Of a DNA stretch of 64,000 nucleotides, positions 1 through 64,000 are shown one piece after another. Where the stretch lies: the NCBI RefSeq assembly GCF_900111875.1, contig NZ_FOJU01000004.1, forward strand, positions 310,001 through 374,000, in the 5' to 3' direction. A program made the translations under genes and the position numbers. Every line of letters starts with the position of its first letter. Within the stretch, counting starts at the first letter, position 1. This DNA is from Poseidonocella pacifica (GTDB taxonomy: Bacteria > Pseudomonadota > Alphaproteobacteria > Rhodobacterales > Rhodobacteraceae). The notes beneath the pieces were generated by a model. That model had not been told where the DNA came from. It ran no database searches and saw only the letters and a program-made list of their open reading frames with translations.

Positions 1-282
1 ATGAGCCCGCCCCAAAGATAGGGGTAAGCGGTGCGTTCCACAAACCATGCGCAAACCGGGACGACGTGCCAAACGCCGAGTGCCCCCGTGGGCGCAACGC
101 GCTGACGGAGGTCGATCCCGGGCTATGCCCATGGGACCGGAAGCAATTTCACTTCCGGGAATTGGATGCGCGTGTAGACGGCAGCGGCGGGCGAGTCAAG
201 CGAAGCAGGCGCTTGGGCGGGGCCATGGCGCCCAATGCGCTGCACGAACTGGGGCACAGACATCGGAGCCGAGGGAGATTCG

Positions 283-315
283 AAAATCCGCCGGCGGGTT
301 GCCCCGACCGGCGGA
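283..315 (-). terminator. Rho-independent terminator after azoR
   Basis: An inverted repeat (TCCGCCGG at 287-294, CCGGCGGA at 308-315, 13-nt loop) is followed on the minus strand by TTTT (286-283). It lies about 50 bases past the azoreductase stop and is oriented to end that transcript. The rest of 1-367 holds no reading frame I can support; plus-strand frames there look like chance openings in GC-rich DNA. Confidence 0.5.
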
Positions 316-367
316 CAGATAGTGTGGAGGTGAGGACGTGCCGCCGGGCGGGCGGGGGTGGGGCCGA

Positions 368-952
368 TCAGGCGGCGAGGTCGGCGACCTGTTGGCGCGC
401 GGCATTCAGCGTGCCTTCGGGATCCAGCGCCATCCGGTCGGCGGCGACGATGTCCACATCCGTGACACCGATGAAGCCAAGCACGTGGCGCATGTAGTTG
501 GAGGCGAAATCAACCTCGGACCCTGCGCCAACACCCCCCGACGCGACAGCGAGGATCGCGCGCTTGCCGTCGAGCAGACCTTTGGGGCCTTCGTCGGTAT
601 AGCGGAACGTCACACCCGCGCGGGCCACGAGATCGACCCAAGCCTTGAGCGCCGCAGGGGCCCCGAAGTTGTAGATCGGCACGCCGATGACGATCACGTC
701 GGCTGCGCGCAATTCCTCAATCAGGCTATCGGACAGGGCCAGGGCGGCCTTTTGCGCATCGTCACGCTGGTCGGCGGGGGTGAAATTGGCACCCACCCAT
801 GCCTCGTCAAGCTGGGGCAGGGGCGTCTGGGCCAGATCGCGGTGGATCACACGGTCCGCGCCGAGACGCTCGGTGATGGCACCCGAAAGCTCCCGCGTTA
901 CGGAGTTTTCGCGGCGGGCGGAAGCATCGAGGCGGAGGATGGTCTTGGTCAT
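368..952 (-). CDS. azoR: FMN-dependent NADH:quinone oxidoreductase / azoreductase
   Basis: A 194-residue flavodoxin-fold protein, the usual AzoR length. The N-terminus carries the FMN-phosphate loop of the family (LDASARRENSVT, about residues 8-19), and a PIYNFGAP segment near residue 100 matches the flavin-contacting loop. The family uses NAD(P)H to reduce quinones and azo compounds by two electrons in the cytoplasm. The frame stays open far upstream through the opposite LysR gene, but the ATG at 952 matches the family N-terminus. It is divergent from the LysR gene at 1061, which probably regulates it. The family call is sure; the physiological substrate is not known. Confidence 0.9.
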   Translation of the reverse strand: MTKTILRLDASARRENSVTRELSGAITERLGADRVIHRDLAQTPLPQLDEAWVGANFTPADQRDDAQKAALALSDSLIEELRAADVIVIGVPIYNFGAPAALKAWVDLVARAGVTFRYTDEGPKGLLDGKRAILAVASGGVGAGSEVDFASNYMRHVLGFIGVTDVDIVAADRMALDPEGTLNAARQQVADLAA

Positions 953-1060
953 CGGAGGCTCATTTTGTTTGCTATAGGTTGCCCCACAAATGGTCCTTGC
1001 ATTTTCCAACGCAATCCGCATCTTCCCACAGGAAATGTTTGTCAGCGCACAGTGAGATCC

Positions 1061-1942
1061 ATGGACAACTGGGATGAAATCCGCACGGCCTATCAGGTCG
1101 CGCGTCTGGGGACGGTGAGTGGCGCCGCCGAGGTGCTCGGGGTTCATCACGCGACCGTCATCCGGCACGTGGATGCGCTTGAACAGCGGTTGGGCGTCAA
1201 GCTCTTTCAGCGGCACGCCCGCGGATACACCGCCACGGAGGCGGGTCAGGACCTGATGCGCGTTGCGCAGACGACGGATGACCAATTCAGCCAGTTGGCG
1301 GGCCGTATCAAGGGACGCGGCGAATCCGTGGGCGGCGAGTTGGTCGTGACCTCGCTCAGCCAGTTGTCGCCTTTGCTCGCCCCGGTGCTCGCACGATTTC
1401 GCGCGGAGCATCCCGAACTTATCGTCCGGTTCCTGACCGGCACCCGGCTTTTCCGTCTGGAGTATGGCGAGGCGCATGTGGCGATCCGCGCGGGCCGCGC
1501 CCCCGATCAGCCGGACAATGTGGTGCAGCCGTTCATTACCCAGCACCATGCCCTGTTCGCCAGCCCCGCTTATGTGGCGGAATTCGGGCGGCCCGAACAG
1601 GTTGAGGATTATGCCAAGCATCGCTTCGTCACCGTGGATGATCGTGCCACCCGCGCGCCGTTTCACCGTTGGCTCTGGGAGAACGTGCCGGAGGAAAGTA
1701 TCGTCTTTCGCTCCTCCGAAGAGCAGGCGCTGCAAGAAGCTGTCCGGGCGGGTGTCGGGATCGGCTTCATGCCGATCTGGGGCGAGGGTGAGATCGGGGA
1801 TCTGGAACAGGTCAGCCCGGCGCGGGAGGAATGGTCCGCGCAACTCTGGCTGGTAACCCATGTGGACCTGCACCGGACCATCAAGGTGCAAACGTTCCTC
1901 GACTTCCTGAAGGCCGAAGCCAAGACGTGGTCCATTCCGTGA
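1061..1942 (+). CDS. LysR-family transcriptional regulator
   Basis: A 293-residue LysR regulator. The N-terminal winged helix-turn-helix spans about residues 5-62 (GTVSGAAEVLGVHHATVIRH, then LEQRLGVKLFQR), followed by a substrate-binding-like effector domain to the end. The ATG at 1061 starts exactly at the HTH domain; the same frame is open upstream but unrelated to the family. It is divergent from azoR across 108 bases, the standard arrangement for a LysR regulator and its target. Its stop overlaps the GTG of the next gene, so the exporter is probably co-transcribed. The effector is unknown. Confidence 0.9.
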   Translation: MDNWDEIRTAYQVARLGTVSGAAEVLGVHHATVIRHVDALEQRLGVKLFQRHARGYTATEAGQDLMRVAQTTDDQFSQLAGRIKGRGESVGGELVVTSLSQLSPLLAPVLARFRAEHPELIVRFLTGTRLFRLEYGEAHVAIRAGRAPDQPDNVVQPFITQHHALFASPAYVAEFGRPEQVEDYAKHRFVTVDDRATRAPFHRWLWENVPEESIVFRSSEEQALQEAVRAGVGIGFMPIWGEGEIGDLEQVSPAREEWSAQLWLVTHVDLHRTIKVQTFLDFLKAEAKTWSIP

Positions 1943-2844
1943 CCGAAGGCAGCCGCGGGCATCTGGCGATGCTGACATTCTCCCTGCTGGTGGCGGGATC
2001 GTTTTCCCTCGGCGCGCTTGCGGCGCCGCTGGTCGATCCGTTGGCGATCAATGCCTTGCGCTTCTTGATCGCGGGCCTGCTGCTTGGGGTTGCGGTCTTG
2101 GCGACGGGCGGGTTCCAGCGGGCGCATTACCGAGCGCCATGGCGGTTCCTGGTGCTTGGCGCGCTTTTCGCCGCCTATTTCGCGCTGATGTTTCAGGGGC
2201 TGAAAACCGCGCGGCCGGTGCAGGCGGCGGCGATCTTTACGCTCACCCCGGTCATGGCGGCAGGGTTCGGCTGGTTGCTGATGCATCAGATCACGACGCT
2301 GCGCATCGCGGCGGGGCTGTTGATCGGGGCGGCGGGGGCGCTCTGGGTGATTTTCGAAGCGGAACTGTCGCGGCTGCTCGCGTTTGAGATCGGGCGGGGC
2401 GAGGCGATCTATTTCATCGGTGTCCTGTGCCACTCTATCTATACACCGCTGGTGCCACGGCTGAACCGGGGGGAGCCGGCGTTGCCGTTTTCCTTTGCGG
2501 TTCTGGTCACGGCCTTTGTCCTGCTGACGATCGTCGGGATGCCGGCGATCCTTGATACCGATTGGCTGGCGCTGCCGCCGATCGTCTGGATCACACTGAT
2601 CTATGTGGCCGTCTTTGCCAGCGCGATGACCTTTGTGCTTTTGCAATACGCGGCGCTGCGGCTCCCGTCGTCCAAGGTCATGGCCTATACTTATCTTGTG
2701 CCCACATGGGTCATCGGGTGGGAGCTTGCGATGCGCCACGGCGGACCGCCCGCGCTCGTGCTTGTCGGGGTGGCGTTGACGATTGGTGCGCTGCTCTTGC
2801 TGCTCAAGGATGAAAGCCCTCAGGCGGTGCCGCGCAAAAGCTAG
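1939..2844 (+). CDS. EamA/DMT-family transporter
   Basis: A 301-residue inner-membrane protein with about ten hydrophobic segments arranged as two EamA repeats of the drug/metabolite transporter superfamily (repeat 2 begins near residue 150, EAIYFIGVLCHS). Such proteins usually export small metabolites, amino acids or drugs; the substrate here cannot be told. The start is taken as GTG at 1939, which overlaps the LysR stop; an in-frame ATG at 1969 is the alternative. The TAG stop shares the tetranucleotide CTAG with the stop of the convergent ArsR gene. Confidence 0.85.
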   Translation: MTEGSRGHLAMLTFSLLVAGSFSLGALAAPLVDPLAINALRFLIAGLLLGVAVLATGGFQRAHYRAPWRFLVLGALFAAYFALMFQGLKTARPVQAAAIFTLTPVMAAGFGWLLMHQITTLRIAAGLLIGAAGALWVIFEAELSRLLAFEIGRGEAIYFIGVLCHSIYTPLVPRLNRGEPALPFSFAVLVTAFVLLTIVGMPAILDTDWLALPPIVWITLIYVAVFASAMTFVLLQYAALRLPSSKVMAYTYLVPTWVIGWELAMRHGGPPALVLVGVALTIGALLLLLKDESPQAVPRKS

Positions 2845-3170
2845 GACCCGGCGTCCAGTTCCCGGGCCAGGAAGCGTTCGAACGCGTCGAGGTTGATCGG
2901 TTCGAACTGCCCAAAGCCCTGCATCCAGACAGAGGCATCGCGAAGCGCATCAGGCTCCAGCTTGCACCACTTCACCCGCCCCCGTTTCTCTTGGGTGATG
3001 AGGCCCGCGCGGGTTAGTATCCCGAGGTGCTTGGAAATGGCGGCCAAAGAGATCTTGAAGGGTTCCGCCACATCCGTGACGGCCATGTCATCCTCCAGCA
3101 GCATCGACAGGATCGCGCGGCGGGTCGGGTCGGCGAGGGCCGCAAAGACGGTGTCGAGATCGTCGCTCAT
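2841..3170 (-). CDS. ArsR-family regulator (SdpR-like)
   Basis: A 109-residue winged-helix repressor. The DNA-binding part is plain (DPTRRAILSMLLE, then EPFKISLAAISKHLGILTRAGL). No CxC metal-binding pair is present in the recognition region, so it resembles the non-metal ArsR/SdpR-type regulators often found near START-domain proteins, though no such partner lies here. The internal ATG at 3170 is chosen because it opens directly into the domain. A perfect palindrome lies 31 bases upstream at 3201-3216, suggesting autoregulation. The minus-strand promoter shares the intergenic region with the atp operon promoter. Confidence 0.88.
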   Translation of the reverse strand: MSDDLDTVFAALADPTRRAILSMLLEDDMAVTDVAEPFKISLAAISKHLGILTRAGLITQEKRGRVKWCKLEPDALRDASVWMQGFGQFEPINLDAFERFLARELDAGS

Positions 3171-3200
3171 GCCTCTTGGTGACCGGACCCGCCGCAATCG

Positions 3201-3216
3201 TCAACCATTCGGTTGA
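3201..3216. promoter_or_regulatory. Probable ArsR operator
   Basis: A perfect inverted repeat, TCAACC - ATTC - GGTTGA, sits just upstream of the arsR-type gene. Palindromes of this CAACC/GGTTG kind are typical of ArsR/SdpR-type repressors. It is about 185 bases upstream of atpI, so an effect on the atp promoter is less likely than autoregulation. Confidence 0.55.
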
Positions 3217-3341
3217 ATATGCTCCACGTCGCTTTTGCCCCCCAACATGGCCTGCGACCATTTGGGTGCGGAGGATTGGTTGCGAAGATTTTCGTTTTAA
3301 AACAGTGACCTAGTCTTCGCGTGGGCGCGGCGTCGGGGCGC

Positions 3342-3370
3342 TTGACTCGGTCCCCCCCCGCGCATAGCAC
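3342..3370 (+). promoter_or_regulatory. Candidate promoter of the atp (F0) operon
   Basis: TTGACT at 3342-3347 is followed, after a 17-base spacer, by TAGCAC at 3365-3370. This fits a housekeeping sigma-70 type promoter with a weak -10 element and would start the transcript about 25 bases before the atpI ATG. It is a pattern match only. Confidence 0.4.
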
Positions 3371-3401
3371 TAGCGCCAACCAACCCGTGGGGCAAAGAGA
3401 C

Positions 3402-3761
3402 ATGGCCGACCCGCGCATTGATGAGCGCATGGCCGATCTGGAGGCGAAGATCGCGGCCGCGAAAGCCGCGCAAGCGCCAACGCCACGCGCGGATGAACAC
3501 TATTCTCAGGCGAACCTTGCCTGGCGGATGGTGACGGAACTTGTGGCCGGTCTTGGGATCGGTTTCGGCATCGGATACGGGCTCGACCGGTTTTTCGGCA
3601 CGACTCCCTTTCTCATGGTGCTGTTTATATTTTTGGGCCTCGCCGCCGGTGTCAAAACGATGATGCGGAGCGCGCAGGAGGTGCAGGAGAAACTGGCGGC
3701 TGAGGCCGCAGAGGACAAGAGGGCCGGGGCGCATGGCGACGGAAACGACGGGACACGCTGA
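3402..3761 (+). CDS. atpI: ATP synthase protein I (AtpI)
   Basis: A 119-residue small membrane protein, first gene of the F0 operon. A charged, alanine-rich N-terminus is followed by two transmembrane segments (about residues 42-62 and 68-88, including [17 protein letters not shown]), as in the AtpI/AF1Q family that helps assemble the c-ring. The ATG at 3402 is preceded by AAAGAGA. The gene overlaps atpB by 29 bases in another frame, which suggests translational coupling. Confidence 0.9.
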
Positions 3762-4509
3762 GGCAGGGCACGCCGCAGAGGGCGGGCTGGCATTTCACCC
3801 GATGGATCAGTTCATCGTGAAGCCGCTCTTTGGCGACGGTGCCGTGCATTGGTACACGCCCACGAACGTGACCCTGTGGATGGCCATCACCGTGCTCGTG
3901 ATCGGTGCGATCCTCATTCTGGGCACCCGCTCGCGCGCCGTGATCCCCAACCGGTCGCAGTCGATTGCCGAACTGGCCTATGGCTTCATCTACAAGATGG
4001 TCGAGGACATCGCCGGCAAGGACGGGGTCAAGTATTTCCCTTATATCATGTCGCTGTTCATGTTCATCGTGGTGGCCAACTTCCTCGGGCTGATCCCGAC
4101 CGCCTTCACCACGACATCGCATATCGCCGTGACAGCGGTTCTGGCGTTGGCCGTGTTCATCAGTGTGACGGTGATCGGCTTCGTCAAGAACGGGAGCGCG
4201 TTTCTGGGGCTCTTCTGGGTCTCTTCCGCGCCGCTCGCCCTTCGTCCGGTTCTGGCCATCATCGAGGTGATTTCCTACTTTGTGCGCCCGGTGAGCCACT
4301 CCATTCGTCTTGCTGGCAACGTCATGGCGGGCCACGCGGTGATCAAGGTTTTCGCGGGCTTCGCCGCGATTGCCGCCATCGCGCCGCTTTCGGTTCTGGC
4401 GGTCACAGCGCTCTACGGGCTCGAGGTACTGGTCGCCTTCATTCAGGCCTACGTGTTCACCATCCTGACATGCGTCTATCTCAAGGACGCGTTGCACCCC
4501 TCACACTGA
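3733..4509 (+). CDS. atpB: ATP synthase F0 subunit a
   Basis: A 258-residue integral membrane subunit a of the F-type ATP synthase, forming the proton half-channels against the c-ring. The essential arginine lies in the conserved segment [14 protein letters not shown] (about residues 190-205), and the C-terminal helix pair ([16 protein letters not shown]) is typical. The frame opens with MATETT inside the end of atpI. The F1 genes (atpHAGDC) are not in the window, as usual for alphaproteobacteria where F0 and F1 operons are separate. Confidence 0.96.
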
Positions 4510-4519
4510 TCGTAGCCTG

Positions 4520-4535
4520 AGGGGGTACGCCCCCT
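4520..4535 (+). other. Intercistronic hairpin upstream of atpE
   Basis: AGGGGG - TACG - CCCCCT forms a six-pair stem with a four-base loop in the 78-base gap between atpB and atpE. No U-tract follows, so it is more likely an RNA processing or stability element than a terminator. Confidence 0.5.
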
Positions 4536-4587
4536 TCGGACCCGCCACATCATATTCGAAAACTTCCAATCGTAAGGAGATACACCC

Positions 4588-4812
4588 ATGGAAGGTCAAC
4601 TCGCACACATCGGCGCAGGCATTGCAGGTCTCGGCACGGGCATCGCAGCTCTCGGGGTCGGCAACGTTGCTGCCAACTTCCTTGCCGGCGCTCTGCGCAA
4701 CCCTTCGGCAGCCGCGTCCCAGACCGCGACCCTCTTCATCGGCATCGCCTTCGCAGAAGCGCTCGGGATCTTCTCGTTCCTCATCGCGCTCCTGCTGATG
4801 TTCGCCGTCTGA
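4588..4812 (+). CDS. atpE: ATP synthase F0 subunit c
   Basis: A 74-residue hairpin of two transmembrane helices that oligomerises into the proton-driven c-ring. The polar loop carries Arg37 (ALRNPSA), and the proton-carrying carboxylate is Glu57 in [11 protein letters not shown] consensus ribosome site (AAGGAGA) lies eight bases before the ATG, and strong hairpins lie on both sides of the gene. Both features fit the need to make many more c subunits than other F0 subunits. Confidence 0.97.
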
Positions 4813-4838
4813 TCCAGCGGTAACCAGATCCTTACGCC

Positions 4839-4867
4839 CGGGCGGGCCGGGGTGACCCGGCCGCCCG
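4839..4867 (+). other. Strong stem-loop downstream of atpE
   Basis: CGGGCG (4839-4844) pairs with CGCCCG (4862-4867), and GCCGGG (4846-4851) with CCCGGC (4856-4861). The result is a 12-pair stem with one bulged G and a GTGA tetraloop of the stable GNRA type. No T-run follows and atpX continues downstream. I infer a 3' stabiliser or partial attenuator of the atpE message. Confidence 0.6.
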
Positions 4868-4904
4868 ATGGAGTTAAGATAGGTTCCGGTAGGAGTACGA
4901 CGAC

Positions 4905-5453
4905 ATGGCGACCGAAACGACAACGGAAGTGGTCGGCTCCTGCGTGGGCCCCACGGGCAGTGCCATAGGCCTGCCGCAGCTTTGCTTTGACTGGTTCCCG
5001 AACCAGATCTTTTGGCTGCTGGTCACGCTTGTCGTGATCTACTTCCTGCTTGCCCGTATTGCTTTGCCGCGGATTTCCGCGGTTCTGGCAGAGCGGCAAG
5101 GCACGATTACCAATGATATTGCGGCCGCAGACGATCTGAAGGCACAAGCGCAGGAGGCCGAAGCGGCCTACGACAAGGCGCTGGCCGATGCACGGGCCGA
5201 AGCCCAGAAGATCGCCGCGGAAACGCGCGCGGAAATTCAGGCGGAGCTGGACCGGTCCATCGCGGAGGCGGATGCCGATATCGCCGCGAAGACAGCCGAA
5301 TCCGAGGCTGCGATTTCCGAGATCCGGAAGAGCGCTCTGGAAAGCGTCCAGATCGTCGCACGGGACACCGCTCGGGAGATCGTTCGCGCCCTTGGCGCGC
5401 AAACCGACGAACAGGCGATCAACGCCGCCGTCGACGACCGGTTGAAAGGATAA
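4905..5453 (+). CDS. atpX: ATP synthase F0 subunit b'
   Basis: A 182-residue peripheral-stalk subunit. One transmembrane helix (about residues 34-52, [15 protein letters not shown]) follows a short N-terminal region, then a long alanine/glutamate-rich coiled coil to the end. Photosynthetic bacteria and alphaproteobacteria have two diverged b subunits; this is the b' form that precedes atpF. Its N-terminus (MATETT) is identical to that of subunit a upstream. It is separated from atpF by three bases. Confidence 0.92.
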
Positions 5454-5456
5454 GCG

Positions 5457-6011
5457 ATGCGCATTCTGGCACTTCTACTCGCCACCGCCGCCTCGCCGGC
5501 CTTTGCGGCAAGCGGTCCGTTCTTTTCGCTGAACAACACGGATTTCATCGTGTTGCTGGGCTTCTTGTTGTTCGTCGTGGTGCTGATCTACTTCAAGGTG
5601 CCGGGGCTTCTGATGGGGATGCTGGACAAGCGTGCCGATGGAATCCGGTCGGAGCTTGATGCAGCGCGGGCCCTGCGCGAAGAGGCGCAATCGCTTTTGG
5701 CGTCCTATGAGCGCAAGCAAAAGGATGTGCAGGAGCAGGCTGATCGGATCGTCGCCGGAGCGCGTGACGAGGCCAAGGCCGCCGCGGTTCAAGCGCAGAA
5801 GGACCTCAAGGCCTCCATCGCGCGCCGTCTGGCCGCCGCGGAAGAGCAAATCCATGCTGCTGAAGCGGGTGCCGTCCGCGAGGTTCGTGACCAAGCCATC
5901 ACTGTTGCGATTGCCGCAGCGCGCGAAGTGATTGCCAAGCAGATGACGTCGCAGGATTCGGACCGCCTGATCGACGACTCCATCGCTCAGGTCGATGCCA
6001 AGCTGCACTGA
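5457..6011 (+). CDS. atpF: ATP synthase F0 subunit b
   Basis: A 184-residue b subunit. It starts with a hydrophobic, signal-like stretch (residues 1-20), then one membrane helix (about residues 28-45, FIVLLGFLLFVVVLIYF) and a long amphipathic coiled coil that pairs with b' to make the stator stalk. It is the last gene of the F0 operon and is followed by a strong terminator. The length is usual for alphaproteobacterial b subunits. Confidence 0.93.
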   Translation: MRILALLLATAASPAFAASGPFFSLNNTDFIVLLGFLLFVVVLIYFKVPGLLMGMLDKRADGIRSELDAARALREEAQSLLASYERKQKDVQEQADRIVAGARDEAKAAAVQAQKDLKASIARRLAAAEEQIHAAEAGAVREVRDQAITVAIAAAREVIAKQMTSQDSDRLIDDSIAQVDAKLH

Positions 6012-6034
6012 TCCTATCTCTAGCAACGAATAGA

Positions 6035-6063
6035 AAAGCCCGGACTTTTTGTCCGGGCTTTTT
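6035..6063 (+). terminator. Rho-independent terminator of the F0 operon
   Basis: AAAGCCCGGAC (6035-6045) pairs perfectly with GTCCGGGCTTT (6051-6061) around a TTTTT loop, and T residues follow. The A-tract on the 5' side means it could also stop transcripts arriving from the convergent GntR gene. Confidence 0.92.
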
Positions 6064-6067
6064 CCGT

Positions 6068-6838
6068 TCAGCGGGTATCGGCTTCGTGCTGTAGCCTGCG
6101 CCGGGCGATCTCTTCATTCTTTTCAGCCCTGCGCTGCAGGTCGAGGCAATGCTCCACAAAGGTCAGATGCGTGCGCACGGCGGCTGCGGCGGCTTCGGAA
6201 TCCCTGTCCTGTAGCGCATCATTGATCGCGCGGTGTTGGTCCAGCAGGGTCAGCCGCGACGTGCGTTGCTTGAACATCGCCTGACGGTTGTAGAAAACCC
6301 CCGCCCTCAGCAAATCGAACATCGAACGCATCATGTGAAGCAGGATGACGTTGTGGCTGGCTTCGACGATGGCCATGTGAAACTGCGCATCCAGCCGCGC
6401 GTCTTCTTCCGGATTTCGCCCCGAATGGGCGGCTTCCATCTTGTCGAACACGGTCTGGATGACCTTCAGGTCCGTATCCGAGGCGAGGCGCGCCGCCCGG
6501 TCCGCACAGATCGCCTCCATATCGCGGCGAAAGGAGATATAGTCGAATTGCGCTTCTTCGTGGCCTGCGAAAAGCTGTACCAAAGCGTCGGAAAATGCGT
6601 TGCCCAGCACTTCGGCGACAAAGACACCCGACCCGGCGCGTGTGGTGAGAAGACCGCGCGATTGCAGCTCCGAGACGGCCTCCCGCAAGCTGGGCCGGGA
6701 TACTGCGAGACGGTCCGCGAGGTCACGCTCTGACGGCAAACGCTCTCCCGGGCGCAAAATCCCACGCAGGATAAGCTGTTCGATCTGCCGAACGACGGAG
6801 GTCGACAGCTTTTCGGATTGAACGGGTCGGAAGGTCAT
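6068..6838 (-). CDS. GntR/FadR-family regulator (PdhR/LldR-like)
   Basis: A 256-residue regulator. The N-terminal winged helix (about residues 10-75) has the FadR-type signature PGERLPSERDLADRLAVSRPSLREAV, followed by an FCD ligand-binding domain with conserved acid and histidine residues (for example DAQFHMAIVEASHN). PdhR-like members sense pyruvate or lactate, but the ligand here is a guess. The ATG at 6838 is chosen because upstream in-frame sequence does not belong to the family. It runs convergently to atpF and stops just past the shared terminator. No metabolic target gene is next to it. Confidence 0.88.
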   Translation of the reverse strand: MTFRPVQSEKLSTSVVRQIEQLILRGILRPGERLPSERDLADRLAVSRPSLREAVSELQSRGLLTTRAGSGVFVAEVLGNAFSDALVQLFAGHEEAQFDYISFRRDMEAICADRAARLASDTDLKVIQTVFDKMEAAHSGRNPEEDARLDAQFHMAIVEASHNVILLHMMRSMFDLLRAGVFYNRQAMFKQRTSRLTLLDQHRAINDALQDRDSEAAAAAVRTHLTFVEHCLDLQRRAEKNEEIARRRLQHEADTR

Positions 6839-6914
6839 CCGCACCTCTCTGCCATATTGGTGAGAAGATATGACCGCATTGGCCGTCCGGCAAGCCGTCA
6901 ATTGGTTGGATGCG

Positions 6915-7367
6915 TCAGAGCCACTTTTCCATGAAGATGGAGGAGGGGTTTTCCTCGTAGTCGCCAAATGGCTCGCAGAGCTGGAAGCCGTGGCGCGCAT
7001 AAAGTCGGTGCGCCTCGTGCAGCAGGTCGCCCGTCTCAAGGCGAATGGCGCTCATCCCCTGTTTGCGGGCCTCGTCTTCGAGGCGATTGAGGACTGCTGC
7101 CGCGATCCCTCGTCCACGGGCAGGCGGGGTCGTGAACATTGATTTAAGCTCGCCGTATCCCTCACGGATCATCAGGGCCCCACAGCCGAGCACCTGACCG
7201 CTCTGGCGGGCGGTGACGAAGAGAATGTCAGGTCGGCACAGCGCTTCTATGGAAAGGAAGTGGTTGTCTTCTGGCGGGAAGAGACTTTCCATCAGGTTGT
7301 GACTGGACCGCAGCAGCGCGGATGCCTGCGGCTCACGGGGATCGGAAAGGGTAATAACTGGATGCAT
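6915..7367 (-). CDS. GNAT-family N-acetyltransferase
   Basis: A 150-residue protein with the acetyl-CoA pyrophosphate loop ARGRGIAAAVLNRLEDEARK (about residues 83-102) and the C-terminal motif B region (HRLYARHGFQLCEPF). Proteins of this type acetylate amines of small molecules or proteins. The substrate cannot be inferred, although the overall form resembles small YjgM/PhnO-like members. It is an isolated gene, upstream of and on the same strand as the GntR gene. Confidence 0.85.
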   Translation of the reverse strand: MHPVITLSDPREPQASALLRSSHNLMESLFPPEDNHFLSIEALCRPDILFVTARQSGQVLGCGALMIREGYGELKSMFTTPPARGRGIAAAVLNRLEDEARKQGMSAIRLETGDLLHEAHRLYARHGFQLCEPFGDYEENPSSIFMEKWL

Positions 7368-7468
7368 GGCACGTCAGTTCTGATTGCTGTTCTGTATAAG
7401 GAGCGCAAAGAACAGGCAGGTCAAGAAAGATTGCCGCGCTCCGAAGCATTCAGCCATATTCAACATCT

Positions 7469-7477
7469 TGTGGATAA
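7469..7477 (-). promoter_or_regulatory. Consensus DnaA box upstream of smc
   Basis: TGTGGATAA on the plus strand is the exact complement of TTATCCACA, the strong DnaA box. It lies in the 204-base gene-free stretch (7368-7571) about 95 bases before smc. A TTGACT at 7511-7516 could be a -35 element for smc, but I see no good -10. One box alone does not make an origin. Confidence 0.4.
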
Positions 7478-7571
7478 CCGCTCATATAACGCGAAATCCG
7501 GTGGTTTTGGTTGACTCGGATTACCCTCCCACGCCACATTTGGTGCTGACTCGGAATCAGCGGGGCAAATC

Positions 7572-10500
7572 TTGCGCTTCTCCAAACTCAGACTCACGGG
7601 CTTCAAGAGCTTTGTCGATCCGACGGAATTGCTCATCTCCGATGGGCTGACCGGGGTCGTGGGGCCCAATGGCTGCGGCAAGTCGAATCTGCTCGAAGCT
7701 CTTCGTTGGGTCATGGGGGAAAACCGCCCGACCGCGATGCGCGGCGGGGGGATGGAAGATGTGATCTTTGCAGGGGCGGCCACGCGCCCCGCGCGGCACT
7801 TCGCCGAGGTTGGCTTGCAGATCGACAATCGCGAACGGCTTGCCCCGTCGGGTTTCAACGAGAGCGATCACCTCGATATCGTACGGCGCATCACGCGCGA
7901 CATCGGCAGCGCCTACAAGGCCAACGGCAAGGACATTCGCGCGCGCGACGTTCAGATGCTGTTCGCGGATGCCTCCACCGGCGCGCATTCCCCAGCATTG
8001 GTTCGGCAAGGCCAAATTTCCGAACTGATCAACGCCAAGCCGAAAAACCGGCGCCGCATCCTTGAGGAGGCTGCCGGGATCAGCGGGCTTTATCAGCGGC
8101 GACATGAGGCAGAGTTGAAGCTGAAGGCAGCGGAGGGAAACCTGGGAAGGGTTGACGATGTCATCGAACAACTTGCCAATCAGCTTGGTCAACTCGCTCG
8201 GCAAGCACGGCAAGCTGCGCGCTATCGGGAAATAGGCTCGCAATTGCGGCGGGCAGAGGGGCTTTTGCTCTATCGGCTTTGGCGTGAGGCGGACGAAGCC
8301 CGAATTCAGGCGGAAACCCTTTTGAAGAGCCGGGTACGCGGCGCGGCTCAGGCCGAAGCGGCGGCCCGTCAAGCAGCCGGTCGGCGTGCAGAGCAGGAGG
8401 CCGGGTTGCCGGCCTTGCGGGAGGAAGAAGCGATTGCCGCGGCGGTTCTGCAACGTCTTGCTGTACAACGGGACGGGCTCGATGAGGAAGCGAAGCGGGC
8501 GGCCTCACAGATCGAGACGCTGGAACGGCGCATTGCACAGCTTGATCGCGACATGGAGCGGGAGGCTGGATTGAACCGGGACGCGGGCGAGACGATCTCG
8601 CGTCTGGAGTGGGAAGCCGCTGAGCTTGCCAAAGCAAGCGATGGCCACGAAGAGCGGTTGTCGCAGGCGAACGAGGCGGCAACCGAAGCGTCGGAGGTAT
8701 TGCAGGTTCGCGAGAATGATCTCACCCAGCTTACCGAGGATCTGGCCCGGTTGGCTGCGCGGCATCAATCAGCGCATCGTTTGCTTGACGATAGTCGCAA
8801 GACACTTGAGCGATCCGAGAACGAGGCGGAGCGATCACGCCGCGCGGTAACAGAGGCGAAAGCAGCGCTGGAGAGCGCCAAGATCGCGTTTGCGGAGGCG
8901 CAAGCCGGAGAGGCGGCTGCCGTGACGGCGGCACAGGCCGCAGAGGAAGCTCTGACCGCCGCCGAAAGCCATCGTAGCAAGATCCAGGCTGAGGAAGCCG
9001 AGGCGCGCGCGAAGCGGTCGGAGGCGGAGGGAGAAGCCAACGCCCTTCGCGCAGAAGCGTCCGCGCTCGCCAAGCTGCTTGCCCGCGATACCGCCGAAGG
9101 CGGGCAGATCATGGACCAGTTGCAGGTGGAGGCGGGATACGAAAAGGCCATCGGGGCGGCCTTGGCCGATGACCTGCGCGCGCCGGAAATCAGCGCGGAG
9201 GGCGGATCGGGTTGGCGTGCGCTTCCCGGCTATGATGACGCACAGCCGCTTCCGGAGGGGGCGCTACCACTGTCTGCGCATGTGTCGGTGCCGCCCGTCC
9301 TCATCCGGCGGATGGGTCAGATCGGGCTGGTGGATGCGTCCGAAGGCAAGGCGCTGCAAGGGGCGCTGCGTCCCGGCCAGAGGTTGGTGAGTACGGCGGG
9401 CGATCTGTGGCGTTGGGATGGCTTTCACACTCGGAACGAAGATGCGCCAAGCGCCGCCGCGCTTCGATTGCAGCAGGTGAACCGGCTCGAAGCGCTCCGG
9501 GCAGAAGCGGAAAAGGCTGATGGGCTGGCCGCAGAGGCGAAGGCGCAGCATGATGTGTTGACGGCTCATCTTGCGGATGCGGCGGCAAAGGACCGCGCGT
9601 CAAGGGACGCACGGCGTGAGGCTGACCGGGCGGCCAATGACGCCAACCGGACCCTGAGCCGCGCCGAAGCCGACCTGAACCTTGCGACCGGAAGGTTGGA
9701 GAGTCAGGGGCTTTCCGTCACACGCCACGAGGATGAGGCGACAGAGGCACGCGGGCGGCTGCGCGAAGCGGAACGGGCGGTCGATGCGCTCGGCGATCTT
9801 GGCACTGCCCGCGCGCAGGTCGAGGATATCAAGGTGACGGTCGAGGCCGCGCGGATGACGATGATGGCGCGCCGCTCTGCGCGGGATGAATTGCGCAGGG
9901 AAGGGGAGGCGCGGCTGAAACGCGCGCAAGAGGTGACCAAGGAGCTGAGCGGGTGGAAGCTCCGCCTTGAATCCGCGGGAAAACGGATCGGGGAGCTGTC
10001 CGAACGTCGTGATGCCTCTGCGGAGGAGCTGGAGGTTGCGCGCGGCACACCTGCGGAGATTGCCGGAAAGCGCGAAGCGCTCGACCGGGAGGTTGAGGCG
10101 GCGGAGACGCGCCGGCGCGCAGCCGCCGATCGGTTGGCCGAGGCCGAAAGCGCGCTGCGAGAGGCCGTGGTGGCGGAACGGGACGCGGAGCGCACGGCCT
10201 CCGAAGCGCGAGAGGCCCGAGCGGGCGCGGAAGCGCGCCACGAGGCCGCCAAGCAGAGCGCAGAAAGCGCTGCGGCCCGCATTGAGCAAGAGTTGGAGAC
10301 AAGTGCAGAGAGCTTGATCGCCAAGCTCGGCGCGGATGCCGACAAGATGCCGGACAGCGCGGCCATTGAGGCCGAGGTCAATCGCCTGAAACGCCAGAGG
10401 GATGCGCTCGGGGCAGTCAATCTGCGGGCCGAAGAGGATGCGCGGGAGGTGCAGACAGAGCACGACGACCTGCGGCGGGAAAAGCTCGACCTCGAAGAAG

Positions 10501-11027
10501 CCATCAAAGCGCTACGCTCTGGGATCTCTGGTCTGAACCGCGAGGGCCGTGAACGGCTTTTGACGGCCTTTGAGCAGGTAAACAGTAACTTTTCGCTCCT
10601 GTTCACCCATCTTTTCGGCGGCGGTGAGGCGACTTTGGAGCTTGTCGAAAGCGATGATCCACTGGAGGCTGGGTTGGAAATTCTGTGCCAGCCTCCCGGT
10701 AAGAAGCTTTCGACGCTTTCGCTGTTGTCCGGGGGAGAGCAGACCCTCACAGCCATGGCGCTGATCTTTGCAGTGTTTCTGGCAAATCCAGCGCCAATCT
10801 GCGTGCTTGATGAGGTGGACGCGCCGCTAGACGATGCGAACGTCACGCGCTTCTGCGATTTGCTGGATGAAATGTGCCGCCGTACCGACACGCGTTTCCT
10901 GATCATCACGCACCATGCGGTTACGATGGCACGTATGGACCGCCTCTTTGGTGTGACAATGCAGGAGCAGGGGGTGAGCCAGTTGGTTTCGGTCGACCTC
11001 AAGAAGGCCGAACAGATGGTGGCCTGA
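7572..11027 (+). CDS. smc: Chromosome segregation protein SMC
   Basis: A 1,151-residue SMC ATPase, full length for alphaproteobacteria. Walker A GPNGCGKSN is at residues 31-39. Two long Ala/Glu/Arg coiled-coil arms flank a hinge at about 505-620. The ABC signature LSGGEQ starts at 1052 and Walker B CVLDE follows at about 1077-1081, with the D-loop (DAPLDDANV). With ScpA/ScpB it forms the condensin-like complex that compacts and segregates the chromosome. The start is TTG at 7572, supported because the encoded MRFSKLRLTGFKSF matches the conserved SMC N-terminus. No upstream ATG fits. Confidence 0.97.
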   Translation: MRFSKLRLTGFKSFVDPTELLISDGLTGVVGPNGCGKSNLLEALRWVMGENRPTAMRGGGMEDVIFAGAATRPARHFAEVGLQIDNRERLAPSGFNESDHLDIVRRITRDIGSAYKANGKDIRARDVQMLFADASTGAHSPALVRQGQISELINAKPKNRRRILEEAAGISGLYQRRHEAELKLKAAEGNLGRVDDVIEQLANQLGQLARQARQAARYREIGSQLRRAEGLLLYRLWREADEARIQAETLLKSRVRGAAQAEAAARQAAGRRAEQEAGLPALREEEAIAAAVLQRLAVQRDGLDEEAKRAASQIETLERRIAQLDRDMEREAGLNRDAGETISRLEWEAAELAKASDGHEERLSQANEAATEASEVLQVRENDLTQLTEDLARLAARHQSAHRLLDDSRKTLERSENEAERSRRAVTEAKAALESAKIAFAEAQAGEAAAVTAAQAAEEALTAAESHRSKIQAEEAEARAKRSEAEGEANALRAEASALAKLLARDTAEGGQIMDQLQVEAGYEKAIGAALADDLRAPEISAEGGSGWRALPGYDDAQPLPEGALPLSAHVSVPPVLIRRMGQIGLVDASEGKALQGALRPGQRLVSTAGDLWRWDGFHTRNEDAPSAAALRLQQVNRLEALRAEAEKADGLAAEAKAQHDVLTAHLADAAAKDRASRDARREADRAANDANRTLSRAEADLNLATGRLESQGLSVTRHEDEATEARGRLREAERAVDALGDLGTARAQVEDIKVTVEAARMTMMARRSARDELRREGEARLKRAQEVTKELSGWKLRLESAGKRIGELSERRDASAEELEVARGTPAEIAGKREALDREVEAAETRRRAAADRLAEAESALREAVVAERDAERTASEAREARAGAEARHEAAKQSAESAAARIEQELETSAESLIAKLGADADKMPDSAAIEAEVNRLKRQRDALGAVNLRAEEDAREVQTEHDDLRREKLDLEEAIKALRSGISGLNREGRERLLTAFEQVNSNFSLLFTHLFGGGEATLELVESDDPLEAGLEILCQPPGKKLSTLSLLSGGEQTLTAMALIFAVFLANPAPICVLDEVDAPLDDANVTRFCDLLDEMCRRTDTRFLIITHHAVTMARMDRLFGVTMQEQGVSQLVSVDLKKAEQMVA

Positions 11028-11049
11028 CCAAGGTCTAGACGGCAGATAT

Positions 11050-11080
11050 AAAAATGCCCGCCGCACTGGGTGCGGCGGGC
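11050..11080 (-). terminator. Terminator between smc and the PRC-barrel gene
   Basis: GCCCGCCGCA (11056-11065) pairs with TGCGGCGGGC (11071-11080) around a five-base loop. The T-run appears on the minus strand (AAAA at 11051-11054 on plus), so it best terminates the PRC-barrel gene. The stem may also slow transcripts leaving smc. Confidence 0.75.
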
Positions 11081-11104
11081 GGTACTCGTTACTGCTACAC
11101 AGTG

Positions 11105-11824
11105 TTACTCGGTAACAGTTTCAGACTCTTCAACAGCTGTGTTCGTACCAATGTCGTCTTTGTTGAACTCAGGGGCAGCCATCAGTTCATCTTTGGTGGC
11201 CTTCACGACGACGAAGTAATCGTCAGCGTCATCGGAGTCCTGAACGATGTCGAGCTTGTCCATTGAGACGGCGACGGTGTGTTCGCCCATCCCGAGGAAG
11301 CCGCCAATGTCGAGAACCACGGACTGCATCTTGCCGTCGGCAGACATCAGGATGTCGTTGACTTCACCGATGTTGTTCCAGTTCTCATCAGCTTCGGCCA
11401 TCGCGTCACCTGAAACTTCAGCTTCCGAGCTGTAGACGTACTTGCCGATCAGTTCAGAGGCGGAAAGTGCGCCGGCATTCACCGAAGCGGACCCGATGAA
11501 CAGGCTGTCGTTCATTGCGGTTGCGTTTGCATCGGCGTTCAGCGTCGCGTCAGTGTCGGTTTCGAGACCGTCCTGAGCCATTTGTTCAACTTCGTCACCG
11601 GCGTTCTCTGCAGCTTGTGCAGTATCTTCAGCAGCTTGGTCGATCTCAGCGGCGGCATCATCTGCTGCCTGCTCGATCTCTTCACCGGCCTGGTTCATCT
11701 CTGTGCCAAGCTCGGTTTGCGCCTGAACCTCTGCGTCGGTTTCGGCTTCCATAGCATGGGATTCTGCGAAGGCTGGAGTGCTCGCGGCGAAAACAATAGC
11801 GGTCGTTGCCAGAAGACGTTTCAT
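11105..11824 (-). CDS. Secreted PRC-barrel domain protein
   Basis: A 239-residue protein with a clear signal peptide (about residues 1-20, ending TPAFA). An acidic, alanine-rich low-complexity region (about 21-105, coiled-coil-like repeats of EQAADDAAAEIDQAAED type) leads to one PRC-barrel (about 120-200; KYVYSSEAE, then NNIGEVNDILMSADGK and LDIGGFLGMGEHTVAV). PRC-barrels are small beta domains in envelope and photosynthetic proteins of Rhodobacterales; the role here is unknown. The extreme acidity suits the periplasm of a marine bacterium. An AGGAGG-type ribosome site precedes the ATG. Confidence 0.88.
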   Translation of the reverse strand: MKRLLATTAIVFAASTPAFAESHAMEAETDAEVQAQTELGTEMNQAGEEIEQAADDAAAEIDQAAEDTAQAAENAGDEVEQMAQDGLETDTDATLNADANATAMNDSLFIGSASVNAGALSASELIGKYVYSSEAEVSGDAMAEADENWNNIGEVNDILMSADGKMQSVVLDIGGFLGMGEHTVAVSMDKLDIVQDSDDADDYFVVVKATKDELMAAPEFNKDDIGTNTAVEESETVTE

Positions 11825-11950
11825 TGTAGGTCCTCCTTACTCATACGAGGGAAGCAGGTATTGCTGCCCTTCCACGTCGAGATAACGGAGGCCGATGATT
11901 AAAGTTCCCGCCCGCCGATCGAAATTTATGTTAGGAGGAGAAATTTTTGA

Positions 11951-13123
11951 TCAGAGGCGGTCGAGAAGTGCGCGGGTCGGCCATGCATCCGCGGGCAGGC
12001 CAAGACGGCGCTGTTCTGCCTGCACGGCGGCGCGGGTGAGCGCGCCCAGGATGCCGTCGATGGCGCCGACATCATGCCCATGGGCCACGAGTTTCCTCTG
12101 GAGCATTTTCATCTGCTCGCCGCTGAGCGCAGGATCGGGGTTGCCGGCGTTATAGATCGGCGCCCCCTCCAGCCGCGTGGCGAAATAGGCCGCTGTGGTG
12201 ACATAGACGAAGCTGCGGTTCCACTCAAAGAGCGTGGTGAAGTTCGGATAGGCGAGAAAAGCAGGCCCGTTTCGACCCTGCGGAAGAAGGATTGATGCAG
12301 GTAGCGTCGAGGGGCCGAGGGATGCGGAGCGTGGCCTGACACCCGCGCGCGCCCAATCGGAGACCTTTCGCGTGGTGTTCAACCCCGTCGCGGACCAATC
12401 AAAGTCGGCGGGAAGGACAACTTCCTGAAGCCACGGCTCATTCGGCCGCCATCCAAGGTGGCGCAACATCTTGGCGCCCGACATCAACGCGTCCGCAGGC
12501 GACGTCTTGAGAGAGACATGCCCGTCGCCGTCTCCATCGATGCCGTTTTCCAGAATGTCGCCGGGCAACATCTGTACCATGCCGATCTCCCCGGCCCAGG
12601 CGCCGGTGGTCCGGTTCGGGTCAAAGTCACCCCGGCGGTACAACTCCATCGCCGAGAATATCTGTGGCCGGAACAGTGAGGGCCGGCGGCAATCGTGAGC
12701 AAGAGTGAGGAGTGCATTGCGCGTGTTGAAGTTGCCCTGCACCTGTCCGAAATCCGTCTCGAACGCCCAGAAGGACAGCAGCACGCCGCGCGGAACGCCG
12801 TATTGCCGCTCCACCCTGTCGAACACGGCATCCCATTTGCGGGCGTTGGCTTGTCCGTTCTGAAGGCGATTGGCGCTGATCAGACGTTGTGAAAATTCGA
12901 GAAAGGGCAACTGGAAGACGCCCTGCGCCCGGTCCGCTCGGATCACCGCGGGGTCCTGCGCGGCTCCGGCGAGGAAGCCGCGTATCGTGTCAGAGGGAAC
13001 ACCCCTCTGGCTCGCTTCGGCAGCTACGCCATTCAGGAAGGCGCCGAACGGTCCGCCGCAGGGGGTCTGGGCGGCGATCGGTGAGGCGAAGAGGAGGGCG
13101 GCGAGGGCGTATATGATTTTCAT
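11951..13123 (-). CDS. Lytic murein transglycosylase (MltB-like) with peptidoglycan-binding domain
   Basis: A 390-residue periplasmic enzyme. A signal peptide (residues 1-18, ending SPIAA; no lipobox) is followed by an SLT_2/MltB catalytic domain (about 25-310). The probable catalytic glutamate is in SFWAFETDFGQVQGN, and the family segment GEIGMVQMLPGDILENGIDGDGDG is present. A peptidoglycan-binding domain (about 330-388, LQRKLVAHGHDVGAIDG) closes the protein. The enzyme cleaves glycan strands to 1,6-anhydro-muropeptides during wall remodelling. The ATG at 13123 gives the signal peptide; the longer open frame does not. Confidence 0.92.
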   Translation of the reverse strand: MKIIYALAALLFASPIAAQTPCGGPFGAFLNGVAAEASQRGVPSDTIRGFLAGAAQDPAVIRADRAQGVFQLPFLEFSQRLISANRLQNGQANARKWDAVFDRVERQYGVPRGVLLSFWAFETDFGQVQGNFNTRNALLTLAHDCRRPSLFRPQIFSAMELYRRGDFDPNRTTGAWAGEIGMVQMLPGDILENGIDGDGDGHVSLKTSPADALMSGAKMLRHLGWRPNEPWLQEVVLPADFDWSATGLNTTRKVSDWARAGVRPRSASLGPSTLPASILLPQGRNGPAFLAYPNFTTLFEWNRSFVYVTTAAYFATRLEGAPIYNAGNPDPALSGEQMKMLQRKLVAHGHDVGAIDGILGALTRAAVQAEQRRLGLPADAWPTRALLDRL

Positions 13124-13172
13124 GATCCGACCATAACAGGGTGCTCCGCCCATCGACAGGATGTGTGCGGCG

Positions 13173-13211
13173 GCGGGAATTCGATATCCCGCATTCGGCG
13201 AGGAATCGCCG
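13173..13211. promoter_or_regulatory. Two adjacent inverted repeats upstream of the receiver gene
   Basis: GCGGGA (13173-13178) mirrors TCCCGC (13187-13192), and four bases later CGGCGA (13196-13201) pairs with TCGCCG (13206-13211) over a GGAA loop. They sit in the 207-base region between the transglycosylase and receiver starts. They could be operators or an RNA leader structure for the receiver gene; nothing else is evident in this gap. Confidence 0.35.
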
Positions 13212-13330
13212 TTATTCAGGGTAACTGAGCAGGAAGTCGCGCTGTACGGATCGCGACAGCAATTTCGTTAGGACTTTGTAAACGCCCTGAGCGGAGGGAT
13301 GGGGTATCAGACGCTGATGCGTTTTACAGG

Positions 13331-13699
13331 ATGTCCATGAAAGTACTGATCGTAGAGAGCAACGAAGAATTGGGTACGCTCTGGGAGCGTCACCTGACGC
13401 GAGAGGGGTTTGCGGTTCAGCGCGCGGCAGATGCCGACAGCGCTGTTGACCTTGTGGCCAAAGGGTCCTTCGCCGTGGTGATCCTCGATCTCAATCTTGA
13501 GTCAGGTAGCCCGCTGGCCGTGGCGGATTACGTCAGCTACCGTCAGCCGTCTGCGCGGATCGTTTTCGTCACCCGGCGAAGCTTCTTTACCGACGGGTCG
13601 ATTTTCAGCCTCAGCCCGTCGGCCTGTGCCTATTTGCCCGCCCATACACCGCCCGAAGATCTTACGGCGATCATCGAACACTATGGGCAGGCAAGCTGA
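13331..13699 (+). CDS. Single-domain response regulator, atypical receiver
   Basis: A 122-residue stand-alone receiver domain with no output domain. The phospho-acceptor Asp53 (VVILDLNL) and the switch threonine (Thr81, VFVTRR) are present. The N-terminal acidic pair is reduced to VESNEE, and the invariant lysine before the final helix is missing (YLPAHTPP, residues 101-108, where YLxKP is usual). Mg2+ binding and signalling may therefore be altered. A second ATG at 13337 is equally possible. It has no kinase neighbour, and the gene to the right is convergent with adjacent stops. Confidence 0.85.
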   Translation: MSMKVLIVESNEELGTLWERHLTREGFAVQRAADADSAVDLVAKGSFAVVILDLNLESGSPLAVADYVSYRQPSARIVFVTRRSFFTDGSIFSLSPSACAYLPAHTPPEDLTAIIEHYGQAS

Positions 13700-14674
13700 T
13701 CACCCGCGGCCGTGAGGCGCATCGAAATTCAGATCGGGGCCGATCGGCACGATACGGTGCGGGTTCACCATGTCATGGCTGTAGTGGTAGTGGCGCGTGA
13801 TGTGATCGAAGCGAACGGTTTCTGCGATCCCTTCCCACTGATAGAGTTCTCGCGTGTATCCCCACAAGTTGGGATAATCGGCGATCCGTCGGCGGTTACA
13901 CTTGAAGTGTCCGTGATAAACCAGATCGAAGCGCAGAAGCGTTGTCAGCAGCCGCCAGTCGGCCTCGGTGACGATATCCCCCACAAGGTAGCGTTGACGC
14001 TTCAGCCGATCTTCGATCCAATCGAGGCTTTCGAACAGCGGTAGAACGGCCTCCTCATAGGCCTCTTGCGTGGTGGCAAACCCTGCCTTGTAGACACCGT
14101 TGTTGACCGTGGAATAGACGCGTGCATTCACGTGGTCGATTTCAGCTCTGAGGGCTTCGGGGTAGAAATCCTGCGTGTCTCCGGTCAGGTCGTTGAAGGC
14201 CGAGTTGAACATGCGGATGATTTCAGCGGACTCGTTCGAAACGATGGTCTCGCGTTCCTTGTCCCAAAGGACTGGTACAGTCACGCGGCCCGAAATCTCC
14301 GGATCGGCCTTGGTATAGATGTCCCGAAGAAACGGGAGGCCATAGAGATCGTCGCCCGTTGCGCCGTCAAAATCCGTCGCGAAGGTCCAGCCGTCGTTTA
14401 GCATGTCGGGATGTACCACAGAAACGCCGATATGAGGCTCCAGCCCCTTGAGCGCCCTGAAGATCAGTGCGCGATGGGCCCAGGGACAGGCGAGGGCGAC
14501 GTAGAGGTGATACCGACCCGATACCGCAGGAAATCCCCCCTCCCCCGACGGGCCGGGGGCACCATCGGGCGTTATCCAATTCCGAAACTTCGCAGTCGAC
14601 CGGACGAATTTACCGCCGGATTCTTTCGTGTCGTACCACTGATCTTGCCATTGTCCGTCAACGAGCAAACCCAT
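13700..14674 (-). CDS. Glutathionyl-hydroquinone reductase / omega-class GST-like protein
   Basis: A 324-residue protein of the YqjG/EcM4/PcpF (Xi-class) glutathione transferase family. The active-site cysteine is Cys63 in ALACPWAHRAL. The N-terminal thioredoxin-like part ends with the glutathione-binding VSNESAEIIRMFN, and the C-terminal all-helical domain carries GDIVTEADWRLLTTLLRFD. These enzymes use glutathione to reduce glutathionyl-hydroquinones. The ATG at 14674 is preceded by a strong GGAGGA. The stop abuts that of the convergent receiver gene. Confidence 0.92.
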   Translation of the reverse strand: MGLLVDGQWQDQWYDTKESGGKFVRSTAKFRNWITPDGAPGPSGEGGFPAVSGRYHLYVALACPWAHRALIFRALKGLEPHIGVSVVHPDMLNDGWTFATDFDGATGDDLYGLPFLRDIYTKADPEISGRVTVPVLWDKERETIVSNESAEIIRMFNSAFNDLTGDTQDFYPEALRAEIDHVNARVYSTVNNGVYKAGFATTQEAYEEAVLPLFESLDWIEDRLKRQRYLVGDIVTEADWRLLTTLLRFDLVYHGHFKCNRRRIADYPNLWGYTRELYQWEGIAETVRFDHITRHYHYSHDMVNPHRIVPIGPDLNFDAPHGRG

Positions 14675-14854
14675 GAGTCGTCCTCCTTGTATTCCAACCT
14701 CAATATGACGCCTGCGCGCTCTGCGAAAAGGCAGGGTATGCGCGCAGGACACATGCGCGAATGCACAGAGAGGAGACCGCTCCGGCGCGCGGGATATGGG
14801 GTATGATCTTTTCAGGGCCACGATTCGCACGCGCCCGAGGGATTGGGGGACAGG

Positions 14855-15202
14855 GTGTTTTTACCGCGGGAAGTAGAGGAAGAACTCGCCGCATCGCGTG
14901 CCAAGGCAAGCAAGGCGCGCCCGAGGTTGCGCGTTGAGGCAGGTACGGTGCGCGTGCCGGTTCGAGAGATATGGGACGACGGTTTTTCAGTAGACCGAGA
15001 GGCCGCCGCGCGGTTGCCGGGGCATGTCGATTTCTTCGACGGAGACCGTTTTCTGCGGCATTGCCTGATCGTGGCCACGGGCGAAGATGCGGGGCGCGTC
15101 CATTTCGCGTTCAAGTGGCGAAGTGATGCTTTGGGCGCGCCGCCGCTGGACTATGTGACGGATCGAGTGACGCCTGCTGGATTTCTTCCTGCGCCGGAGT
15201 GA
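14855..15202 (+). CDS. Conserved small protein, possible PilZ-like beta-barrel
   Basis: A 115-residue protein I cannot assign firmly. A basic N-terminal helix (about residues 1-26, EVEEELAASRAKASKARPR) is followed by a beta-rich region, VPVREIWDDGFSVDREAAARLPGHVDFFDGDRFL, whose pattern recalls PilZ domains (polar beta strand, GFSV, hydrophobic barrel). The RxxxR c-di-GMP motif is not convincing. GTG at 14855 has GGGGGA just upstream and is preferred; TTG at 14843 is possible. It is divergent from the glutathione reductase gene across 180 bases. Confidence 0.6.
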   Translation: MFLPREVEEELAASRAKASKARPRLRVEAGTVRVPVREIWDDGFSVDREAAARLPGHVDFFDGDRFLRHCLIVATGEDAGRVHFAFKWRSDALGAPPLDYVTDRVTPAGFLPAPE

Positions 15203-15219
15203 ATGCCCGAGTGGCCTGA

Positions 15220-16392
15220 CTATTGCAGGTCCGCGAATGCCTCCTGTAGGCGAGCAATGGCCTCCTCCACCCGTGCACGCGGCGTCGCCAGATTGAATCG
15301 CAAGAAGTTCTCTCCACCTTTGCCGAAGGTCTTGCCGTGGCTCGTGCAAATGCGCGCGGCTTTTTCCACACGTCGAAGGATGTCTGCCTCGGTCATACCG
15401 GTTCCGCTGAAATCTACCCACGCAAGGTAGGTGCCTTCGAGCGGCATGCTCTTCAGGCCGGGAATTCCGGCGATACCTGCATCAAAGATTTTGCGTGTCT
15501 CATCAAGGTACAGCATCAGGCTATTGAGCCAGATCGCCCCGTCGGGGGAATATGCGGCCGTGGCCATGTGCAACCCAAAAGAATTGGGCGAGATCCCCAA
15601 AGCGCTCATCCGCTTTGAAAACTTGCTGCGGAGAGTAGGGTCGGGGATGATCACGTTGCCGACATGGGCCCCTGCAATGTTGAAGGTCTTGGTCGTGGCA
15701 GACATCATGATCAGCCGATCCGTGATATCCGGGGTGGCTACGGCCATTGGAATATGGGTGTTGCCGGGAAAGATCAGGTCCTGATGTATTTCATCGGACA
15801 CCAGCAGCAGGTTGTTGTCGCGCGCAAAATCAGCAAGGGCGCGCAATTCCGCCGCTGTCCATACGCGGCCGCCTGGATTGTGCGGGGAGCACAGGATGAG
15901 CATCTTTTCCGTGCCGGTAAGCGCAGACTGCCATGCGTCTATGTCGAGTTCATAGCGATCCTCCCGGAGTGCCAGTGGCAATTCGACAACCTCCCGCCCG
16001 GAGGCGCGGATCACGCGGGAAAAGGCATGATAGACCGGGGAAAGGAGGATGATCCCGTCGCCCGGCTCTGTATAGGTATCGATGCAAAGGCCGGTACCGT
16101 TCACAAGGCCATGGGTGGTAAAGATCCAATCGGTTTCGACCGTCCATCCATGGCGCTCCGCAAGCCACCAACGTATCGCGGCGCGATAGGCGCTCTCATC
16201 CCCGAAATAGCCATAGACACCATTCGCGGCCATGCGTTGAACCGCTTCCTGAACCACTTCAGGGGGGCGAAAATCCATATCCGCGACCCACATCGGCAAC
16301 CCGCTGTCGGAGGGAACTCCATAGAGTTGCTCCATCATGTCCCATTTAGCGGAGTGTGTGCCGGTCCGGTCGATGATCTCGTCGAAATTCAT
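15220..16392 (-). CDS. MalY/PatB-family PLP enzyme (cystathionine beta-lyase-like)
   Basis: A 390-residue fold-type I aminotransferase-like enzyme. PLP-binding residues are visible: HNPGG at 171-175, Asp200 with SDEIHQDL, and the Schiff-base lysine Lys235 in SATTKTFNIAG. The combination of the N-terminal WVADMDFRPP and that lysine context marks the MalY/PatB C-S lyase group, which cleaves cystathionine or other beta-thioethers rather than transaminating. Whether it serves methionine synthesis or sulfur-compound breakdown cannot be read from context. The ATG at 16392 has AAGGA upstream. Confidence 0.88.
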   Translation of the reverse strand: MNFDEIIDRTGTHSAKWDMMEQLYGVPSDSGLPMWVADMDFRPPEVVQEAVQRMAANGVYGYFGDESAYRAAIRWWLAERHGWTVETDWIFTTHGLVNGTGLCIDTYTEPGDGIILLSPVYHAFSRVIRASGREVVELPLALREDRYELDIDAWQSALTGTEKMLILCSPHNPGGRVWTAAELRALADFARDNNLLLVSDEIHQDLIFPGNTHIPMAVATPDITDRLIMMSATTKTFNIAGAHVGNVIIPDPTLRSKFSKRMSALGISPNSFGLHMATAAYSPDGAIWLNSLMLYLDETRKIFDAGIAGIPGLKSMPLEGTYLAWVDFSGTGMTEADILRRVEKAARICTSHGKTFGKGGENFLRFNLATPRARVEEAIARLQEAFADLQ

Positions 16393-16483
16393 GGGTGGTC
16401 CTTCGCATCGGTTGTCGCGAAGGACGCTAACGCCTGACACTGCGGGCGCAAGAGGCGTTGCGAGATGCGGCGGCTTGACTTAG

Positions 16484-17011
16484 ATGAGCGGCATGAAACG
16501 CGCGATCCTGATCCACCCCGACCCCCGCCTGAAGAAGGTCTGCCCCTCTGTGGAGGAACTCTCCGATGAGGTGCGGCAACTCGCGTCCGATATGCTTGAG
16601 ACGATGTATGATGCCCCCGGGATCGGGCTTGCGGCCCCGCAGGTCGGCGTGATGCAACGGCTCATCGTGCTCGATTGCGTGAAAGAAGAGGGCGCAGAGC
16701 CAAGACCGATGGTGATGCTCAACCCGGAAATCACCGCCGCCTCTGAGGAGTTGAACATTTACGAAGAGGGATGCCTCTCGATCCCGGATCAATATGCTGA
16801 GGTCACGCGCCCCGCTGAGGTTGAGGTCAGCTGGCTCGACCTTGATGGAACGGGAAAAAAGGCGGGCTTCGACGGGCTTTGGGCGACATGTGTCCAGCAC
16901 GAAATTGATCACCTCGATGGCAAGCTTTTCATCGATTATCTGAAACCCATGAAGCGTCAGATGATCACTCGCAAGATGGTCAAGCTGAAGCGGGAGCAGG
17001 CGCGGTCCTGA
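16484..17011 (+). CDS. def: Peptide deformylase (active-type)
   Basis: A 175-residue Fe2+/Zn2+ enzyme that removes the formyl group from nascent proteins. All three motifs are intact: GIGLAAPQ at 46-53, EGCLS at 95-99 (metal ligand Cys97) and HEIDH at 139-143 (metal His and catalytic Glu). The start could also be the ATG at 16493. It forms a tight operon with a second deformylase-like gene (TGATG overlap) and fmt. The operon thus pairs deformylation with Met-tRNA formylation. Confidence 0.95.
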   Translation: MSGMKRAILIHPDPRLKKVCPSVEELSDEVRQLASDMLETMYDAPGIGLAAPQVGVMQRLIVLDCVKEEGAEPRPMVMLNPEITAASEELNIYEEGCLSIPDQYAEVTRPAEVEVSWLDLDGTGKKAGFDGLWATCVQHEIDHLDGKLFIDYLKPMKRQMITRKMVKLKREQARS

Positions 17012-17505
17012 TGGGTGGACGGCGCTGTATTCCCTGGCCCGACAAGCGGCTGCGTATGGTCTCCGTGCCGGTTGAGGGCATTGATTCCGACATCCGTGCG
17101 ATTTGGGACGACATGATCGACACGATGGAGGCGATGCCCGGTGTCGGCCTCGCGGCGCCGCAGATCGGGATCAACCTTAGACTTGCAGTCGTGGATGCCA
17201 GCGAAGAACGGGGGCAGGCGGTCCGCATGGCAAATCCGGAGATTCTCCATGCGTCGGTGGAGTTCCACGCCCATGATGAAGCCAGTCCGAACCTGCCCGG
17301 TGTTTCCGCTGAGATCCTGAGGCCGCGCGGTGTCACGGTTCGGTTCATGAACGCCGATGGAGAGATGGAGCAGCGTGATTTCGTCGGGCTGTGGGCGACT
17401 TCCGTCCAGCATCAGATAGACCACCTGAACGGAAAGATGTTTTTCGATCGGCTGAGCCGGACACGCCGGCAGATGTTGATCAAGAAGGCGGAGAAGTTGC
17501 GGTGA
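17011..17505 (+). CDS. Degenerate peptide deformylase paralogue
   Basis: A 164-residue protein clearly homologous to the preceding deformylase. Motif 1 is kept (GVGLAAPQ at 44-51), but motif 2 is changed from EGCLS to EASPN (90-94), putting Ser92 where the metal-binding cysteine should be. Motif 3 reads HQIDH (134-138), with Gln135 in place of the catalytic glutamate. It should not be a working deformylase by the known mechanism. Intact length and its place between def and fmt (1- and 4-base overlaps) argue against a decaying pseudogene. Annotation pipelines will probably call it deformylase. Confidence 0.85.
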
Positions 17506-18407
17506 AACTCATCTTCATGGGCACGCCGGAATTTTCCGTTCCGAGTCTGGAGGCGCTGCACGAGGCGGGTCACGATATTGTCTGCGTCTACTCGCAGCCT
17601 CCCCGGCGCGCCGGTCGCGGCAAAAAGGAAAGACCCGGGCCAGTTCATGCGCGGGCGGAGGCCCTTGGTCTGCCGGTACGTACACCGACAACATTGCGCA
17701 ACGAGGACGCACAGCAGGACTTCGCCGCCCTTGGGGCTGACGTCGCCGTGGTCGTGGCCTATGGTTTGATCCTTCCACAGCCGGTGCTGGACTCCCCTAC
17801 CCATGGCTGTCTCAACATCCATGCCTCCTTGCTGCCCCGGTGGCGCGGAGCTGCGCCGATACACCGCGCCATCATGGCGGGCGATGCCGAGACCGGCGTT
17901 TGCATCATGCAGATGGAAGCGGGCCTTGATACCGGGCCGGTTCTCTTGCGCGAGGCCGTGTCGATCGGGAGGACGGAAACGACGGGTCACTTGCACGATC
18001 GCCTCTCGGACCTTGGGGCAAAGTTGATTGTGGACGCACTTGATCGGTTGAGCGAACTGGACGCGGTGCCCCAGCCGACAGACGGCGTGACTTATGCCGC
18101 CAAGATCGACAAGGCGGAAGCGCAAGTGGACTGGTCACGGCCTGCTGCAGAGGTAGACGCACAGATCCGCGCGCTATCTCCCTTTCCGGGGGCTTGGATC
18201 ATGCGCGATGGTCAGCGGATCAAACTTTTGGGAAGTGAGCTTGCAGAAGGTCGCGGCGCGCCGGGAGAGGTGCTCGATGACAATATGCTGGTCGCTTGCG
18301 GCGAGGGCGCAGTAAGGATGAGCCACCTTCAACGCGAGGGCCGAGGGCCGCAAAGCGCCGAAGAGTTCCTTCGTGGACTCAAGATCAGTGCTGGCGACAC
18401 GCTCTGA
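17502..18407 (+). CDS. fmt: Methionyl-tRNA formyltransferase
   Basis: A 301-residue enzyme that formylates initiator Met-tRNA using 10-formyl-tetrahydrofolate. The catalytic set is present: Asn105 and His107 in [19 protein letters not shown], and Asp143 in GLDTGPVL. The N-terminal Rossmann fold starts [10 protein letters not shown], and the C-terminal OB-like domain occupies about 205-300. The start is GTG at 17502, overlapping the preceding stop as GTGA. The length is standard. Confidence 0.96.
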
Positions 18408-18411
18408 GAAA

Positions 18412-18430
18412 GTGCCCGAGTCGCGGGCAC
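18412..18430 (+). terminator. Hairpin just after fmt
   Basis: GTGCCCG (18412-18418) pairs with CGGGCAC (18424-18430), beginning four bases past the fmt stop. There is no U-run, so termination here would be weak or Rho-assisted. It may instead protect the 3' end. Confidence 0.4.
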
Positions 18431-18472
18431 CTGCCCTGCAAGGTAGCGAAACAAGTGGCGAGAAGGCGGAAG

Positions 18473-18638
18473 TTGACAGAATTCCGCTGAGAACTCGGAC
18501 AAAGACGCGAAAAAGCGCTCAATATTTCCAAGGTTTCTTTACAGAAATTGCGCGCCACCCTAGAAAGGGTGACGCGCTTACTCGCACTAAAATTTTTACG
18601 TCATGAAAACCTGGCAACCTGTTGTCAGGTTTTATTTT
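18473..18638 (+). ncRNA. Candidate small RNA between fmt and rnhA
   Basis: No protein frame is convincing here, yet the segment is structured. A perfect TTGACA (18473-18478) could be a -35 element, without a good -10. A 12-pair hairpin with one mismatch occupies 18550-18577, and a second 12-pair hairpin followed by ATTTT ends the segment. A promoter-like start, internal stem and intrinsic terminator fit an intergenic sRNA or a long fmt 3' UTR. There is no match to a known RNA family that I recognise, and the start boundary is arbitrary. Confidence 0.25.
18606..18638 (+). terminator. Rho-independent terminator
   Basis: AAAACCTGGCAA (18606-18617) pairs with TTGTCAGGTTTT (18622-18633) over a CCTG loop, with one G-U pair, and then ATTTT. 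It lies 200 bases past fmt, too far to be its ordinary terminator unless fmt has a long 3' UTR. Confidence 0.65.
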
Positions 18639-18968
18639 GCAAAGCCCTACCGTTCGCTAAAGAAAACCGAGTTTTCTAAACAGCGCCCGGCCACGTTCGG
18701 TGTTGCTGCGTAAAACCTCCGTCATCAACACGAATTACTGCTGTTCGTTGTGTAGGCGCGAAGTGCGACGACATCATGAACTGCAGACAGCCCGCTCTGG
18801 TCACGAGGACGTTAGCATAGCCCACGTCATTGCCACAGGCTTCTTGCCCGGAACGCGCAATTTGCAATTTCGAGTTGCGTCGGCCGCTGCAAAATTGACC
18901 GAGGTTCAACCTTAGGTAGATATAAATGGCGACAACGGGATGGTTTGGGGCGTTTGGGCTGATTCGAT
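18639..18968. other. Gene-free stretch, nothing assigned
   Basis: About 330 bases between the terminator and the end of rnhA. Short open frames exist on both strands (for example 18676-18909 minus), but none has a ribosome site, a recognisable domain or sensible composition. The base composition is lower in GC than the flanking genes. It could be remains of a lost gene. Confidence 0.4.
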
Positions 18969-19430
18969 TCAGGTAGAGCCCGGCTTGAACGGTGACATGC
19001 CAGCCCGCGCGAGCTCATCGGCTCGTTCGTTTTCCGGGTGACCTGCGTGGCCCTTGACCCATTCCCAGCGTACCTCGTGCTTGCGGCTCGCCTCATCCAG
19101 ACGTCGCCAGAGGTCTTCGTTCTTGACTGGTTTGCGCGCGGAGGTTTTCCAGCCATTGCGCTTCCAACCATGCATCCACTGGGTGATGCCGCCTTTGACA
19201 TAAGCGCTGTCCGTTACAACAGTCAGGGACGAGGGCCGTTCGAGCGCTTCGAGCGCGTTGATCGCAGCCAGCAGTTCCATCCGGTTGTTGGTGGTGTTGG
19301 CTTCGCCGCCCTTCAACTCACGCTCACGCAGGACTTCTTTCCCGTCGCGCGCAATCAGAAGTGCGCCCCAGCCGCCGGGGCCGGGATTTCCCGAACATGC
19401 CCCATCCGTGTATGCAAAAAGCTCCGCCAT
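18969..19430 (-). CDS. rnhA: Ribonuclease HI
   Basis: A 153-residue RNase H that cuts the RNA strand of RNA-DNA hybrids. The DEDD carboxylates are visible: Asp9 ([11 protein letters not shown]), Glu52 (NRMELLAA), Asp74 (VVTDSAYV) and Asp138 (NERADELA), with the basic [11 protein letters not shown] loop before the last. It lies downstream of ispH on the same strand, 62 bases apart, with a 16-bp palindrome between. The length is standard. Confidence 0.96.
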
Positions 19431-19465
19431 GACACTCCGCCCGATCCGCCAAGAGCCGCCTTATC

Positions 19466-19481
19466 CCGCTGCGCGCAGCGG
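19466..19481. repeat. Perfect 16-bp palindrome between ispH and rnhA
   Basis: CCGCTGCG joined to CGCAGCGG, an exact inverted repeat with no spacer, in the 62-base gap downstream of ispH. As RNA it would fold to a short GC hairpin. It may be a repetitive intergenic element, but no second copy was recognised in this window. Confidence 0.4.
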
Positions 19482-19492
19482 AGGGCAAGGGG

Positions 19493-20443
19493 TCATGCTG
19501 GAACGCGGAGAACCCGTGGCACCTTGAACTCGACGTTCTCTTCAGCGGTCACGACTTCTTGGACTGAAACCTCATAACGTTCAGAAAATGCAGCGATAAC
19601 CTCGTCGACGAGTTCCTCAGGTGCGGAGGCCCCCGCCGAGATACCGATTGACTGTATTCCCTCGAGGGCCCGCCAGTCGATATCCGTGGCCCGCTGGACC
19701 AACTGCGAATAGCTACATCCCGCCCGTGCGCCGACCTCCACGAGCCGACGCGAGTTGGACGAATTCGGAGCGCCGACCACCAGCAGAGCATCGCAGCTTG
19801 GCGCCATGGCCTTGACGGCTTCCTGCCGGTTGGTGGTCGCGTAGCAAATATCTTCCTTGTGTGGGCCTACGATTGCGGGAAAACGCCGTTTGAGCGCGGC
19901 AACGATTCCCGCAGTATCGTCCAAGGACAAGGTGGTCTGGGTAACAAAGGCAAGCCGCTCAGGATCACGCACCTCGACGGTTTCGACGTCGGCTTCGGTC
20001 TCGACCAGCAAGACCTCGCCATCGGGCAGTTGCCCCATCGTTCCGATCGTCTCGGGGTGCCCTGCGTGGCCAATCATGATCATCTGAAGGCCAGCTTCTG
20101 CATGGCGCTGCGCTTCGATATGAACCTTGCTGACCAAGGGGCAGGTGGCATCGACATACACCATTTCCCGGCGCGCAGCTTCATTCGGGACGGCCTTCGG
20201 GACCCCATGAGCGGAGAAGATCACCGGCCGGTCGTCGGGGCAGTCGTCGAGTTCTTCTACAAACACCGCGCCCTTTTCCCGCAACCCATCCACGACGAAC
20301 CGGTTGTGGACGATTTCGTGCCGGACATAGACAGGCGGGCCCCATTTTTCGAGCGACATCTCCACGATCTTGATCGCACGGTCGACCCCGGCGCAAAACC
20401 CGCGCGGAGCAGCCAAATAAAGCGTGAGGGGAGATTTGCTCAT
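19493..20443 (-). CDS. ispH: 4-hydroxy-3-methylbut-2-enyl diphosphate reductase
   Basis: A 316-residue last enzyme of the MEP isoprenoid pathway, making IPP and DMAPP. The three cluster-binding cysteines are Cys17 (PRGFCAGV), Cys101 ([10 protein letters not shown]) and Cys200 ([11 protein letters not shown]). The proton-relay glutamate lies in GHPETIGT (Glu131), and the late SSNSRRL substrate loop is present. A stretch of 108 bases without features separates it from the NYN gene upstream on the same strand. Confidence 0.97.
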
Positions 20444-20551
20444 GAGGACTCACCTTTCGTAATCAGTCCCACAGCTAATGCCTCCGTCGCCCGGGTTCTA
20501 CCCCGAGGCGCGGATTTGCTGCGGCTTCCTCATACTGCGGCACGACGAGGG

Positions 20552-21124
20552 CTAGTGGCTCGCCGCGAATGCCGAATCCTTGTCGTTCTGATGCTCGCGC
20601 GGGGGGCGCCCGATCACTTCTTTGAGATCATCCAGCTCGATGAAGTTGTCGGCTTGGCGCCGGAGGTCGTCGGAGATCATCGGTGGCTGACTGCGGATCG
20701 TGGATACGACTGAAACACGCACACCCTGCCGCTGGAGGCTTTCGACCAGGGGGCGGAAATCGCCATCGCCCGAGAAAAGCACAATGTGATCCACGCGAGG
20801 GGCGAGTTCCATGGCATCGACGGCAAGTTCGATATCCATGTTGCCCTTGACCTTACGCCGGCCCTGACTGTCGGTGTACTCCTTGGCAGGCTTGGTCACC
20901 ATGGTGAAGCCGTTGTAATGCAGCCAGTCCACCAGGGGCCGGATCGGAGAATATTCGTCATTCTCCAGAAGCGCGGTGTAGTAGAACGCCCGAAGCAGCT
21001 TGCCGCGACGCATGAATTCCTGTCGCAAAAGCTTGTAGTCGATGTCGAATCCGAGCGATTTGGCCGCCGCATACAGATTCGAGCCATCGATGAACAGCGC
21101 GAGCCGTTCGTCCTTATAGAACAT
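20552..21124 (-). CDS. NYN-domain protein (LabA/DUF88 family)
   Basis: A 190-residue PIN-like nuclease-fold protein. Acidic residues expected for metal binding are in place: Asp13 (FIDGSNLY), Asp97 (KGNMDIELAVDAM), Asp103, Asp120 and Asp122 (FSGDGDFRPLV). LabA-like proteins are thought to act on RNA. The C-terminal tail is hydrophilic. The ATG at 21124 has AAGGAA upstream and opens straight into the domain. It is divergent from folK. The target is unknown. Confidence 0.9.
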   Translation of the reverse strand: MFYKDERLALFIDGSNLYAAAKSLGFDIDYKLLRQEFMRRGKLLRAFYYTALLENDEYSPIRPLVDWLHYNGFTMVTKPAKEYTDSQGRRKVKGNMDIELAVDAMELAPRVDHIVLFSGDGDFRPLVESLQRQGVRVSVVSTIRSQPPMISDDLRRQADNFIELDDLKEVIGRPPREHQNDKDSAFAASH

Positions 21125-21236
21125 AAAAGTTCCTTCCGAATAATGTCCGTTGCCCGAAGTCCGTGAGTGCGAACTGGGCACCAGCCTAATATGAAGTTAA
21201 TTCACTGAATCCCATCCGCAAGAGGCGAAAAAGTAT

Positions 21237-21845
21237 ATGCAGAGCCATAAAAAAGGCGCCACATGTGCCATGGCCTTTTCGACCGGGGCATTTTTTATCA
21301 TTGCCCTAGGGTCCAATCTTACGTCTTCGGTGGGCGACTCTCAACAAATTATCGCGGCAGCGGTTCAGAAGCTGAGCGATTCGCCGCTGCTGCTGGTGTC
21401 GGTGAGTAGGTTTTACGCGACTCCGGCATTTCCCGCTGGATCCGGCCCCGATTATGTCAACGCCGCAGCGATTGTCAGATCGAAGCGCGGGCCGCAGGAA
21501 GTGCTCGATCTCCTCCACGAGATCGAAGCGGGTTTTGCACGGGAGCGGGGCGCGAGATGGGCCAGCCGGACACTCGATCTTGATCTGATTGCCGTGGGGG
21601 ATATCATCCTGCCGGACGCCGATACACAAACTGCCTGGCGGGAGCTTTCGTTGGAGGAACAGATGACGCGGGCGCCCTCTCAACTGGTGCTTCCCCATCC
21701 CCGATTGCAGGATCGGCCATTTGTTCTGCTTCCGCTCTTGGATGTGGCGCCGGATTGGCGGCACCCCCTGACCGGAAGAAGCATCGCGGAGATGTGTGAG
21801 GCCCTCGATCCGACCGCCCGAGCAGAGGTTCGCGCACTTCTATAG
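21237..21845 (+). CDS. folK: 2-amino-4-hydroxy-6-hydroxymethyldihydropteridine pyrophosphokinase
   Basis: A 202-residue HPPK of folate synthesis, which transfers pyrophosphate from ATP to 6-hydroxymethyl-dihydropterin. The family signature is seen in [20 protein letters not shown] (Asp pair for Mg2+) and [18 protein letters not shown], with the N-terminal IALGSNL. ATG 21237 has AGAGG 11 bases upstream; the internal ATG at 21270 is an alternative that would remove an unusual N-terminal extension. It is followed by rpoZ. Confidence 0.93.
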
Positions 21846-21918
21846 AAACCGCCTTGTCAAGGCTCTATCTTGGGCGTATGTACCCGCTTCCACCCAAGCC
21901 TGCCGATTGGAGTCCTAT

Positions 21919-22275
21919 ATGGCCCGCGTGACTGTTGAAGATTGTGTCGACAAGGTCCCGAACCGTTTCGAACTTGTGATGCTCGCCGCGCACCGTGCGC
22001 GTGAGATCGCGGCCGGCTCGCCGATCACTGTTGACCGCGACAATGACAAGAACCCCGTCGTCGGGCTTCGCGAGATTGCCGAGGAAACTCAGTCGGCCGA
22101 TGAATTGCGTGAGCGCATGATCGAGTCGAACCAGACCCAGATCGAAATCGACGAACCCGAAGATGACAGCATGGCGCTTCTCATGGGTGCGGAAGCGGCG
22201 GACAAGCCTGCTGACGACGACCTCTCCGAGGAGAAGCTTCTGCGGGCTCTGATGGAAGCTCAAGGGCAGCGCTAA
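21919..22275 (+). CDS. rpoZ: RNA polymerase omega subunit
   Basis: A 118-residue omega subunit. The N-terminal half is conserved ([20 protein letters not shown], then [12 protein letters not shown]), and the acidic C-terminal tail is variable as usual. It aids RNA polymerase assembly and, in proteobacteria, forms part of a ppGpp site. It is next to the (p)ppGpp synthetase/hydrolase gene 25 bases downstream, the same pairing as rpoZ-spoT in enterobacteria. Confidence 0.95.
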
Positions 22276-22300
22276 GCCGCCAACTGCAAAGGCGCGCACA

Positions 22301-24472
22301 ATGATCTCCGACGATGATCTGATCGCGCTGGTCCACAATTATAATCCCCGTGCGGATGAGCAACTCATCCGCCGGGCGTATGAATTCGGCGAGCGGATGC
22401 ACGACGGCCAGTTCCGTCAATCCGGGGAGCCGTATTTCTCTCATCCTGTGGCCGTTGCGGCGATATTGACCGAACAGCAACTCGATGACGCCACGATTGT
22501 GACGGCGCTGCTGCACGACACGATCGAGGATACCAAGGCGAGCTATTCCGAGGTTTCCCGTCAGTTTGGCCGCGAGGTGGCTGATCTGGTGGATGGTGTC
22601 ACCAAACTCACCAACCTTCAGCTTTCAAGCTCCGAGACCAAGCAGGCCGAGAATTTCCGCAAGCTGTTCATGGCGATGTCCAAGGACCTGCGCGTGATCC
22701 TCGTCAAGCTTGGCGATCGCCTGCACAACATGCGCACCATCAAGTCGATGCGACATGAAAAGCAGGTTCAGAAAGCGCGCGAGACGATGGATATCTATGC
22801 GCCGCTCGCGGGACGGATGGGTATGCAATGGATGCGCGAAGAGTTGGAGGATCTGGCCTTCCGGGTTCTCAACGCTGACGCGCGCAGTTCGATCATCCGG
22901 CGTTTCATTACCCTGCAGCGAGAGACCGGCGACGTGATCCAGCGGATCACGGGCGATATGCGCAAGGAACTTGAGGCCGCGGGCATAGAGGCACAAGTGT
23001 TCGGGCGGGCCAAGAAACCCTATTCCATCTGGCGCAAGATGCGTGAGAAGGACGTCGGATTTTCGCGTCTGTCCGATATCTACGGGTTCCGCGTCATTAC
23101 CGAGACGGATGCCGAATGCTATGCCGCGCTAGGCGTTATCCATCAGCGCTGGCGGGCGGTGCCGGGACGGTTCAAGGACTACATCAGCCAGCCCAAATCG
23201 AACGGGTATCGGTCCATCCATACCTCTGTTTCAGGACGTGATGGCAAACGCGTCGAGGTGCAGATACGAACTGCTCAAATGCACGATGTCGCCGAGACGG
23301 GCGTCGCCGCGCATTGGTCCTATCGGGATGGGGTGCGCAGCGAAAACCCCTTTGCGGTCGACCCTGCCAAGTGGCTCGCAAGCCTCACGGAGCGCTTTAG
23401 CGAAGACGAAGATCACGAGGACTTTCTCGAAGCCGTCAAGCTGGAGATGTATTCCGATCAGCGCTTCTGCTTCACCCCAAAGGGCGATGTCATAAAGCTG
23501 CCGCGTGGTGCGACGCCGATCGATTTTGCCTATGCGATCCATACGCGGATCGGGAATGCCTGTGTCGGGGCCAAGGTCGATGGAATGCGGGTGCCGCTCT
23601 GGACCCGGCTCAAGAACGGCCAATCGGTGGAGATCATCACGGCAGAGGGCCAGACGCCGCAGGCCACGTGGCTGGATATCGTTGCGACGGGCCGGGCCAA
23701 ATCCGCGATCCGTCGGGCCCTGCGGGCGGAGGACCGTGAGCGTTTTATGAAGCTCGGGCGCGAACTGGCGCGTGTGGCCTTTGAGCACATCGGGAAGAAG
23801 GCGACCGACAAGGCGTTGAGCACTGCCGCCAAGCTGCTCCGGGTCGAAGACCGGTACGATCTGCTCGCCCGACTCGGCAGCGCCGAGATAACCGGCCGTG
23901 AGGTCGTGAGGGCGCTTTATCCCGACCTCAGCCCACAGCCCGAGCATGAGGTCGATTTCCGCCGCGCGGTCATCGGCCTTTCGCCGGGGCAAAACTTTGA
24001 TCGCGCGCCCTGTTGCCAGCCCGTCCCGGGGGAGCGGATCGTGGGGATCACCACCCGAGGGCGCGGCGTGGTCGTTCATGCCATTGACTGCGAAGCCCTG
24101 ACATCGCTGGAGGATCAACCCGACCGCTGGCTGGACCTGCATTGGGACTCAGGCCAACATGCGCCTGTCCACAATGTGTCGCTTGATATTACCATCGCGA
24201 ATGATGCAGGTGTGTTGGGGCATATCTGCACCATGATCGGCGAGCAGAAAGCCAACATTTCGGATCTGCACTTTGTCGACCGCAAACCGGACTATTACCG
24301 CCTGCTGATAGATGTGGACCTGTGCGATGCAGAGCACCTGCACCGAGTATTAACCGCGCTTGAGGCAGAAAGCGAAGTGGCATCGCTGGAGCGGCATCGC
24401 GATCCGTCACGGGGGCAGCATTCGGCGCCGGTTGCGGGACGGGACATGTCGGAAACGACGCAGGAAGGATAG
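22301..24472 (+). CDS. rsh: Bifunctional (p)ppGpp synthetase/hydrolase (RSH)
   Basis: A 723-residue long RSH enzyme, the single RelA/SpoT homologue typical of alphaproteobacteria. The HD hydrolase domain is intact (His48, His72-Asp73, Glu76-Asp77 in LLHDTIEDT). The synthetase domain carries KDYISQPKSNGYRSIHT (about 289-305). A TGS domain (about 385-450, PRGATPIDFAYAIHTRIG), a conserved-cysteine region (CCQPVPGE) and a C-terminal ACT domain (about 640-710) follow. Both activities are expected. It controls the stringent response. Confidence 0.96.
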   Translation: MISDDDLIALVHNYNPRADEQLIRRAYEFGERMHDGQFRQSGEPYFSHPVAVAAILTEQQLDDATIVTALLHDTIEDTKASYSEVSRQFGREVADLVDGVTKLTNLQLSSSETKQAENFRKLFMAMSKDLRVILVKLGDRLHNMRTIKSMRHEKQVQKARETMDIYAPLAGRMGMQWMREELEDLAFRVLNADARSSIIRRFITLQRETGDVIQRITGDMRKELEAAGIEAQVFGRAKKPYSIWRKMREKDVGFSRLSDIYGFRVITETDAECYAALGVIHQRWRAVPGRFKDYISQPKSNGYRSIHTSVSGRDGKRVEVQIRTAQMHDVAETGVAAHWSYRDGVRSENPFAVDPAKWLASLTERFSEDEDHEDFLEAVKLEMYSDQRFCFTPKGDVIKLPRGATPIDFAYAIHTRIGNACVGAKVDGMRVPLWTRLKNGQSVEIITAEGQTPQATWLDIVATGRAKSAIRRALRAEDRERFMKLGRELARVAFEHIGKKATDKALSTAAKLLRVEDRYDLLARLGSAEITGREVVRALYPDLSPQPEHEVDFRRAVIGLSPGQNFDRAPCCQPVPGERIVGITTRGRGVVVHAIDCEALTSLEDQPDRWLDLHWDSGQHAPVHNVSLDITIANDAGVLGHICTMIGEQKANISDLHFVDRKPDYYRLLIDVDLCDAEHLHRVLTALEAESEVASLERHRDPSRGQHSAPVAGRDMSETTQEG

Positions 24473-24478
24473 GGCGGG

Positions 24479-25129
24479 GTGATCTTCAAACGGCGCGATC
24501 GGCGGGGCCCCCTGACGATTCTTCAGCACGCCGTCTATCCAAAGGGCGGGTGGGCACGCGCCTTTCATTATGTGAAGCACCGCCTGAACCGGCTTCCCGA
24601 TCCTCCTGAAAAAGTCGCGCGCGGCATCTGGGCGGGTGTCTTTACCACCTTCACGCCGTTTTACGGTCTGCATTTCGTGGTTGCGGCACTGATAGCGACG
24701 ATGATCCGGGGCAATATCCTCGCGGCGCTGCTGGGTACGTTTTTCGGCAATCCCCTGACCTATCTGCCGATCGGCATCATCTCCCTCAAAACCGGGCATT
24801 TCATGCTTGGTGGGCGGTTCCATGGGGCCGAGAACAGTCTTTTGCAGGCATTCCTTTTTGCCGCGCAGGATCTGTGGGCCAATTTCGGGGCGCTCTTTTC
24901 CGATCGCACCGCCGACTGGAACGGGCTGCGGATGTTTTTTCATGATGTCTTCCTGCCCTATCTCGTGGGAGGAATTCTGCCGGGGCTCATTTCCGCGACG
25001 GTGTGTTATTACCTCTCGGTCCCCCTGATCCGCGCTTATCAAAACCGCCGCCGCGCCGCGCGTATGTCGCGTTGGAGGGTGTTGAAAGGCCGAAAGAAAC
25101 CGGCTGACGCCGGGCGGGGATCGGACTAG
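24479..25129 (+). CDS. DUF2062 membrane protein
   Basis: A 216-residue protein with about three or four membrane segments and the DUF2062 core: RGIWAGVFTTFTPFYGLHFVVAALIA, then GNPLTYLPIGI. The function of the family is unknown. The GTG start at 24479 has GGAAGG upstream. It lies between the RSH gene (six-base gap) and pdxJ, a neighbourhood I recall as conserved in Rhodobacterales. A basic C-terminal tail follows the last helix. Confidence 0.88.
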   Translation: MIFKRRDRRGPLTILQHAVYPKGGWARAFHYVKHRLNRLPDPPEKVARGIWAGVFTTFTPFYGLHFVVAALIATMIRGNILAALLGTFFGNPLTYLPIGIISLKTGHFMLGGRFHGAENSLLQAFLFAAQDLWANFGALFSDRTADWNGLRMFFHDVFLPYLVGGILPGLISATVCYYLSVPLIRAYQNRRRAARMSRWRVLKGRKKPADAGRGSD

Positions 25130-25159
25130 TTTGGCGAAAATCCAGATCGGGGAAGTGGA

Positions 25160-25912
25160 ATGACCCAGACATCCGGCCGGCTGCGCCTTGGAGTGAATAT
25201 TGATCATGTCGCAACCGTGCGGAATGCGCGGGGCGGTGCCTATCCTGATCCTCTCAGGGCGGCCAAACTTGCCGAAGAGGCCGGTGCCGACGGCATCACG
25301 GCGCATTTGCGCGAGGATCGGCGCCACATATCGGACAGTGACATCGACGGGCTGATGGAGGTCCTCTCAGTTCCCTTGAATTTCGAGATGGCCGCGACCG
25401 ATGAGATGCAGGCGATAGCGCTTCGTCACCGCCCTCATGCTGTTTGCATTGTGCCGGAAAAGCGCGAGGAACGAACGACCGAAGGCGGACTTGAGGTCGC
25501 GCGGGAAGAAAACCGTCTGGCGCATTTCATCGCGCCGCTACGCGAAGCGGGTTGCCGGGTGTCCATCTTTATTGCGGCGGATCGTCGGCAAATCGAGGCG
25601 GCCCACCGGATCGGCGCACAGGTGATAGAGTTGCATACGGGCGCCTATTGCGATGCCTGCGCCGAAGGGCATGTCGAGACCGCCGAAGCCGAACTGACCA
25701 GCTTGCGGGAGATGGCGAGCCTCGCGCATTCCCTGGGGCTCGAAGTTCATGCTGGCCATGGCCTGACCTATGACACGGTGCGGCCTATCGCGGCCTTTCC
25801 CGAGGTCATGGAGCTAAATATCGGCCATTTCCTGATCGGGGAGGCGATCTTTCGGGGGCTTTCCCCGGCTATCGTCGAGATGCGGCGCCTGATGGACGAC
25901 GCCCGCGCATGA
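25160..25912 (+). CDS. pdxJ: Pyridoxine 5'-phosphate synthase
   Basis: A 250-residue TIM barrel that condenses 1-deoxyxylulose 5-phosphate with 3-amino-2-oxopropyl phosphate to form pyridoxine phosphate. Conserved parts include [16 protein letters not shown] (active-site His), [22 protein letters not shown] and HAGHGLTYD. Its final bases overlap the acpS start (ATGA). The pairing pdxJ-acpS is common. Confidence 0.96.
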
Positions 25913-26307
25913 TCCTCGGTATCGGGACCGATCTGGCGAATATAGACCGTATCGCCGGCACGCTGGAACGCTTTGGCGAGCGGTTCCGGAATCGCGTCTT
26001 TACTGACGTGGAACAGGCAAAGGCGGAGCGGCGGGCAGACGTGGCCGGAACTTATGCCAAGCGTTGGGCCGCGAAGGAAGCCTGTTCCAAGGCACTGGGC
26101 ACGGGCTTGCGAATGGGGATCGCGTGGAAGGATATGGCTGTCTCGAACCTGCCAACCGGACAGCCTGTCATGGAAGTGACGGGGTGGGCGCGCGAAAGGC
26201 TCCTCGCAATGACGCCGCCCGACCACGAGGCGATCATCCACGTCACGTTGACAGATGATCATCCCTGGGCGCAGGCCTTCGTCGTGATTGAGGCGCGTCC
26301 CCGCTAG
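25909..26307 (+). CDS. acpS: Holo-[acyl-carrier-protein] synthase
   Basis: A 132-residue 4'-phosphopantetheinyl transferase that activates acyl carrier protein. The Mg2+/CoA motifs are [12 protein letters not shown] (Asp8) and [16 protein letters not shown] (the glutamate in the WAAKE segment). Its TAG stop shares CTAG with the stop of the convergent pcaB. In many Rhodobacterales lepB-rnc-era-recO would follow; here the pca operon takes that place. Confidence 0.95.
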
Positions 26308-27356
26308 CGCTGCCCGATACTTTCGACTTGGCAAAGGACTTCGTCAGCAAGGGTAAGCGCACGGCCTGTGACCTCCATCATCCGGGGGAGGATCAGCCAT
26401 TCCAATGACCACGCCGCGCCCGACCGTTCCTGCTCGTGCACCAGAGCCTGATGGAGCCCACCGAGCTGCGCTGCGTTGAATCGCGCCAAGGTGATCAGTA
26501 CCTCCGCCCCCACCGGGTTCTGTTTGTGCGGCATGGCGGACGAGCCGCCCCCGCCGCGGAGGGAAATGTCGTCGACACCCTGCTGTGCCATCAGGGCGAT
26601 ATCCTGACCGATCTTGCCAAGGCTTCCGGTCACGAGAGAGAGCCATCCCCCAAATTCGACAAGCGCGGTTCGATCCGTGTGGAAGGCGCGCGACATGGGG
26701 GAGAGATCCAGCAGATCTGCGAAAGCCGCATTGATCGCGTCGGCTGCGTCGATGTTCCGGTTTCCGACTGCCCCGCCGAATTGCAGCCGTAGAAGCTTTG
26801 GTGAAAGGCGGCTGAGGCCGTCGCGCAGGTCCGGCAAGGGATGGAGCCATGCGGCGATCCGGTCCGCGACCGTTATCTCCATCGCCGCCTGCATGCGGGT
26901 CCGCGCCATAAGCGGCCTCGACCCGAAGCGATCCGACAGGTCATCCAATACCGAGATGACACGCTCAATCCGCGTGCCAAAGATAGGGATCACGGATTTC
27001 AGGCAAAGCGCCAGGGCCGTATCCATCACATCCTGACTGGTCAGGCCACGATGAATGGCCGGATGCAGATCCTCGGGCAGCGAGGCACGGATCTGCCGCA
27101 ACAATGAAGGGAGCGCGACGCCATCTCGGGCCATGCCCTCCGAGATCGCCTCCATGTCTAACCTCAACCCCCGGATTGCCGCGGATGCCGCAGTTCCAAT
27201 TTCCACCGGGACCCGGCCTGCGAGGCTCAAAGCGCGGGAATAGGCCGCTTCAACCTCCAACATCCGAGAGACCCATGCCTCCGATCCTGTCAGGGCCGTG
27301 ATCTCCGGATCTCCGAAGATCCGGCCCAGCAGGGGATCGGAGGCAAGAGTACTCAT
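26304..27356 (-). CDS. pcaB: 3-carboxy-cis,cis-muconate cycloisomerase
   Basis: A 350-residue fumarase/adenylosuccinate-lyase superfamily enzyme that lactonises 3-carboxymuconate, the second step of protocatechuate ortho-cleavage. The superfamily signature [18 protein letters not shown] is intact, near residue 275. It is slightly shorter than the roughly 450-residue PcaB forms, so it lacks much of the C-terminal extension; this short form is common in the group. It is the last gene of the five-gene operon, overlapping the BKACE gene by four bases. Confidence 0.92.
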
Positions 27357-28213
27357 GCGGGGCGCAAACCGAGGAGCTGGCGCGCCTGAGCGGGCGTCGC
27401 CACTGGCCGGTCATACTTGGCACAGATATCGGCAGCCCGCGCGATCAGGGCCGCATTGGAAGGGGCAAGCGTCGTCCGGTCCATCCGCACGTTGTCTTCA
27501 AGGCCGGCACGCGTATGTCCGCCCGCAGCGATTGCCCACTCATTGACCACATGTTGCGTGGGCCCGATCCCCGCGGCACACCAAGGGGAGCCGGGCGCGC
27601 GCGTGGCCATGATGTGGGCGTAGAAGTCAAAGACTTCCTTGTCCGCGGGCATGGCGTTTTTCACGTTCATCACGAACTGCACGTAGAGTTTGCCAAAGAT
27701 CTTGCCGTCTTCGTGCATCTTGATGGCCTGAAGGATGTGGGACAAATCGAAGGCTTCGATCTCCGGTGTGACTTCGTATTTCATCATCTCCGAGGCGAGC
27801 CATGCCACGAGATCGGGTGGGTTCTCATAGACCCGCGTGGGGAAGTTGTTGGAGCCGACCGAGAGCGAGGCCATATCGGGGCGCAGCGAGAGCATTCCGC
27901 CCCGTGCTTGGCCCGCGCCGGATCGCCCACCGGTGGAGAATTGGATGATCACACCGGGGCAATGTTTCTCCAGCCCCTCTTTCAGCCTCGCGAACTTTTC
28001 GGGGTCCGAACTTGGGGTTTCGTCGTCGTTGCGCACGTGGGCGTGTATGATAGAGGCCCCCGCCTCAACGGCGGCGTGACTGCTTTCGACCTGCTCGGAG
28101 ATCGAAATCGGAACCGCGGGATTGGCGGCCTTCGTGGGCACGCTCCCCGTGATGGCGCAGCACAGAATACAGGGTTTTCCTGCGATGTCAGATGTCGAAG
28201 AAGATGGTTTCAT
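27353..28213 (-). CDS. Beta-keto acid cleavage enzyme (BKACE, DUF849)
   Basis: A 286-residue TIM-barrel enzyme. Metal ligands of the family are visible: His57 and His59 (IIHAHVRND) and Glu239 in GGHTRAGLEDNVRMDR. BKACE enzymes split a beta-keto acid with acetyl-CoA into acetoacetate and a new acyl-CoA. In this operon the likely substrate is beta-ketoadipate, giving succinyl-CoA and acetoacetate; that is inference from position. It overlaps pcaG by 26 bases and pcaB by four. No closer start is available. It could stand in for pcaIJ and pcaF, which are absent here. Confidence 0.9.
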   Translation of the reverse strand: MKPSSSTSDIAGKPCILCCAITGSVPTKAANPAVPISISEQVESSHAAVEAGASIIHAHVRNDDETPSSDPEKFARLKEGLEKHCPGVIIQFSTGGRSGAGQARGGMLSLRPDMASLSVGSNNFPTRVYENPPDLVAWLASEMMKYEVTPEIEAFDLSHILQAIKMHEDGKIFGKLYVQFVMNVKNAMPADKEVFDFYAHIMATRAPGSPWCAAGIGPTQHVVNEWAIAAGGHTRAGLEDNVRMDRTTLAPSNAALIARAADICAKYDRPVATPAQARQLLGLRPA

Positions 28214-28796
28214 CGGGACCCTGCAAATGAATGTCGAAATGATAGGTTGCGCCGTCGCGACGGGCGATCAACGTCGGCACGCGGTTCTGGTGCTCGATGC
28301 GAGACAGCAGTGGATCCGCGGAATTCGCGCTCTCCTCGTCGGAGAAATAGATCCGGGTGCTGAGCCCTAGATTGATACCGCGCGCTACGATCCACACGAG
28401 GATATGCGGCGCCTGCATCCGGCCGTCCGGCCATGGAACGGCACCGGGCTTGACCGTCTCGAACCGGTAGCGGCCCGTCACGGCATCGGTTGGTTGCCTT
28501 CCCCATCCGGTGAAGGCCGGATCGGCGTCCCCGCGTGTTTCTTCGGGGCTGTGGAACAGGCCCGCTGCGTCCGCCTGCCAGATTTCCAGCATGGCGTCCT
28601 TGAGCGGCGTGCCGGTACCGTCGATCACATGGCCCTCGATCGTGATGCGCTCTCCGCGCGCGTCGCCCGTGATCATGGACTTGCCGAGATCATTTCCGCC
28701 GTACATCCCCTCCAGCCCGGCAAAGCTTGGCACGCAGCCAATATGTACATAGGGGCCGGCGGTCTGTGAGGGGGATTCCTTGAGATAGCGCATCAC
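28188..28796 (-). CDS. pcaG: Protocatechuate 3,4-dioxygenase alpha chain
   Basis: A 202-residue intradiol dioxygenase alpha chain. The beta-sandwich core is evident ([29 protein letters not shown], about residues 49-77), as is the late [13 protein letters not shown]-like edge. It lacks the iron ligands of the beta chain and pairs with PcaH. The start overlaps the pcaH stop by four bases. Confidence 0.95.
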
Positions 28797-29530
28797 ATCC
28801 CCTCCATCTTGTTCTCGAACATCGTCTGCCTCCGTCCGCGCAGCACGAAATCCATACGGTAGGCGCGCGCGTCCATCGGCGCGGTGTGGTTCATATCGAG
28901 CTTGGCCACCAGCGTATCAATCGCGGCCTTATCGGGAATGGTGTTGACGATGGGGCACAGGGCGATGTGCGGGTCCCCTTCGAAATACACCTGCGTGATA
29001 AGGCGCTGCGCAAACCCCTGCCCAAAGAGGCTGAAGTGGATATGCGCAGGGCGCCAATCATTGACGGCGTTCGGCCAAGGGTAGGGGCCGGGCTGGATCG
29101 TGCGAATGGCGTAATAGCCTCGTTCATCCGTGATTGTCCGCCCGCACCCGCCGAAATCGGGATCGAGAGGGGCAAGGTAGCCGTCTTTCTTGTGGCGATA
29201 ACGGCCGCCCGCGTTGGCTTGCCAACATTCGAGCAGGGCATTCGGAACCGGGCGCGCTTCTTGGTCGAGCACATGACCATGGAGAATGATGCGGGGGCCC
29301 TGCGCGCTCTGGCCCGGGCGGGCGTAGTTGAGCGTCAGGTCGTTGTCGAGGTCTCCCAGCATCCCGTGCCCGAACACCGGCCCGGTTGCCTCCGTCATGG
29401 TATTGTCAAAGGCGATGCGCGCACGCTGTGGTGAGCGGGCGATGCTGGTCTTGTACCCGGGGGTCAGTGGGGGCGGATGCCAGTCGAAATCACGCTGAAA
29501 GAATGTACCCGGTTTGAAACCCTTGGTCAT
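28793..29530 (-). CDS. pcaH: Protocatechuate 3,4-dioxygenase beta chain
   Basis: A 245-residue iron-bearing beta chain that opens protocatechuate between its hydroxyls to 3-carboxy-cis,cis-muconate. The non-haem Fe3+ ligands are Tyr111 (GRYRHKK), Tyr150 (PGPYPWPN), His163 and His165 (PAHIHFS). The ATG at 29530 matches the family; the frame stays open upstream through pcaC. It overlaps pcaC by four bases. Confidence 0.96.
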
Positions 29531-29916
29531 TCGGTGTCCTCCATCTCGGCAAAGGTCTGCTTTGCCACCTTGATCGCATGATTGGCCGCAGGCACCCCGG
29601 CATAGATGGCAACATGCAGGATAAGCTCCTGTATGTCTTCCTTCGTCGCGCCGGTATTCGCAGTCGCGCGGATATGCATCGCGACTTCTTCCCAATGCCC
29701 TTGGGCACAGAGCAGGGCGAGGGTCACGATCGACCGCTCGCGCAGAGACCAGGTCGCGCGGGACCAGACATGCCCCCACGCGGCCTCAGTGATCAATTCC
29801 TGAAAGGGCGCGTCAAAGTCCGTCTTGGCGGCCTCTGCACGATCCACGTGCGCATCGCCGAGGACCCGCCGCCGTGTGGCCATGCCCTCCGCGTGGCGAT
29901 TTTTGCTCTCTGCCAT
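29527..29916 (-). CDS. pcaC: 4-carboxymuconolactone decarboxylase
   Basis: A 129-residue CMD-family protein that decarboxylates 4-carboxymuconolactone to beta-ketoadipate enol-lactone. The family region ([27 protein letters not shown], about 56-82, and the late [14 protein letters not shown]) is intact. It is not fused to PcaD, and no enol-lactone hydrolase gene lies in the operon. It is the first gene of the operon, with GGGAGGGA as ribosome site. Confidence 0.95.
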
Positions 29917-29997
29917 CTATCCCTCCCTGTTCGGTCATACCGTTATCACGATAGATCGCGGGTTCTAAATGAGTTCTTTTGCGATATTCATATCAGT
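29917..29997. promoter_or_regulatory. Divergent pcaQ/pcaC control region
   Basis: An 81-base region separates pcaQ and pcaC. GATAT-TC-ATATC (29983-29994) is a perfect inverted repeat just before the pcaQ ATG, and TATC-AC-GATA (29944-29953) lies in the middle. LysR regulators bind such dyads. The published rhizobial PcaQ site pattern (ATAACC, four bases, GGTTAA) is not matched well. pcaQ has no obvious ribosome site. Confidence 0.5.
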
Positions 29998-30918
29998 ATG
30001 GGTATAACAGCGGCCAATCGTATCAAACTCCGTCAACTTTCCGCCTTCGTGGAGGTGGCCCGCCGCAAGTCCGTCACCCGTGCAGCTGAGGCGCTGAACC
30101 TCACCCAACCGGCGGTCAGCCGCGCCCTTCGTGAACTTGAAGAGACCTTGGGCGGCGCGTCACTCCTCGTGCGCGAGGGTCGCGGCGTGCGGCTTACGGC
30201 TCATGGAGCAGCGCTCTTGCCCCATGCGTCGCAGGCCTTGGCGCAGGTCGAGCAGCTTTCAATGGCGGTGCTCTCTTCGGACCACGACACCGGGCCGCCT
30301 TTGCGCGTGGGGGCGTTGCCCACCGCTTCGGCCACGTTGATGCCCGAGGTGGTCGCGCGATTTCGCCAAGGGGATCTGCGCGCCCGGCTTTCGATCATAA
30401 CTGGGGAGAATCAGGTTTTGCTGGAGCAATTGCGGGAGGATCGTCTCGATCTTGTCGTCGGGCGGTTGCCTGCGCCGGAGCAAATGCTCGGGCTTGCGTT
30501 CGACCCTCTCTATCGCGAGCGGGTTGTGGCATGTGTCGCTGTCGGCCACCCGCTGCTTGCGGCGCATGATGTGGTAAATTATGCGGATCATCCCATGCTT
30601 CTACCCCGTCCGAAGTCCATCATCAGACCTCTGGTTGATCGGCTGCTGATGGAGCAGGGGATCACGGTGCCCCGGGACGCGATAGAGACGGTATCCGACA
30701 GCTTCGGGCTTCGCTTTACGCGAGATTATGGGGCGGTCTGGTTCATTTCTGAGGGTGTGGTACGCGAGGCGCTACAAGATGGCAGCTTGGCGCGGTTGCC
30801 CCTTGATACCGATATCACGCTTGGCCCGGTGGGCCTTTGCACGCGCCAGAACGCCGAGCCGGGACCAGCGCAGCGACGGTTCTCGGCCCTCTTGCACGAT
30901 GTCGGATGGGCGCTCTAG
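29998..30918 (+). CDS. pcaQ: LysR-family activator PcaQ
   Basis: A 306-residue LysR regulator. The winged helix (about residues 10-68; SVTRAAEALNLTQPAVSRALRELEE) is followed by an effector domain whose NQVLLEQLREDRLDLVVGRLP and RPLVDRLLMEQGI segments resemble PcaQ. It is divergent from pcaC, the classical arrangement. PcaQ responds to beta-carboxymuconate-type intermediates and activates the operon. The stop shares CTAG with the convergent GntR gene. Confidence 0.9.
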   Translation: MGITAANRIKLRQLSAFVEVARRKSVTRAAEALNLTQPAVSRALRELEETLGGASLLVREGRGVRLTAHGAALLPHASQALAQVEQLSMAVLSSDHDTGPPLRVGALPTASATLMPEVVARFRQGDLRARLSIITGENQVLLEQLREDRLDLVVGRLPAPEQMLGLAFDPLYRERVVACVAVGHPLLAAHDVVNYADHPMLLPRPKSIIRPLVDRLLMEQGITVPRDAIETVSDSFGLRFTRDYGAVWFISEGVVREALQDGSLARLPLDTDITLGPVGLCTRQNAEPGPAQRRFSALLHDVGWAL

Positions 30919-31565
30919 CTCGCCAGCATCCGAAGGCCCTGCGTCACGTCGGACCGGACCGCGAGGCGCAGGCTTGGTTCGTCGCCAGCTTTGAGCGCGG
31001 CAAGGATGAGCCGGTGATAGTGCGGCGGCTCGGTTCGTCGCAACTTGCCATAAAGCAGGCGCATGGTTGGTCCGAGTTGGAGCCAGACCGTCTCTGCCAT
31101 CGCCAGCATGGCGGGCGCTTGGGCCCGCAGGTAAAGAGTGCGGTGAAATTCGAGGTTCGCCCGCAAATAGCCCGGCGCATCCTTGCGCGCGACGATGTCG
31201 GCGATGGAGTTGTTGATGGTCTGCAACCTGTCGATGAGGGCGAGATGCGCGCGCGGGAGGGCACGGCTGGCGAGTTCCACTTCGATGAGCGCGCGCAGAG
31301 CGGCGAGTTCTTCGATGCGCTCGTTGCTGAGTTCGGGTGTGCTGACGCGCCCAGACGCTGAGAGCGAAAGCGCGCCTTCGGCCACCAAGCGCCGCACGGC
31401 CTCTCGCGCGGGTGTCATGGAGACGCCGTATTCCTTGCCGATACCGCGCAGGGTCAGGGCCGTGCTGGGCGCGATTTCGCCATACATGATGCGCGAGCGG
31501 AGCGCGCGATACGTGCGGTCATGCGCGGCGGTGACGGGTTCAGACTGGGCGCGTTGGATCAACAT
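30915..31565 (-). CDS. GntR-family regulator with FCD domain
   Basis: A 216-residue regulator. The winged helix (about residues 18-75, TLRGIGKEYGVSMTPAREAVRRLVAEGAL) is followed by an FCD effector domain (about 85-210; ANLEFHRTLYLRA supplies metal or ligand residues). A perfect palindrome, TGTGATCACA, lies nine bases before its ATG, suggesting autoregulation. It is not obviously tied to the pca genes, because pcaQ is convergent. The gene upstream on the same strand is a YgjP-like metallopeptidase. The ligand is unknown. Confidence 0.85.
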   Translation of the reverse strand: MLIQRAQSEPVTAAHDRTYRALRSRIMYGEIAPSTALTLRGIGKEYGVSMTPAREAVRRLVAEGALSLSASGRVSTPELSNERIEELAALRALIEVELASRALPRAHLALIDRLQTINNSIADIVARKDAPGYLRANLEFHRTLYLRAQAPAMLAMAETVWLQLGPTMRLLYGKLRRTEPPHYHRLILAALKAGDEPSLRLAVRSDVTQGLRMLAS

Positions 31566-31573
31566 GGAAGAAC

Positions 31574-31583
31574 TGTGATCACA
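31574..31583. promoter_or_regulatory. Palindrome before the GntR gene
   Basis: TGTGATCACA, a perfect ten-base palindrome, sits in the 36-base gap between the GntR start and the metallopeptidase stop. It is a likely autoregulatory site for the FCD regulator. Confidence 0.4.
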
Positions 31584-31601
31584 CCGGCTCCGCAGGTCAA
31601 G

Positions 31602-32288
31602 TCAGTCGCCAAAGTGAAACGCCTGCAAGGACGCGCCCTCCCGTCTGAGCCATGCTCGAGCTGGGGCGGGATCGCCGTAGAGATGATGCACTGTCCGCCA
31701 GAATGCGCGGGAATGATCCATGTGCTTGAGGTGCGCCACTTCATGTGCGGCCACATAATCAAGGATCTCCTCGGGTGCCATGACAAGTCGCCAAGAATAC
31801 ATCAGGTTGCCGGCGGAGGAGCAGGAACCCCACCTGCTGCGCGTATCGCGCAGGGTTATCCGGGCAAAGGGCCTGCCCAGCTTTTCAGCGTAATGCCCGC
31901 TTGCGCTTGCCAGTCGGTCGCGTGCGAGCGTCTTGAGGAAGGCACGGGTGCGCAGACCCACGCGGTCGGCCGGCCCCGCGATATATAGCGAGGCCGCTCC
32001 GAGTTCTGTCCTGAGGCCGGGTACGATCTCGCGCGGGGTTCCCAGCACCGGAATGACGGATCCCGGGCTTACGCGTGTGGGGAGCACCCGATCCGCAAGC
32101 TGCGCCTCGAGCCACGCGCGTTTTTGCGCGGCAAAGGCGAGGCCTTCCGATTCCCGCACCCCGCGAGGCAGGGTCAGCGTCACGGCGCCGTCCTGTCGGC
32201 CCACGCGAAGGATGATCCGCCGCGCACGATCCGAACGGCGCAGATCCAGCGTGATCGGAGGCTCTCCGGGCAAGGTATGACTGGGCAT
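31602..32288 (-). CDS. YgjP-like (DUF45/M48-type) metallopeptidase
   Basis: A 228-residue zinc-hydrolase-like protein. The HExxH motif is in DYVAAHEVAHLKHMDHSRAFW, preceded by the DUF45 signature RDTRSRWGSCSSAGNLMYSWRL. The N-terminal half contains the beta-rich RxxRARRIILRVG segment typical of this family. The cellular substrate is unknown. The ATG at 32288 is used; the longer open frame has no family support. It is divergent from the FYDLN_acid gene. Confidence 0.88.
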   Translation of the reverse strand: MPSHTLPGEPPITLDLRRSDRARRIILRVGRQDGAVTLTLPRGVRESEGLAFAAQKRAWLEAQLADRVLPTRVSPGSVIPVLGTPREIVPGLRTELGAASLYIAGPADRVGLRTRAFLKTLARDRLASASGHYAEKLGRPFARITLRDTRSRWGSCSSAGNLMYSWRLVMAPEEILDYVAAHEVAHLKHMDHSRAFWRTVHHLYGDPAPARAWLRREGASLQAFHFGD

Positions 32289-32383
32289 TTTGCGATTTCG
32301 CTTTGACAGGTCGTGCCTGTTATGGCAGGTGCCACGGATTGGCCGCAAGGCCCGGCTGTCATCAAGTGAAAGAGGATCAGAGG

Positions 32384-32710
32384 ATGCCCAAGGAAGAGTG
32401 GGGCACGAAGCGTGTTTGCCCGACCACCGGGAAGCGCTTCTACGACCTGAACAAGAACCCGGTCGTGAGCCCGTATACCGGAGAGACCGTTGAGATCGAA
32501 GCGGGCAAATCTCGCATGATCGCGGCGGATCCCGAAGATTCCGTGACCAAGAAGGCGAAGGCCAAGGAAGCGGAGACCGAGACGGAAGTCGTTGACGAGG
32601 ACGACGTTGATGTCGAGCTCGACGATGATCTGCTCGACGACGAAGAGGACGACAGCGTCTCGCTCGACGAACTTGCGGATGTCGCATCCGACGACGACGA
32701 CGATTCCTGA
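32384..32710 (+). CDS. FYDLN_acid family protein (TIGR02300)
   Basis: A 108-residue protein with the conserved N-terminus KEEWGTKRVCPTTGKRFYDLNK and an extremely acidic C-terminal tail (about 70-108) rich in Asp and Glu runs. The family is common in alphaproteobacteria and of unknown function; Cys plus the basic head might bind zinc or RNA. The ATG at 32384 follows GAGGATCAGAGG. It is followed 70 bases later by tRNA-Ala. Confidence 0.9.
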   Translation: MPKEEWGTKRVCPTTGKRFYDLNKNPVVSPYTGETVEIEAGKSRMIAADPEDSVTKKAKAKEAETETEVVDEDDVDVELDDDLLDDEEDDSVSLDELADVASDDDDDS

Positions 32711-32780
32711 CGACAATTTGCGCGCGGGATTTTTCGCTTGATCCCGCGCGTCGTTCCGCCTAATACGCGGCGCACGGTAA

Positions 32781-32856
<76 letters not shown>

Positions 32857-32986
32857 AATTCCCCCCTCGTAGAATTCCGTCAAATGGTACGTCGTCCCGC
32901 GTAAGCGGATCTGCGTCTACCCTCTTGGGGTGCATCGAGGCCTCCTCTTGAAGCGTCCGATCTTGCGGGATGCGCCGCAGCGCGGG

Positions 32987-33679
32987 TTAGTGCAACAACC
33001 ACTCGAACGCTTGTCGCAACGCTTCTTTTCCACCCGATGAGATCGGAGCGCCGTGAGCCATCACAAGACGGTTTGCCGGCCAGTTCAGAATTCGCCTGAC
33101 GCCCTCTCGCGCGGCGGTTTTGTCGCTGGTCGCCAACCGGAACTTGCGAGGCACAGACGGTTTGGTAGCGGTCATCAGATCGAGCCGGGCCACCACGGCT
33201 CGCCAGCCGCGATACCAGCCCCGTGGGATTTGCTGCACCAGATCCGCCACAATCACCGTCGCAGAGGCGCGGTGGAAAAACACCGCTTCCGTCGTGATCC
33301 GGTTTCCCCGCACGACAACCTGATCGAGGTCTCCGGCCCATGCCGCGTCTGGTTCATCGCCGAGGGTCGAGTGGATTTCAGTCCCTGCTATTTGCGGCGT
33401 CAGCCCGGGGGCGGCGTGGACGTGTGCATCTGGATAGGCCGCCGCCCATTCTGCGAGAAATGTGTGATGCAGGCTGTTGGGCGCGACCAGATGTCGGACT
33501 GGGCCCAGAGCGTCGACAGTGCTGCGAAGATCTTCCGTCAAGGCAACCGGCGACCAAACCCACAATCCGCCGTGACGCGGCAGGCGGATCACGACCATGC
33601 GGGTGGGAAACTCGAAGCCTGCCGCGCCCGTCACCGCGGGGCCATCAAAAAGCCAAAGTTCCGGGCCAAAGGTGGCCAT
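32987..33679 (-). CDS. DUF4336 protein (metallo-beta-lactamase-like fold)
   Basis: A 230-residue cytosolic protein of the DUF4336 family. Typical parts are LWLFDGP near the start, VRHLVAPNSLHHTFLAEWAAAYPDA (about 60-85) and the C-terminal RLVMAHGAPI. The fold resembles metallo-beta-lactamases, but the HxHxDH motif is not complete, so hydrolase activity is uncertain. It stands alone; 210 bases without a gene lie between it and the esterase. Confidence 0.82.
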   Translation of the reverse strand: MATFGPELWLFDGPAVTGAAGFEFPTRMVVIRLPRHGGLWVWSPVALTEDLRSTVDALGPVRHLVAPNSLHHTFLAEWAAAYPDAHVHAAPGLTPQIAGTEIHSTLGDEPDAAWAGDLDQVVVRGNRITTEAVFFHRASATVIVADLVQQIPRGWYRGWRAVVARLDLMTATKPSVPRKFRLATSDKTAAREGVRRILNWPANRLVMAHGAPISSGGKEALRQAFEWLLH

Positions 33680-33889
33680 AGTCGCAGTTCCCCAGAGAGT
33701 GCGCCCCCAAAGCTACAACTATTTGGCGGAAATTGCCACTTGCTGCCCCGCGAAGCAGACGAGGGTATCCCCAGATACCGGCCGGCTGACCGCTCGCATC
33801 TACGCTGAAGAGACGCCGGAAATGCCGCGGATTGCCAGGTGGGACTCTACCAACCACGAGCGCGTCGAAGTTGGTAGAGATACCGAACC

Positions 33890-34972
33890 TTATGCTTTGA
33901 CCGTATCGAAGAAGAACCGGATCATCTCGACGCTCGCATCCGGGCCCTTGGGATCGGTATAGCTCCCTTCGGATCGGCCGCCGGACCATGCGTGGCCCAA
34001 ACCTTCGATGCTCCACTGCTCCAGAACCGTCTGTCCAGTGCCCGTCTCGGCGATTGTGCGGTGGGCCTTGCGACCGGACATGTGCACTTGGGCTTCTGAC
34101 TCGAAGGTTTGCTTCGGCCCGCTGTCACGCACCTGACGCGCGATGGCGTCGGCGTTGGACGGGTGGACGGTGGAATCCGCGGTGCCGTGGAAGATGATGG
34201 TCGGGGTCGTCGCGGCTTTACGGTCGCTCTGGGCGCTCATGTCGGTCCCCGCCATCGCGGAGAAAGCGGATGTCACGTCTTTTGCTGCGCCAAGGGGCAG
34301 GCCCGAGTGCGCGCCGATTGCCGCAAAGACGTCGGGATAGGCCTCCCCGAGAATGACGGCCATGGCCGCGCCGGCGGAGAGTCCGGCCACGAACGTGGCG
34401 CCTTTTGGAGTCCGCAGATCCGCGGCGACCTTTTCCGCCATTCCCGCAAGGATAGCCGGCTCTCCGCGGTCCCGCATCTGATCCCCGCGCCGGAACCAGT
34501 TCCAGCAGGATTGTGCATTCTCACCGCGCGACTGATGCGGGTAAAGGACTGCGAAGCCGTGTTCCTCGGCCAAGGCGTTCATGTTGGTGCCTGCCGCGAA
34601 ATCCTCAGGAGATTGCGTACAGCCATGGAGCATCACAACCAGTCCCGTCACGCCCGACGGAGCAGACGCGGGAATATAGAGGCGGTAGTTTCGGCTGCCC
34701 TCTTCGCAGGTGTATGAACCGCGCTGGAATTCGGCCCCGGCAGGCAGATCCGCTTCGGGGGTATGTCCCTCCTGAAACGGTGTCTTCAGGCCCTGTAAAA
34801 TCGAGGTGAAGTTCGGCAGGCCGGATCCAGTGTCGTCGGCCTGACCCGGGTTCCCTCCCGGTAGCAAACCATGCTGGGCGAGCGTCTTGTTCACGAGGTT
34901 GGTGGCATCCGGAAGATGCGCCGAACGCATCTTGTCCGTGGCCGCGCGCAGGGCGCCTACGTTCAGTTTCAT
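33890..34972 (-). CDS. PHB depolymerase-family esterase
   Basis: A 360-residue alpha/beta hydrolase of the LpqC / Esterase_PHB family. The nucleophile elbow is GLSAGAAM, and the acid and base are likely the Asp in HGTADSTVHPSN and the His in GLGHAWSGG. The oxyanion region LVVMLHGCTQSPEDFA is conserved. No clear signal peptide is visible, so it may act inside the cell on polyhydroxyalkanoate or polyester oligomers. A roughly 95-residue N-terminal part precedes the domain. Confidence 0.87.
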   Translation of the reverse strand: MKLNVGALRAATDKMRSAHLPDATNLVNKTLAQHGLLPGGNPGQADDTGSGLPNFTSILQGLKTPFQEGHTPEADLPAGAEFQRGSYTCEEGSRNYRLYIPASAPSGVTGLVVMLHGCTQSPEDFAAGTNMNALAEEHGFAVLYPHQSRGENAQSCWNWFRRGDQMRDRGEPAILAGMAEKVAADLRTPKGATFVAGLSAGAAMAVILGEAYPDVFAAIGAHSGLPLGAAKDVTSAFSAMAGTDMSAQSDRKAATTPTIIFHGTADSTVHPSNADAIARQVRDSGPKQTFESEAQVHMSGRKAHRTIAETGTGQTVLEQWSIEGLGHAWSGGRSEGSYTDPKGPDASVEMIRFFFDTVKA

Positions 34973-35503
34973 CTGGTTCGATCCTTGCCTGTACTTGCCT
35001 GTATAAGTCGATGTTACGAGGGGAGACGTCAGCGTTTCATGCGGCCCGCACTAAGGCTCGATGCCGGGAGAACGGGAATGCGACGCTGGTGGTTCCCTGT
35101 GAGAGCGCAGCCGCTTCCGGCTGAGCATACGATTTTCGGGTGAACAACTCTTCGACGACTGTTCACAGTTTTGGGGCGCGGACGGCTCAGCACTATCATG
35201 TGGTGGCTACCAGCGTCCGAGATTCGAGCATGTTCGGCTCGAGAAACGGGGTTTGCTTTGGTCGATACCAATTAAGGAAGGCCGTCACCGCCAAGCGCCT
35301 TTAGGTCTGTCACATCCAAATGTAATCCGTATACCATCCGTGTGGATGATATATAGCTGCTGAACCTGTCACTACAAGGGGAGGGCGCAGCCCTTCTGCA
35401 TCATGGCGGCGAACCCGGCGCGCTGTCCCGACACAAGATCCGCCCACCAGCGGAGCGCGGCAGGTGGGGGCGATGGGGTAGGACACTATCAGCTCTCGAC
35501 GGC
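34973..35503. other. Gene-free stretch with two inverted repeats
   Basis: About 530 bases without a supported gene. GTGAACA (35140-35146) mirrors TGTTCAC (35160-35166), and a near-perfect 24-base palindrome sits at 35330-35353. On the minus strand a short protein-like run (RWWADLVSGQRAGFAAMMQK) ends in a stop near 35393, but it opens only after a stop and has no start, so it may be a remnant of a lost gene. Confidence 0.4.
35330..35353. promoter_or_regulatory. Operator-like 24-base palindrome
   Basis: TATACCATCC (35330-35339), spacer GTGT, then GGATGATATA (35344-35353); nine of ten arm positions match as inverted repeats. It is AT-rich at the edges, as GntR/FCD operators often are. The closest gene start is the esterase, about 360 bases away, so the regulated unit is unclear. 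Confidence 0.4.
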
Positions 35504-36589
35504 TCAGGTCTTGGGGCGTGACTTCGGTTTGGTCACATCGCGGACCATCTTGCCGAATGCGCGATCCTTCTCTCTGCGCTGAACGAGGCTCGCAGAATTG
35601 TACTCGTCTTCGGCCTGAAGCTTGCGCCAGCGGGCGAAACGCGCGGGATCAAGGCGATCTTCCGCCATGGCGCGCCGCACGGCACAGCCGGGTTCGGTCT
35701 CGTGGCGACAGTCCCGGAAGCGGCAGGTGGTGGCGAGCGTTTCGATGTCGTCGAACAACGCGGCGATGCCCGCGCCGGTATCGGTGAGTTGCAATTCGCG
35801 CATGCCCGGCGTGTCCAACAGGAGAAAACCTCCGGGGTTCCTGTGCAATTCGCGCCGGGTCGTCGTGTGCCGGCCCTTCGCGTCATCTTCGCGGATCGGC
35901 TGTGTCGCGATACTGTCGTTTCCAGCCAGCGCATTGGCGAGCGTGGATTTCCCCACGCCCGATGAGCCGAGGAACGCCACCGTCCGGCCCGGCAGGCACC
36001 ACCCCGATAGGGCTTGCGCCGGTTCCGCGCCGCGCGCATCGAGCGCGATCACCTCCGCCCGATCCGAAATCGCGCGGGCTGCGTCGATATAGAACGACGG
36101 GTCATCGGCAAGATCGGTCTTGGTCAACACAATCACCGGCTCCGTCTCAGCCTCAAAGGCGAGCGCCAGGTAACGCTCCAGTCGTGCCGGATTGAAATCC
36201 TGGTTGCAGGACGTGACGATGAACAACGTGTCGATATTCGCCGCGATCAGTTGCACCTTGTGATCCCGGCCCGGCGCGCGGCGTTTGATGAGGCTTTTGC
36301 GCGTCAGAAGGCGGCTCGCACCCGGCTGCTCACGATCCAGAAGCAGCCAGTCGCCCACCGTCGCTTCGATGCCTGCCGGTATCCGCTCGTCGATACCGTC
36401 GCCTGCGACCTGAAGTCCGCTGCGGTGTACCGCAAGCACGCGGACCGGCGGTGTCTCCACGAGCGCGTCGGCGTCGATCTGCTGTGCGAAGAACGGGTTC
36501 CAGCCGAGCGCTTCTAGCGCTGTCAACTCGCGGCCGCCCGGTCCGGTCGCTTTGCCGCCCGGAAGGAAGCCTGAGAAGTCACGGACCAT
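35504..36589 (-). CDS. rsgA: Ribosome small-subunit-dependent GTPase RsgA
   Basis: A 361-residue circularly permuted GTPase that helps late 30S maturation. G4 (LTKTDLADD) precedes G1 (GSSGVGKST) and G3 (LLDTPGMREL), the permuted order of the family. An OB fold lies at about 45-100, and the C-terminal zinc site appears as CRFRDCRHETEPGC. The N-terminal about 40 residues resemble the longer RsgA2-like forms. The ATG at 36589 is acceptable. Confidence 0.94.
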   Translation of the reverse strand: MVRDFSGFLPGGKATGPGGRELTALEALGWNPFFAQQIDADALVETPPVRVLAVHRSGLQVAGDGIDERIPAGIEATVGDWLLLDREQPGASRLLTRKSLIKRRAPGRDHKVQLIAANIDTLFIVTSCNQDFNPARLERYLALAFEAETEPVIVLTKTDLADDPSFYIDAARAISDRAEVIALDARGAEPAQALSGWCLPGRTVAFLGSSGVGKSTLANALAGNDSIATQPIREDDAKGRHTTTRRELHRNPGGFLLLDTPGMRELQLTDTGAGIAALFDDIETLATTCRFRDCRHETEPGCAVRRAMAEDRLDPARFARWRKLQAEDEYNSASLVQRREKDRAFGKMVRDVTKPKSRPKT

Positions 36590-36751
36590 GTTGCGTTACA
36601 CCCTGATGCTGATCGATCAACGTTAACCATGCCACACCCGGGCTACGGTGGGAACGGTCCACGCGGTAAAGACGTGGGTGTATCGGCAACGTTGTTCGGT
36701 CCCTCGTGGCGCGGCGAACGGAAATTCCTGTGCCGCGCCATCCGGTTTACC

Positions 36752-37852
36752 TCAGAGTTGCCTGGCCGTGATCGTATAGGCGAAGCTGCCGGGATCAAGC
36801 GCGTCGAGGCGCGCCCCGGCGACCTCGGCTTCGGGATACATCAGGAACGGCTCCGGGTCAGTGGAAGCGCCCGGCAGCGGAACGTCATGGGCGAAGTTGA
36901 AACCGACCCAATTGCCTTCCCACGCCCCAAAGAGCGTTTCGCGAACTGCTTCAACTTGCGGATGGCCAAGCGGGCGAGGCTCTGGCGGCTCTTCCAGCAT
37001 CACCTTGCGTACATCCGCCGGATCCGCCGCGACCCAGCCGAACCCGCCCAGATAGACATCCGCCCGGCAATGCTGGGCCTTGGTGACGTTCTGGGAGCCT
37101 GCGCCGAGGCTCTTGTAGCCAAAGGCGGAGGGCGCGACGCGAATTCCATAGACATCTCGCGCAGGCAGTCCCGCCGCACGTGCGAGCCCTACATAGAGCG
37201 CGTTCAGATCGGCGCATTTGCCTGAGAGATCTCCGGCATGAAGCATGGTCGCCACATCGCCCAAGCCGCACCCGCGGGTTTCGGGGTTGCGTGCGGAGTT
37301 CTCGACGACCCAATCATAAAGGCGGCGCGCCTTTTCGAGGTCGCTCCGGGCATTCCCCACAATGCTGCGCGAGGTTTCGGCCACGATCCCATCCGTGGGG
37401 ATCAGGGCCGTCGGCGCGGTGTAATAGGCCCGCTCATACTCGGTCAGTGGGACGGGGGCCGCCGTATTCGAAAGGTCCGTCACGCGGTCCTGAGCAGCGG
37501 CGGTCGCAACGACCTGCAATGTGCGTGACTCAACTGTCGAAGACCAGCGGGCATGAACGAAGCGCGCCCCGCTCGCCGGATCGCTGCGCAGCACGACGTC
37601 ATCCGCGTTTCCAGTCCAGCTTGCGGGCTCTGCGCGCATCCAGTCGCCTTCGCTGATCGACGGGACAGGAACCCAGACCTGCGCCGGGCCATCGTTCTGG
37701 GGCAGGTCGATGCGGGTGGTCAACTCGAACCGGCGCCACCCTGAGGGGCTAGGATTGAACGCAGCCTCGCCAGAGCGGGGCAGGGTGAAGGCGGCGGCAG
37801 CCGCGATGCCGGATTTCATCAAAAGCCGTCGGTTCAACTGCATTGTGCGCAC
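36752..37852 (-). CDS. Exported transglutaminase-like protein
   Basis: A 366-residue protein starting with a twin-arginine-like signal (NRRLLMKSGIAAAAAF). The transglutaminase-like core (about 180-290) contains the Cys of GDLSGKCADLNALYVGLARAAGLPAR, the His in AQHCRADVYLGGFGW and the Asp in ADPADV, the papain-like triad. Such bacterial proteins usually act as periplasmic proteases or peptide-modifying enzymes. The partner is unknown. An alternative start nine bases inside gives the same signal. Confidence 0.88.
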   Translation of the reverse strand: MRTMQLNRRLLMKSGIAAAAAFTLPRSGEAAFNPSPSGWRRFELTTRIDLPQNDGPAQVWVPVPSISEGDWMRAEPASWTGNADDVVLRSDPASGARFVHARWSSTVESRTLQVVATAAAQDRVTDLSNTAAPVPLTEYERAYYTAPTALIPTDGIVAETSRSIVGNARSDLEKARRLYDWVVENSARNPETRGCGLGDVATMLHAGDLSGKCADLNALYVGLARAAGLPARDVYGIRVAPSAFGYKSLGAGSQNVTKAQHCRADVYLGGFGWVAADPADVRKVMLEEPPEPRPLGHPQVEAVRETLFGAWEGNWVGFNFAHDVPLPGASTDPEPFLMYPEAEVAGARLDALDPGSFAYTITARQL

Positions 37853-37905
37853 CTCACATCATATGATCGCCCTTGCCCTAAGCCGGGCGAGGCGCAAGCG
37901 CAAGA

Positions 37906-38559
37906 TCAGGCCGCAGGCTTCAGGCTGGCAATCAGGTGGTGGAACTTCTCACCCTGCACCGCGACATGGGCCCTGATGGCATGACCTGCGCGGTCGGCAT
38001 CCCCGTCTGCGATGGCATCAAGCACCTCATCATGCTCTGCCATGGATTGCTTCAAGCGGCCACGAAGACGCAGTTGGATCCGGCGAAATGGCTTTAGCCG
38101 CCGGTGCAGACGCAAACATTCCTGTTCGAGAAACCCGTTGCCAGACTGGCGATAGAGCATGTGATGGAAAAGCTCGTTCTCCGCGTAATAGCAATCGGCG
38201 TCCCGAGCTTCGAGTGCCGCGAGGCAGCGCAGATTGATGGCGCGCATCTCCTCAATGGCCTCGTCGGAAATGCGAACCGCCGCAAGGCGGGCGCAGGTGG
38301 CCTCCAGTTCCGCCATGACCTCAAACATTTCGATGATCTCGACGGGACCGGGCTGACGGACGAAGACACCGCGCCGGGGAATTTGCTCCACAAGACCGGA
38401 CAGTGCGAGCCTTTGGAATGCCTCTCGCATCGGGGTCCGGGATACGCCGAAGCGCGCGGCCAGTTGCACCTCATCAAGGCGGTCGCCATTGCCGAATGTC
38501 CCGTCGAAGATCTTCCCTTCGAGCGCATCCGCGATGATATCAGAGCGTTTTCTTTCCAC
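37906..38559 (-). CDS. matR: GntR/FCD regulator of the malonate operon (MatR-like)
   Basis: A 217-residue regulator. The winged helix (about residues 8-68; FGVSRTPMREAFQRLALSGLVEQIPRRGVFV) is followed by an FCD domain (about 75-210, with ENELFHHMLYRQSGN and the late AEHDEVLDAIADGD). It is divergent from the TRAP/malonate operon across 134 bases containing a TTGTATGCAA dyad. MatR-type regulators of rhizobial malonate operons have the same class and place. The ligand is inferred to be malonate or malonyl-CoA. Confidence 0.85.
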   Translation of the reverse strand: MERKRSDIIADALEGKIFDGTFGNGDRLDEVQLAARFGVSRTPMREAFQRLALSGLVEQIPRRGVFVRQPGPVEIIEMFEVMAELEATCARLAAVRISDEAIEEMRAINLRCLAALEARDADCYYAENELFHHMLYRQSGNGFLEQECLRLHRRLKPFRRIQLRLRGRLKQSMAEHDEVLDAIADGDADRAGHAIRAHVAVQGEKFHHLIASLKPAA

Positions 38560-38605
38560 GATCGAAGTTTAGCAGGACGCCTTTTTGGACGCAAGAAAAT
38601 CAACC

Positions 38606-38626
38606 TTGTATGCAAAACCCTTGACT
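38606..38626 (+). promoter_or_regulatory. MatR operator and -35 of the malonate operon
   Basis: TTGTATGCAA (38606-38615) has the TTG-N4-CAA dyad typical of FCD regulator sites. Five bases later TTGACT (38621-38626) could be the -35 element. The overlap would let MatR repress by blocking polymerase. I see no convincing -10. Confidence 0.45.
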
Positions 38627-38693
38627 GTGAATTTACGCTAGTGCGAAAACGTACACAGTTCGGTCCTTGATCGGACAATAAAGGGAGGACATC

Positions 38694-39680
38694 ATGAAAC
38701 TAGCAAACACCGCCACTCTGGCGGCGATGGCGCTTGCCGCAGGAACGCTTTCCGCCGGTGCGACCGACCTTCGCCTGTCGCATCAGTGGTCCGACAATGA
38801 CGTGCGCCACAAGGTCGCCAAGATCGTTGCTGATGAAGTTGCAGCCGCCGATGTGGATCTCGATATCCGCATCTTCCCCACGCAATCGCTCTTCAAGGCG
38901 CGGGAGCAGTATACGCCGCTCTCTCGCGGTCAGCTCGACATGACCGTACTGCCACTATCCTACGCCGGCGGACAGCAGCCCGCCTATAACCTGACCCTCA
39001 TGCCCGGCCTCGTGAAGAACCACGACCACGCCGCGCGGCTCAACGAGAGCCCCTTCATGGACGCGATCGAGGAGAAGATGGCCGGCGATGATGTGATGGT
39101 CCTCGTACACGGGTACCTTGCGGGCGGTTTTGCGGGCAAGGATGAGTGCATCACTTCGCCGGCCGATGTCGAGGGCAAGCAAATGCGCGCTGCCGGCAAG
39201 GCCTTTGAACAGATGCTGGCCGGGGCAGGGGCCTCCATCGCCTCCATGGCGTCGTCCGAAATTTACAACGCGATGCAGACTGGCGTTCTCGATGCGGCCA
39301 ACACCTCGTCGTCGTCTTTCGTCAGCTATCGCATCTATGAGCAGGTCGCCTGCTATACCCCTGCGAGCGACTACGCGCTCTGGTTCATGTACCAGCCGCT
39401 CTTGATGAACAAATCCACCTTCGAGGGTCTCTCCGAGGATCAGCAGGCCGCGCTTCTGGCTGGCGCTGAAAAGGCGCAGGACTTCTACCTTGAGGAAGCG
39501 AAGAAAGAAGACGCCGAAAGCCGCCGCGTGTTCGAAGAGGCTGGTGTAGAAATCGCGGAGATGACCGAGGAGGACTTCAACAACTGGCGCGATCTGGCGC
39601 GCAAGACCTCCTATCAGGCCTTCGTGGACGAGACGCCAGACGGCGAAACCCTTCTCGATCTCGCGCTCAGCGTCGAATGA
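38694..39680 (+). CDS. matP: TRAP transporter substrate-binding protein (malonate)
   Basis: A 328-residue periplasmic DctP-type binding protein with a signal peptide (about residues 1-23). The conserved arginine that grips the substrate carboxylate is in GKQMRAAGKAFEQML (about 165-179), and the late NAMQTGVLDAANTSSSSF region is typical. The placement with matQ, matM, matA and matB points to malonate, as in the MatPQM system of Sinorhizobium. AAAGGGAGG precedes the start. Confidence 0.92.
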   Translation: MKLANTATLAAMALAAGTLSAGATDLRLSHQWSDNDVRHKVAKIVADEVAAADVDLDIRIFPTQSLFKAREQYTPLSRGQLDMTVLPLSYAGGQQPAYNLTLMPGLVKNHDHAARLNESPFMDAIEEKMAGDDVMVLVHGYLAGGFAGKDECITSPADVEGKQMRAAGKAFEQMLAGAGASIASMASSEIYNAMQTGVLDAANTSSSSFVSYRIYEQVACYTPASDYALWFMYQPLLMNKSTFEGLSEDQQAALLAGAEKAQDFYLEEAKKEDAESRRVFEEAGVEIAEMTEEDFNNWRDLARKTSYQAFVDETPDGETLLDLALSVE

Positions 39681-39686
39681 GGCTTC

Positions 39687-39715
39687 GGGGCGGGGCATGT
39701 GACCAGCGCCGCCCC
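39687..39715 (+). other. Hairpin between matP and matQ
   Basis: GGGGCGG (39687-39693) pairs with CCGCCCC (39709-39715) in the 58-base gap. Hairpins after binding-protein genes often stabilise the upstream message, giving more binding protein than membrane subunits. Confidence 0.45.
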
Positions 39716-39738
39716 CACGACACTACAGGGAGGACCAT

Positions 39739-40287
39739 ATGGCGAGCCACAGTTCGGCATCAATCGCGCGCGCGGGCGGCAATCCGTTTCTAAGGATCGT
39801 CGGCGCGATTTCCACTCTCGCAGGCTGGGTTTCGGCGGCAATGATTGTCTCGGCGGTGGCGATCACCTGCCAGATGATCTTTGTCCGCTTTGCACTCAAC
39901 AAATCCACGGTCTGGCAGACCGAAGCCGTGATTTACCTCGTGATTGCGGCGACCCTGATCGGGCTGGCCTATGTGCAACGCTTGCGCGGCCACGTGAATG
40001 TCGACCTCATCCCGCTGGCCTTGCCGATGCGCGCCCGGAGGGTGCTTTGCATCTTCACGCTCAGCCTGTCGATCGCCATGGTCGGCACGATGCTCTGGTA
40101 CGGATATGAATTCTGGCACTTCGCGTGGGAGCGCGGCTGGAAATCCGACACGGTCTGGGGCGTGCGGCTCTGGATTCCCTACCTTTCCCTACCCGTCGGC
40201 CTCGGCCTCTTTGCGCTGCAACTCATCGCCGATCTGGTGGCGGTGATCACCGGCGTCGACAATCCATTCGGTCTGGAGGATATCTGA
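39739..40287 (+). CDS. matQ: TRAP transporter small membrane subunit
   Basis: A 182-residue DctQ-type protein with four membrane segments and a typical acidic pair between helices 2 and 3. The family segment WQTEAVIYLVIAATLIGLAYVQRLRGHVNVDLIPL is present (about 57-90). GGGAGGA precedes the ATG. Its stop overlaps the matM start (TGATG). Confidence 0.9.
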   Translation: MASHSSASIARAGGNPFLRIVGAISTLAGWVSAAMIVSAVAITCQMIFVRFALNKSTVWQTEAVIYLVIAATLIGLAYVQRLRGHVNVDLIPLALPMRARRVLCIFTLSLSIAMVGTMLWYGYEFWHFAWERGWKSDTVWGVRLWIPYLSLPVGLGLFALQLIADLVAVITGVDNPFGLEDI

Positions 40288-41603
40288 TGGACCCGCTCCT
40301 TCTTGGCGCGCTGGTCGCCATTTCCTCGATCCTCGTGCTGTTTTCCGGGGTGTCGGTCGCCCTTGGCCTGCTGATCGTCTCGGCCGGTTTTCTGATCATC
40401 TTCGACGGGATGCGCTCGCTTGAGTTGATGCCGGAGATCCTTTTCGGCAAGCTCGACAACTTTGCTCTCTTGTCGATCCCGATGTTCATCATCATGGGAT
40501 CGTCCATCGCCTCCACCCGTGCGGGGGCGGATCTTTATGAAGCGTTGGAGCGCTGGCTTACCCGGGTTCCCGGGGGTCTTGTCGTGGCGAACCTCGGGGC
40601 CTGCGCGCTCTTTGCCGCCATGTCCGGGTCTTCGCCCGCCACCTGCGCGGCCATCGGCAAGATGGGCATTCCCGAGATGCGCAAGCGTGGGTACCCCGAC
40701 GGTGTCGCAGCGGGTTCGATCGCCGCGGGCGGCACACTCGGCATCCTGATCCCACCCTCGGTTACGATGATCGTCTACGGCATCGCGACGGAAACCTCGA
40801 TTGGCCGGCTGTTCCTTGCGGGCGTGGTGCCGGGGCTTTTGCTCGTTGTTCTGTTCATGGCATGGTCGCTCTATTCCACGTGGAAGTCGGGCAATGCGCA
40901 GGTTCTGTCCGCTGGCAGCTATACTTGGCGCGAACGCTTTGAGATCCTGCCCCGCGTTCTGCCGTTCCTCGCCATCATTGTCGGGGTTCTCTACGCAATG
41001 TACGGCGGCGTCGCCACGCCATCGGAAACCGCAGCGGTCGGGGCGCTTTTGTGCCTGCTCATCGCCATGATCATCTATCGTCTGTGGAATCCACGCGACC
41101 TCTGGGTCGTGCTGCGCGACAGCACGCGCGAGTCGGTCATGATCCTGTTTATCGTCGCAGCGGCGGGCGTGTTCTCCTACATGCTCTCCTCGCTCTTCAT
41201 CACGCAGTCCATCGCCGAATGGATCGGGACACTCGATGTCAACCGCTGGGTGCTCATGGGGGCGGTCAACGTCTTCCTGCTCATCGCCGGGTTCTTCCTG
41301 CCGCCGGTGGCCGTGATCCTCATGGCCGCGCCGATCCTGTTGCCGATCATCACGACGGCGGGGTTCGATCCGATCTGGTTTGCCGTGGTCCTCACGATCA
41401 ATATGGAAATCGGGCTCATTTCACCGCCCGTAGGGCTCAATCTCTATGTCATCAACGGCATTGCGCCGGACATCTCGCTAAAGACCATTCTGGTCGGCTC
41501 GCTACCCTTCGTGGCCTGCATGATCCTCGCGATTGTGCTGCTCTGCCTCTTTCCGGGGCTGGCAACATGGCTGCCGAACCTTGTCATGGGAGTCGCGTTG
41601 TGA
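40287..41603 (+). CDS. matM: TRAP transporter large membrane subunit
   Basis: A 438-residue DctM-type protein with about twelve membrane segments that moves substrate with sodium. Family features include FALLSIPMFIIMGSSIASTRAG, SGSSPATCAAIGKMGIPEM and the late GLISPPVGLNLYVINGI. The ATG at 40287 overlaps the matQ stop; the same frame stays open earlier inside matQ but does not belong. Confidence 0.93.
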   Translation: MDPLLLGALVAISSILVLFSGVSVALGLLIVSAGFLIIFDGMRSLELMPEILFGKLDNFALLSIPMFIIMGSSIASTRAGADLYEALERWLTRVPGGLVVANLGACALFAAMSGSSPATCAAIGKMGIPEMRKRGYPDGVAAGSIAAGGTLGILIPPSVTMIVYGIATETSIGRLFLAGVVPGLLLVVLFMAWSLYSTWKSGNAQVLSAGSYTWRERFEILPRVLPFLAIIVGVLYAMYGGVATPSETAAVGALLCLLIAMIIYRLWNPRDLWVVLRDSTRESVMILFIVAAAGVFSYMLSSLFITQSIAEWIGTLDVNRWVLMGAVNVFLLIAGFFLPPVAVILMAAPILLPIITTAGFDPIWFAVVLTINMEIGLISPPVGLNLYVINGIAPDISLKTILVGSLPFVACMILAIVLLCLFPGLATWLPNLVMGVAL

Positions 41604-42856
41604 CGATCCTTGCCGATCTTCTCTCCACCGTGTTCGAACGGCGGCTCCGGCGCGCGCCAGAGTTGCAGGACGACCGGCCGATGCCGGAATTGACCGCCAA
41701 GTTGCTGGGAGCGACGGGGGAGATTTCCGGCCTGTCTGTCGCGCAAGTGATCTTCGATCGCTTCGAGCGCATGGAGGACGCTGAAAAGCTCGATTTCTTC
41801 CGCCATCTTGCGGTGGATCTCAATATCAGTGCAAGCCGCGTGCGCGAGGCGCTTTCCGACTATGAAGCCGCACCAACCAAGGCGACATATCGTGCGTTCA
41901 TGGCTGCATCGGAGCCGCCACGACAGGAGTTGGTGCGCCGGATGAATCACGTCTCCGGCGCGACCGGCGCGCTGGTGCGCATGCGGGCCGACTTGCTCCG
42001 TCTGGGCCGTGAGGAGCCGGAATTGCAGGCGCTCGATCTGGACTTCCGGCACCTTTTTGCTTCGTGGTTCAATCGCGGCTTTCTTGTCCTGCGCCCGATC
42101 AATTGGTCGAGTCCGGCGGCCATTCTGGAAAAGATCATCGCCTATGAGGCGGTCCACGCGATCGACAGCTGGGAAGATCTTCGTCGGCGGCTCGCCCCGT
42201 CGGACCGGCGCTGTTTCGCCTTCTTTCACCCGGCGATGCCCGACGAGCCGTTGATTTTCGTCGAGGTTGCGCTGACCCGGGGTGTCCCCGGCTCGATCCA
42301 GACCCTGCTGGCCGAGGATCGTGCGCCGCTGGACGCGCACGAGGCGGACACGGCGGTGTTTTATTCGATCTCCAATTGCCAACAGGGGCTGGCCAGCATC
42401 TCGTTCGGCAACTCCCTGATAAAGCAGGTGGCCGCGGATCTGGCGGTGGAGTTGCCGGGGTTGAAGACCTTTGTGACCCTGTCGCCGATCCCGGGCCTGA
42501 CCAAATGGATGACAGAGGCGGGGATCGATTTCGCCGCATCGGAGCCGGACGTTTTGCGCCGCTGCGGTGCGGGATACCTGCTTCATGCCAAGCGGCCCGA
42601 TGGTCAACCGCTCGACCCCGTGGCGCGGTTCCACCTCGGCAATGGTGCGGAGGTGCATCAGGTGCACGGGGATGCCGACACCTCCCCCAAGGGCAGGGCA
42701 CAGTCGGCCGGTGTGATGGTCAACTATCTCTATGATCTTTCCAAGGTCTCTCAAAATCACGAACGTTTCGCCGCCACGGGCGAGATCGTGGCCTCCGCCG
42801 AGGTACGATCGCTCGCCGATGCGGTTGAAAAACAACGACTGAAGGATTCAGCGTAA
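41600..42856 (+). CDS. matA: Malonyl-CoA decarboxylase
   Basis: A 418-residue decarboxylase giving acetyl-CoA and CO2. The catalytic Ser/His of the family are likely in FYSISNCQQGLASISFG and VARFHLGNGAEVHQV, and the helical N-terminal domain ends about residue 100. The start is GTG at 41600, overlapping the matM stop as GTGA, so the genes are coupled. The length fits bacterial MCD. Confidence 0.94.
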   Translation: MTILADLLSTVFERRLRRAPELQDDRPMPELTAKLLGATGEISGLSVAQVIFDRFERMEDAEKLDFFRHLAVDLNISASRVREALSDYEAAPTKATYRAFMAASEPPRQELVRRMNHVSGATGALVRMRADLLRLGREEPELQALDLDFRHLFASWFNRGFLVLRPINWSSPAAILEKIIAYEAVHAIDSWEDLRRRLAPSDRRCFAFFHPAMPDEPLIFVEVALTRGVPGSIQTLLAEDRAPLDAHEADTAVFYSISNCQQGLASISFGNSLIKQVAADLAVELPGLKTFVTLSPIPGLTKWMTEAGIDFAASEPDVLRRCGAGYLLHAKRPDGQPLDPVARFHLGNGAEVHQVHGDADTSPKGRAQSAGVMVNYLYDLSKVSQNHERFAATGEIVASAEVRSLADAVEKQRLKDSA

Positions 42857-44373
42857 TGGCAAACACGCTTTTTGACGCCTGCTTTGGCCGCCATGCCGGT
42901 CGCACTTCGCCCTTCCTCCATCTCCCCGATGGCAGTGTCCTGACCCATGCGGGGTTTCTGGCCATGGCGGCGCGGATCGCCAATGCTCTCAAGAGCCGGG
43001 GGCTGGAGCCGGGTGATCGCCTTGCGGTGCAGGTGGAAAAATCCCCCGAGGCGCTGGCGACCTATGCAGCCTGCGTGCAGTCGGGCGTGGTCTTTCTTCC
43101 GCTCAACACCGGGTACACCGGGGATGAGTTGGGGTATTTCATCGAAAACAGCGGGGCGCGGCTCGTCGTTTGCGACCCTTCGAAAGAGGTCGCCTTGCGC
43201 CCTCTCGCGGAGGGCCTTGGGGCGGGGCTTGATACGCTTGGCGACGGGGGTGACGGGTCACTCATGACGCTGGCGGCGGATCAGGCCGATACCTTTGAGA
43301 CAGTGGAGCGCGGACCGGACGACCTAGCCGCTTTGCTCTATACCTCGGGCACCACGGGTCGCTCAAAGGGGGCGATGCTGACCCAAGGCAACCTGTTGTC
43401 CAACACGCAGGCCCTGATCGAGACGTGGAAGTTCACCGAAGCCGACGTGCTTTTGCATGCGCTGCCGATTTTCCACACCCACGGGCTTTTCGTGGCGACC
43501 AACCTGATCCTGGCCACCGGTGGATCGATGATCTTTCTCCCCAAGTTCGAGGTGGAGGCGATGCTGGCCGCTTTGCCACGTGCCACGACGATGATGGGGG
43601 TGCCGACATTCTACACCCGCCTGCTCGACGATCCCCGCCTTTCGCACGACCTTGTCGGTCATATGCGCCTGTTCATTTCAGGCAGCGCGCCGCTTCTGGC
43701 AGAAACGCACAAGGCATGGGAGGCACGGACGGGTCACCGGATTCTGGAACGCTATGGCATGACGGAAACCAACATGAACACCTCCAACCCCTATGAGGGA
43801 GAGCGCCGCGCGGGAACCGTGGGCTTCCCCTTGTCGGGGGTCGAACTGAAGGTGACCGATCCCGAAACCGGCGCAGAGCTGGCGCAAGGCGAGATTGGCC
43901 AGATCGAAGTACGAGGCCCCAACGTCTTCAAGGGCTATTGGAAGATGCCGGAGAAGACGGCGGAGGAGCTGCGCGAAGATGGGTTCTTCATCACCGGGGA
44001 TCTGGGGCTGATCGATGCTGACGGGTATGTGCATATCGTCGGACGCAACAAGGATCTGATCATCTCGGGCGGCTACAACATCTATCCGAAGGAAATCGAG
44101 CTTTTCCTCGATGAGCAGCCGGGCGTGCTGGAAAGCGCGGTGATTGGCGTTCCGCATCCTGACTTTGGTGAGACGGTCGTTGGCGTCCTTGTGCGGAAAC
44201 CCGGCGAAACCCCGGATTTCGATGCGATCTTGGAGGCCGCCAAAGTCGCGCTTGCTCGGTTCAAGCATCCGCGAAAACTGATCCTGACAGAATCTTTGCC
44301 GCGCAACACGATGGGCAAGGTGCAAAAGAACATCCTTCGCGATGAGCACAAGGACCTGTTCCTGCCCGCCTAG
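42856..44373 (+). CDS. matB: Malonyl-CoA synthetase
   Basis: A 505-residue acyl-CoA synthetase. The P-loop YTSGTTGRSKGAM (about 161-173), ERYGMTETNMNTSNPYEG and GFFITGDLGLIDADGYVHIVGRNKD match the MatB group, with the catalytic lysine in PRNTMGKVQKN. It activates malonate with ATP and CoA, and MatA then decarboxylates the product. It overlaps matA by one base (TAATG). The stop shares CTAG with the convergent cardiolipin synthase gene. Confidence 0.94.
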   Translation: MANTLFDACFGRHAGRTSPFLHLPDGSVLTHAGFLAMAARIANALKSRGLEPGDRLAVQVEKSPEALATYAACVQSGVVFLPLNTGYTGDELGYFIENSGARLVVCDPSKEVALRPLAEGLGAGLDTLGDGGDGSLMTLAADQADTFETVERGPDDLAALLYTSGTTGRSKGAMLTQGNLLSNTQALIETWKFTEADVLLHALPIFHTHGLFVATNLILATGGSMIFLPKFEVEAMLAALPRATTMMGVPTFYTRLLDDPRLSHDLVGHMRLFISGSAPLLAETHKAWEARTGHRILERYGMTETNMNTSNPYEGERRAGTVGFPLSGVELKVTDPETGAELAQGEIGQIEVRGPNVFKGYWKMPEKTAEELREDGFFITGDLGLIDADGYVHIVGRNKDLIISGGYNIYPKEIELFLDEQPGVLESAVIGVPHPDFGETVVGVLVRKPGETPDFDAILEAAKVALARFKHPRKLILTESLPRNTMGKVQKNILRDEHKDLFLPA

Positions 44374-45731
44374 AGCATCGGCGCGCTCAGACGGAACACG
44401 CCTTCGAGGATGCGGCGCGCCAGCCCCGGACGGGTGACCCCTTCGGTACAGCGCGCCGCCTCGCTCTCTATCCAGCCCTCAAGCGATGCGACGCTCTGGG
44501 GATCATAGAGAAACAGGCTGTATTCGAAATTCAGCAGCATGGAGCGCACGTCGAAATTCGCGGTTCCGATCCAACCGGCATCGTCGATAAGCCCGGCCTT
44601 GGCATGCAGCATACCCTCGTGGCGCAGCACGCGGCCCCCCGCCCGGTCGAGCGCTCGCAGATAGGCCCCGCGCGCCAGATCCGCCACACGTTTGTTTGAC
44701 CTGCCCGGCACCATAAGGCGCACGTCCAGCCCCCGCCGGGCAGCGGTTTCCAACGCCAGCGTCAGGGCCTCGGTCGGAACAAAATAGGGCGTCGTGATCC
44801 AGACGCGGCGCTGCGCCCCGTGGATGGCGTTGACCAGCCCATGATGAAGCGCATCGCAGGGCTCGTCCGGGCCCGCGGGCACCAGTTGCAACACCGCCTC
44901 CCCTCCGGCGGGGCCATGGCGGGAGCGATCATCGTTGAAGGCCGCGCCGGTCACGTCCCAGTCGGAGGCGAAGAGATCGATGAAGGATTGCACGGCGGGA
45001 CCGGAGAGAGAGAAGCTCAGATCATACCACGCCTTGGGCCCTTCGCGCAGGTATTCGTTGCCGATGTTGCGGCCCCCTGCCCAGACGAACCTGTTGTCCA
45101 CCAGTACAAGCTTTCGATGGTTGCGCAGGTTCATGTGGCCATTGTCCGGCGGATGGAGAAACGGCGAGAAAAAGCGCAATTCACCGCCCGCGGCGACAAA
45201 CTTGCGCAAGGCGCGCCGCGGACGTGACAGAGACCCGAGCCGGTCGATGTTGATCCGGACCGCAACGCCCGCCTTCGCGCGTTCGGTCAGCGCGGCCACA
45301 AAGCGTTTGCCCGAGGCATCGTCGTCCAGGATGTAGAGAAGCACGTCGATCTGATCCTGCGCGTCGGCGATGATCGCTTCCAAGGACGCCAGCGCATCGG
45401 CCGGACCATCGTGCAGACGCAACTTGTTGCCGTCCGTGGCTGGCGGAGCGCCGAGACAGCGGAATGTCTCTGCCGTGCGATGCGGAGATTGCGCGGCGTG
45501 GCTGAGGTCGGTGAAGCGGAGGGGCGGAAATCTGGTCCCCTGCTTGCGGAAACCCAGCATCAGGAACACGGGCAGCGCGAGGTAGGGAAAGACGACGATA
45601 AAGAGAAGCCAAGCAGCCATGGATTGCGGCGTGCGCCGTTGCTGCAGCACAAAGACCCCCGCGACCGTGGCAAGCAGCACGCTGAGCACCACCAGCCCGT
45701 GTTGTGCTATGAGACTCAAGATCCAGTTCAT
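44370..45731 (-). CDS. cls: Cardiolipin synthase-like phospholipase D protein
   Basis: A 453-residue membrane-anchored PLD. Two N-terminal transmembrane helices (about 5-26 and 38-58) are followed by two HKD-type motifs, HRKLVLVDNRFVWAGGRN (first) and HAKAGLIDDAGWIGTANFD (second). This is the bacterial cardiolipin synthase layout, joining two phosphatidylglycerols. The second motif has HxK then D in the usual spacing. The exact lipid is inferred. It is convergent with matB. Confidence 0.88.
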   Translation of the reverse strand: MNWILSLIAQHGLVVLSVLLATVAGVFVLQQRRTPQSMAAWLLFIVVFPYLALPVFLMLGFRKQGTRFPPLRFTDLSHAAQSPHRTAETFRCLGAPPATDGNKLRLHDGPADALASLEAIIADAQDQIDVLLYILDDDASGKRFVAALTERAKAGVAVRINIDRLGSLSRPRRALRKFVAAGGELRFFSPFLHPPDNGHMNLRNHRKLVLVDNRFVWAGGRNIGNEYLREGPKAWYDLSFSLSGPAVQSFIDLFASDWDVTGAAFNDDRSRHGPAGGEAVLQLVPAGPDEPCDALHHGLVNAIHGAQRRVWITTPYFVPTEALTLALETAARRGLDVRLMVPGRSNKRVADLARGAYLRALDRAGGRVLRHEGMLHAKAGLIDDAGWIGTANFDVRSMLLNFEYSLFLYDPQSVASLEGWIESEAARCTEGVTRPGLARRILEGVFRLSAPML

Positions 45732-45931
45732 CTATGCCCTTTCGTTTGCCCTCCACACGATGGTGCGCCCACGCCGGTTGGCAAGGTTTGTCCGCCCCCC
45801 GAGTGCTGGTCCCTTGACCAGATATCGCGGCAGCAATGCCACAATCGCCACTGCGAGACAGTTTATCCTTGTTCCCGGCGCGCGCTTGGCCTGAACTGCC
45901 CAGAGTATCTGTTTGAAAGACCTCGGGGAAC

Positions 45932-47680
45932 ATGGCCACGAAATCCGTCTCCTTCAGCGCGCGGCTGACCGAATTGCTCGCGTTCATTTACCCCGACCTC
46001 GATGCGTCGATACTGGCCACGCAAGTGATGGAGGCGTTCTGGCCCGAAGGGGTGCACCGCCGCAAACGTCCACGCGCACCCGGCAACAATCTGTGGTCAC
46101 AGCGCGACGCGCTGCTCATCTCCTATGGCGACAGCCTGATCGACGGCACCCACAAACCGCTCGACGTGCTGCACGATTTCCTGCTGACCCATATGAAAGG
46201 CGTGATCAACGGCGTGCATATCCTGCCGTTCTTCCCCTTCACCTCCGACGACGGGTTCGCGGTGACGGATTATACCAAGGTCAATTCGACCCTTGGCGAC
46301 TGGGAAGACATCCAGCGGATTGGCGGCGAATTCGCCCTGATGTCGGATCTCGTACTCAACCACGTCTCCAGTCAGGGAACCTGGTTCAACGCTTATCTTC
46401 AGGGCATCCCGCCCTATGACAAGTTTTTCTTCGAGGCCTCGCCGGATGACGATCTTTCGGATGTGGTCAGGCCGCGCACCAGCCCGCTGCTGCGGGAGGT
46501 GGAGACAAAGAACGGCACGCGCCATGTCTGGTGCACCTTCAGCCACGATCAGGTCGACCTGGACTACCGCAACCCAGAGGTTCTGCTCGAAGTGCTGCGC
46601 ATCATCCGGCTGCACATCGACAACGGGGTGCGCATCCTGCGGCTCGATGCGGTGGCGTTCTTGTGGAAGGAAATCGGAACCTCCTCGATCCACCTGCCGC
46701 AAACCCATGCCATCATCAAATTGCTGCGGCATCTGGTGAACTATGCCACCGAAACCGTGATCCTGCTGACTGAAACGAACGTGCCCCGCACCGAGAACCT
46801 CAGCTATTTCGGCAAGCGCAACGAGGCGCATTCGGTCTATAACTTCCCGCTGCCGCCGCTGGTGCTGCATGCGATGATGTCCGGCACGGCGAAATACCTG
46901 CTGGACTGGCAGCGGGCAATGCCGCCCGCCCCGCTGGGCTGTGCCTATCTCAATTTCTCGGCAAGCCACGACGGGATTGGGATGCGCCCTGCCGAAGGGC
47001 TTTTGCCGCAAGAGGAAATCGACCGGATGATCGATACGGTGCGCGATCTGGGCGGTCTTGTGTCCATGCGCGCGCTGCCGGATGGGGGGGAGGCACCGTA
47101 TGAGCTCAACACCTCCTTCTTCGAGGCCACCGGACGCACGTTCGAGGGGCCGGATGATCACCACGTTTCGCGCTTTCTCTGTTCGCAGACCATCGTCATG
47201 TCGCTTGAAGGGATTCCCGCCTTCTACATCCACTCCATGCTGGCGACGCCCAATGACCGGGATGCCGTACTCCGGCGCGGCATGAACCGGGCGATCAACC
47301 GGCACCGATGGAATTACCCGGAACTCAAGGAAAGCCTCTCTGATCCCGAGACGGTTCATGCCCGTGTGCTCAAGCTGGTGTCCGACCGGCTTCGCATCCG
47401 CGCCGAACAACCGGGCCTGCACCCGAACGCGACGAACTTCACCCTGAATCTGGAGCCGCGTATCTTTGGCATCTGGCGCCAGTCGCTTGACCGGACTCAG
47501 TCGATCTTTGCGCTGCACAACGTGAGCAAGGAAACGGTGGAAATCCCCGCGACGCAGATCAACCTGATCGACGATGAAGGCTGGATCGATCTGCTTTCGG
47601 GGGAGGAAATCCGCGCCGATCAGGGGGCAGTCGTCTTTGCCCCCTATCAGTGCCGCTGGATCAGCAACCTGCCGAGCTGA
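45932..47680 (+). CDS. GH13 sucrose phosphorylase-like enzyme, likely glucosylglycerate phosphorylase
   Basis: A 582-residue GH13 subfamily 18-type enzyme. The nucleophile is Asp239 in RILRLDAVAFLWKE and the acid/base Glu281 in ILLTETNVP; HILPFFPFTSDDGFAVTDY and SASHDGIGMRP are also typical. It is longer than sucrose phosphorylases (about 490), as known glucosylglycerate phosphorylases are. It ends two bases from the end of a convergent synthase gene for the same sugar acid, which makes glucosylglycerate the best substrate guess. It has 200 bases of upstream DNA shared with cls. Confidence 0.88.
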   Translation: MATKSVSFSARLTELLAFIYPDLDASILATQVMEAFWPEGVHRRKRPRAPGNNLWSQRDALLISYGDSLIDGTHKPLDVLHDFLLTHMKGVINGVHILPFFPFTSDDGFAVTDYTKVNSTLGDWEDIQRIGGEFALMSDLVLNHVSSQGTWFNAYLQGIPPYDKFFFEASPDDDLSDVVRPRTSPLLREVETKNGTRHVWCTFSHDQVDLDYRNPEVLLEVLRIIRLHIDNGVRILRLDAVAFLWKEIGTSSIHLPQTHAIIKLLRHLVNYATETVILLTETNVPRTENLSYFGKRNEAHSVYNFPLPPLVLHAMMSGTAKYLLDWQRAMPPAPLGCAYLNFSASHDGIGMRPAEGLLPQEEIDRMIDTVRDLGGLVSMRALPDGGEAPYELNTSFFEATGRTFEGPDDHHVSRFLCSQTIVMSLEGIPAFYIHSMLATPNDRDAVLRRGMNRAINRHRWNYPELKESLSDPETVHARVLKLVSDRLRIRAEQPGLHPNATNFTLNLEPRIFGIWRQSLDRTQSIFALHNVSKETVEIPATQINLIDDEGWIDLLSGEEIRADQGAVVFAPYQCRWISNLPS

Positions 47681-47682
47681 CC

Positions 47683-48903
47683 TCAGGCATATTCTTCCTG
47701 ATCCGCCGCGACCGCTTGACGAAAATCGCTGATGAGCAGGGGGTCAGCCGCATGGACCCGGTTCCACGTGGCGATAAAGGGTGTCTCCCGCGGGTTATCG
47801 AGGAACAGGTGCCCGGCCTTGATGATGTTCTCCGCGAAAACCTCGATGCTGCGCTCTTCGGCGTGGCGGTCGATCGTCAGGCCATTCATCCGTGCATCGT
47901 TGTAATAGGCTTCGAGGAAGTCGAGCGCCCGGCGGTGATAGGTTGCCTTCAGCGTGCGAAAAACGTTGGGCGTGAACACCGTGCCATCGGCGGCGAGCTT
48001 GCGATAGACCGCCTTGCAGATGTCGATGGACATGCGGTTGAGCCCGGCGTTGGCGTCTTCCGGCGAGAGATCCTGATGCTTGTGGTCATAGGCGTCGGAA
48101 ATCTCCACCTGACAGATTGCGCGCGGCCCCAGATTGCGCCACGCCTCCGACAGAACGCCGATCTCAAGGCCCCAGTCCGACGGAATGCGCAGGTCGGGCA
48201 GCATGCCCGTGCGCATCGCAAACTCGCCCGACAGCGGATAGCGAAAGCTGTGCAGGTAATCGAGATAGTCGCGCTGCCCGATCACCATTTTCAACGAGAC
48301 GAGCATGGGGCTAACCAGAAGACGCGTCACGCGGCCGTTCATCCGCACACCCCCGATGCGTGGGTAATATCCTTTGGAAAGCTGATAGGAAAAGTTGGGG
48401 TTGGCGACGGGATAGACCAGCCGCGCCAGCATTTCCCGGTCATAGGTAAGGATGTCGCAATCATGGATCGCCATCACCGCGCTATCGGCGCAGGAAATCA
48501 GATAGCCCATACAGCCCCAGACGTTCTTGCCCTTGCCCGGTTCCTGCGGAGCAAGGCCCAGATCCTCAAGCCTGCTCTGGATCTGTAACATCCGGGGGCT
48601 GTCGTTCCAGATCACGGTATGTTGCTGCGGCAGGACGGAGAAGAATTCGCGCGCATAGCGGTATTGCGCCTCATCCGCCTGATCCAGCCCGATGACGATC
48701 CGGTGCAGATAGCTGACCTGCGAAAGCTCCTTGAGAATGTTGGTCAGCGCCTCGCCTTCAAGCTCCGAAAAGAGCGAGGGAAGGATGAGGGAGATCTTGC
48801 GCGTCTGGGAAAAGGTCTCCAGTTCGTAGATGAGTTCCTCGGACGGGCGCGAGCGCAGATTGTGGAACTGGACGACGGTGCCGTCCTGGTGGAAATCGGC
48901 CAT
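47683..48903 (-). CDS. gpgS: Glucosyl-3-phosphoglycerate synthase (GT81)
   Basis: A 406-residue retaining glycosyltransferase. The DxD metal site is Asp148-Asp150 (AIHDCDILTYD), and SDWGLEIGVLSEAWRN and SDAYDHKHQDLS match GpgS. It joins glucose from NDP-glucose to 3-phosphoglycerate, the first step to the osmolyte glucosylglycerate. The phosphatase gene abuts upstream (stop of that gene at 48904), forming an operon. Confidence 0.9.
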   Translation of the reverse strand: MADFHQDGTVVQFHNLRSRPSEELIYELETFSQTRKISLILPSLFSELEGEALTNILKELSQVSYLHRIVIGLDQADEAQYRYAREFFSVLPQQHTVIWNDSPRMLQIQSRLEDLGLAPQEPGKGKNVWGCMGYLISCADSAVMAIHDCDILTYDREMLARLVYPVANPNFSYQLSKGYYPRIGGVRMNGRVTRLLVSPMLVSLKMVIGQRDYLDYLHSFRYPLSGEFAMRTGMLPDLRIPSDWGLEIGVLSEAWRNLGPRAICQVEISDAYDHKHQDLSPEDANAGLNRMSIDICKAVYRKLAADGTVFTPNVFRTLKATYHRRALDFLEAYYNDARMNGLTIDRHAEERSIEVFAENIIKAGHLFLDNPRETPFIATWNRVHAADPLLISDFRQAVAADQEEYA

Positions 48904-49686
48904 TCAGGCGCTCTCCTGCAATTTCAATTCTTGAACGACATCCAGCACAGCCTTGTTCCATCCCGCAGGACCAGCAAGCTCGGTGCGCCGGATGCTTCCG
49001 TTTTTCTCGCCCGGCAACTCGGGAATGCCCGGTCCATGATCATTCCGGACGATCACCCCGAAATCGGCCAGTTCAAGCATCTCGGTATCGTTGGGGGCGT
49101 CCCCGAGGGCAAGCGTGCGGGCCGGCTGGTACTTGGTGATGATCCCCGCCATCGCGCCTGCCTTCGTCCCGCCAAAGGACAGGGTCAGGAACCTGCCCCC
49201 CCGTCTCGCGGCGACCCCGTGGGTGGCAAGCGCGGCCAGAAAGCTCGCCTCGTCCTCGTCGGTCCCGCTCCAGAGTCCCGGCTCGCTGTGGCTGCGATCC
49301 CCCGCTCGGGCGGCGGCTTCGAAATCCAGCTTGGTGTGCCGCATGATCTCATCCACGCCCATATCGCCGAACCCCCGAAACATGCGCCGAAGGTCCGCGG
49401 GTATCTCCCTGAGCGCGGCGCGCAGCGCCTCATAGGCGTCGCGGTCATCCACCGTATCGGCACCGGGTTCCAGCGTGGTCGCGCCGTTTTCGACGATGGC
49501 GGGCCACTCACTTAGCCCCAGTTCCGCCTGTAGTGGGGCAATCTCCGCCGCAGTTTTGGAACTGGCAAGGACGACCGGAACGTTCAGCGACTTCAAGAGC
49601 GCGAGCGCCGGGGCCGCGTCAGCGCTGGAATAGCTTTCATGATCCAGCAGCGTTCCGTCGAGATCGGTGAACACCATAAGTTGCAC
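48904..49686 (-). CDS. gpgP: HAD phosphatase, glucosyl/mannosyl-3-phosphoglycerate phosphatase
   Basis: A 260-residue HAD enzyme of the MPGP family. Nucleophile and acid aspartates are Asp8 and Asp10 (VFTDLDGTLLDHE), and the metal-binding loop is LALGDAPNDTEML near residue 195. It dephosphorylates the GpgS product. GTG at 49686 has GGAGGAGGA at ideal spacing; the ATG three codons in is less well placed. Confidence 0.9.
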   Translation of the reverse strand: MQLMVFTDLDGTLLDHESYSSADAAPALALLKSLNVPVVLASSKTAAEIAPLQAELGLSEWPAIVENGATTLEPGADTVDDRDAYEALRAALREIPADLRRMFRGFGDMGVDEIMRHTKLDFEAAARAGDRSHSEPGLWSGTDEDEASFLAALATHGVAARRGGRFLTLSFGGTKAGAMAGIITKYQPARTLALGDAPNDTEMLELADFGVIVRNDHGPGIPELPGEKNGSIRRTELAGPAGWNKAVLDVVQELKLQESA

Positions 49687-49850
49687 GGGGATCCTCCTCC
49701 GGCTTTTCGCGGAATATATGGGCCGAGACCTCTTGGGGAAAACCTTTTTCTGAAATGGGGTGCAGCTTTCCGCTTGAAGCAAGAAGCCTGGGGCGGTTCA
49801 CGGTCGCGCGCTGGGGCAGATTGAAGGGTGCAGTGCGCGCAGGGACGCGC

Positions 49851-50735
49851 TCAACCTTCCACTGCAAGCAAGGCGGCGTGATGCTCCGCCCGGCCTTCGT
49901 CGGTTCCGTCCGTGAAGCTCGCGACCGTGCGCCCGTGGCTTGGAAAGTGATACACCGCGTTGACGCAAAAGGGCCCGCCCCCAGTGTGCCCGAATGCCCG
50001 GCCCGCTTGCCCCATGGTCCCGCTCATCAGGCCAAGTCCATAGCCGCAATCCGTCCACGGGCGCCCCGCCAATGCCCCGCCCAGCCAGCGACGGTCCAGC
50101 ATCTGTGTCCTCCCCCACGAGGACAAAAGCGCCCCTTCGGCGAACCCATGCAATAGCCGCGCCGCATCGTTGGCCGAACCGACAAGACATCCATGATAGA
50201 CCCAGCCGGGATCATAGCCGTGGCCCGCCGGCCAATGCACCGTCGCCATGTCAGAGAGGTCCGCGGCGAGTGCCACGCTGCCAAGGTCCAGCGGTTTGGT
50301 AATGAGGTCCGCGACCAGCCGGGAAAACGGGCGCTGGGCGACCTCCTCGATCCGCTCCCGCGCCAGCATGTAGCCGACATTGGAATATGCCCAACCCGCA
50401 CCGGGCGCGAAGAGCGGACCTTGCCCCCGCACCGCATCAACCACCCTCTGCCGCGTCCACGGCGCACGGCCCGCCGCGACATCCCGGTGATACTCGGCAA
50501 GCCCGCCGTAATCGCGCAGCCCGGCGCTATGGGCCAGCAGTTGCCGCAAGGTGAAATCTTCGCCGGGCAGGGCGGCATCCAGATCCACAGAGCCATCTCC
50601 GGCCAGCGCCACGGCGCAAATTGCAATGACGGTCTTGGTAAAGCTCCAGTAGGGAAAGAGCGCGCCCGCATTCCCGATGCCTCCGGATCGCCCCTCACGG
50701 TCAATCCAGACGGCATGATGCTCCGTGCCCGCCAT
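49851..50735 (-). CDS. Serine hydrolase, beta-lactamase/class C-like
   Basis: A 294-residue serine beta-lactamase-like protein. The SxxK motif is SFTK (WSFTKTVIAICA), the second motif is YSN (WAYSNVGYMLARE), and HTGG (FGHTGGGPFCVN) stands in for KTG. No signal peptide is seen, so a cytoplasmic esterase or peptidase is more likely than an antibiotic-degrading enzyme. The ATG at 50735 is chosen because the longer frame overlaps the upstream gene. It lies 46 bases downstream of the VOC gene. Confidence 0.85.
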   Translation of the reverse strand: MAGTEHHAVWIDREGRSGGIGNAGALFPYWSFTKTVIAICAVALAGDGSVDLDAALPGEDFTLRQLLAHSAGLRDYGGLAEYHRDVAAGRAPWTRQRVVDAVRGQGPLFAPGAGWAYSNVGYMLARERIEEVAQRPFSRLVADLITKPLDLGSVALAADLSDMATVHWPAGHGYDPGWVYHGCLVGSANDAARLLHGFAEGALLSSWGRTQMLDRRWLGGALAGRPWTDCGYGLGLMSGTMGQAGRAFGHTGGGPFCVNAVYHFPSHGRTVASFTDGTDEGRAEHHAALLAVEG

Positions 50736-50781
50736 CAGCGGGGCAGGGGCGCGTGTCGCCCCGGTGTCGCGCCCCGCCCGC

Positions 50782-51378
50782 TCAATAGGGGTTCTTCGGA
50801 TGACGATCCGGCGAGAGGGAGGCGTTTCGTTCCTCCACCAGTTCCTCGATGGCATCGGCCAGATGTACCCGGTCGATATGCCCATCGCCCCGCGCCACCC
50901 GCAGATGATGCGCCCGCATCAGCACCTCCGCATGGCGGCAACCTTCGGGCGGCTCGAACCGATAGGCGGCAAGCTCCACCAACAGCCCGACCGGATCACG
51001 GAAATAGATGGAATCCATAAAGCCACGATCCTTGGGGCCGGAGTGTTTTACCCCGCGCGCCTCCAGCCGCTCCGCCACCTGCCAGAAGCTGACCTGACTG
51101 ACGTTGAAGGCGATATGATGCACACAGCCCGGATCCTGCGGCGCAGGTTTTCCCCGCGGCTTGCGATCCTCGCTGGTAAAGACCGTGATGAGCCGACCAT
51201 CGCCGGGATCGAAATAAAGATGCCCCTGATCGGGTGCGTCGAGGTTCGGCTGATCGAAGATGAAAGGCATCCCGAGCACTCCTTCCCAGAAGTCGATGGT
51301 GCTCTGCCGATCTGCCCCGACAAGGGTGATGTGATGCACCCCCTGCGTCTGGATCTTGCGGTAACTGTCCTGGGCCAT
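50782..51378 (-). CDS. VOC/glyoxalase-family ring-cleavage-like protein
   Basis: A 198-residue vicinal-oxygen-chelate protein. Two beta-alpha-beta-beta-beta modules contain QGVHHITLVGADRQSTIDFWEGVLG (about 12-36) and PGCVHHIAFNVSQVSFWQVAERL (about 83-105). Metal ligands are probably the His in VHHIT, the His in VHHIA and the Glu in GLLVELAAY. A long C-terminal tail (about 145-198) without a domain follows. Substrate unknown; extradiol dioxygenase-like or glyoxalase-like activity is possible. Confidence 0.85.
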   Translation of the reverse strand: MAQDSYRKIQTQGVHHITLVGADRQSTIDFWEGVLGMPFIFDQPNLDAPDQGHLYFDPGDGRLITVFTSEDRKPRGKPAPQDPGCVHHIAFNVSQVSFWQVAERLEARGVKHSGPKDRGFMDSIYFRDPVGLLVELAAYRFEPPEGCRHAEVLMRAHHLRVARGDGHIDRVHLADAIEELVEERNASLSPDRHPKNPY

Positions 51379-51494
51379 CCTGCTCCTCCTGAAAAGCTGT
51401 CCCGCGTTACACTAGCGCGATCCACATCCCTTGGCACCGCGCATGTTTCCCCGCTTGCCATGAAGTATCGGCATCGCTAAAAGCCCGCTCGTGT

Positions 51495-51570
51495 GCCGCT
51501 GTAGCTCAGATGGTAGAGCAACGCATTCGTAATGCGTGGGTCGGGGGTTCGAGTCCCTTCAGCGGCACCA
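51495..51570 (+). tRNA. tRNA-Thr (anticodon CGT)
   Basis: A 76-base tRNA with encoded CCA (51568-51570). Acceptor stem GCCGCTG/CAGCGGC is perfect. The anticodon stem ACGCA/TGCGT encloses TTCGTAA, giving anticodon CGT, which reads the Thr codon ACG. The T-loop GGTTCGAGTC is typical. Confidence 0.97.
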
Positions 51571-51956
51571 TCGCAAGCTGAATGCCCAGAAAACCACTCT
51601 AAATTCAGACTGTTAGGCAAGTCTTGCCGCGCTGGTCGCCGCGTCTGTGCGCATGGACCGAAGCGCCGCATTCTCGCAGTGCGCGCATCCCTCCGGCTTC
51701 GGCCGCGATTCCAGCGGCGCGTTGCTGCGTTGATCACCGCCCATTGGGCCCGCCCCACGGAACGGGAGCAATCACGCGGCAAAATGCTATCCCAATCGCC
51801 CTGAATGGGCCTTTTCGGGCAAAGGTTCATCCCGCCCCCGCACTCGCGGATCCCGGCGCCGGCGGGCAATTACGCGCCTTTATCTATACGAATTAGAACG
51901 TGAATAAATATTTAGATTTCATTAACCTAAGTCCTCAGTGTTGTTTTGAGGATTCT
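51571..51956. other. Intergenic stretch upstream of the hybrid kinase
   Basis: 386 bases without a supported gene. The last 80 bases turn strongly AT-rich (51880-51945), which suits a promoter for the kinase; TATCTATACG-type sequence near 51880-51890 could hold a -10. No T-rich terminator follows the tRNA. Open frames antisense to the tRNA are artefacts. Confidence 0.4.
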
Positions 51957-54506
51957 ATGTTCGCGTCCATTTTCCAAGGCCTCACATCGCTTTTGCTGGC
52001 CGGGGCCTTCTTTTACGCCATCCTCGTCGCAGACTGCCTGCGATTCCGGCGGCGGGCGCAACAGGTACTCATCGGGCTGGTTTTCGGCGTGCTCGTGGTT
52101 TCGCTGTCCATGACGGCGTATGTACTCGAACCCCGGGGCGTGCGGCTCAATGCGATCGCTGGCCCGCTTGTCTTTGCGGGCTATCTGGGCGGCCCTTTGA
52201 GCGGATTTCTGGCCGGGACGATCGGGGCCATTTTCTCGCTTTCCAAGGGTGGGCCAGTTCCCGTCGTCGGTGTCTTCATGCAATTGGCCATTCCTACTGT
52301 CGGGATGCTCGTCGCCTACCTGCGCCCGCCTGCGAACTGGCCGATGATACCGAAACGCGCCATTCCTCCAATCATCATCGGGTTTCTGACGCTCTTCATC
52401 TTTCCAATCCTCTATGTCGGGTCCTCCTTTCCGGGGGGTGGGGGCTATTTGACGGCGGCGCGGTCTGCGCTGATCTTCATGGGTGTCGGCATACTCTCCA
52501 TTTTCGTGACGTGGCAAATCCTCACCTACGCCACGCGTTTTGCATTCGATTCCGCGCGCGCCGCAGAATTGTCGCGGCGGTTGGATCTGACGCTTCGCCA
52601 TTCCGGGATGGGGATGTTTGAGCGGACGGTAGGGGAATCGGACGTATATTTCGATGCGGGCATGGCCGCGGCCTATGGGCTGGATATCAAGCCGGGGATG
52701 GTGCCGATGTCCACGTGGGCCGCGCTGATCCACCCTGACGATCTTCCCACATTGCAAGCTGAATTCGCCAAGGCCGACTCCGGCGAGCGGGAGCGCGACC
52801 GCATCGATTTCCGTATCATCCGCACGGATGGCGACGTGCGTTACATGCGGGCACACTGGGTCGGGGGTGGCCTCAGGGATGGCAAGCCAACCCGCGTGTT
52901 CGGGGTACAGGCCGACCTGACCGACATCCGCGCGTCGGAGCGGCAGCATCGTGAAACCGTCGACCGCATCGCCGTCATCGCGGAAAACCTGCCCGGCGTG
53001 ATGTTCCAGTCCGACGTGACGGACCGGAACAATACCAAGCTGTTGTACGTCAGCCCCAAGTGCAAAGAGATATGGGGGTATACCGACGAGGAAATCTATG
53101 CCGATCGCGGCATCTTTGCCCGGTGCCATGATCCCGAGGATCTGCCGCGTTTCTACAAGGCGATGAGCCAAAGTGTTGAGACGGGCAAGAAGGTCACGCA
53201 CCGGTTCCGCATCACCGCGCGCGATGGCACCGTTCGTTGGCTCGACTATCACGGCGCCAGTTCCACCAAGAATGGGCGCGTTCTGCTTGAATCCATCGTG
53301 CTCGACGTGACCCGAGAGGTTGCCGTGCAGGAACAGGTGGAGAAGGAACGCGAAATCTCCTACCGCGCCCAGAAATCCGAGAGCATCGGCATGCTCACCG
53401 GCGGGGTAGCGCATGATTTCAACAACCTGCTCGCGGTGATCCTCGGCAATCTCGAACTGCTCAGCGATGAGAACGATCCGGAGATGAAAGCCCGCCTGAT
53501 CGGCGCGGCAACGTCGGCAACCATGCGGGGCGCCGACCTGACCAAAAGCCTGCTCGCCTTTGCGCGCAAGGCGCGGCTCAAACCGGAGGTGCTGCATCTC
53601 AACACGGTGGTGAGTGAGGCCAAGAACTGGATGGGCCGTGCCCTGCCAGAGAGTGTTGCGGTGGAAACCTCGCTTTTGGCCGGGCTATGGCCGATCAAGG
53701 TGGATCGCACCTCACTCGAAAGCGCGCTGCTCAACCTGATCCTGAACGCCCGCGATGCGATGGACAACGCCGGCAAGCTGACAATTGAGACCTCCAATGT
53801 CCGCATCGATCAGGCCTATGTGGATTCCCGACAAGAAGAAGTCCCGCCGGGGCGCTATGTCATGCTCGCCGTCAGCGACACTGGCTCCGGAATCAAGGAG
53901 GAGGATATTGCCTCCATCTTCGAGCCATTCTTCACCACCAAGCCCCAAGGGCTGGGCTCGGGTCTTGGCCTGTCGATGGCCTTCGGATTCGTGCGTCAAT
54001 CGGGGGGAACGATCCAAGTCTATTCCGAGGTGGGCGAGGGCACGAGCTTCAAGCTCTATTTCCCGGTCGCCGAAGATGCCGATGTGAAACCCGCCGGGAC
54101 TGGCCGCGCGCCAAAGCCTGCCGTCGGAACCGGCAAGCGGATCCTTCTGGCCGAGGACGAAGATCCGGTGCGCGAAACTCTGGTGACCATCCTTGAACGC
54201 GCAGGCTATGACGTGACGCCCGCGATGAATGGCGATCACGCCTTTGCCCTCTTTGAGGCCGATCCGACATTCGATCTCTTGCTGACCGATATCGTCATGC
54301 CGGGGGAGCTTCAGGGCACGCACCTCTCCCGCGCCGTTCGGGCAATCAGGGATGATCTGCCCGTCGTCTTCATGTCCGGATATGCGAGCGAAGCCACGGT
54401 GCATGGCAATGGGCTTCGCCCAGAGGATATCCGCCTGATGAAACCCGTCCAGCGCGAAGACCTTTTCGCCGCCTTGTCAAACGCGGTCCGTCGCAACCCT
54501 GACTGA
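51957..54506 (+). CDS. Hybrid histidine kinase with LytS-type membrane sensor
   Basis: An 849-residue membrane kinase. The N-terminal 5TM-5TMR-like region (about residues 1-190; GPLSGFLAGTIGAIFSL, YLGG) is followed by two PAS domains (about 210-330 and 345-465), a HisKA-type domain with His486 in GGVAHDFNNLLAVILGNLE, an HATPase (SDTGSGIKEEDIASIFEPFFTTK) and a C-terminal receiver with Asp778 (LLLTDIVMPG). ATG 51957 follows GAGGA at good spacing; the 57-base longer frame is unlikely. The partner regulator is not adjacent. Confidence 0.92.
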   Translation: MFASIFQGLTSLLLAGAFFYAILVADCLRFRRRAQQVLIGLVFGVLVVSLSMTAYVLEPRGVRLNAIAGPLVFAGYLGGPLSGFLAGTIGAIFSLSKGGPVPVVGVFMQLAIPTVGMLVAYLRPPANWPMIPKRAIPPIIIGFLTLFIFPILYVGSSFPGGGGYLTAARSALIFMGVGILSIFVTWQILTYATRFAFDSARAAELSRRLDLTLRHSGMGMFERTVGESDVYFDAGMAAAYGLDIKPGMVPMSTWAALIHPDDLPTLQAEFAKADSGERERDRIDFRIIRTDGDVRYMRAHWVGGGLRDGKPTRVFGVQADLTDIRASERQHRETVDRIAVIAENLPGVMFQSDVTDRNNTKLLYVSPKCKEIWGYTDEEIYADRGIFARCHDPEDLPRFYKAMSQSVETGKKVTHRFRITARDGTVRWLDYHGASSTKNGRVLLESIVLDVTREVAVQEQVEKEREISYRAQKSESIGMLTGGVAHDFNNLLAVILGNLELLSDENDPEMKARLIGAATSATMRGADLTKSLLAFARKARLKPEVLHLNTVVSEAKNWMGRALPESVAVETSLLAGLWPIKVDRTSLESALLNLILNARDAMDNAGKLTIETSNVRIDQAYVDSRQEEVPPGRYVMLAVSDTGSGIKEEDIASIFEPFFTTKPQGLGSGLGLSMAFGFVRQSGGTIQVYSEVGEGTSFKLYFPVAEDADVKPAGTGRAPKPAVGTGKRILLAEDEDPVRETLVTILERAGYDVTPAMNGDHAFALFEADPTFDLLLTDIVMPGELQGTHLSRAVRAIRDDLPVVFMSGYASEATVHGNGLRPEDIRLMKPVQREDLFAALSNAVRRNPD

Positions 54507-54512
54507 GGGGCT

Positions 54513-54531
54513 GGGCGGGTTAATCCCGCCC
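54513..54531 (+). terminator. Hairpin after the hybrid kinase
   Basis: GGGCGGG (54513-54519) and CCCGCCC (54525-54531) form a perfect seven-pair stem over TTAAT, seven bases after the kinase stop. There is no clear T-run, so it is a weak or Rho-assisted terminator. Confidence 0.5.
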
Positions 54532-54570
54532 CCGTGCGCGCCGTTAATCCGGCCCGACCGCGCGAAGGGA

Positions 54571-54610
54571 GTCATACAAATGTCATACGCGAGTCATACG
54601 CCTGTCATAC
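54571..54610. repeat. Four-copy GTCATAC array, 11-bp period
   Basis: GTCATAC occurs at 54571, 54582, 54593 and 54604, each exactly 11 bases apart with variable four-base spacers; the base before each copy alternates A, T, A, T. One inverted copy, GTATGAC, lies at 54675-54681. Seven-base units every 11 bp are how PhoB/OmpR-type regulators bind, the Pho box being tandem CTGTCAT units. The array sits between two convergent genes (kinase end 54506, metG end 54697), so the target gene is unclear. Confidence 0.8.
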
Positions 54611-54696
54611 ACGCCGTTTGGCCTGTTTTCACAGGTTAACCCGCCCGTTTCCGGGGGGTGCCGTTCAACCGTGTGTATGACGCTGCGCGCGGTGGT

Positions 54697-56409
54697 TTAA
54701 TCCCGAAGCCCGGAAAACCGCGTCGCCCAATCCTCGCGCTGATCGTCCGTGATCTTGGCAAACAGGGTCTCCGGCACCGTGAAGGCATGACCGGGCGCAA
54801 GGCGGCTCAACGCCGTCTCCATATCCGCCGGCCAACCGTCAGTCTCGACCCCCATGGCCTCCAGCAGCGCGGCTGATGCATCGGGGATGAAGGGTGCCGA
54901 CAACACGGCATAAAGCGGGATGAGGTTAAGCGCCAAACGGATCTGCGCCGCTGCCTGTTCGGGGTTTTCCTTGAAGGTCGACCACGGGGCGGCATCCTGC
55001 AAATACTCGTTCCCAAGCACCCACGCGGCCCGCAGCGCCGCCGCGGCCTTGCGGACCTCGATGGCGTCCATATGCCCTTCATAGGCCCGGACCTGCGCCG
55101 CGATATCGGCAATAAGCTGTGCCTCGCGCGCGCCCAGCGCCCCGCCCGTGGGAACCTCTTCCCCGAACTTGGAACGACAGAATTTGGTCACGCGGCTGAC
55201 GAAATTCCCAAGGACATCAGCAAGATCCTTGTTCACCGAGGCTTGGAAATTCTCCCACGTAAATTCGCTGTCGGAGCTTTCCGGCGCATGGGACAGAAGC
55301 CACCAGCGCCAGTAATCCGCAGGCAGGATCTCCAGCGCCTGATCCATGAAGACACCGCGCCCTTGGCTGGTGCTGAACTGGCCGCCGTCATAGTTCAAGT
55401 AGTTGAAGGATTTGACATAATCCACCAGCTTCCAAGGCTCGCCACTGCCCAGAATGGTCGCGGGGAAAGAGAGCGTGTGGAACGGCACGTTGTCCTTGCC
55501 CATGAATTGCGTATAGCGCACGTCGTCCGCGCCCTTGTCGGTACGCCACCAACGTTCCCAATCCGTGCCCTTGCCCGCATCAACCCATTCCTGAGCCGCC
55601 GCGATATATTCGATCGGCGCATCGAACCACACGTAGAAAACCTTGCCCTCCATGCCGGGCCAGTCCTCTTCGCCGCGCTTGACGGGAACGCCCCAGTCGA
55701 GATCTCGGGTGATCCCGCGATCCTGAAGCCCGTCGCCGTCATTCAGCCATTTCTTGGCGATCGACGTCGTGAGGATCGGCCAGCCCTCGCGGGTATCGAT
55801 CCACTCTTCCAGCTGATCTTTCATCTTCGACTGGCAAAGATAGAGGTGCTTGGTCTCGCGCACCTCAAGATCGGTGGAGCCTGAAATCGCGCTGCGCGGG
55901 TCGATCAGGTCGGTCGGGTCAAGCTGCTTGGTGCAGTTCTCGCATTGGTCGCCGCGCGCCTTGTCGTACCCGCAGTTGGGGCAGGTCCCTTCGATATACC
56001 GGTCAGGCAGAAAACGCCCGTCCGCGTTGGAAAAGACCTGCTTTTCACTGACTTCCCGGATCAGCCCGGCCTCGGCCAGACGTCCGGCGAAATGCTGTGT
56101 GAGCTTCTGGTTCTGCGGCGAGGACGAGCGCCCGAAATGGTCAAAGGACAGGCGAAACCCCTCGGCGATCCGGGCCTGAACTTCGTGCATTTCGGCGCAG
56201 TATTCGGCTACCGGCTTGCCCGCCTTGGCGGCGGCAAGTTCCGCCGGCGTGCCATGCTCGTCGGTGGCGCAGAGGAACATGACCTCATTGCCGCGCCCGC
56301 GCTGATACCGGGCGTAAAGATCGGCAGGCAGTTGAGAGCCGACGAGATTTCCGAGGTGCTTGATCCCGTTGATATAAGGGATCGCCGAGGTGATGAGGTG
56401 TCTGGTCAT
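54697..56409 (-). CDS. metG: Methionine-tRNA ligase
   Basis: A 570-residue class I synthetase. The HIGH-like motif is HLGN (KHLGNLVG, residues 18-24), and zinc knuckles are [17 protein letters not shown]. The KMSKS position reads FSTSQG, a weakened form I recall from this clade. Anticodon-binding helices occupy about 400-560; the C-terminal tRNA-binding domain of longer MetRS is absent. It ends inside a region of repeats. Confidence 0.94.
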
Positions 56410-56625
56410 GTCCGGGCCCTTGTCCGACGTGTTGGCGCCTCCTTTAGCGCATGGCTTCTTGGAGAACCACAGTCATCTCCGGGTATGGATTCCCGCATTG
56501 GTCTATGGGGCCCCTCCCGTGGTATGGTTAATGCATCCGGCCGGAGCGCTGGCGCCTCATTTGGGCTGCCGCACCGCGCGTCGCTGACCGGAATGTTTCC
56601 TCGTATATTTTTATAGGGTTCAGTC

Positions 56626-58341
56626 ATGTCCAATGCAGAGATTTTCCAACTGACGCCGGCCAATCAGGCCATCGTCGATGCTCGTGAGCGTCTGAGGGCC
56701 GATTTCATCCGCAAACCCGAGGCCCTGTGGCCGTGGTTCCCGTTCTGCAAGGTGCGCGTTCTTGTGGTCACGGACGGAAACCTTGATTTCTCCGACGGTG
56801 ATTTCGGCCTCGCGACCTTCATCCGCACCTTGCTCGATTCCGTTGTTCCCGCGCGCTTTGAGGTGACGCTGGGCCATCTCTATAACCGCAGCGGCAACGC
56901 GATGATGGAGTTCGAGCCGCGCATCAAGAAACGCGTCCCTTCCTTCAAGTTCGACGACACCGATGATTTCGCCCCCGGCATGTTCGATGTGGTCTTTCTG
57001 TTCGGGATCAGCACCTCGATCGGGGGGCGAGGCACGGCATCGGATGGCAACCCGTACCCGTCCAGCCAGTTCGCCGATACGGAGCTTCAGGCAATCGCCG
57101 AGTTTCAGAATGGCGGTGGCGGGCTGTTCGCAACGGGCGATCACGCGGCCCTCGGCAGGTTCATGGGGCAGGCACTCCCGCGCGCGGGCAAGATGCGCCT
57201 GTGGGAGAGTACCTCGTCCAACAATGACCTCGATGAGGTTTCCATGGGCGGCCCGCGTCGCAACGATACCAACCGGCCCGGCGATCCCGGTTCCCAATTC
57301 GAGGATCAGGCCGACGACGTGCCGCAAGGCGTCATCCCCAAGATCTACTCGGCCTCCAATTGGCTGTTCAAATACTCTTTCCCGCATCCCTTGCTGTGCG
57401 GTCCAAACGGGGTCATCCGCGTGATGCCCGACCACCCGCATGAAGGCGAATGTGTGGAGCCGACCAACACCAGCAGCACGCTATCCTTCAAGAGCAACCT
57501 CGGCCCGGAATTCCCCAACGCGACGGACGCGGGCCCCAAACCTCTGCCGGAGATCATCTCGACCAATATCGTGCTGGCGGGAACCACTTCGGGCGGAAAA
57601 GATCCTACAGTGGGTCACAGCTTTGGTGGCATCTGTGCCTACAACGGGCATCGGGCAGGCGTGGGCCGTGTTGTGACCGATGCGACCTGGCACCATTTCG
57701 TCAACGTCAATCTCGTGGGTTACACCAGCCTGCCGAACGATACAGTGAAAGGGCAGGGGTTCCTCGCATCGAGCGCGGGTCAGGCACATCTGGAGAACAT
57801 CCGCGCCTATTTCCGGAATCTCGCGGTCTGGCTCTCCCGCAAGTCCAACATCTCCTGCATGAATTCGGGATGGGTGGTCTATCTCTATCACAATGAGCGG
57901 GTGATGGAGGCCGTGCTGACACGGACGGATTTCAAATTTGCGGAGCTTGATACCTATCACCTGTGGGAGATCGGCCATCATGCTCGTGATGTGCTGGGTA
58001 AGTTCGCAAGCCGGTGCCAAAGCCGCAGGTTGATCCTCGATCTGGTCTGGCCTGAATACAAGCTGGAGCTTCCCAACGTTGATCCTTGGGTACATTTCGA
58101 TCCCAAGGAGCGGGAGACAGACATCCGGATCAACTGGATCAACGGCGATCACATCCTTGATGCCGCGCTCGGAGGTGCACTTGCGGCGGTACATTCCGAG
58201 ATCGGAGACCGCTTTGAGGAGCGTTACGACACCGACGAGGTGAAAAAGGTCGCGCAAGAGGGCGCGCGAAAGGGGGCGTCGCTTGCAGTGAAGTCCTTGG
58301 GTGAAACCATGGAAGCATTTGCAAAACAGGTTAAGATGTAA
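56626..58341 (+). CDS. Large unrecognised protein, possible GATase-like N-terminal fold
   Basis: A 571-residue cytosolic-looking protein I do not recognise. Residues about 40-175 resemble a flavodoxin/class I amidotransferase-like or ThuA-like fold (KVRVLVVTDGNLDFSDGDFG, then FDVVFLFGI and GGGLFATGDHAALG), without an obvious Cys nucleophile. A middle part carries RVVTDATWHHFVNVNLVG. The C-terminal 70 residues look helical. No signal peptide or membrane segment is seen. It follows the divergent metG after 216 bases and is followed by a terminator-like hairpin. Confidence 0.85.
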   Translation: MSNAEIFQLTPANQAIVDARERLRADFIRKPEALWPWFPFCKVRVLVVTDGNLDFSDGDFGLATFIRTLLDSVVPARFEVTLGHLYNRSGNAMMEFEPRIKKRVPSFKFDDTDDFAPGMFDVVFLFGISTSIGGRGTASDGNPYPSSQFADTELQAIAEFQNGGGGLFATGDHAALGRFMGQALPRAGKMRLWESTSSNNDLDEVSMGGPRRNDTNRPGDPGSQFEDQADDVPQGVIPKIYSASNWLFKYSFPHPLLCGPNGVIRVMPDHPHEGECVEPTNTSSTLSFKSNLGPEFPNATDAGPKPLPEIISTNIVLAGTTSGGKDPTVGHSFGGICAYNGHRAGVGRVVTDATWHHFVNVNLVGYTSLPNDTVKGQGFLASSAGQAHLENIRAYFRNLAVWLSRKSNISCMNSGWVVYLYHNERVMEAVLTRTDFKFAELDTYHLWEIGHHARDVLGKFASRCQSRRLILDLVWPEYKLELPNVDPWVHFDPKERETDIRINWINGDHILDAALGGALAAVHSEIGDRFEERYDTDEVKKVAQEGARKGASLAVKSLGETMEAFAKQVKM

Positions 58342-58358
58342 CCTGCTGACTCAAAACC

Positions 58359-58388
58359 GTTTCTGGGCCCCGACCGAGGCCCGGAAAC
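58359..58388 (+). terminator. Hairpin after the unrecognised gene
   Basis: GTTTCTGGGCC (58359-58369) pairs with GGCCCGGAAAC (58378-58388), 11 pairs with one G-U, but with no T-run after it. It is placed 18 bases past the stop. Confidence 0.5.
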
Positions 58389-58525
58389 CCTGCTTCAAAG
58401 CCTGCCCTTCCACGCACATGATTTGTTAAACTGGCTCGGCGATAGAATCGCGGCCCATACGGCTTGCCTTCCCTATGGGGGGTGCGCATGCTGTCGCCGG
58501 AAACACGAGGGGCGGAGATTTACGT

Positions 58526-59572
58526 ATGAAAAAGAACCGGTTGGGCCGGACGGATCTGATGGTGTCGGAGCTGTGCCTTGGATCCATGACCTGGGGGTCG
58601 CAAAACGATCTTGATCAGGCACACGCGCAGATCGACTTGGCGTTGGATCGCGGGATCAACTTCATCGACACGGCAGAAATGTACCCCACGACCCCGATCC
58701 ACGAAGAGACGGTTGGTCGTACGGAGCGGATGATCGGTCTCTGGCTGGAGAAATACCCCGAGCGGCGCGATGATATGGTTCTTGCCACCAAGCACTCTGG
58801 GGAAGGTTTCAAATATGCTCGCGGCGGCGCGCCGATCTCGGCGGAAACCATCCCGGAAACTGTCGAAGGCAACCTGCGCCGGCTAAAGACGGATCACATT
58901 GACCTGTACCAATTTCACTGGCCCAACCGGGGAAGCTATGCCTTCCGCCAGAATTGGAGCTTCGATCCCACCGAGCAGAACCACGCCGAAACAGTGGACA
59001 ACATGCACGAGGTGATGGAAGCGCTGGCCAAAGAGTGCAAGCGTGGCACGATCCGGCACTTCGGCCTGTCCAACGAATCCGCTTGGGGCATGTCGCAGTG
59101 GGTGCGGCTCGCCGATGAGGGCGTTGGGCCCCGCGCCGTAAGTATCCAGAACGAATACTCCCTGCTGTGCCGCCTGTTCGACACGGATCTGGCAGAGCTT
59201 TGCCACCACGAGGATATCGGCCTGCTGGCCTATTCGCCGCTCGCTGCTGGCTTGCTGACTGGTAAATATCAGAATGGTCGCGTGCCCGCTGGTTCACGCA
59301 TGTCGATCAACGAAGAGCTTGGCGGGCGCAACACCCCGAATGCATTCGAAGCCGTGGCCGCCTATCAGCGGGTCGCCGACAAACACCGGCTCGATCTGGT
59401 CCAGATGTCGATTGCGTGGGCCAAGCAGCGGCCCTTCATGACGTCGGTCATCTTTGGTGCCACCAGCCTCGCGCAACTGCGCCTGATCATTGATGCGGCG
59501 GACCTGACCCTTCCGGAGGAGGTTTTGCTGGATATCGATATCGCGCACCGTGATTTCCCGATGCCCTACTGA
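58526..59572 (+). CDS. Aldo/keto reductase (Tas-like)
   Basis: A 348-residue NADPH-dependent AKR barrel. The catalytic Asp/Tyr/Lys/His are in FIDTAEMYP, LATKHSGE and LYQFHWPNR. The segment FGLSNESAWGMSQWV and the late VIFGATSLAQL match the Tas/YghZ-like AKR group. The ATG at 58526 follows GGCGGAG. Its stop overlaps that of the convergent EEP gene by seven bases. The substrate is unknown. Confidence 0.9.
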   Translation: MKKNRLGRTDLMVSELCLGSMTWGSQNDLDQAHAQIDLALDRGINFIDTAEMYPTTPIHEETVGRTERMIGLWLEKYPERRDDMVLATKHSGEGFKYARGGAPISAETIPETVEGNLRRLKTDHIDLYQFHWPNRGSYAFRQNWSFDPTEQNHAETVDNMHEVMEALAKECKRGTIRHFGLSNESAWGMSQWVRLADEGVGPRAVSIQNEYSLLCRLFDTDLAELCHHEDIGLLAYSPLAAGLLTGKYQNGRVPAGSRMSINEELGGRNTPNAFEAVAAYQRVADKHRLDLVQMSIAWAKQRPFMTSVIFGATSLAQLRLIIDAADLTLPEEVLLDIDIAHRDFPMPY

Positions 59573-60534
59573 GGACCCGTCGCGTCGAATTGCGCCCAGA
59601 GCAATCTGTGATCAGATAGGTGGTACCGTACGAAGGCGTCAAACCTCGTGCGTCCCTCCTGCTCCCATAGGTGCGAGAATACCGCGCCGTCGAAGTCAAA
59701 CACCCCTGAGGTTTGAAAGGCGGCGCCTGCCTGACCGGGGAAGAAGGCGATTTGGTCATAGTGCGTATCGCCGCCCGTCGTCGTTCCGATCCGTGTCTGG
59801 TGCTTTGGGATGAACAGCCCCCGCCGCGTCAGCGCTTCGAATACCAGATCGCCCGGCTCTGCCTTCGGCATGTTCAGATCGCCAATGACAATGACATTGC
59901 GGGTGTATGCGAATTGGCTCTTGCGGTTGAGATCCGCCCAGCGGCCGAGTGCATAGTTCTCCAGTGCCCTGCGGTTTTCGTGATAGGTGCTGGATGATCC
60001 ATAATAGAGGTGCGCATTCGCGATCGTGAGCCGCAGGCCCTCGCGGCGGAACGCCACCGCATAGGGATTCCGGTCGAAGCCATCAAACTTGCGATCTATC
60101 CCCGGCAGGCGGATGTACCGGGCCGACGCAGGCGGCACGGCGATTTCCCCGGCGAGTTCCAGAAGCTCAACCGCATCGCTGTCATAGAGAAAGGCCAGTC
60201 GCTCATTGTTCCCGCCCTTGTCGGTAAAGATCGCGCGCCAGCTCGAGGGCAGTCGTGCGCGGATCTGTTGCAACGCAGTCGTGTCCTGTTTGACCTCCTG
60301 AAGCGCAACGAGATCGAACCAGCCGATGAGGGAAGCCATAATGTCGAGATCGCGCGGATCCCGCTGTTGACCGGGATCGCCAAGGTTGGCGATGTTCCAA
60401 CTCGCCAGCAGAAGTTTCTCAGGTTGTCGCTGAGGTATCGCGCGCCCCGGTTGCTCCTGTCGCCACTGCTCCAGCGCGGCTATTTCTTCCGCAGGATCGT
60501 AGTCAAAGGGGTCGGGCCGGGGAAAGGGAGGCAT
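59566..60534 (-). CDS. Endonuclease/exonuclease/phosphatase-family protein
   Basis: A 322-residue EEP-fold protein. Motifs in order are LLASWNIANLGD, LVALQEVKQD, ERLAFLYDS, LTIANAHLYYG, NVIVIGDLNMPK and HLSDHRLLWAQ, the metal and catalytic residues of the DNase I superfamily. It has no signal peptide. It may be an intracellular nuclease or phosphodiesterase; the substrate cannot be told. Confidence 0.88.
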   Translation of the reverse strand: MPPFPRPDPFDYDPAEEIAALEQWRQEQPGRAIPQRQPEKLLLASWNIANLGDPGQQRDPRDLDIMASLIGWFDLVALQEVKQDTTALQQIRARLPSSWRAIFTDKGGNNERLAFLYDSDAVELLELAGEIAVPPASARYIRLPGIDRKFDGFDRNPYAVAFRREGLRLTIANAHLYYGSSSTYHENRRALENYALGRWADLNRKSQFAYTRNVIVIGDLNMPKAEPGDLVFEALTRRGLFIPKHQTRIGTTTGGDTHYDQIAFFPGQAGAAFQTSGVFDFDGAVFSHLWEQEGRTRFDAFVRYHLSDHRLLWAQFDATGPQ

Positions 60535-60728
60535 GAGGGCGCTCCGAAATGTTACGGTCCGGGGCAGCTTATCCCAGATCCGCGTGGGGCCTGATTCCGG
60601 ATTTCCTTACGTTAGGTAAATCTGCCCTGCGGCCAATGGGCCACGCGATCCCCTCGTGAGGGCCGGCGGAATGGACAGGGGTCATCGGGTTGGCGATAGT
60701 GTGCCTAGAAATCTGCAGGAGTTTTCGA

Positions 60729-60974
60729 ATGACGCGTTGGCTAACATTGCTATGCATGCCGCTTCTGGCCGGGTGCATCGAAAGCGCGGGCGGCGCCACA
60801 AGTAGCGCGGGCATTCCTGCCGGGCCGACAGAATACATGGTGCTGAATGGGCGCATGAACTTTGAGGCATGCCGCCAATCCGGGGGCTTGATCATCCGCG
60901 ATCCCGGCAACGCGATGGTGGCTTGCGATCCCACCGTGAAAGCTCCGCGCGAACTCGTGACCGAAGATCTCTAG
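60729..60974 (+). CDS. Small lipoprotein
   Basis: An 81-residue predicted lipoprotein. The signal peptide ends in the lipobox LLAGC (Cys16), and the mature part has two further cysteines (ACRQSGG, VACDPT) that could form a disulfide. The ATG at 60729 is used; the longer frame upstream has no signal shape. It is convergent with the DUF1624 gene through a shared CTAG. The function is unknown. Confidence 0.85.
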   Translation: MTRWLTLLCMPLLAGCIESAGGATSSAGIPAGPTEYMVLNGRMNFEACRQSGGLIIRDPGNAMVACDPTVKAPRELVTEDL

Positions 60975-61648
60975 GCGCTCAAGTGGGCCCAAAGCCCGAT
61001 CAGGCCAAGTAGCACTGGTTGGTGGATGAGGTAGATAATCAGACTGTGCCGCCCGGCCCATAGCGCGGGGCGGGTCCAACCGGGCGCAGGGGGCGTCTTC
61101 GAAAGCGGGTGCATCCGGGCCAGCGCGACCCCGAGCAGACACCACCCCGCCCATGGCAGCATCGGTTCATAGTCCATCGCGGCGCGCGGCGCGGTATGAA
61201 ACCCGAGCCACATAAGCCATGTCTGGGTATGGACTGCGCCCCAGAGTTGCGGGGCGGTGAGCACTACAAGAGCCGCACTCAGCGTCGTCCAGATCGGTGC
61301 GCGCAGGAAAAGCAAAGCCAGCAGCGATGATGCCGCGATGGCATGCAAAATACCGAAATAGACAAATTGCCCGGGCGCATAGAGCCACGTCGCCACCGTG
61401 ATCGCCAATGCGGCGGCGCTGATCTTGCAAAACCGTCGCCAGAACGGGCCCCAGCGAATGCCGCTCCCATGGGACAGGGTCAGGGAAATGCCGGAAATGA
61501 GAAGGAAGCTCCCTGCGGTGATTATGGAGAGTAACCGCCAGTGGGCGAGCCGGGGCGTGAGGGGATCTATCAATCCAAACAGCGCGAGATCGTACACCGT
61601 ATGAAACAGGACCATTCCCAGCAGGGCCAGTGCCCGTGCCAGATCCAA
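60971..61648 (-). CDS. DUF1624 / HGSNAT-like membrane protein
   Basis: A 225-residue protein with about six or seven transmembrane segments and the conserved N-terminal DLARALALLGMVLFHTVYDL of the heparan-alpha-glucosaminide N-acetyltransferase-like family. The start is not firm: the frame begins TTG at 61648 without a proper ribosome site, and an in-frame CTG at 61672 would add eight residues. Upstream the nudix gene ends at 61669, so the genes abut or overlap. The acyl substrate is unknown. Confidence 0.8.
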   Translation of the reverse strand: MDLARALALLGMVLFHTVYDLALFGLIDPLTPRLAHWRLLSIITAGSFLLISGISLTLSHGSGIRWGPFWRRFCKISAAALAITVATWLYAPGQFVYFGILHAIAASSLLALLFLRAPIWTTLSAALVVLTAPQLWGAVHTQTWLMWLGFHTAPRAAMDYEPMLPWAGWCLLGVALARMHPLSKTPPAPGWTRPALWAGRHSLIIYLIHQPVLLGLIGLWAHLSA

Positions 61649-61668
61649 TGCCTCGATCCGTTCAGCAC

Positions 61669-62349
61669 TCAGGGGAGCGGCCCTCGACGTCCGAGGCGGA
61701 GAAAGTGGCTCTCCTCATCGGAATTGCGAAAGAAGGGTACCGAAGGGGGCGGGGCCGGATCGTCGATGCGCGAAGCCACTTCGGCCAGTACCACCTCGGT
61801 GATAAAGGGCAGGTCGAGCTTTTCGGTCTCGTCCAGCGGAACCCAAGACAATGCCGACAATTCATCTTCGGCATGGGTGAAATCGTCTGGGTCTGAACTG
61901 AGCTGTTCGGCATCCAAAAGAAAAAACCTCGCGTCGAACCGGCGTGTGCGTCCCGGTGGCGTGATCGCGCGAAAGACGAAACGCATCCCCGAGGCGGAGG
62001 GGCGATGGCCCGTTGCCGCGAATCGCGCCCAGTCGGGCGGTGCGTCGGGCCAGTCTCCCGGGGTGCCGAGGATCAGCCCGGTCTCCTCCCAAAGTTCACG
62101 CACCGCCGCCGCGGCCAGTGCGCCGCTGATTGTCGGATCGCACCCTTCGGCAAGCCGCTCTAGGCATATCCGCTCGGGCAGACCGCGCAAAGGAACCTCG
62201 GCATCGCCCGGATCAACCGCGCCGCCGGGGAAAACCATCTTGTCGGGCATGAAGGCGGCCTTGCTGCCCCGCCGGCCCATCAGGACCTTGGGGGAGTGCG
62301 CCCGATCGCGAAGCACAATCACGGTTGCCGCATCGCGCACCACGGTCAT
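61669..62349 (-). CDS. Nudix hydrolase
   Basis: A 226-residue Nudix protein. The signature is split over VFPGGAVDPGD and AAVRELWEETGLIL (about 88-101), with an insert of about 35 residues between the GG and RE parts, a common feature of the long NUDT19/NUDT7-like (CoA/ADP-ribose) forms. The substrate is uncertain. It is followed closely by the DUF1624 gene. Confidence 0.88.
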   Translation of the reverse strand: MTVVRDAATVIVLRDRAHSPKVLMGRRGSKAAFMPDKMVFPGGAVDPGDAEVPLRGLPERICLERLAEGCDPTISGALAAAAVRELWEETGLILGTPGDWPDAPPDWARFAATGHRPSASGMRFVFRAITPPGRTRRFDARFFLLDAEQLSSDPDDFTHAEDELSALSWVPLDETEKLDLPFITEVVLAEVASRIDDPAPPPSVPFFRNSDEESHFLRLGRRGPLP

Positions 62350-62355
62350 GAGGGG

Positions 62356-62817
62356 TCAAGCCTGCGCAAAACCGTGCATGCGCCGGGACCATTGAATTCC
62401 GACCACCACTCCCTTGAGCCGGGGCAGAAGGTAAAGCGACAGGCCCACGCACCCGACCGCAAAGATGGTGAAAAGCGTCATCGGTTCAGGCCGCCACGTC
62501 ACAAAGACCGTATGCAGCAGCGGCGCCATCAGGTGTCCGACGATCAGAATCGTGAGATAGGCGGGGCCATCGTCCGCGCGGTGATGGTACAGGTCCTCAT
62601 GGCAGACGGGACAGATATCCCGCACCTTGAGATAGCTCTTGAACATCGGACCCGATCCGCAATTCGGACAACGCCGCCGCCAGCCACGCCAAACCGAGCG
62701 TTTCAGGGGGCGGTTATCCTCGGGCAACGACAGGTCTTCTGGCGGTTGCTCTTCGGTTCCCGCGAACTGCATCAGTTCGGGGTCCCTCGTGTTCTTGATG
62801 TCTGCAACTTGGTGCAT
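62356..62817 (-). CDS. DUF983 membrane protein
   Basis: A 153-residue protein. Two CxxC zinc ribbons are seen (RRRCPNCGSGPMF and RDICPVCHEDLYHHR), followed by two membrane segments (about 85-107 and 113-132). The family is linked by gene context to cytochrome-oxidase assembly in some bacteria, but no such genes are here. The start is uncertain (62817 used; 62772 also possible, 62850 less so). It lies six bases upstream of the nudix gene. Confidence 0.85.
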   Translation of the reverse strand: MHQVADIKNTRDPELMQFAGTEEQPPEDLSLPEDNRPLKRSVWRGWRRRCPNCGSGPMFKSYLKVRDICPVCHEDLYHHRADDGPAYLTILIVGHLMAPLLHTVFVTWRPEPMTLFTIFAVGCVGLSLYLLPRLKGVVVGIQWSRRMHGFAQA

Positions 62818-62988
62818 CTGCGCGTATCCCGTCCATGCCCCTCGCCTCACAAAGTAGACACTCGGCGCGCAATGAGAAGGGCGGACAGGGCTCTTGCGTC
62901 GGGATGTCGCAAATTTCCGGGTCTGCTGCGACGGAATGCGATGTCGCCTGCGTATAGATCGGCAAATGGGCTCCGGGTGGAGGGTAAG

Positions 62989-63198
62989 ATGAAGGACGAA
63001 ATCAAGGCAGGGGTTCTGAGCGTGGCCATTGGACTGGCCATTCTGATTGGGGCCTTATGCCCGCCGGGGCCATTTGGTGGCGATGGGTTGCACGAAAGTG
63101 GCTACTCGGCGCAGCACGATTTGACGAAAAGTGCCAAGGGGCCGCGCGTTCATATGTCGGGGGTCGTGGGCGCGCTCGGGGCCGTATCTCCGGGATGA
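62989..63198 (+). CDS. Small predicted membrane protein
   Basis: A 69-residue protein with one hydrophobic segment (about residues 8-24, VLSVAIGLAILIGALC) and a Gly/His-rich tail. It is supported by a very good ribosome site, GGAGGG, five bases before the ATG. No domain is recognised. It sits between the divergent DUF983 gene and the ECF sigma gene. Confidence 0.65.
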   Translation: MKDEIKAGVLSVAIGLAILIGALCPPGPFGGDGLHESGYSAQHDLTKSAKGPRVHMSGVVGALGAVSPG

Positions 63199-63249
63199 GG
63201 TTTGCGCCCCTTGCGAGGGGCGTGAAAAACAGGAACTCTGCTTGGCGAG

Positions 63250-63834
63250 ATGCCGATGCCTTTCGATGCCCAGAGCGATGCTACGGATGACGCGCTTCTG
63301 GCGCGGTTCGCGCGTGGTGACAGGGTGGCGGCGCAAAGCCTGACCCTTCGGTTGACGCCAAGGGCCTTTGCGCAGGCAAAGCGGATGCTGAACGATGTCA
63401 CCGAGGCCGAGGATGTGGCGCAGGAGGCGATGTTGCGCCTTTGGCGGATTGCACCCGATTGGCGCCCCGGAGAGGCAAAGGTGACGACGTGGCTTTATCG
63501 TGTGGTGGCCAACCTCTGCACCGATCGACTGCGCCGCCGCCGAGGGGTTGGGCTGGACGCGATCGCGGAACCAGAGGACCCGGCGCCCGGAGCAGAGCGG
63601 TTGTTGCAGGATCGGGATCGGGCCTCCGCGCTTGAGACCGCACTACAGGCCTTGCCGGAACGTCAGCGGGAAGCGGTCGTCCTGCGCCATCTCGACGGGT
63701 GCGCGAACCCGGAAATCGCGGAGATCATGGGCGTGGGCGTCGAGGCCGTCGAAAGCCTTATTGCGCGCGGGAAACGGAAATTGTCGGAACTGCTCGGCGG
63801 CGCGAAGGACGAGCTGGGATATGAGGAGACCTGA
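63250..63834 (+). CDS. ECF RNA polymerase sigma factor
   Basis: A 194-residue sigma-70 factor of the ECF class. Region 2 (about residues 18-85; AEDVAQEAMLRLWRIAPDW and TWLYRVVANLCTDRLRRRRG) and region 4 (about 125-180; LQALPERQREAVVLRHLDGCANPEIAEIMGVGVEAVESLIARGKRKL) are intact. It directs polymerase to stress-type promoters. The next gene starts one base after the stop and is probably its regulator. A second ATG two codons in is possible. Confidence 0.92.
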   Translation: MPMPFDAQSDATDDALLARFARGDRVAAQSLTLRLTPRAFAQAKRMLNDVTEAEDVAQEAMLRLWRIAPDWRPGEAKVTTWLYRVVANLCTDRLRRRRGVGLDAIAEPEDPAPGAERLLQDRDRASALETALQALPERQREAVVLRHLDGCANPEIAEIMGVGVEAVESLIARGKRKLSELLGGAKDELGYEET

Positions 63835-63835
63835 G

Positions 63836-64000
63836 ATGACCGGGACGGACGAAAACCTGGATCGGCACTTCACCGCGGCGCGGGCCGAGCGGGAGCCAGA
63901 TGACGCCTTGCTGGCCCGGGTATTGAGCGATGCGCTTCGGGTACAGGCGGAATGGGAGCGCCCTGCGCCCCGAGCATGGCCCTCCCTGAAGGAAATCTTT
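63836..64000 (+). CDS. Start of a gene downstream of the ECF sigma factor (truncated)
   Basis: The first 55 codons of a gene that runs off the window. The protein begins MTGTDENLDRHFTAARAERE and is acidic and polar so far. A cytoplasmic N-terminal region next to an ECF sigma gene suggests an anti-sigma factor, but no zinc motif or membrane helix is yet visible. GAGGAG lies before the start. Confidence 0.65.
   Translation, partial: MTGTDENLDRHFTAARAEREPDDALLARVLSDALRVQAEWERPAPRAWPSLKEIF

Follow-up and report, generated by a model that had tools for sequence, protein, structure and literature searches.

Four GTCATAC units stand at exact 11-bp steps between two convergent genes of Poseidonocella pacifica, and the question raised by this locus is which factor reads such a row and why the row lies where both flanking genes end. 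The locus belongs to a window, i.e., the whole stretch of 64 kb that was analyzed, which comprises positions 310001-374000 of contig C6 in the 3.62-Mb genome (G000:C6:310001-374000). The original prediction had compared the row with the tandem sites of PhoB/OmpR-family regulators. That the units form a tandem site, phased with the helix, for a DNA-binding protein acting as an oligomer is supported by the present analysis, which points to a protein of another family than the one initially suspected.

The focal array and its relatives in the P. pacifica genome

The following features were identified in the window:

54571-54577, 54582-54588, 54593-54599, and 54604-54610, plus strand: four GTCATAC units in exact 11-bp steps, the candidate operator array
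54675..54681, minus strand: a single inverted unit, seen in the sequence as GTATGAC on the plus strand
54533..54570, plus strand: flank that recurs at a sister copy and contains the repeated ..GTTAATCCGGCCCG.. motif
51900..54506, plus strand: ORF for a PAS/histidine-kinase/receiver protein, named from sequence reading
54697..56409, minus strand: ORF of metG, coding for methionyl-tRNA synthetase

The four units, their location between two convergent gene ends (54506 and 54697) and the inverted copy at 54675 were all found as originally described. The array follows the end of the PAS/histidine-kinase ORF by 64 bp and is separated from the metG stop by 86 bp. The inverted unit forms, together with the last direct unit, a longer imperfect inverted repeat (GTCATACAC... 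/ ...GTGTATGAC). Within the 64-kb window, the two-unit pattern was matched three times, always inside the focal array, compared with 0.09 matches expected from shuffled sequences. The sister copy is located at G000:C6:235629-235705 and is 86% identical to the focal site over 78 bp. The pair of the PAS/kinase ORF and metG was not found to be shared with other genomes: relatives keep metG, but the gene downstream of it varies and the order after metG is not conserved.

A search for the array elsewhere in this genome and in relatives had been proposed with the original prediction, and the 11-bp spacing indeed recurs in the genome and is conserved in relatives. In total, 27 such arrays were identified in the whole P. 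pacifica genome, about one per 130 kb, and the reversed pattern yielded almost none. Their 97 units are invariant at five of seven positions and vary slightly at the other two. The step between neighboring units is 11 bp in 59 of the 70 pairs, in 17 arrays a direct unit is preceded at 12 bp by an inverted one, and about a dozen copies share the tail ggctaagcccctgaaaagtgg. The base in front of the units had been described as alternating between A and T, which is true locally (A, T, A, T) but not as a rule. It is A or T in 91 of the 97 units (47 A and 44 T, with C or G in 6) and the four spacer bases are free; the strict alternation at the focal array is a local accident.

GTTAA words are found beside many arrays, among them the focal array. 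At five loci (L036, L037, L039, L055, and L056, near 1530-1550) the stop codon of the neighboring gene is a TAA inside the conserved array tail (ggcTAAgcccctgaaaagtgg), as if the element supplied the end of the gene.

Conserved positions and genus-specific cores in Rhodobacteraceae

The GTCATAC arrays are patchily distributed among genera. The three-unit pattern was found in none of 100 sampled relatives, one congener included, and of 395 genomes of the family only two others carry dozens of pairs and ten carry one or two. A relaxed search (TCATAY) brought in the genomes G237, G382, G224, G391, and G110.

Other genera possess 11-bp arrays at several of the same gene borders, built from the cores CATATG, GTGCAC, GTCGG, GTCTTC, and ATGCACA (border genes were named by reading the sequences). 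The gap between rpoA and rplQ contains a GTCATAC array in P. pacifica and a CATATG 11-bp array in G020, and the first five CATATG arrays taken from G020 and G014 were all located at borders with an array in P. pacifica. An array at the gltD border is common to P. pacifica, G020, G237, and G382, none of which had been found by way of gltD. In many genera, reading of the sequence after the gltD stop revealed 11-bp arrays of GTGCAC, ATGCACA, GTCGG, GTCTTC or GTGCTT. The distance between array and stop is conserved at gltD, and the next gene is variable. Just after the gltD stop, the autocorrelation at lag 11 reached a z of 5.4 in 69 genomes, from which those with known arrays had been left out, and was the strongest among lags 4-30, compared with a z of 1.0 for the control stretch 100-187 nt downstream of the stop. 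After rpoA, the lag-11 signal was absent across the family, so the rpoA spot is not family-wide.

In different genera the rpoA-rplQ gap (L219-L246) is occupied by unrelated hairpins or REP-like repeats (GTAGGGTGCG type) and therefore seems to attract palindromic elements as a hot spot. Streptomyces, Prolixibacteraceae, and other groups contain perfect 11-mer arrays, which were set aside since they look like ordinary minisatellites. AT-rich Bacteroidales (L061, L063, L064, L098, L104, L106, and other loci) carry many dispersed 11-bp GTCATWC arrays with variable spacers and, in some cases, inverted arms, perhaps a comparable but independent system. An array resembling gtGTCATACcgttgtGTCATACctgtGTCATACttgtGTCATAC is common to Firmicutes and two viral contigs (L077, L078, L087, L164, and L165), and several of its copies directly follow a terminator-like stretch.

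A BrnA_antitoxin-family protein as candidate reader of the arrays

When array-adjacent genes were compared, a single one with a DNA-binding product recurred next to arrays of several genomes, and it codes for a solo ribbon-helix-helix (RHH) protein. In P. pacifica a single gene of this type was detected in the genome, outside the window:

G000:C9:263387-263809: gene of the solo RHH protein

The protein consists of about 130-140 amino acids and shows the pattern RVTLRV..DV.KFFR..G.GYQ.R.N.VL. Matches to PF14384 (BrnA_antitoxin), a family of RHH proteins, scored 58.7 and 48.8 bits compared with a gathering cut-off of 26.1, and the domain was matched in all 11 RHH proteins scanned. Homologs were detected in 19 of 30 chosen genomes with one divergent sequence as query; with this single query none was detected in the array-bearing genomes G020, G391, G110, and G049, several of which are fragmented assemblies. 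Most of the RHH genes are preceded by an 11-bp array whose core is that of the array after gltD in the same genome. In P. pacifica and Phycocomes this array is located 56-90 bp upstream of the gene, and the homolog in G186 has no clear upstream array. No BrnT toxin gene was found among the ORF neighbors of 13 RHH genes and 9 neighbor proteins scanned by Pfam, so that the protein looks solo and not like one half of a toxin-antitoxin pair. The nine scanned neighbors include YchF, RF3-like, LepA-like, cold-shock, and ketoacyl synthase proteins, among others, and a ParA-like ATPase was likewise not found among the neighbors inspected (13 genes by ORF, 9 proteins by Pfam). By sequence, no relative with a solved structure was found, and no relatives were confirmed in viral contigs. 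A single-sequence structure model comprises a strand (68-74) and two helices (77-85 and 88-131) with a pLDDT of only 59, too low for the fold to be confirmed or for the fold search, which gave no match, to be informative.

In 10 of 19 genomes the array and the RHH start are separated by a stretch with a GTTAAC word (L371-L391, at most 120 bp upstream), a candidate promoter element or half-site for CtrA. In G121 (L394) a broken copy of the RHH gene with several in-frame stops has an almost identical array upstream.

The match between protein and core was scored by script. The core of the RHH promoter and that of gltD agree perfectly within the same genome in 12 of 14 genomes (permutation p = 5e-6), and perfect matches between genomes occur almost only where the dialect is shared. 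The DNA-reading strand, written as x1-V-x2-L-x3, varies together with the core. Lysine at x1 goes with GG cores in four of four cases (G036, G105, G040, and G121), compared with none of 13 for arginine at x1 (p = 4e-4, relatedness ignored). An Arg1/Leu3 strand has the CATATG core in four of four cases, and asparagine at x2 accompanies the GTCTTC core. In G382 two paralogs differ in this respect, one having RITIRV and a GTATGAC promoter and the other RVTLLL and a CATATG promoter, and both cores occur among the arrays of that genome. By analogy with known RHH structures, the residues x1, x2, and x3 of the strand probably contact the bases. In G237 (L376) a second RHH paralog has its own array with the different core GTACAG, so that two dialects, each with its own targets, may coexist in a genome.

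The cores read at the gltD and RHH loci predicted GTCGG for the arrays of G036 and GTGCAC for those of G113 and G106. Searching the genome of G036 for GTCGG yielded 78 matches in 33 arrays, and palindromic GTGCAC pairs were found 23 times in G113 and 14 times in G106, with zero matches for the reversed controls in all three genomes. P. pacifica has three further array borders in common with G036 (GNAT/chorismate mutase, yajC, and the spot L057), two with G113 (chorismate mutase and spot L041 at purine-nucleoside phosphorylase), and one, lpdA, with G106. By a rough estimate from 3,000-3,500 gaps per genome, about 0.3 shared borders are expected by chance per genome pair. The gltD border was not counted for these three genomes because it had served to pick them.

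Judged from sequence comparison, it is very probable that the focal site serves as an operator array and that its reader is the solo, autoregulated RHH protein of the BrnA_antitoxin family. Directly visible in the sequences are the family of arrays with a core specific to each genome and with conserved positions, the recurrence of this core before the RHH gene and the covariation with the reading strand. RHH dimers would bind side by side along one face of the helix, one on each 11-bp unit, the protein would repress its own gene through the upstream array, and its dimers would also coat about 30 dispersed sites at gene borders.

Array placement and comparison with known systems

Both neighbors could be called for 151 arrays, using simple codon-score gene calls. 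Tandem gaps contain 97 of these arrays, convergent gaps 39 and divergent gaps 15, compared with about 46 expected in divergent gaps from the gaps of the 64-kb window and a congener (p about 1e-7). The arrays lie at a median of 50 bp from a stop and 92 bp from a start, and the orientation relative to the nearest gene is mixed between genomes. Over the 3.79-Mb contig of G036 the arrays show no clustering at the terminus (Rayleigh p 0.64), no replichore-like orientation (p 0.31) and intervals just a little more regular than by chance (p 0.08). A terminus-specific, matS-like arrangement was rejected for G036 on this lack of clustering. The spread without clustering, together with the avoidance of divergent gaps and the closeness to gene ends, argues against a terminus domain and against plain promoter control, and fits protein-bound patches at gene borders.

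For the dispersed arrays an architectural or insulating role therefore seems the most likely one, albeit tentatively: judged by placement, they may be bound patches between transcription units, perhaps with bridging or roadblocking activity. It is somewhat more doubtful, but conceivable, that this amounts to a Rhodobacteraceae-wide architecture or insulation system, in which a solo RHH protein would act on about 30 phased arrays at conserved borders, and protein and arrays would switch dialect together between genera as the positions stay. If this family-wide reading is true, dozens of sites would have been rewritten in concert. The system offers a natural experiment on how the specificity of a DNA-binding protein changes jointly with its roughly 30 target sites, one genome even holding paralogs that differ in specificity, and gives a direct and testable route to a possible chromosome-organizing or insulating factor of bacteria.

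It is rather unlikely that the same RHH protein governs an ordinary regulon, repressing or activating array-adjacent promoters in addition to its own. The array before the RHH gene itself would suit such a regulon, as would the many arrays 30-190 bp upstream of start codons, e.g., of lpdA, yajC, smpB, and proS. However, the divergent gaps, which are the richest in promoters, are strongly avoided, 39 of the 151 arrays are convergent like the focal one, and at gltD it is the distance to the stop that is kept as the next gene changes.

A MITE- or REP-like repeat spreading through the genome, with the protein as its by-product, its driver or as an exploited factor, is an improbable explanation. 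Subfamilies do share sequence beyond the units, such as the common tail and the flank of the focal and sister copies, the distribution among genera is patchy, and REP-like hairpins fill the rpoA-rplQ gap in other genera. Against this, positions are kept across genera despite differing sequences, no associated transposase was found, and the core equals that of the RHH promoter in each genome.

That the repeats work in the transcript, as hairpins at 3′-ends, is very improbable. The inverted units in front of direct ones and the palindromic cores CATATG and GTGCAC could pair, and on the minus strand the wider focal region folds better than shuffled sequences (z -3.4). The focal array taken alone shows no such folding (z +1.7 and +0.8), though, and arrays made of direct units only, including GTCGG in G036, cannot form a hairpin; duplex DNA is indicated by the strictness of the 11-bp step and by the connection with the DNA-reading strand. 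The double Pho box of a PhoB/OmpR-family regulator driving an unannotated RNA, as originally proposed from the 11-bp spacing and the GTCAT resemblance, can be practically dismissed, because only GTCAT agrees with the CTGTCAT-like half-site, relatives, unlike what would be expected of a conserved PhoB half-site, replace the core at the same position by CATATG, GTGCAC, GTCGG or GTCTTC in step with the PF14384 protein, searches of the site for an Rfam family, a sigma-70-like promoter, and an intrinsic terminator were all negative, and no phosphate gene was recognized among the flanking genes inspected.

The operator array of a solo RHH protein can be compared with several known systems. RHH proteins on tandem operators are already known. 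The RHH-containing MatP of enterobacteria has tens of dispersed chromosomal sites, but matS is confined to the terminus, unlike the arrays described here, which are spread without clustering in G036. The DNA-uptake-sequence dialects of Neisseriaceae likewise consist of a genus-specific repeated word near gene ends; these are hundreds to thousands of single words, in contrast to about 30 helically phased arrays. The literature consulted contained nothing relevant on GTCATAC arrays, on DUF4415 or on BrnA in Rhodobacter, and no description was found of a solo BrnA-family protein with genome-wide phased arrays at conserved borders or of such an array set changing dialect in step with its protein.

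BrnT/BrnA is a toxin-antitoxin system of Brucella abortus (reviewed in PMC5086665). The PF14384 domain and the presumed autoregulation at the own promoter are common to both systems, whereas the solo protein has no BrnT neighbor in the genes inspected, continues beyond the domain at either end and would have about 30 dispersed operators. The RHH-type ParB of plasmid pSM19035 binds as dimers to rows of parS heptads, which are direct or inverted and of which several contiguous units are needed for function (PMC9499535). Rows of short direct or inverted units are also the predicted target here, but they are set in 11-bp steps and dispersed over the chromosome, with no ParA seen, unlike the contiguous 7-bp heptads of the plasmid and its ParA. 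Finally, SegB of Sulfolobales is an RHH protein whose partner is the ParA-like SegA; it binds ahead of its own gene cassette and at scattered chromosomal sites, of which there are dozens, these being single 13-bp palindromes, mostly intragenic, with a core well conserved between genera (PMC12284271). The sites described here differ in being 11-bp phased arrays in gene gaps with a genus-specific core and no known partner protein; as with SegB, an RHH protein is predicted to bind before its own gene and at dozens of sites dispersed over the chromosome.
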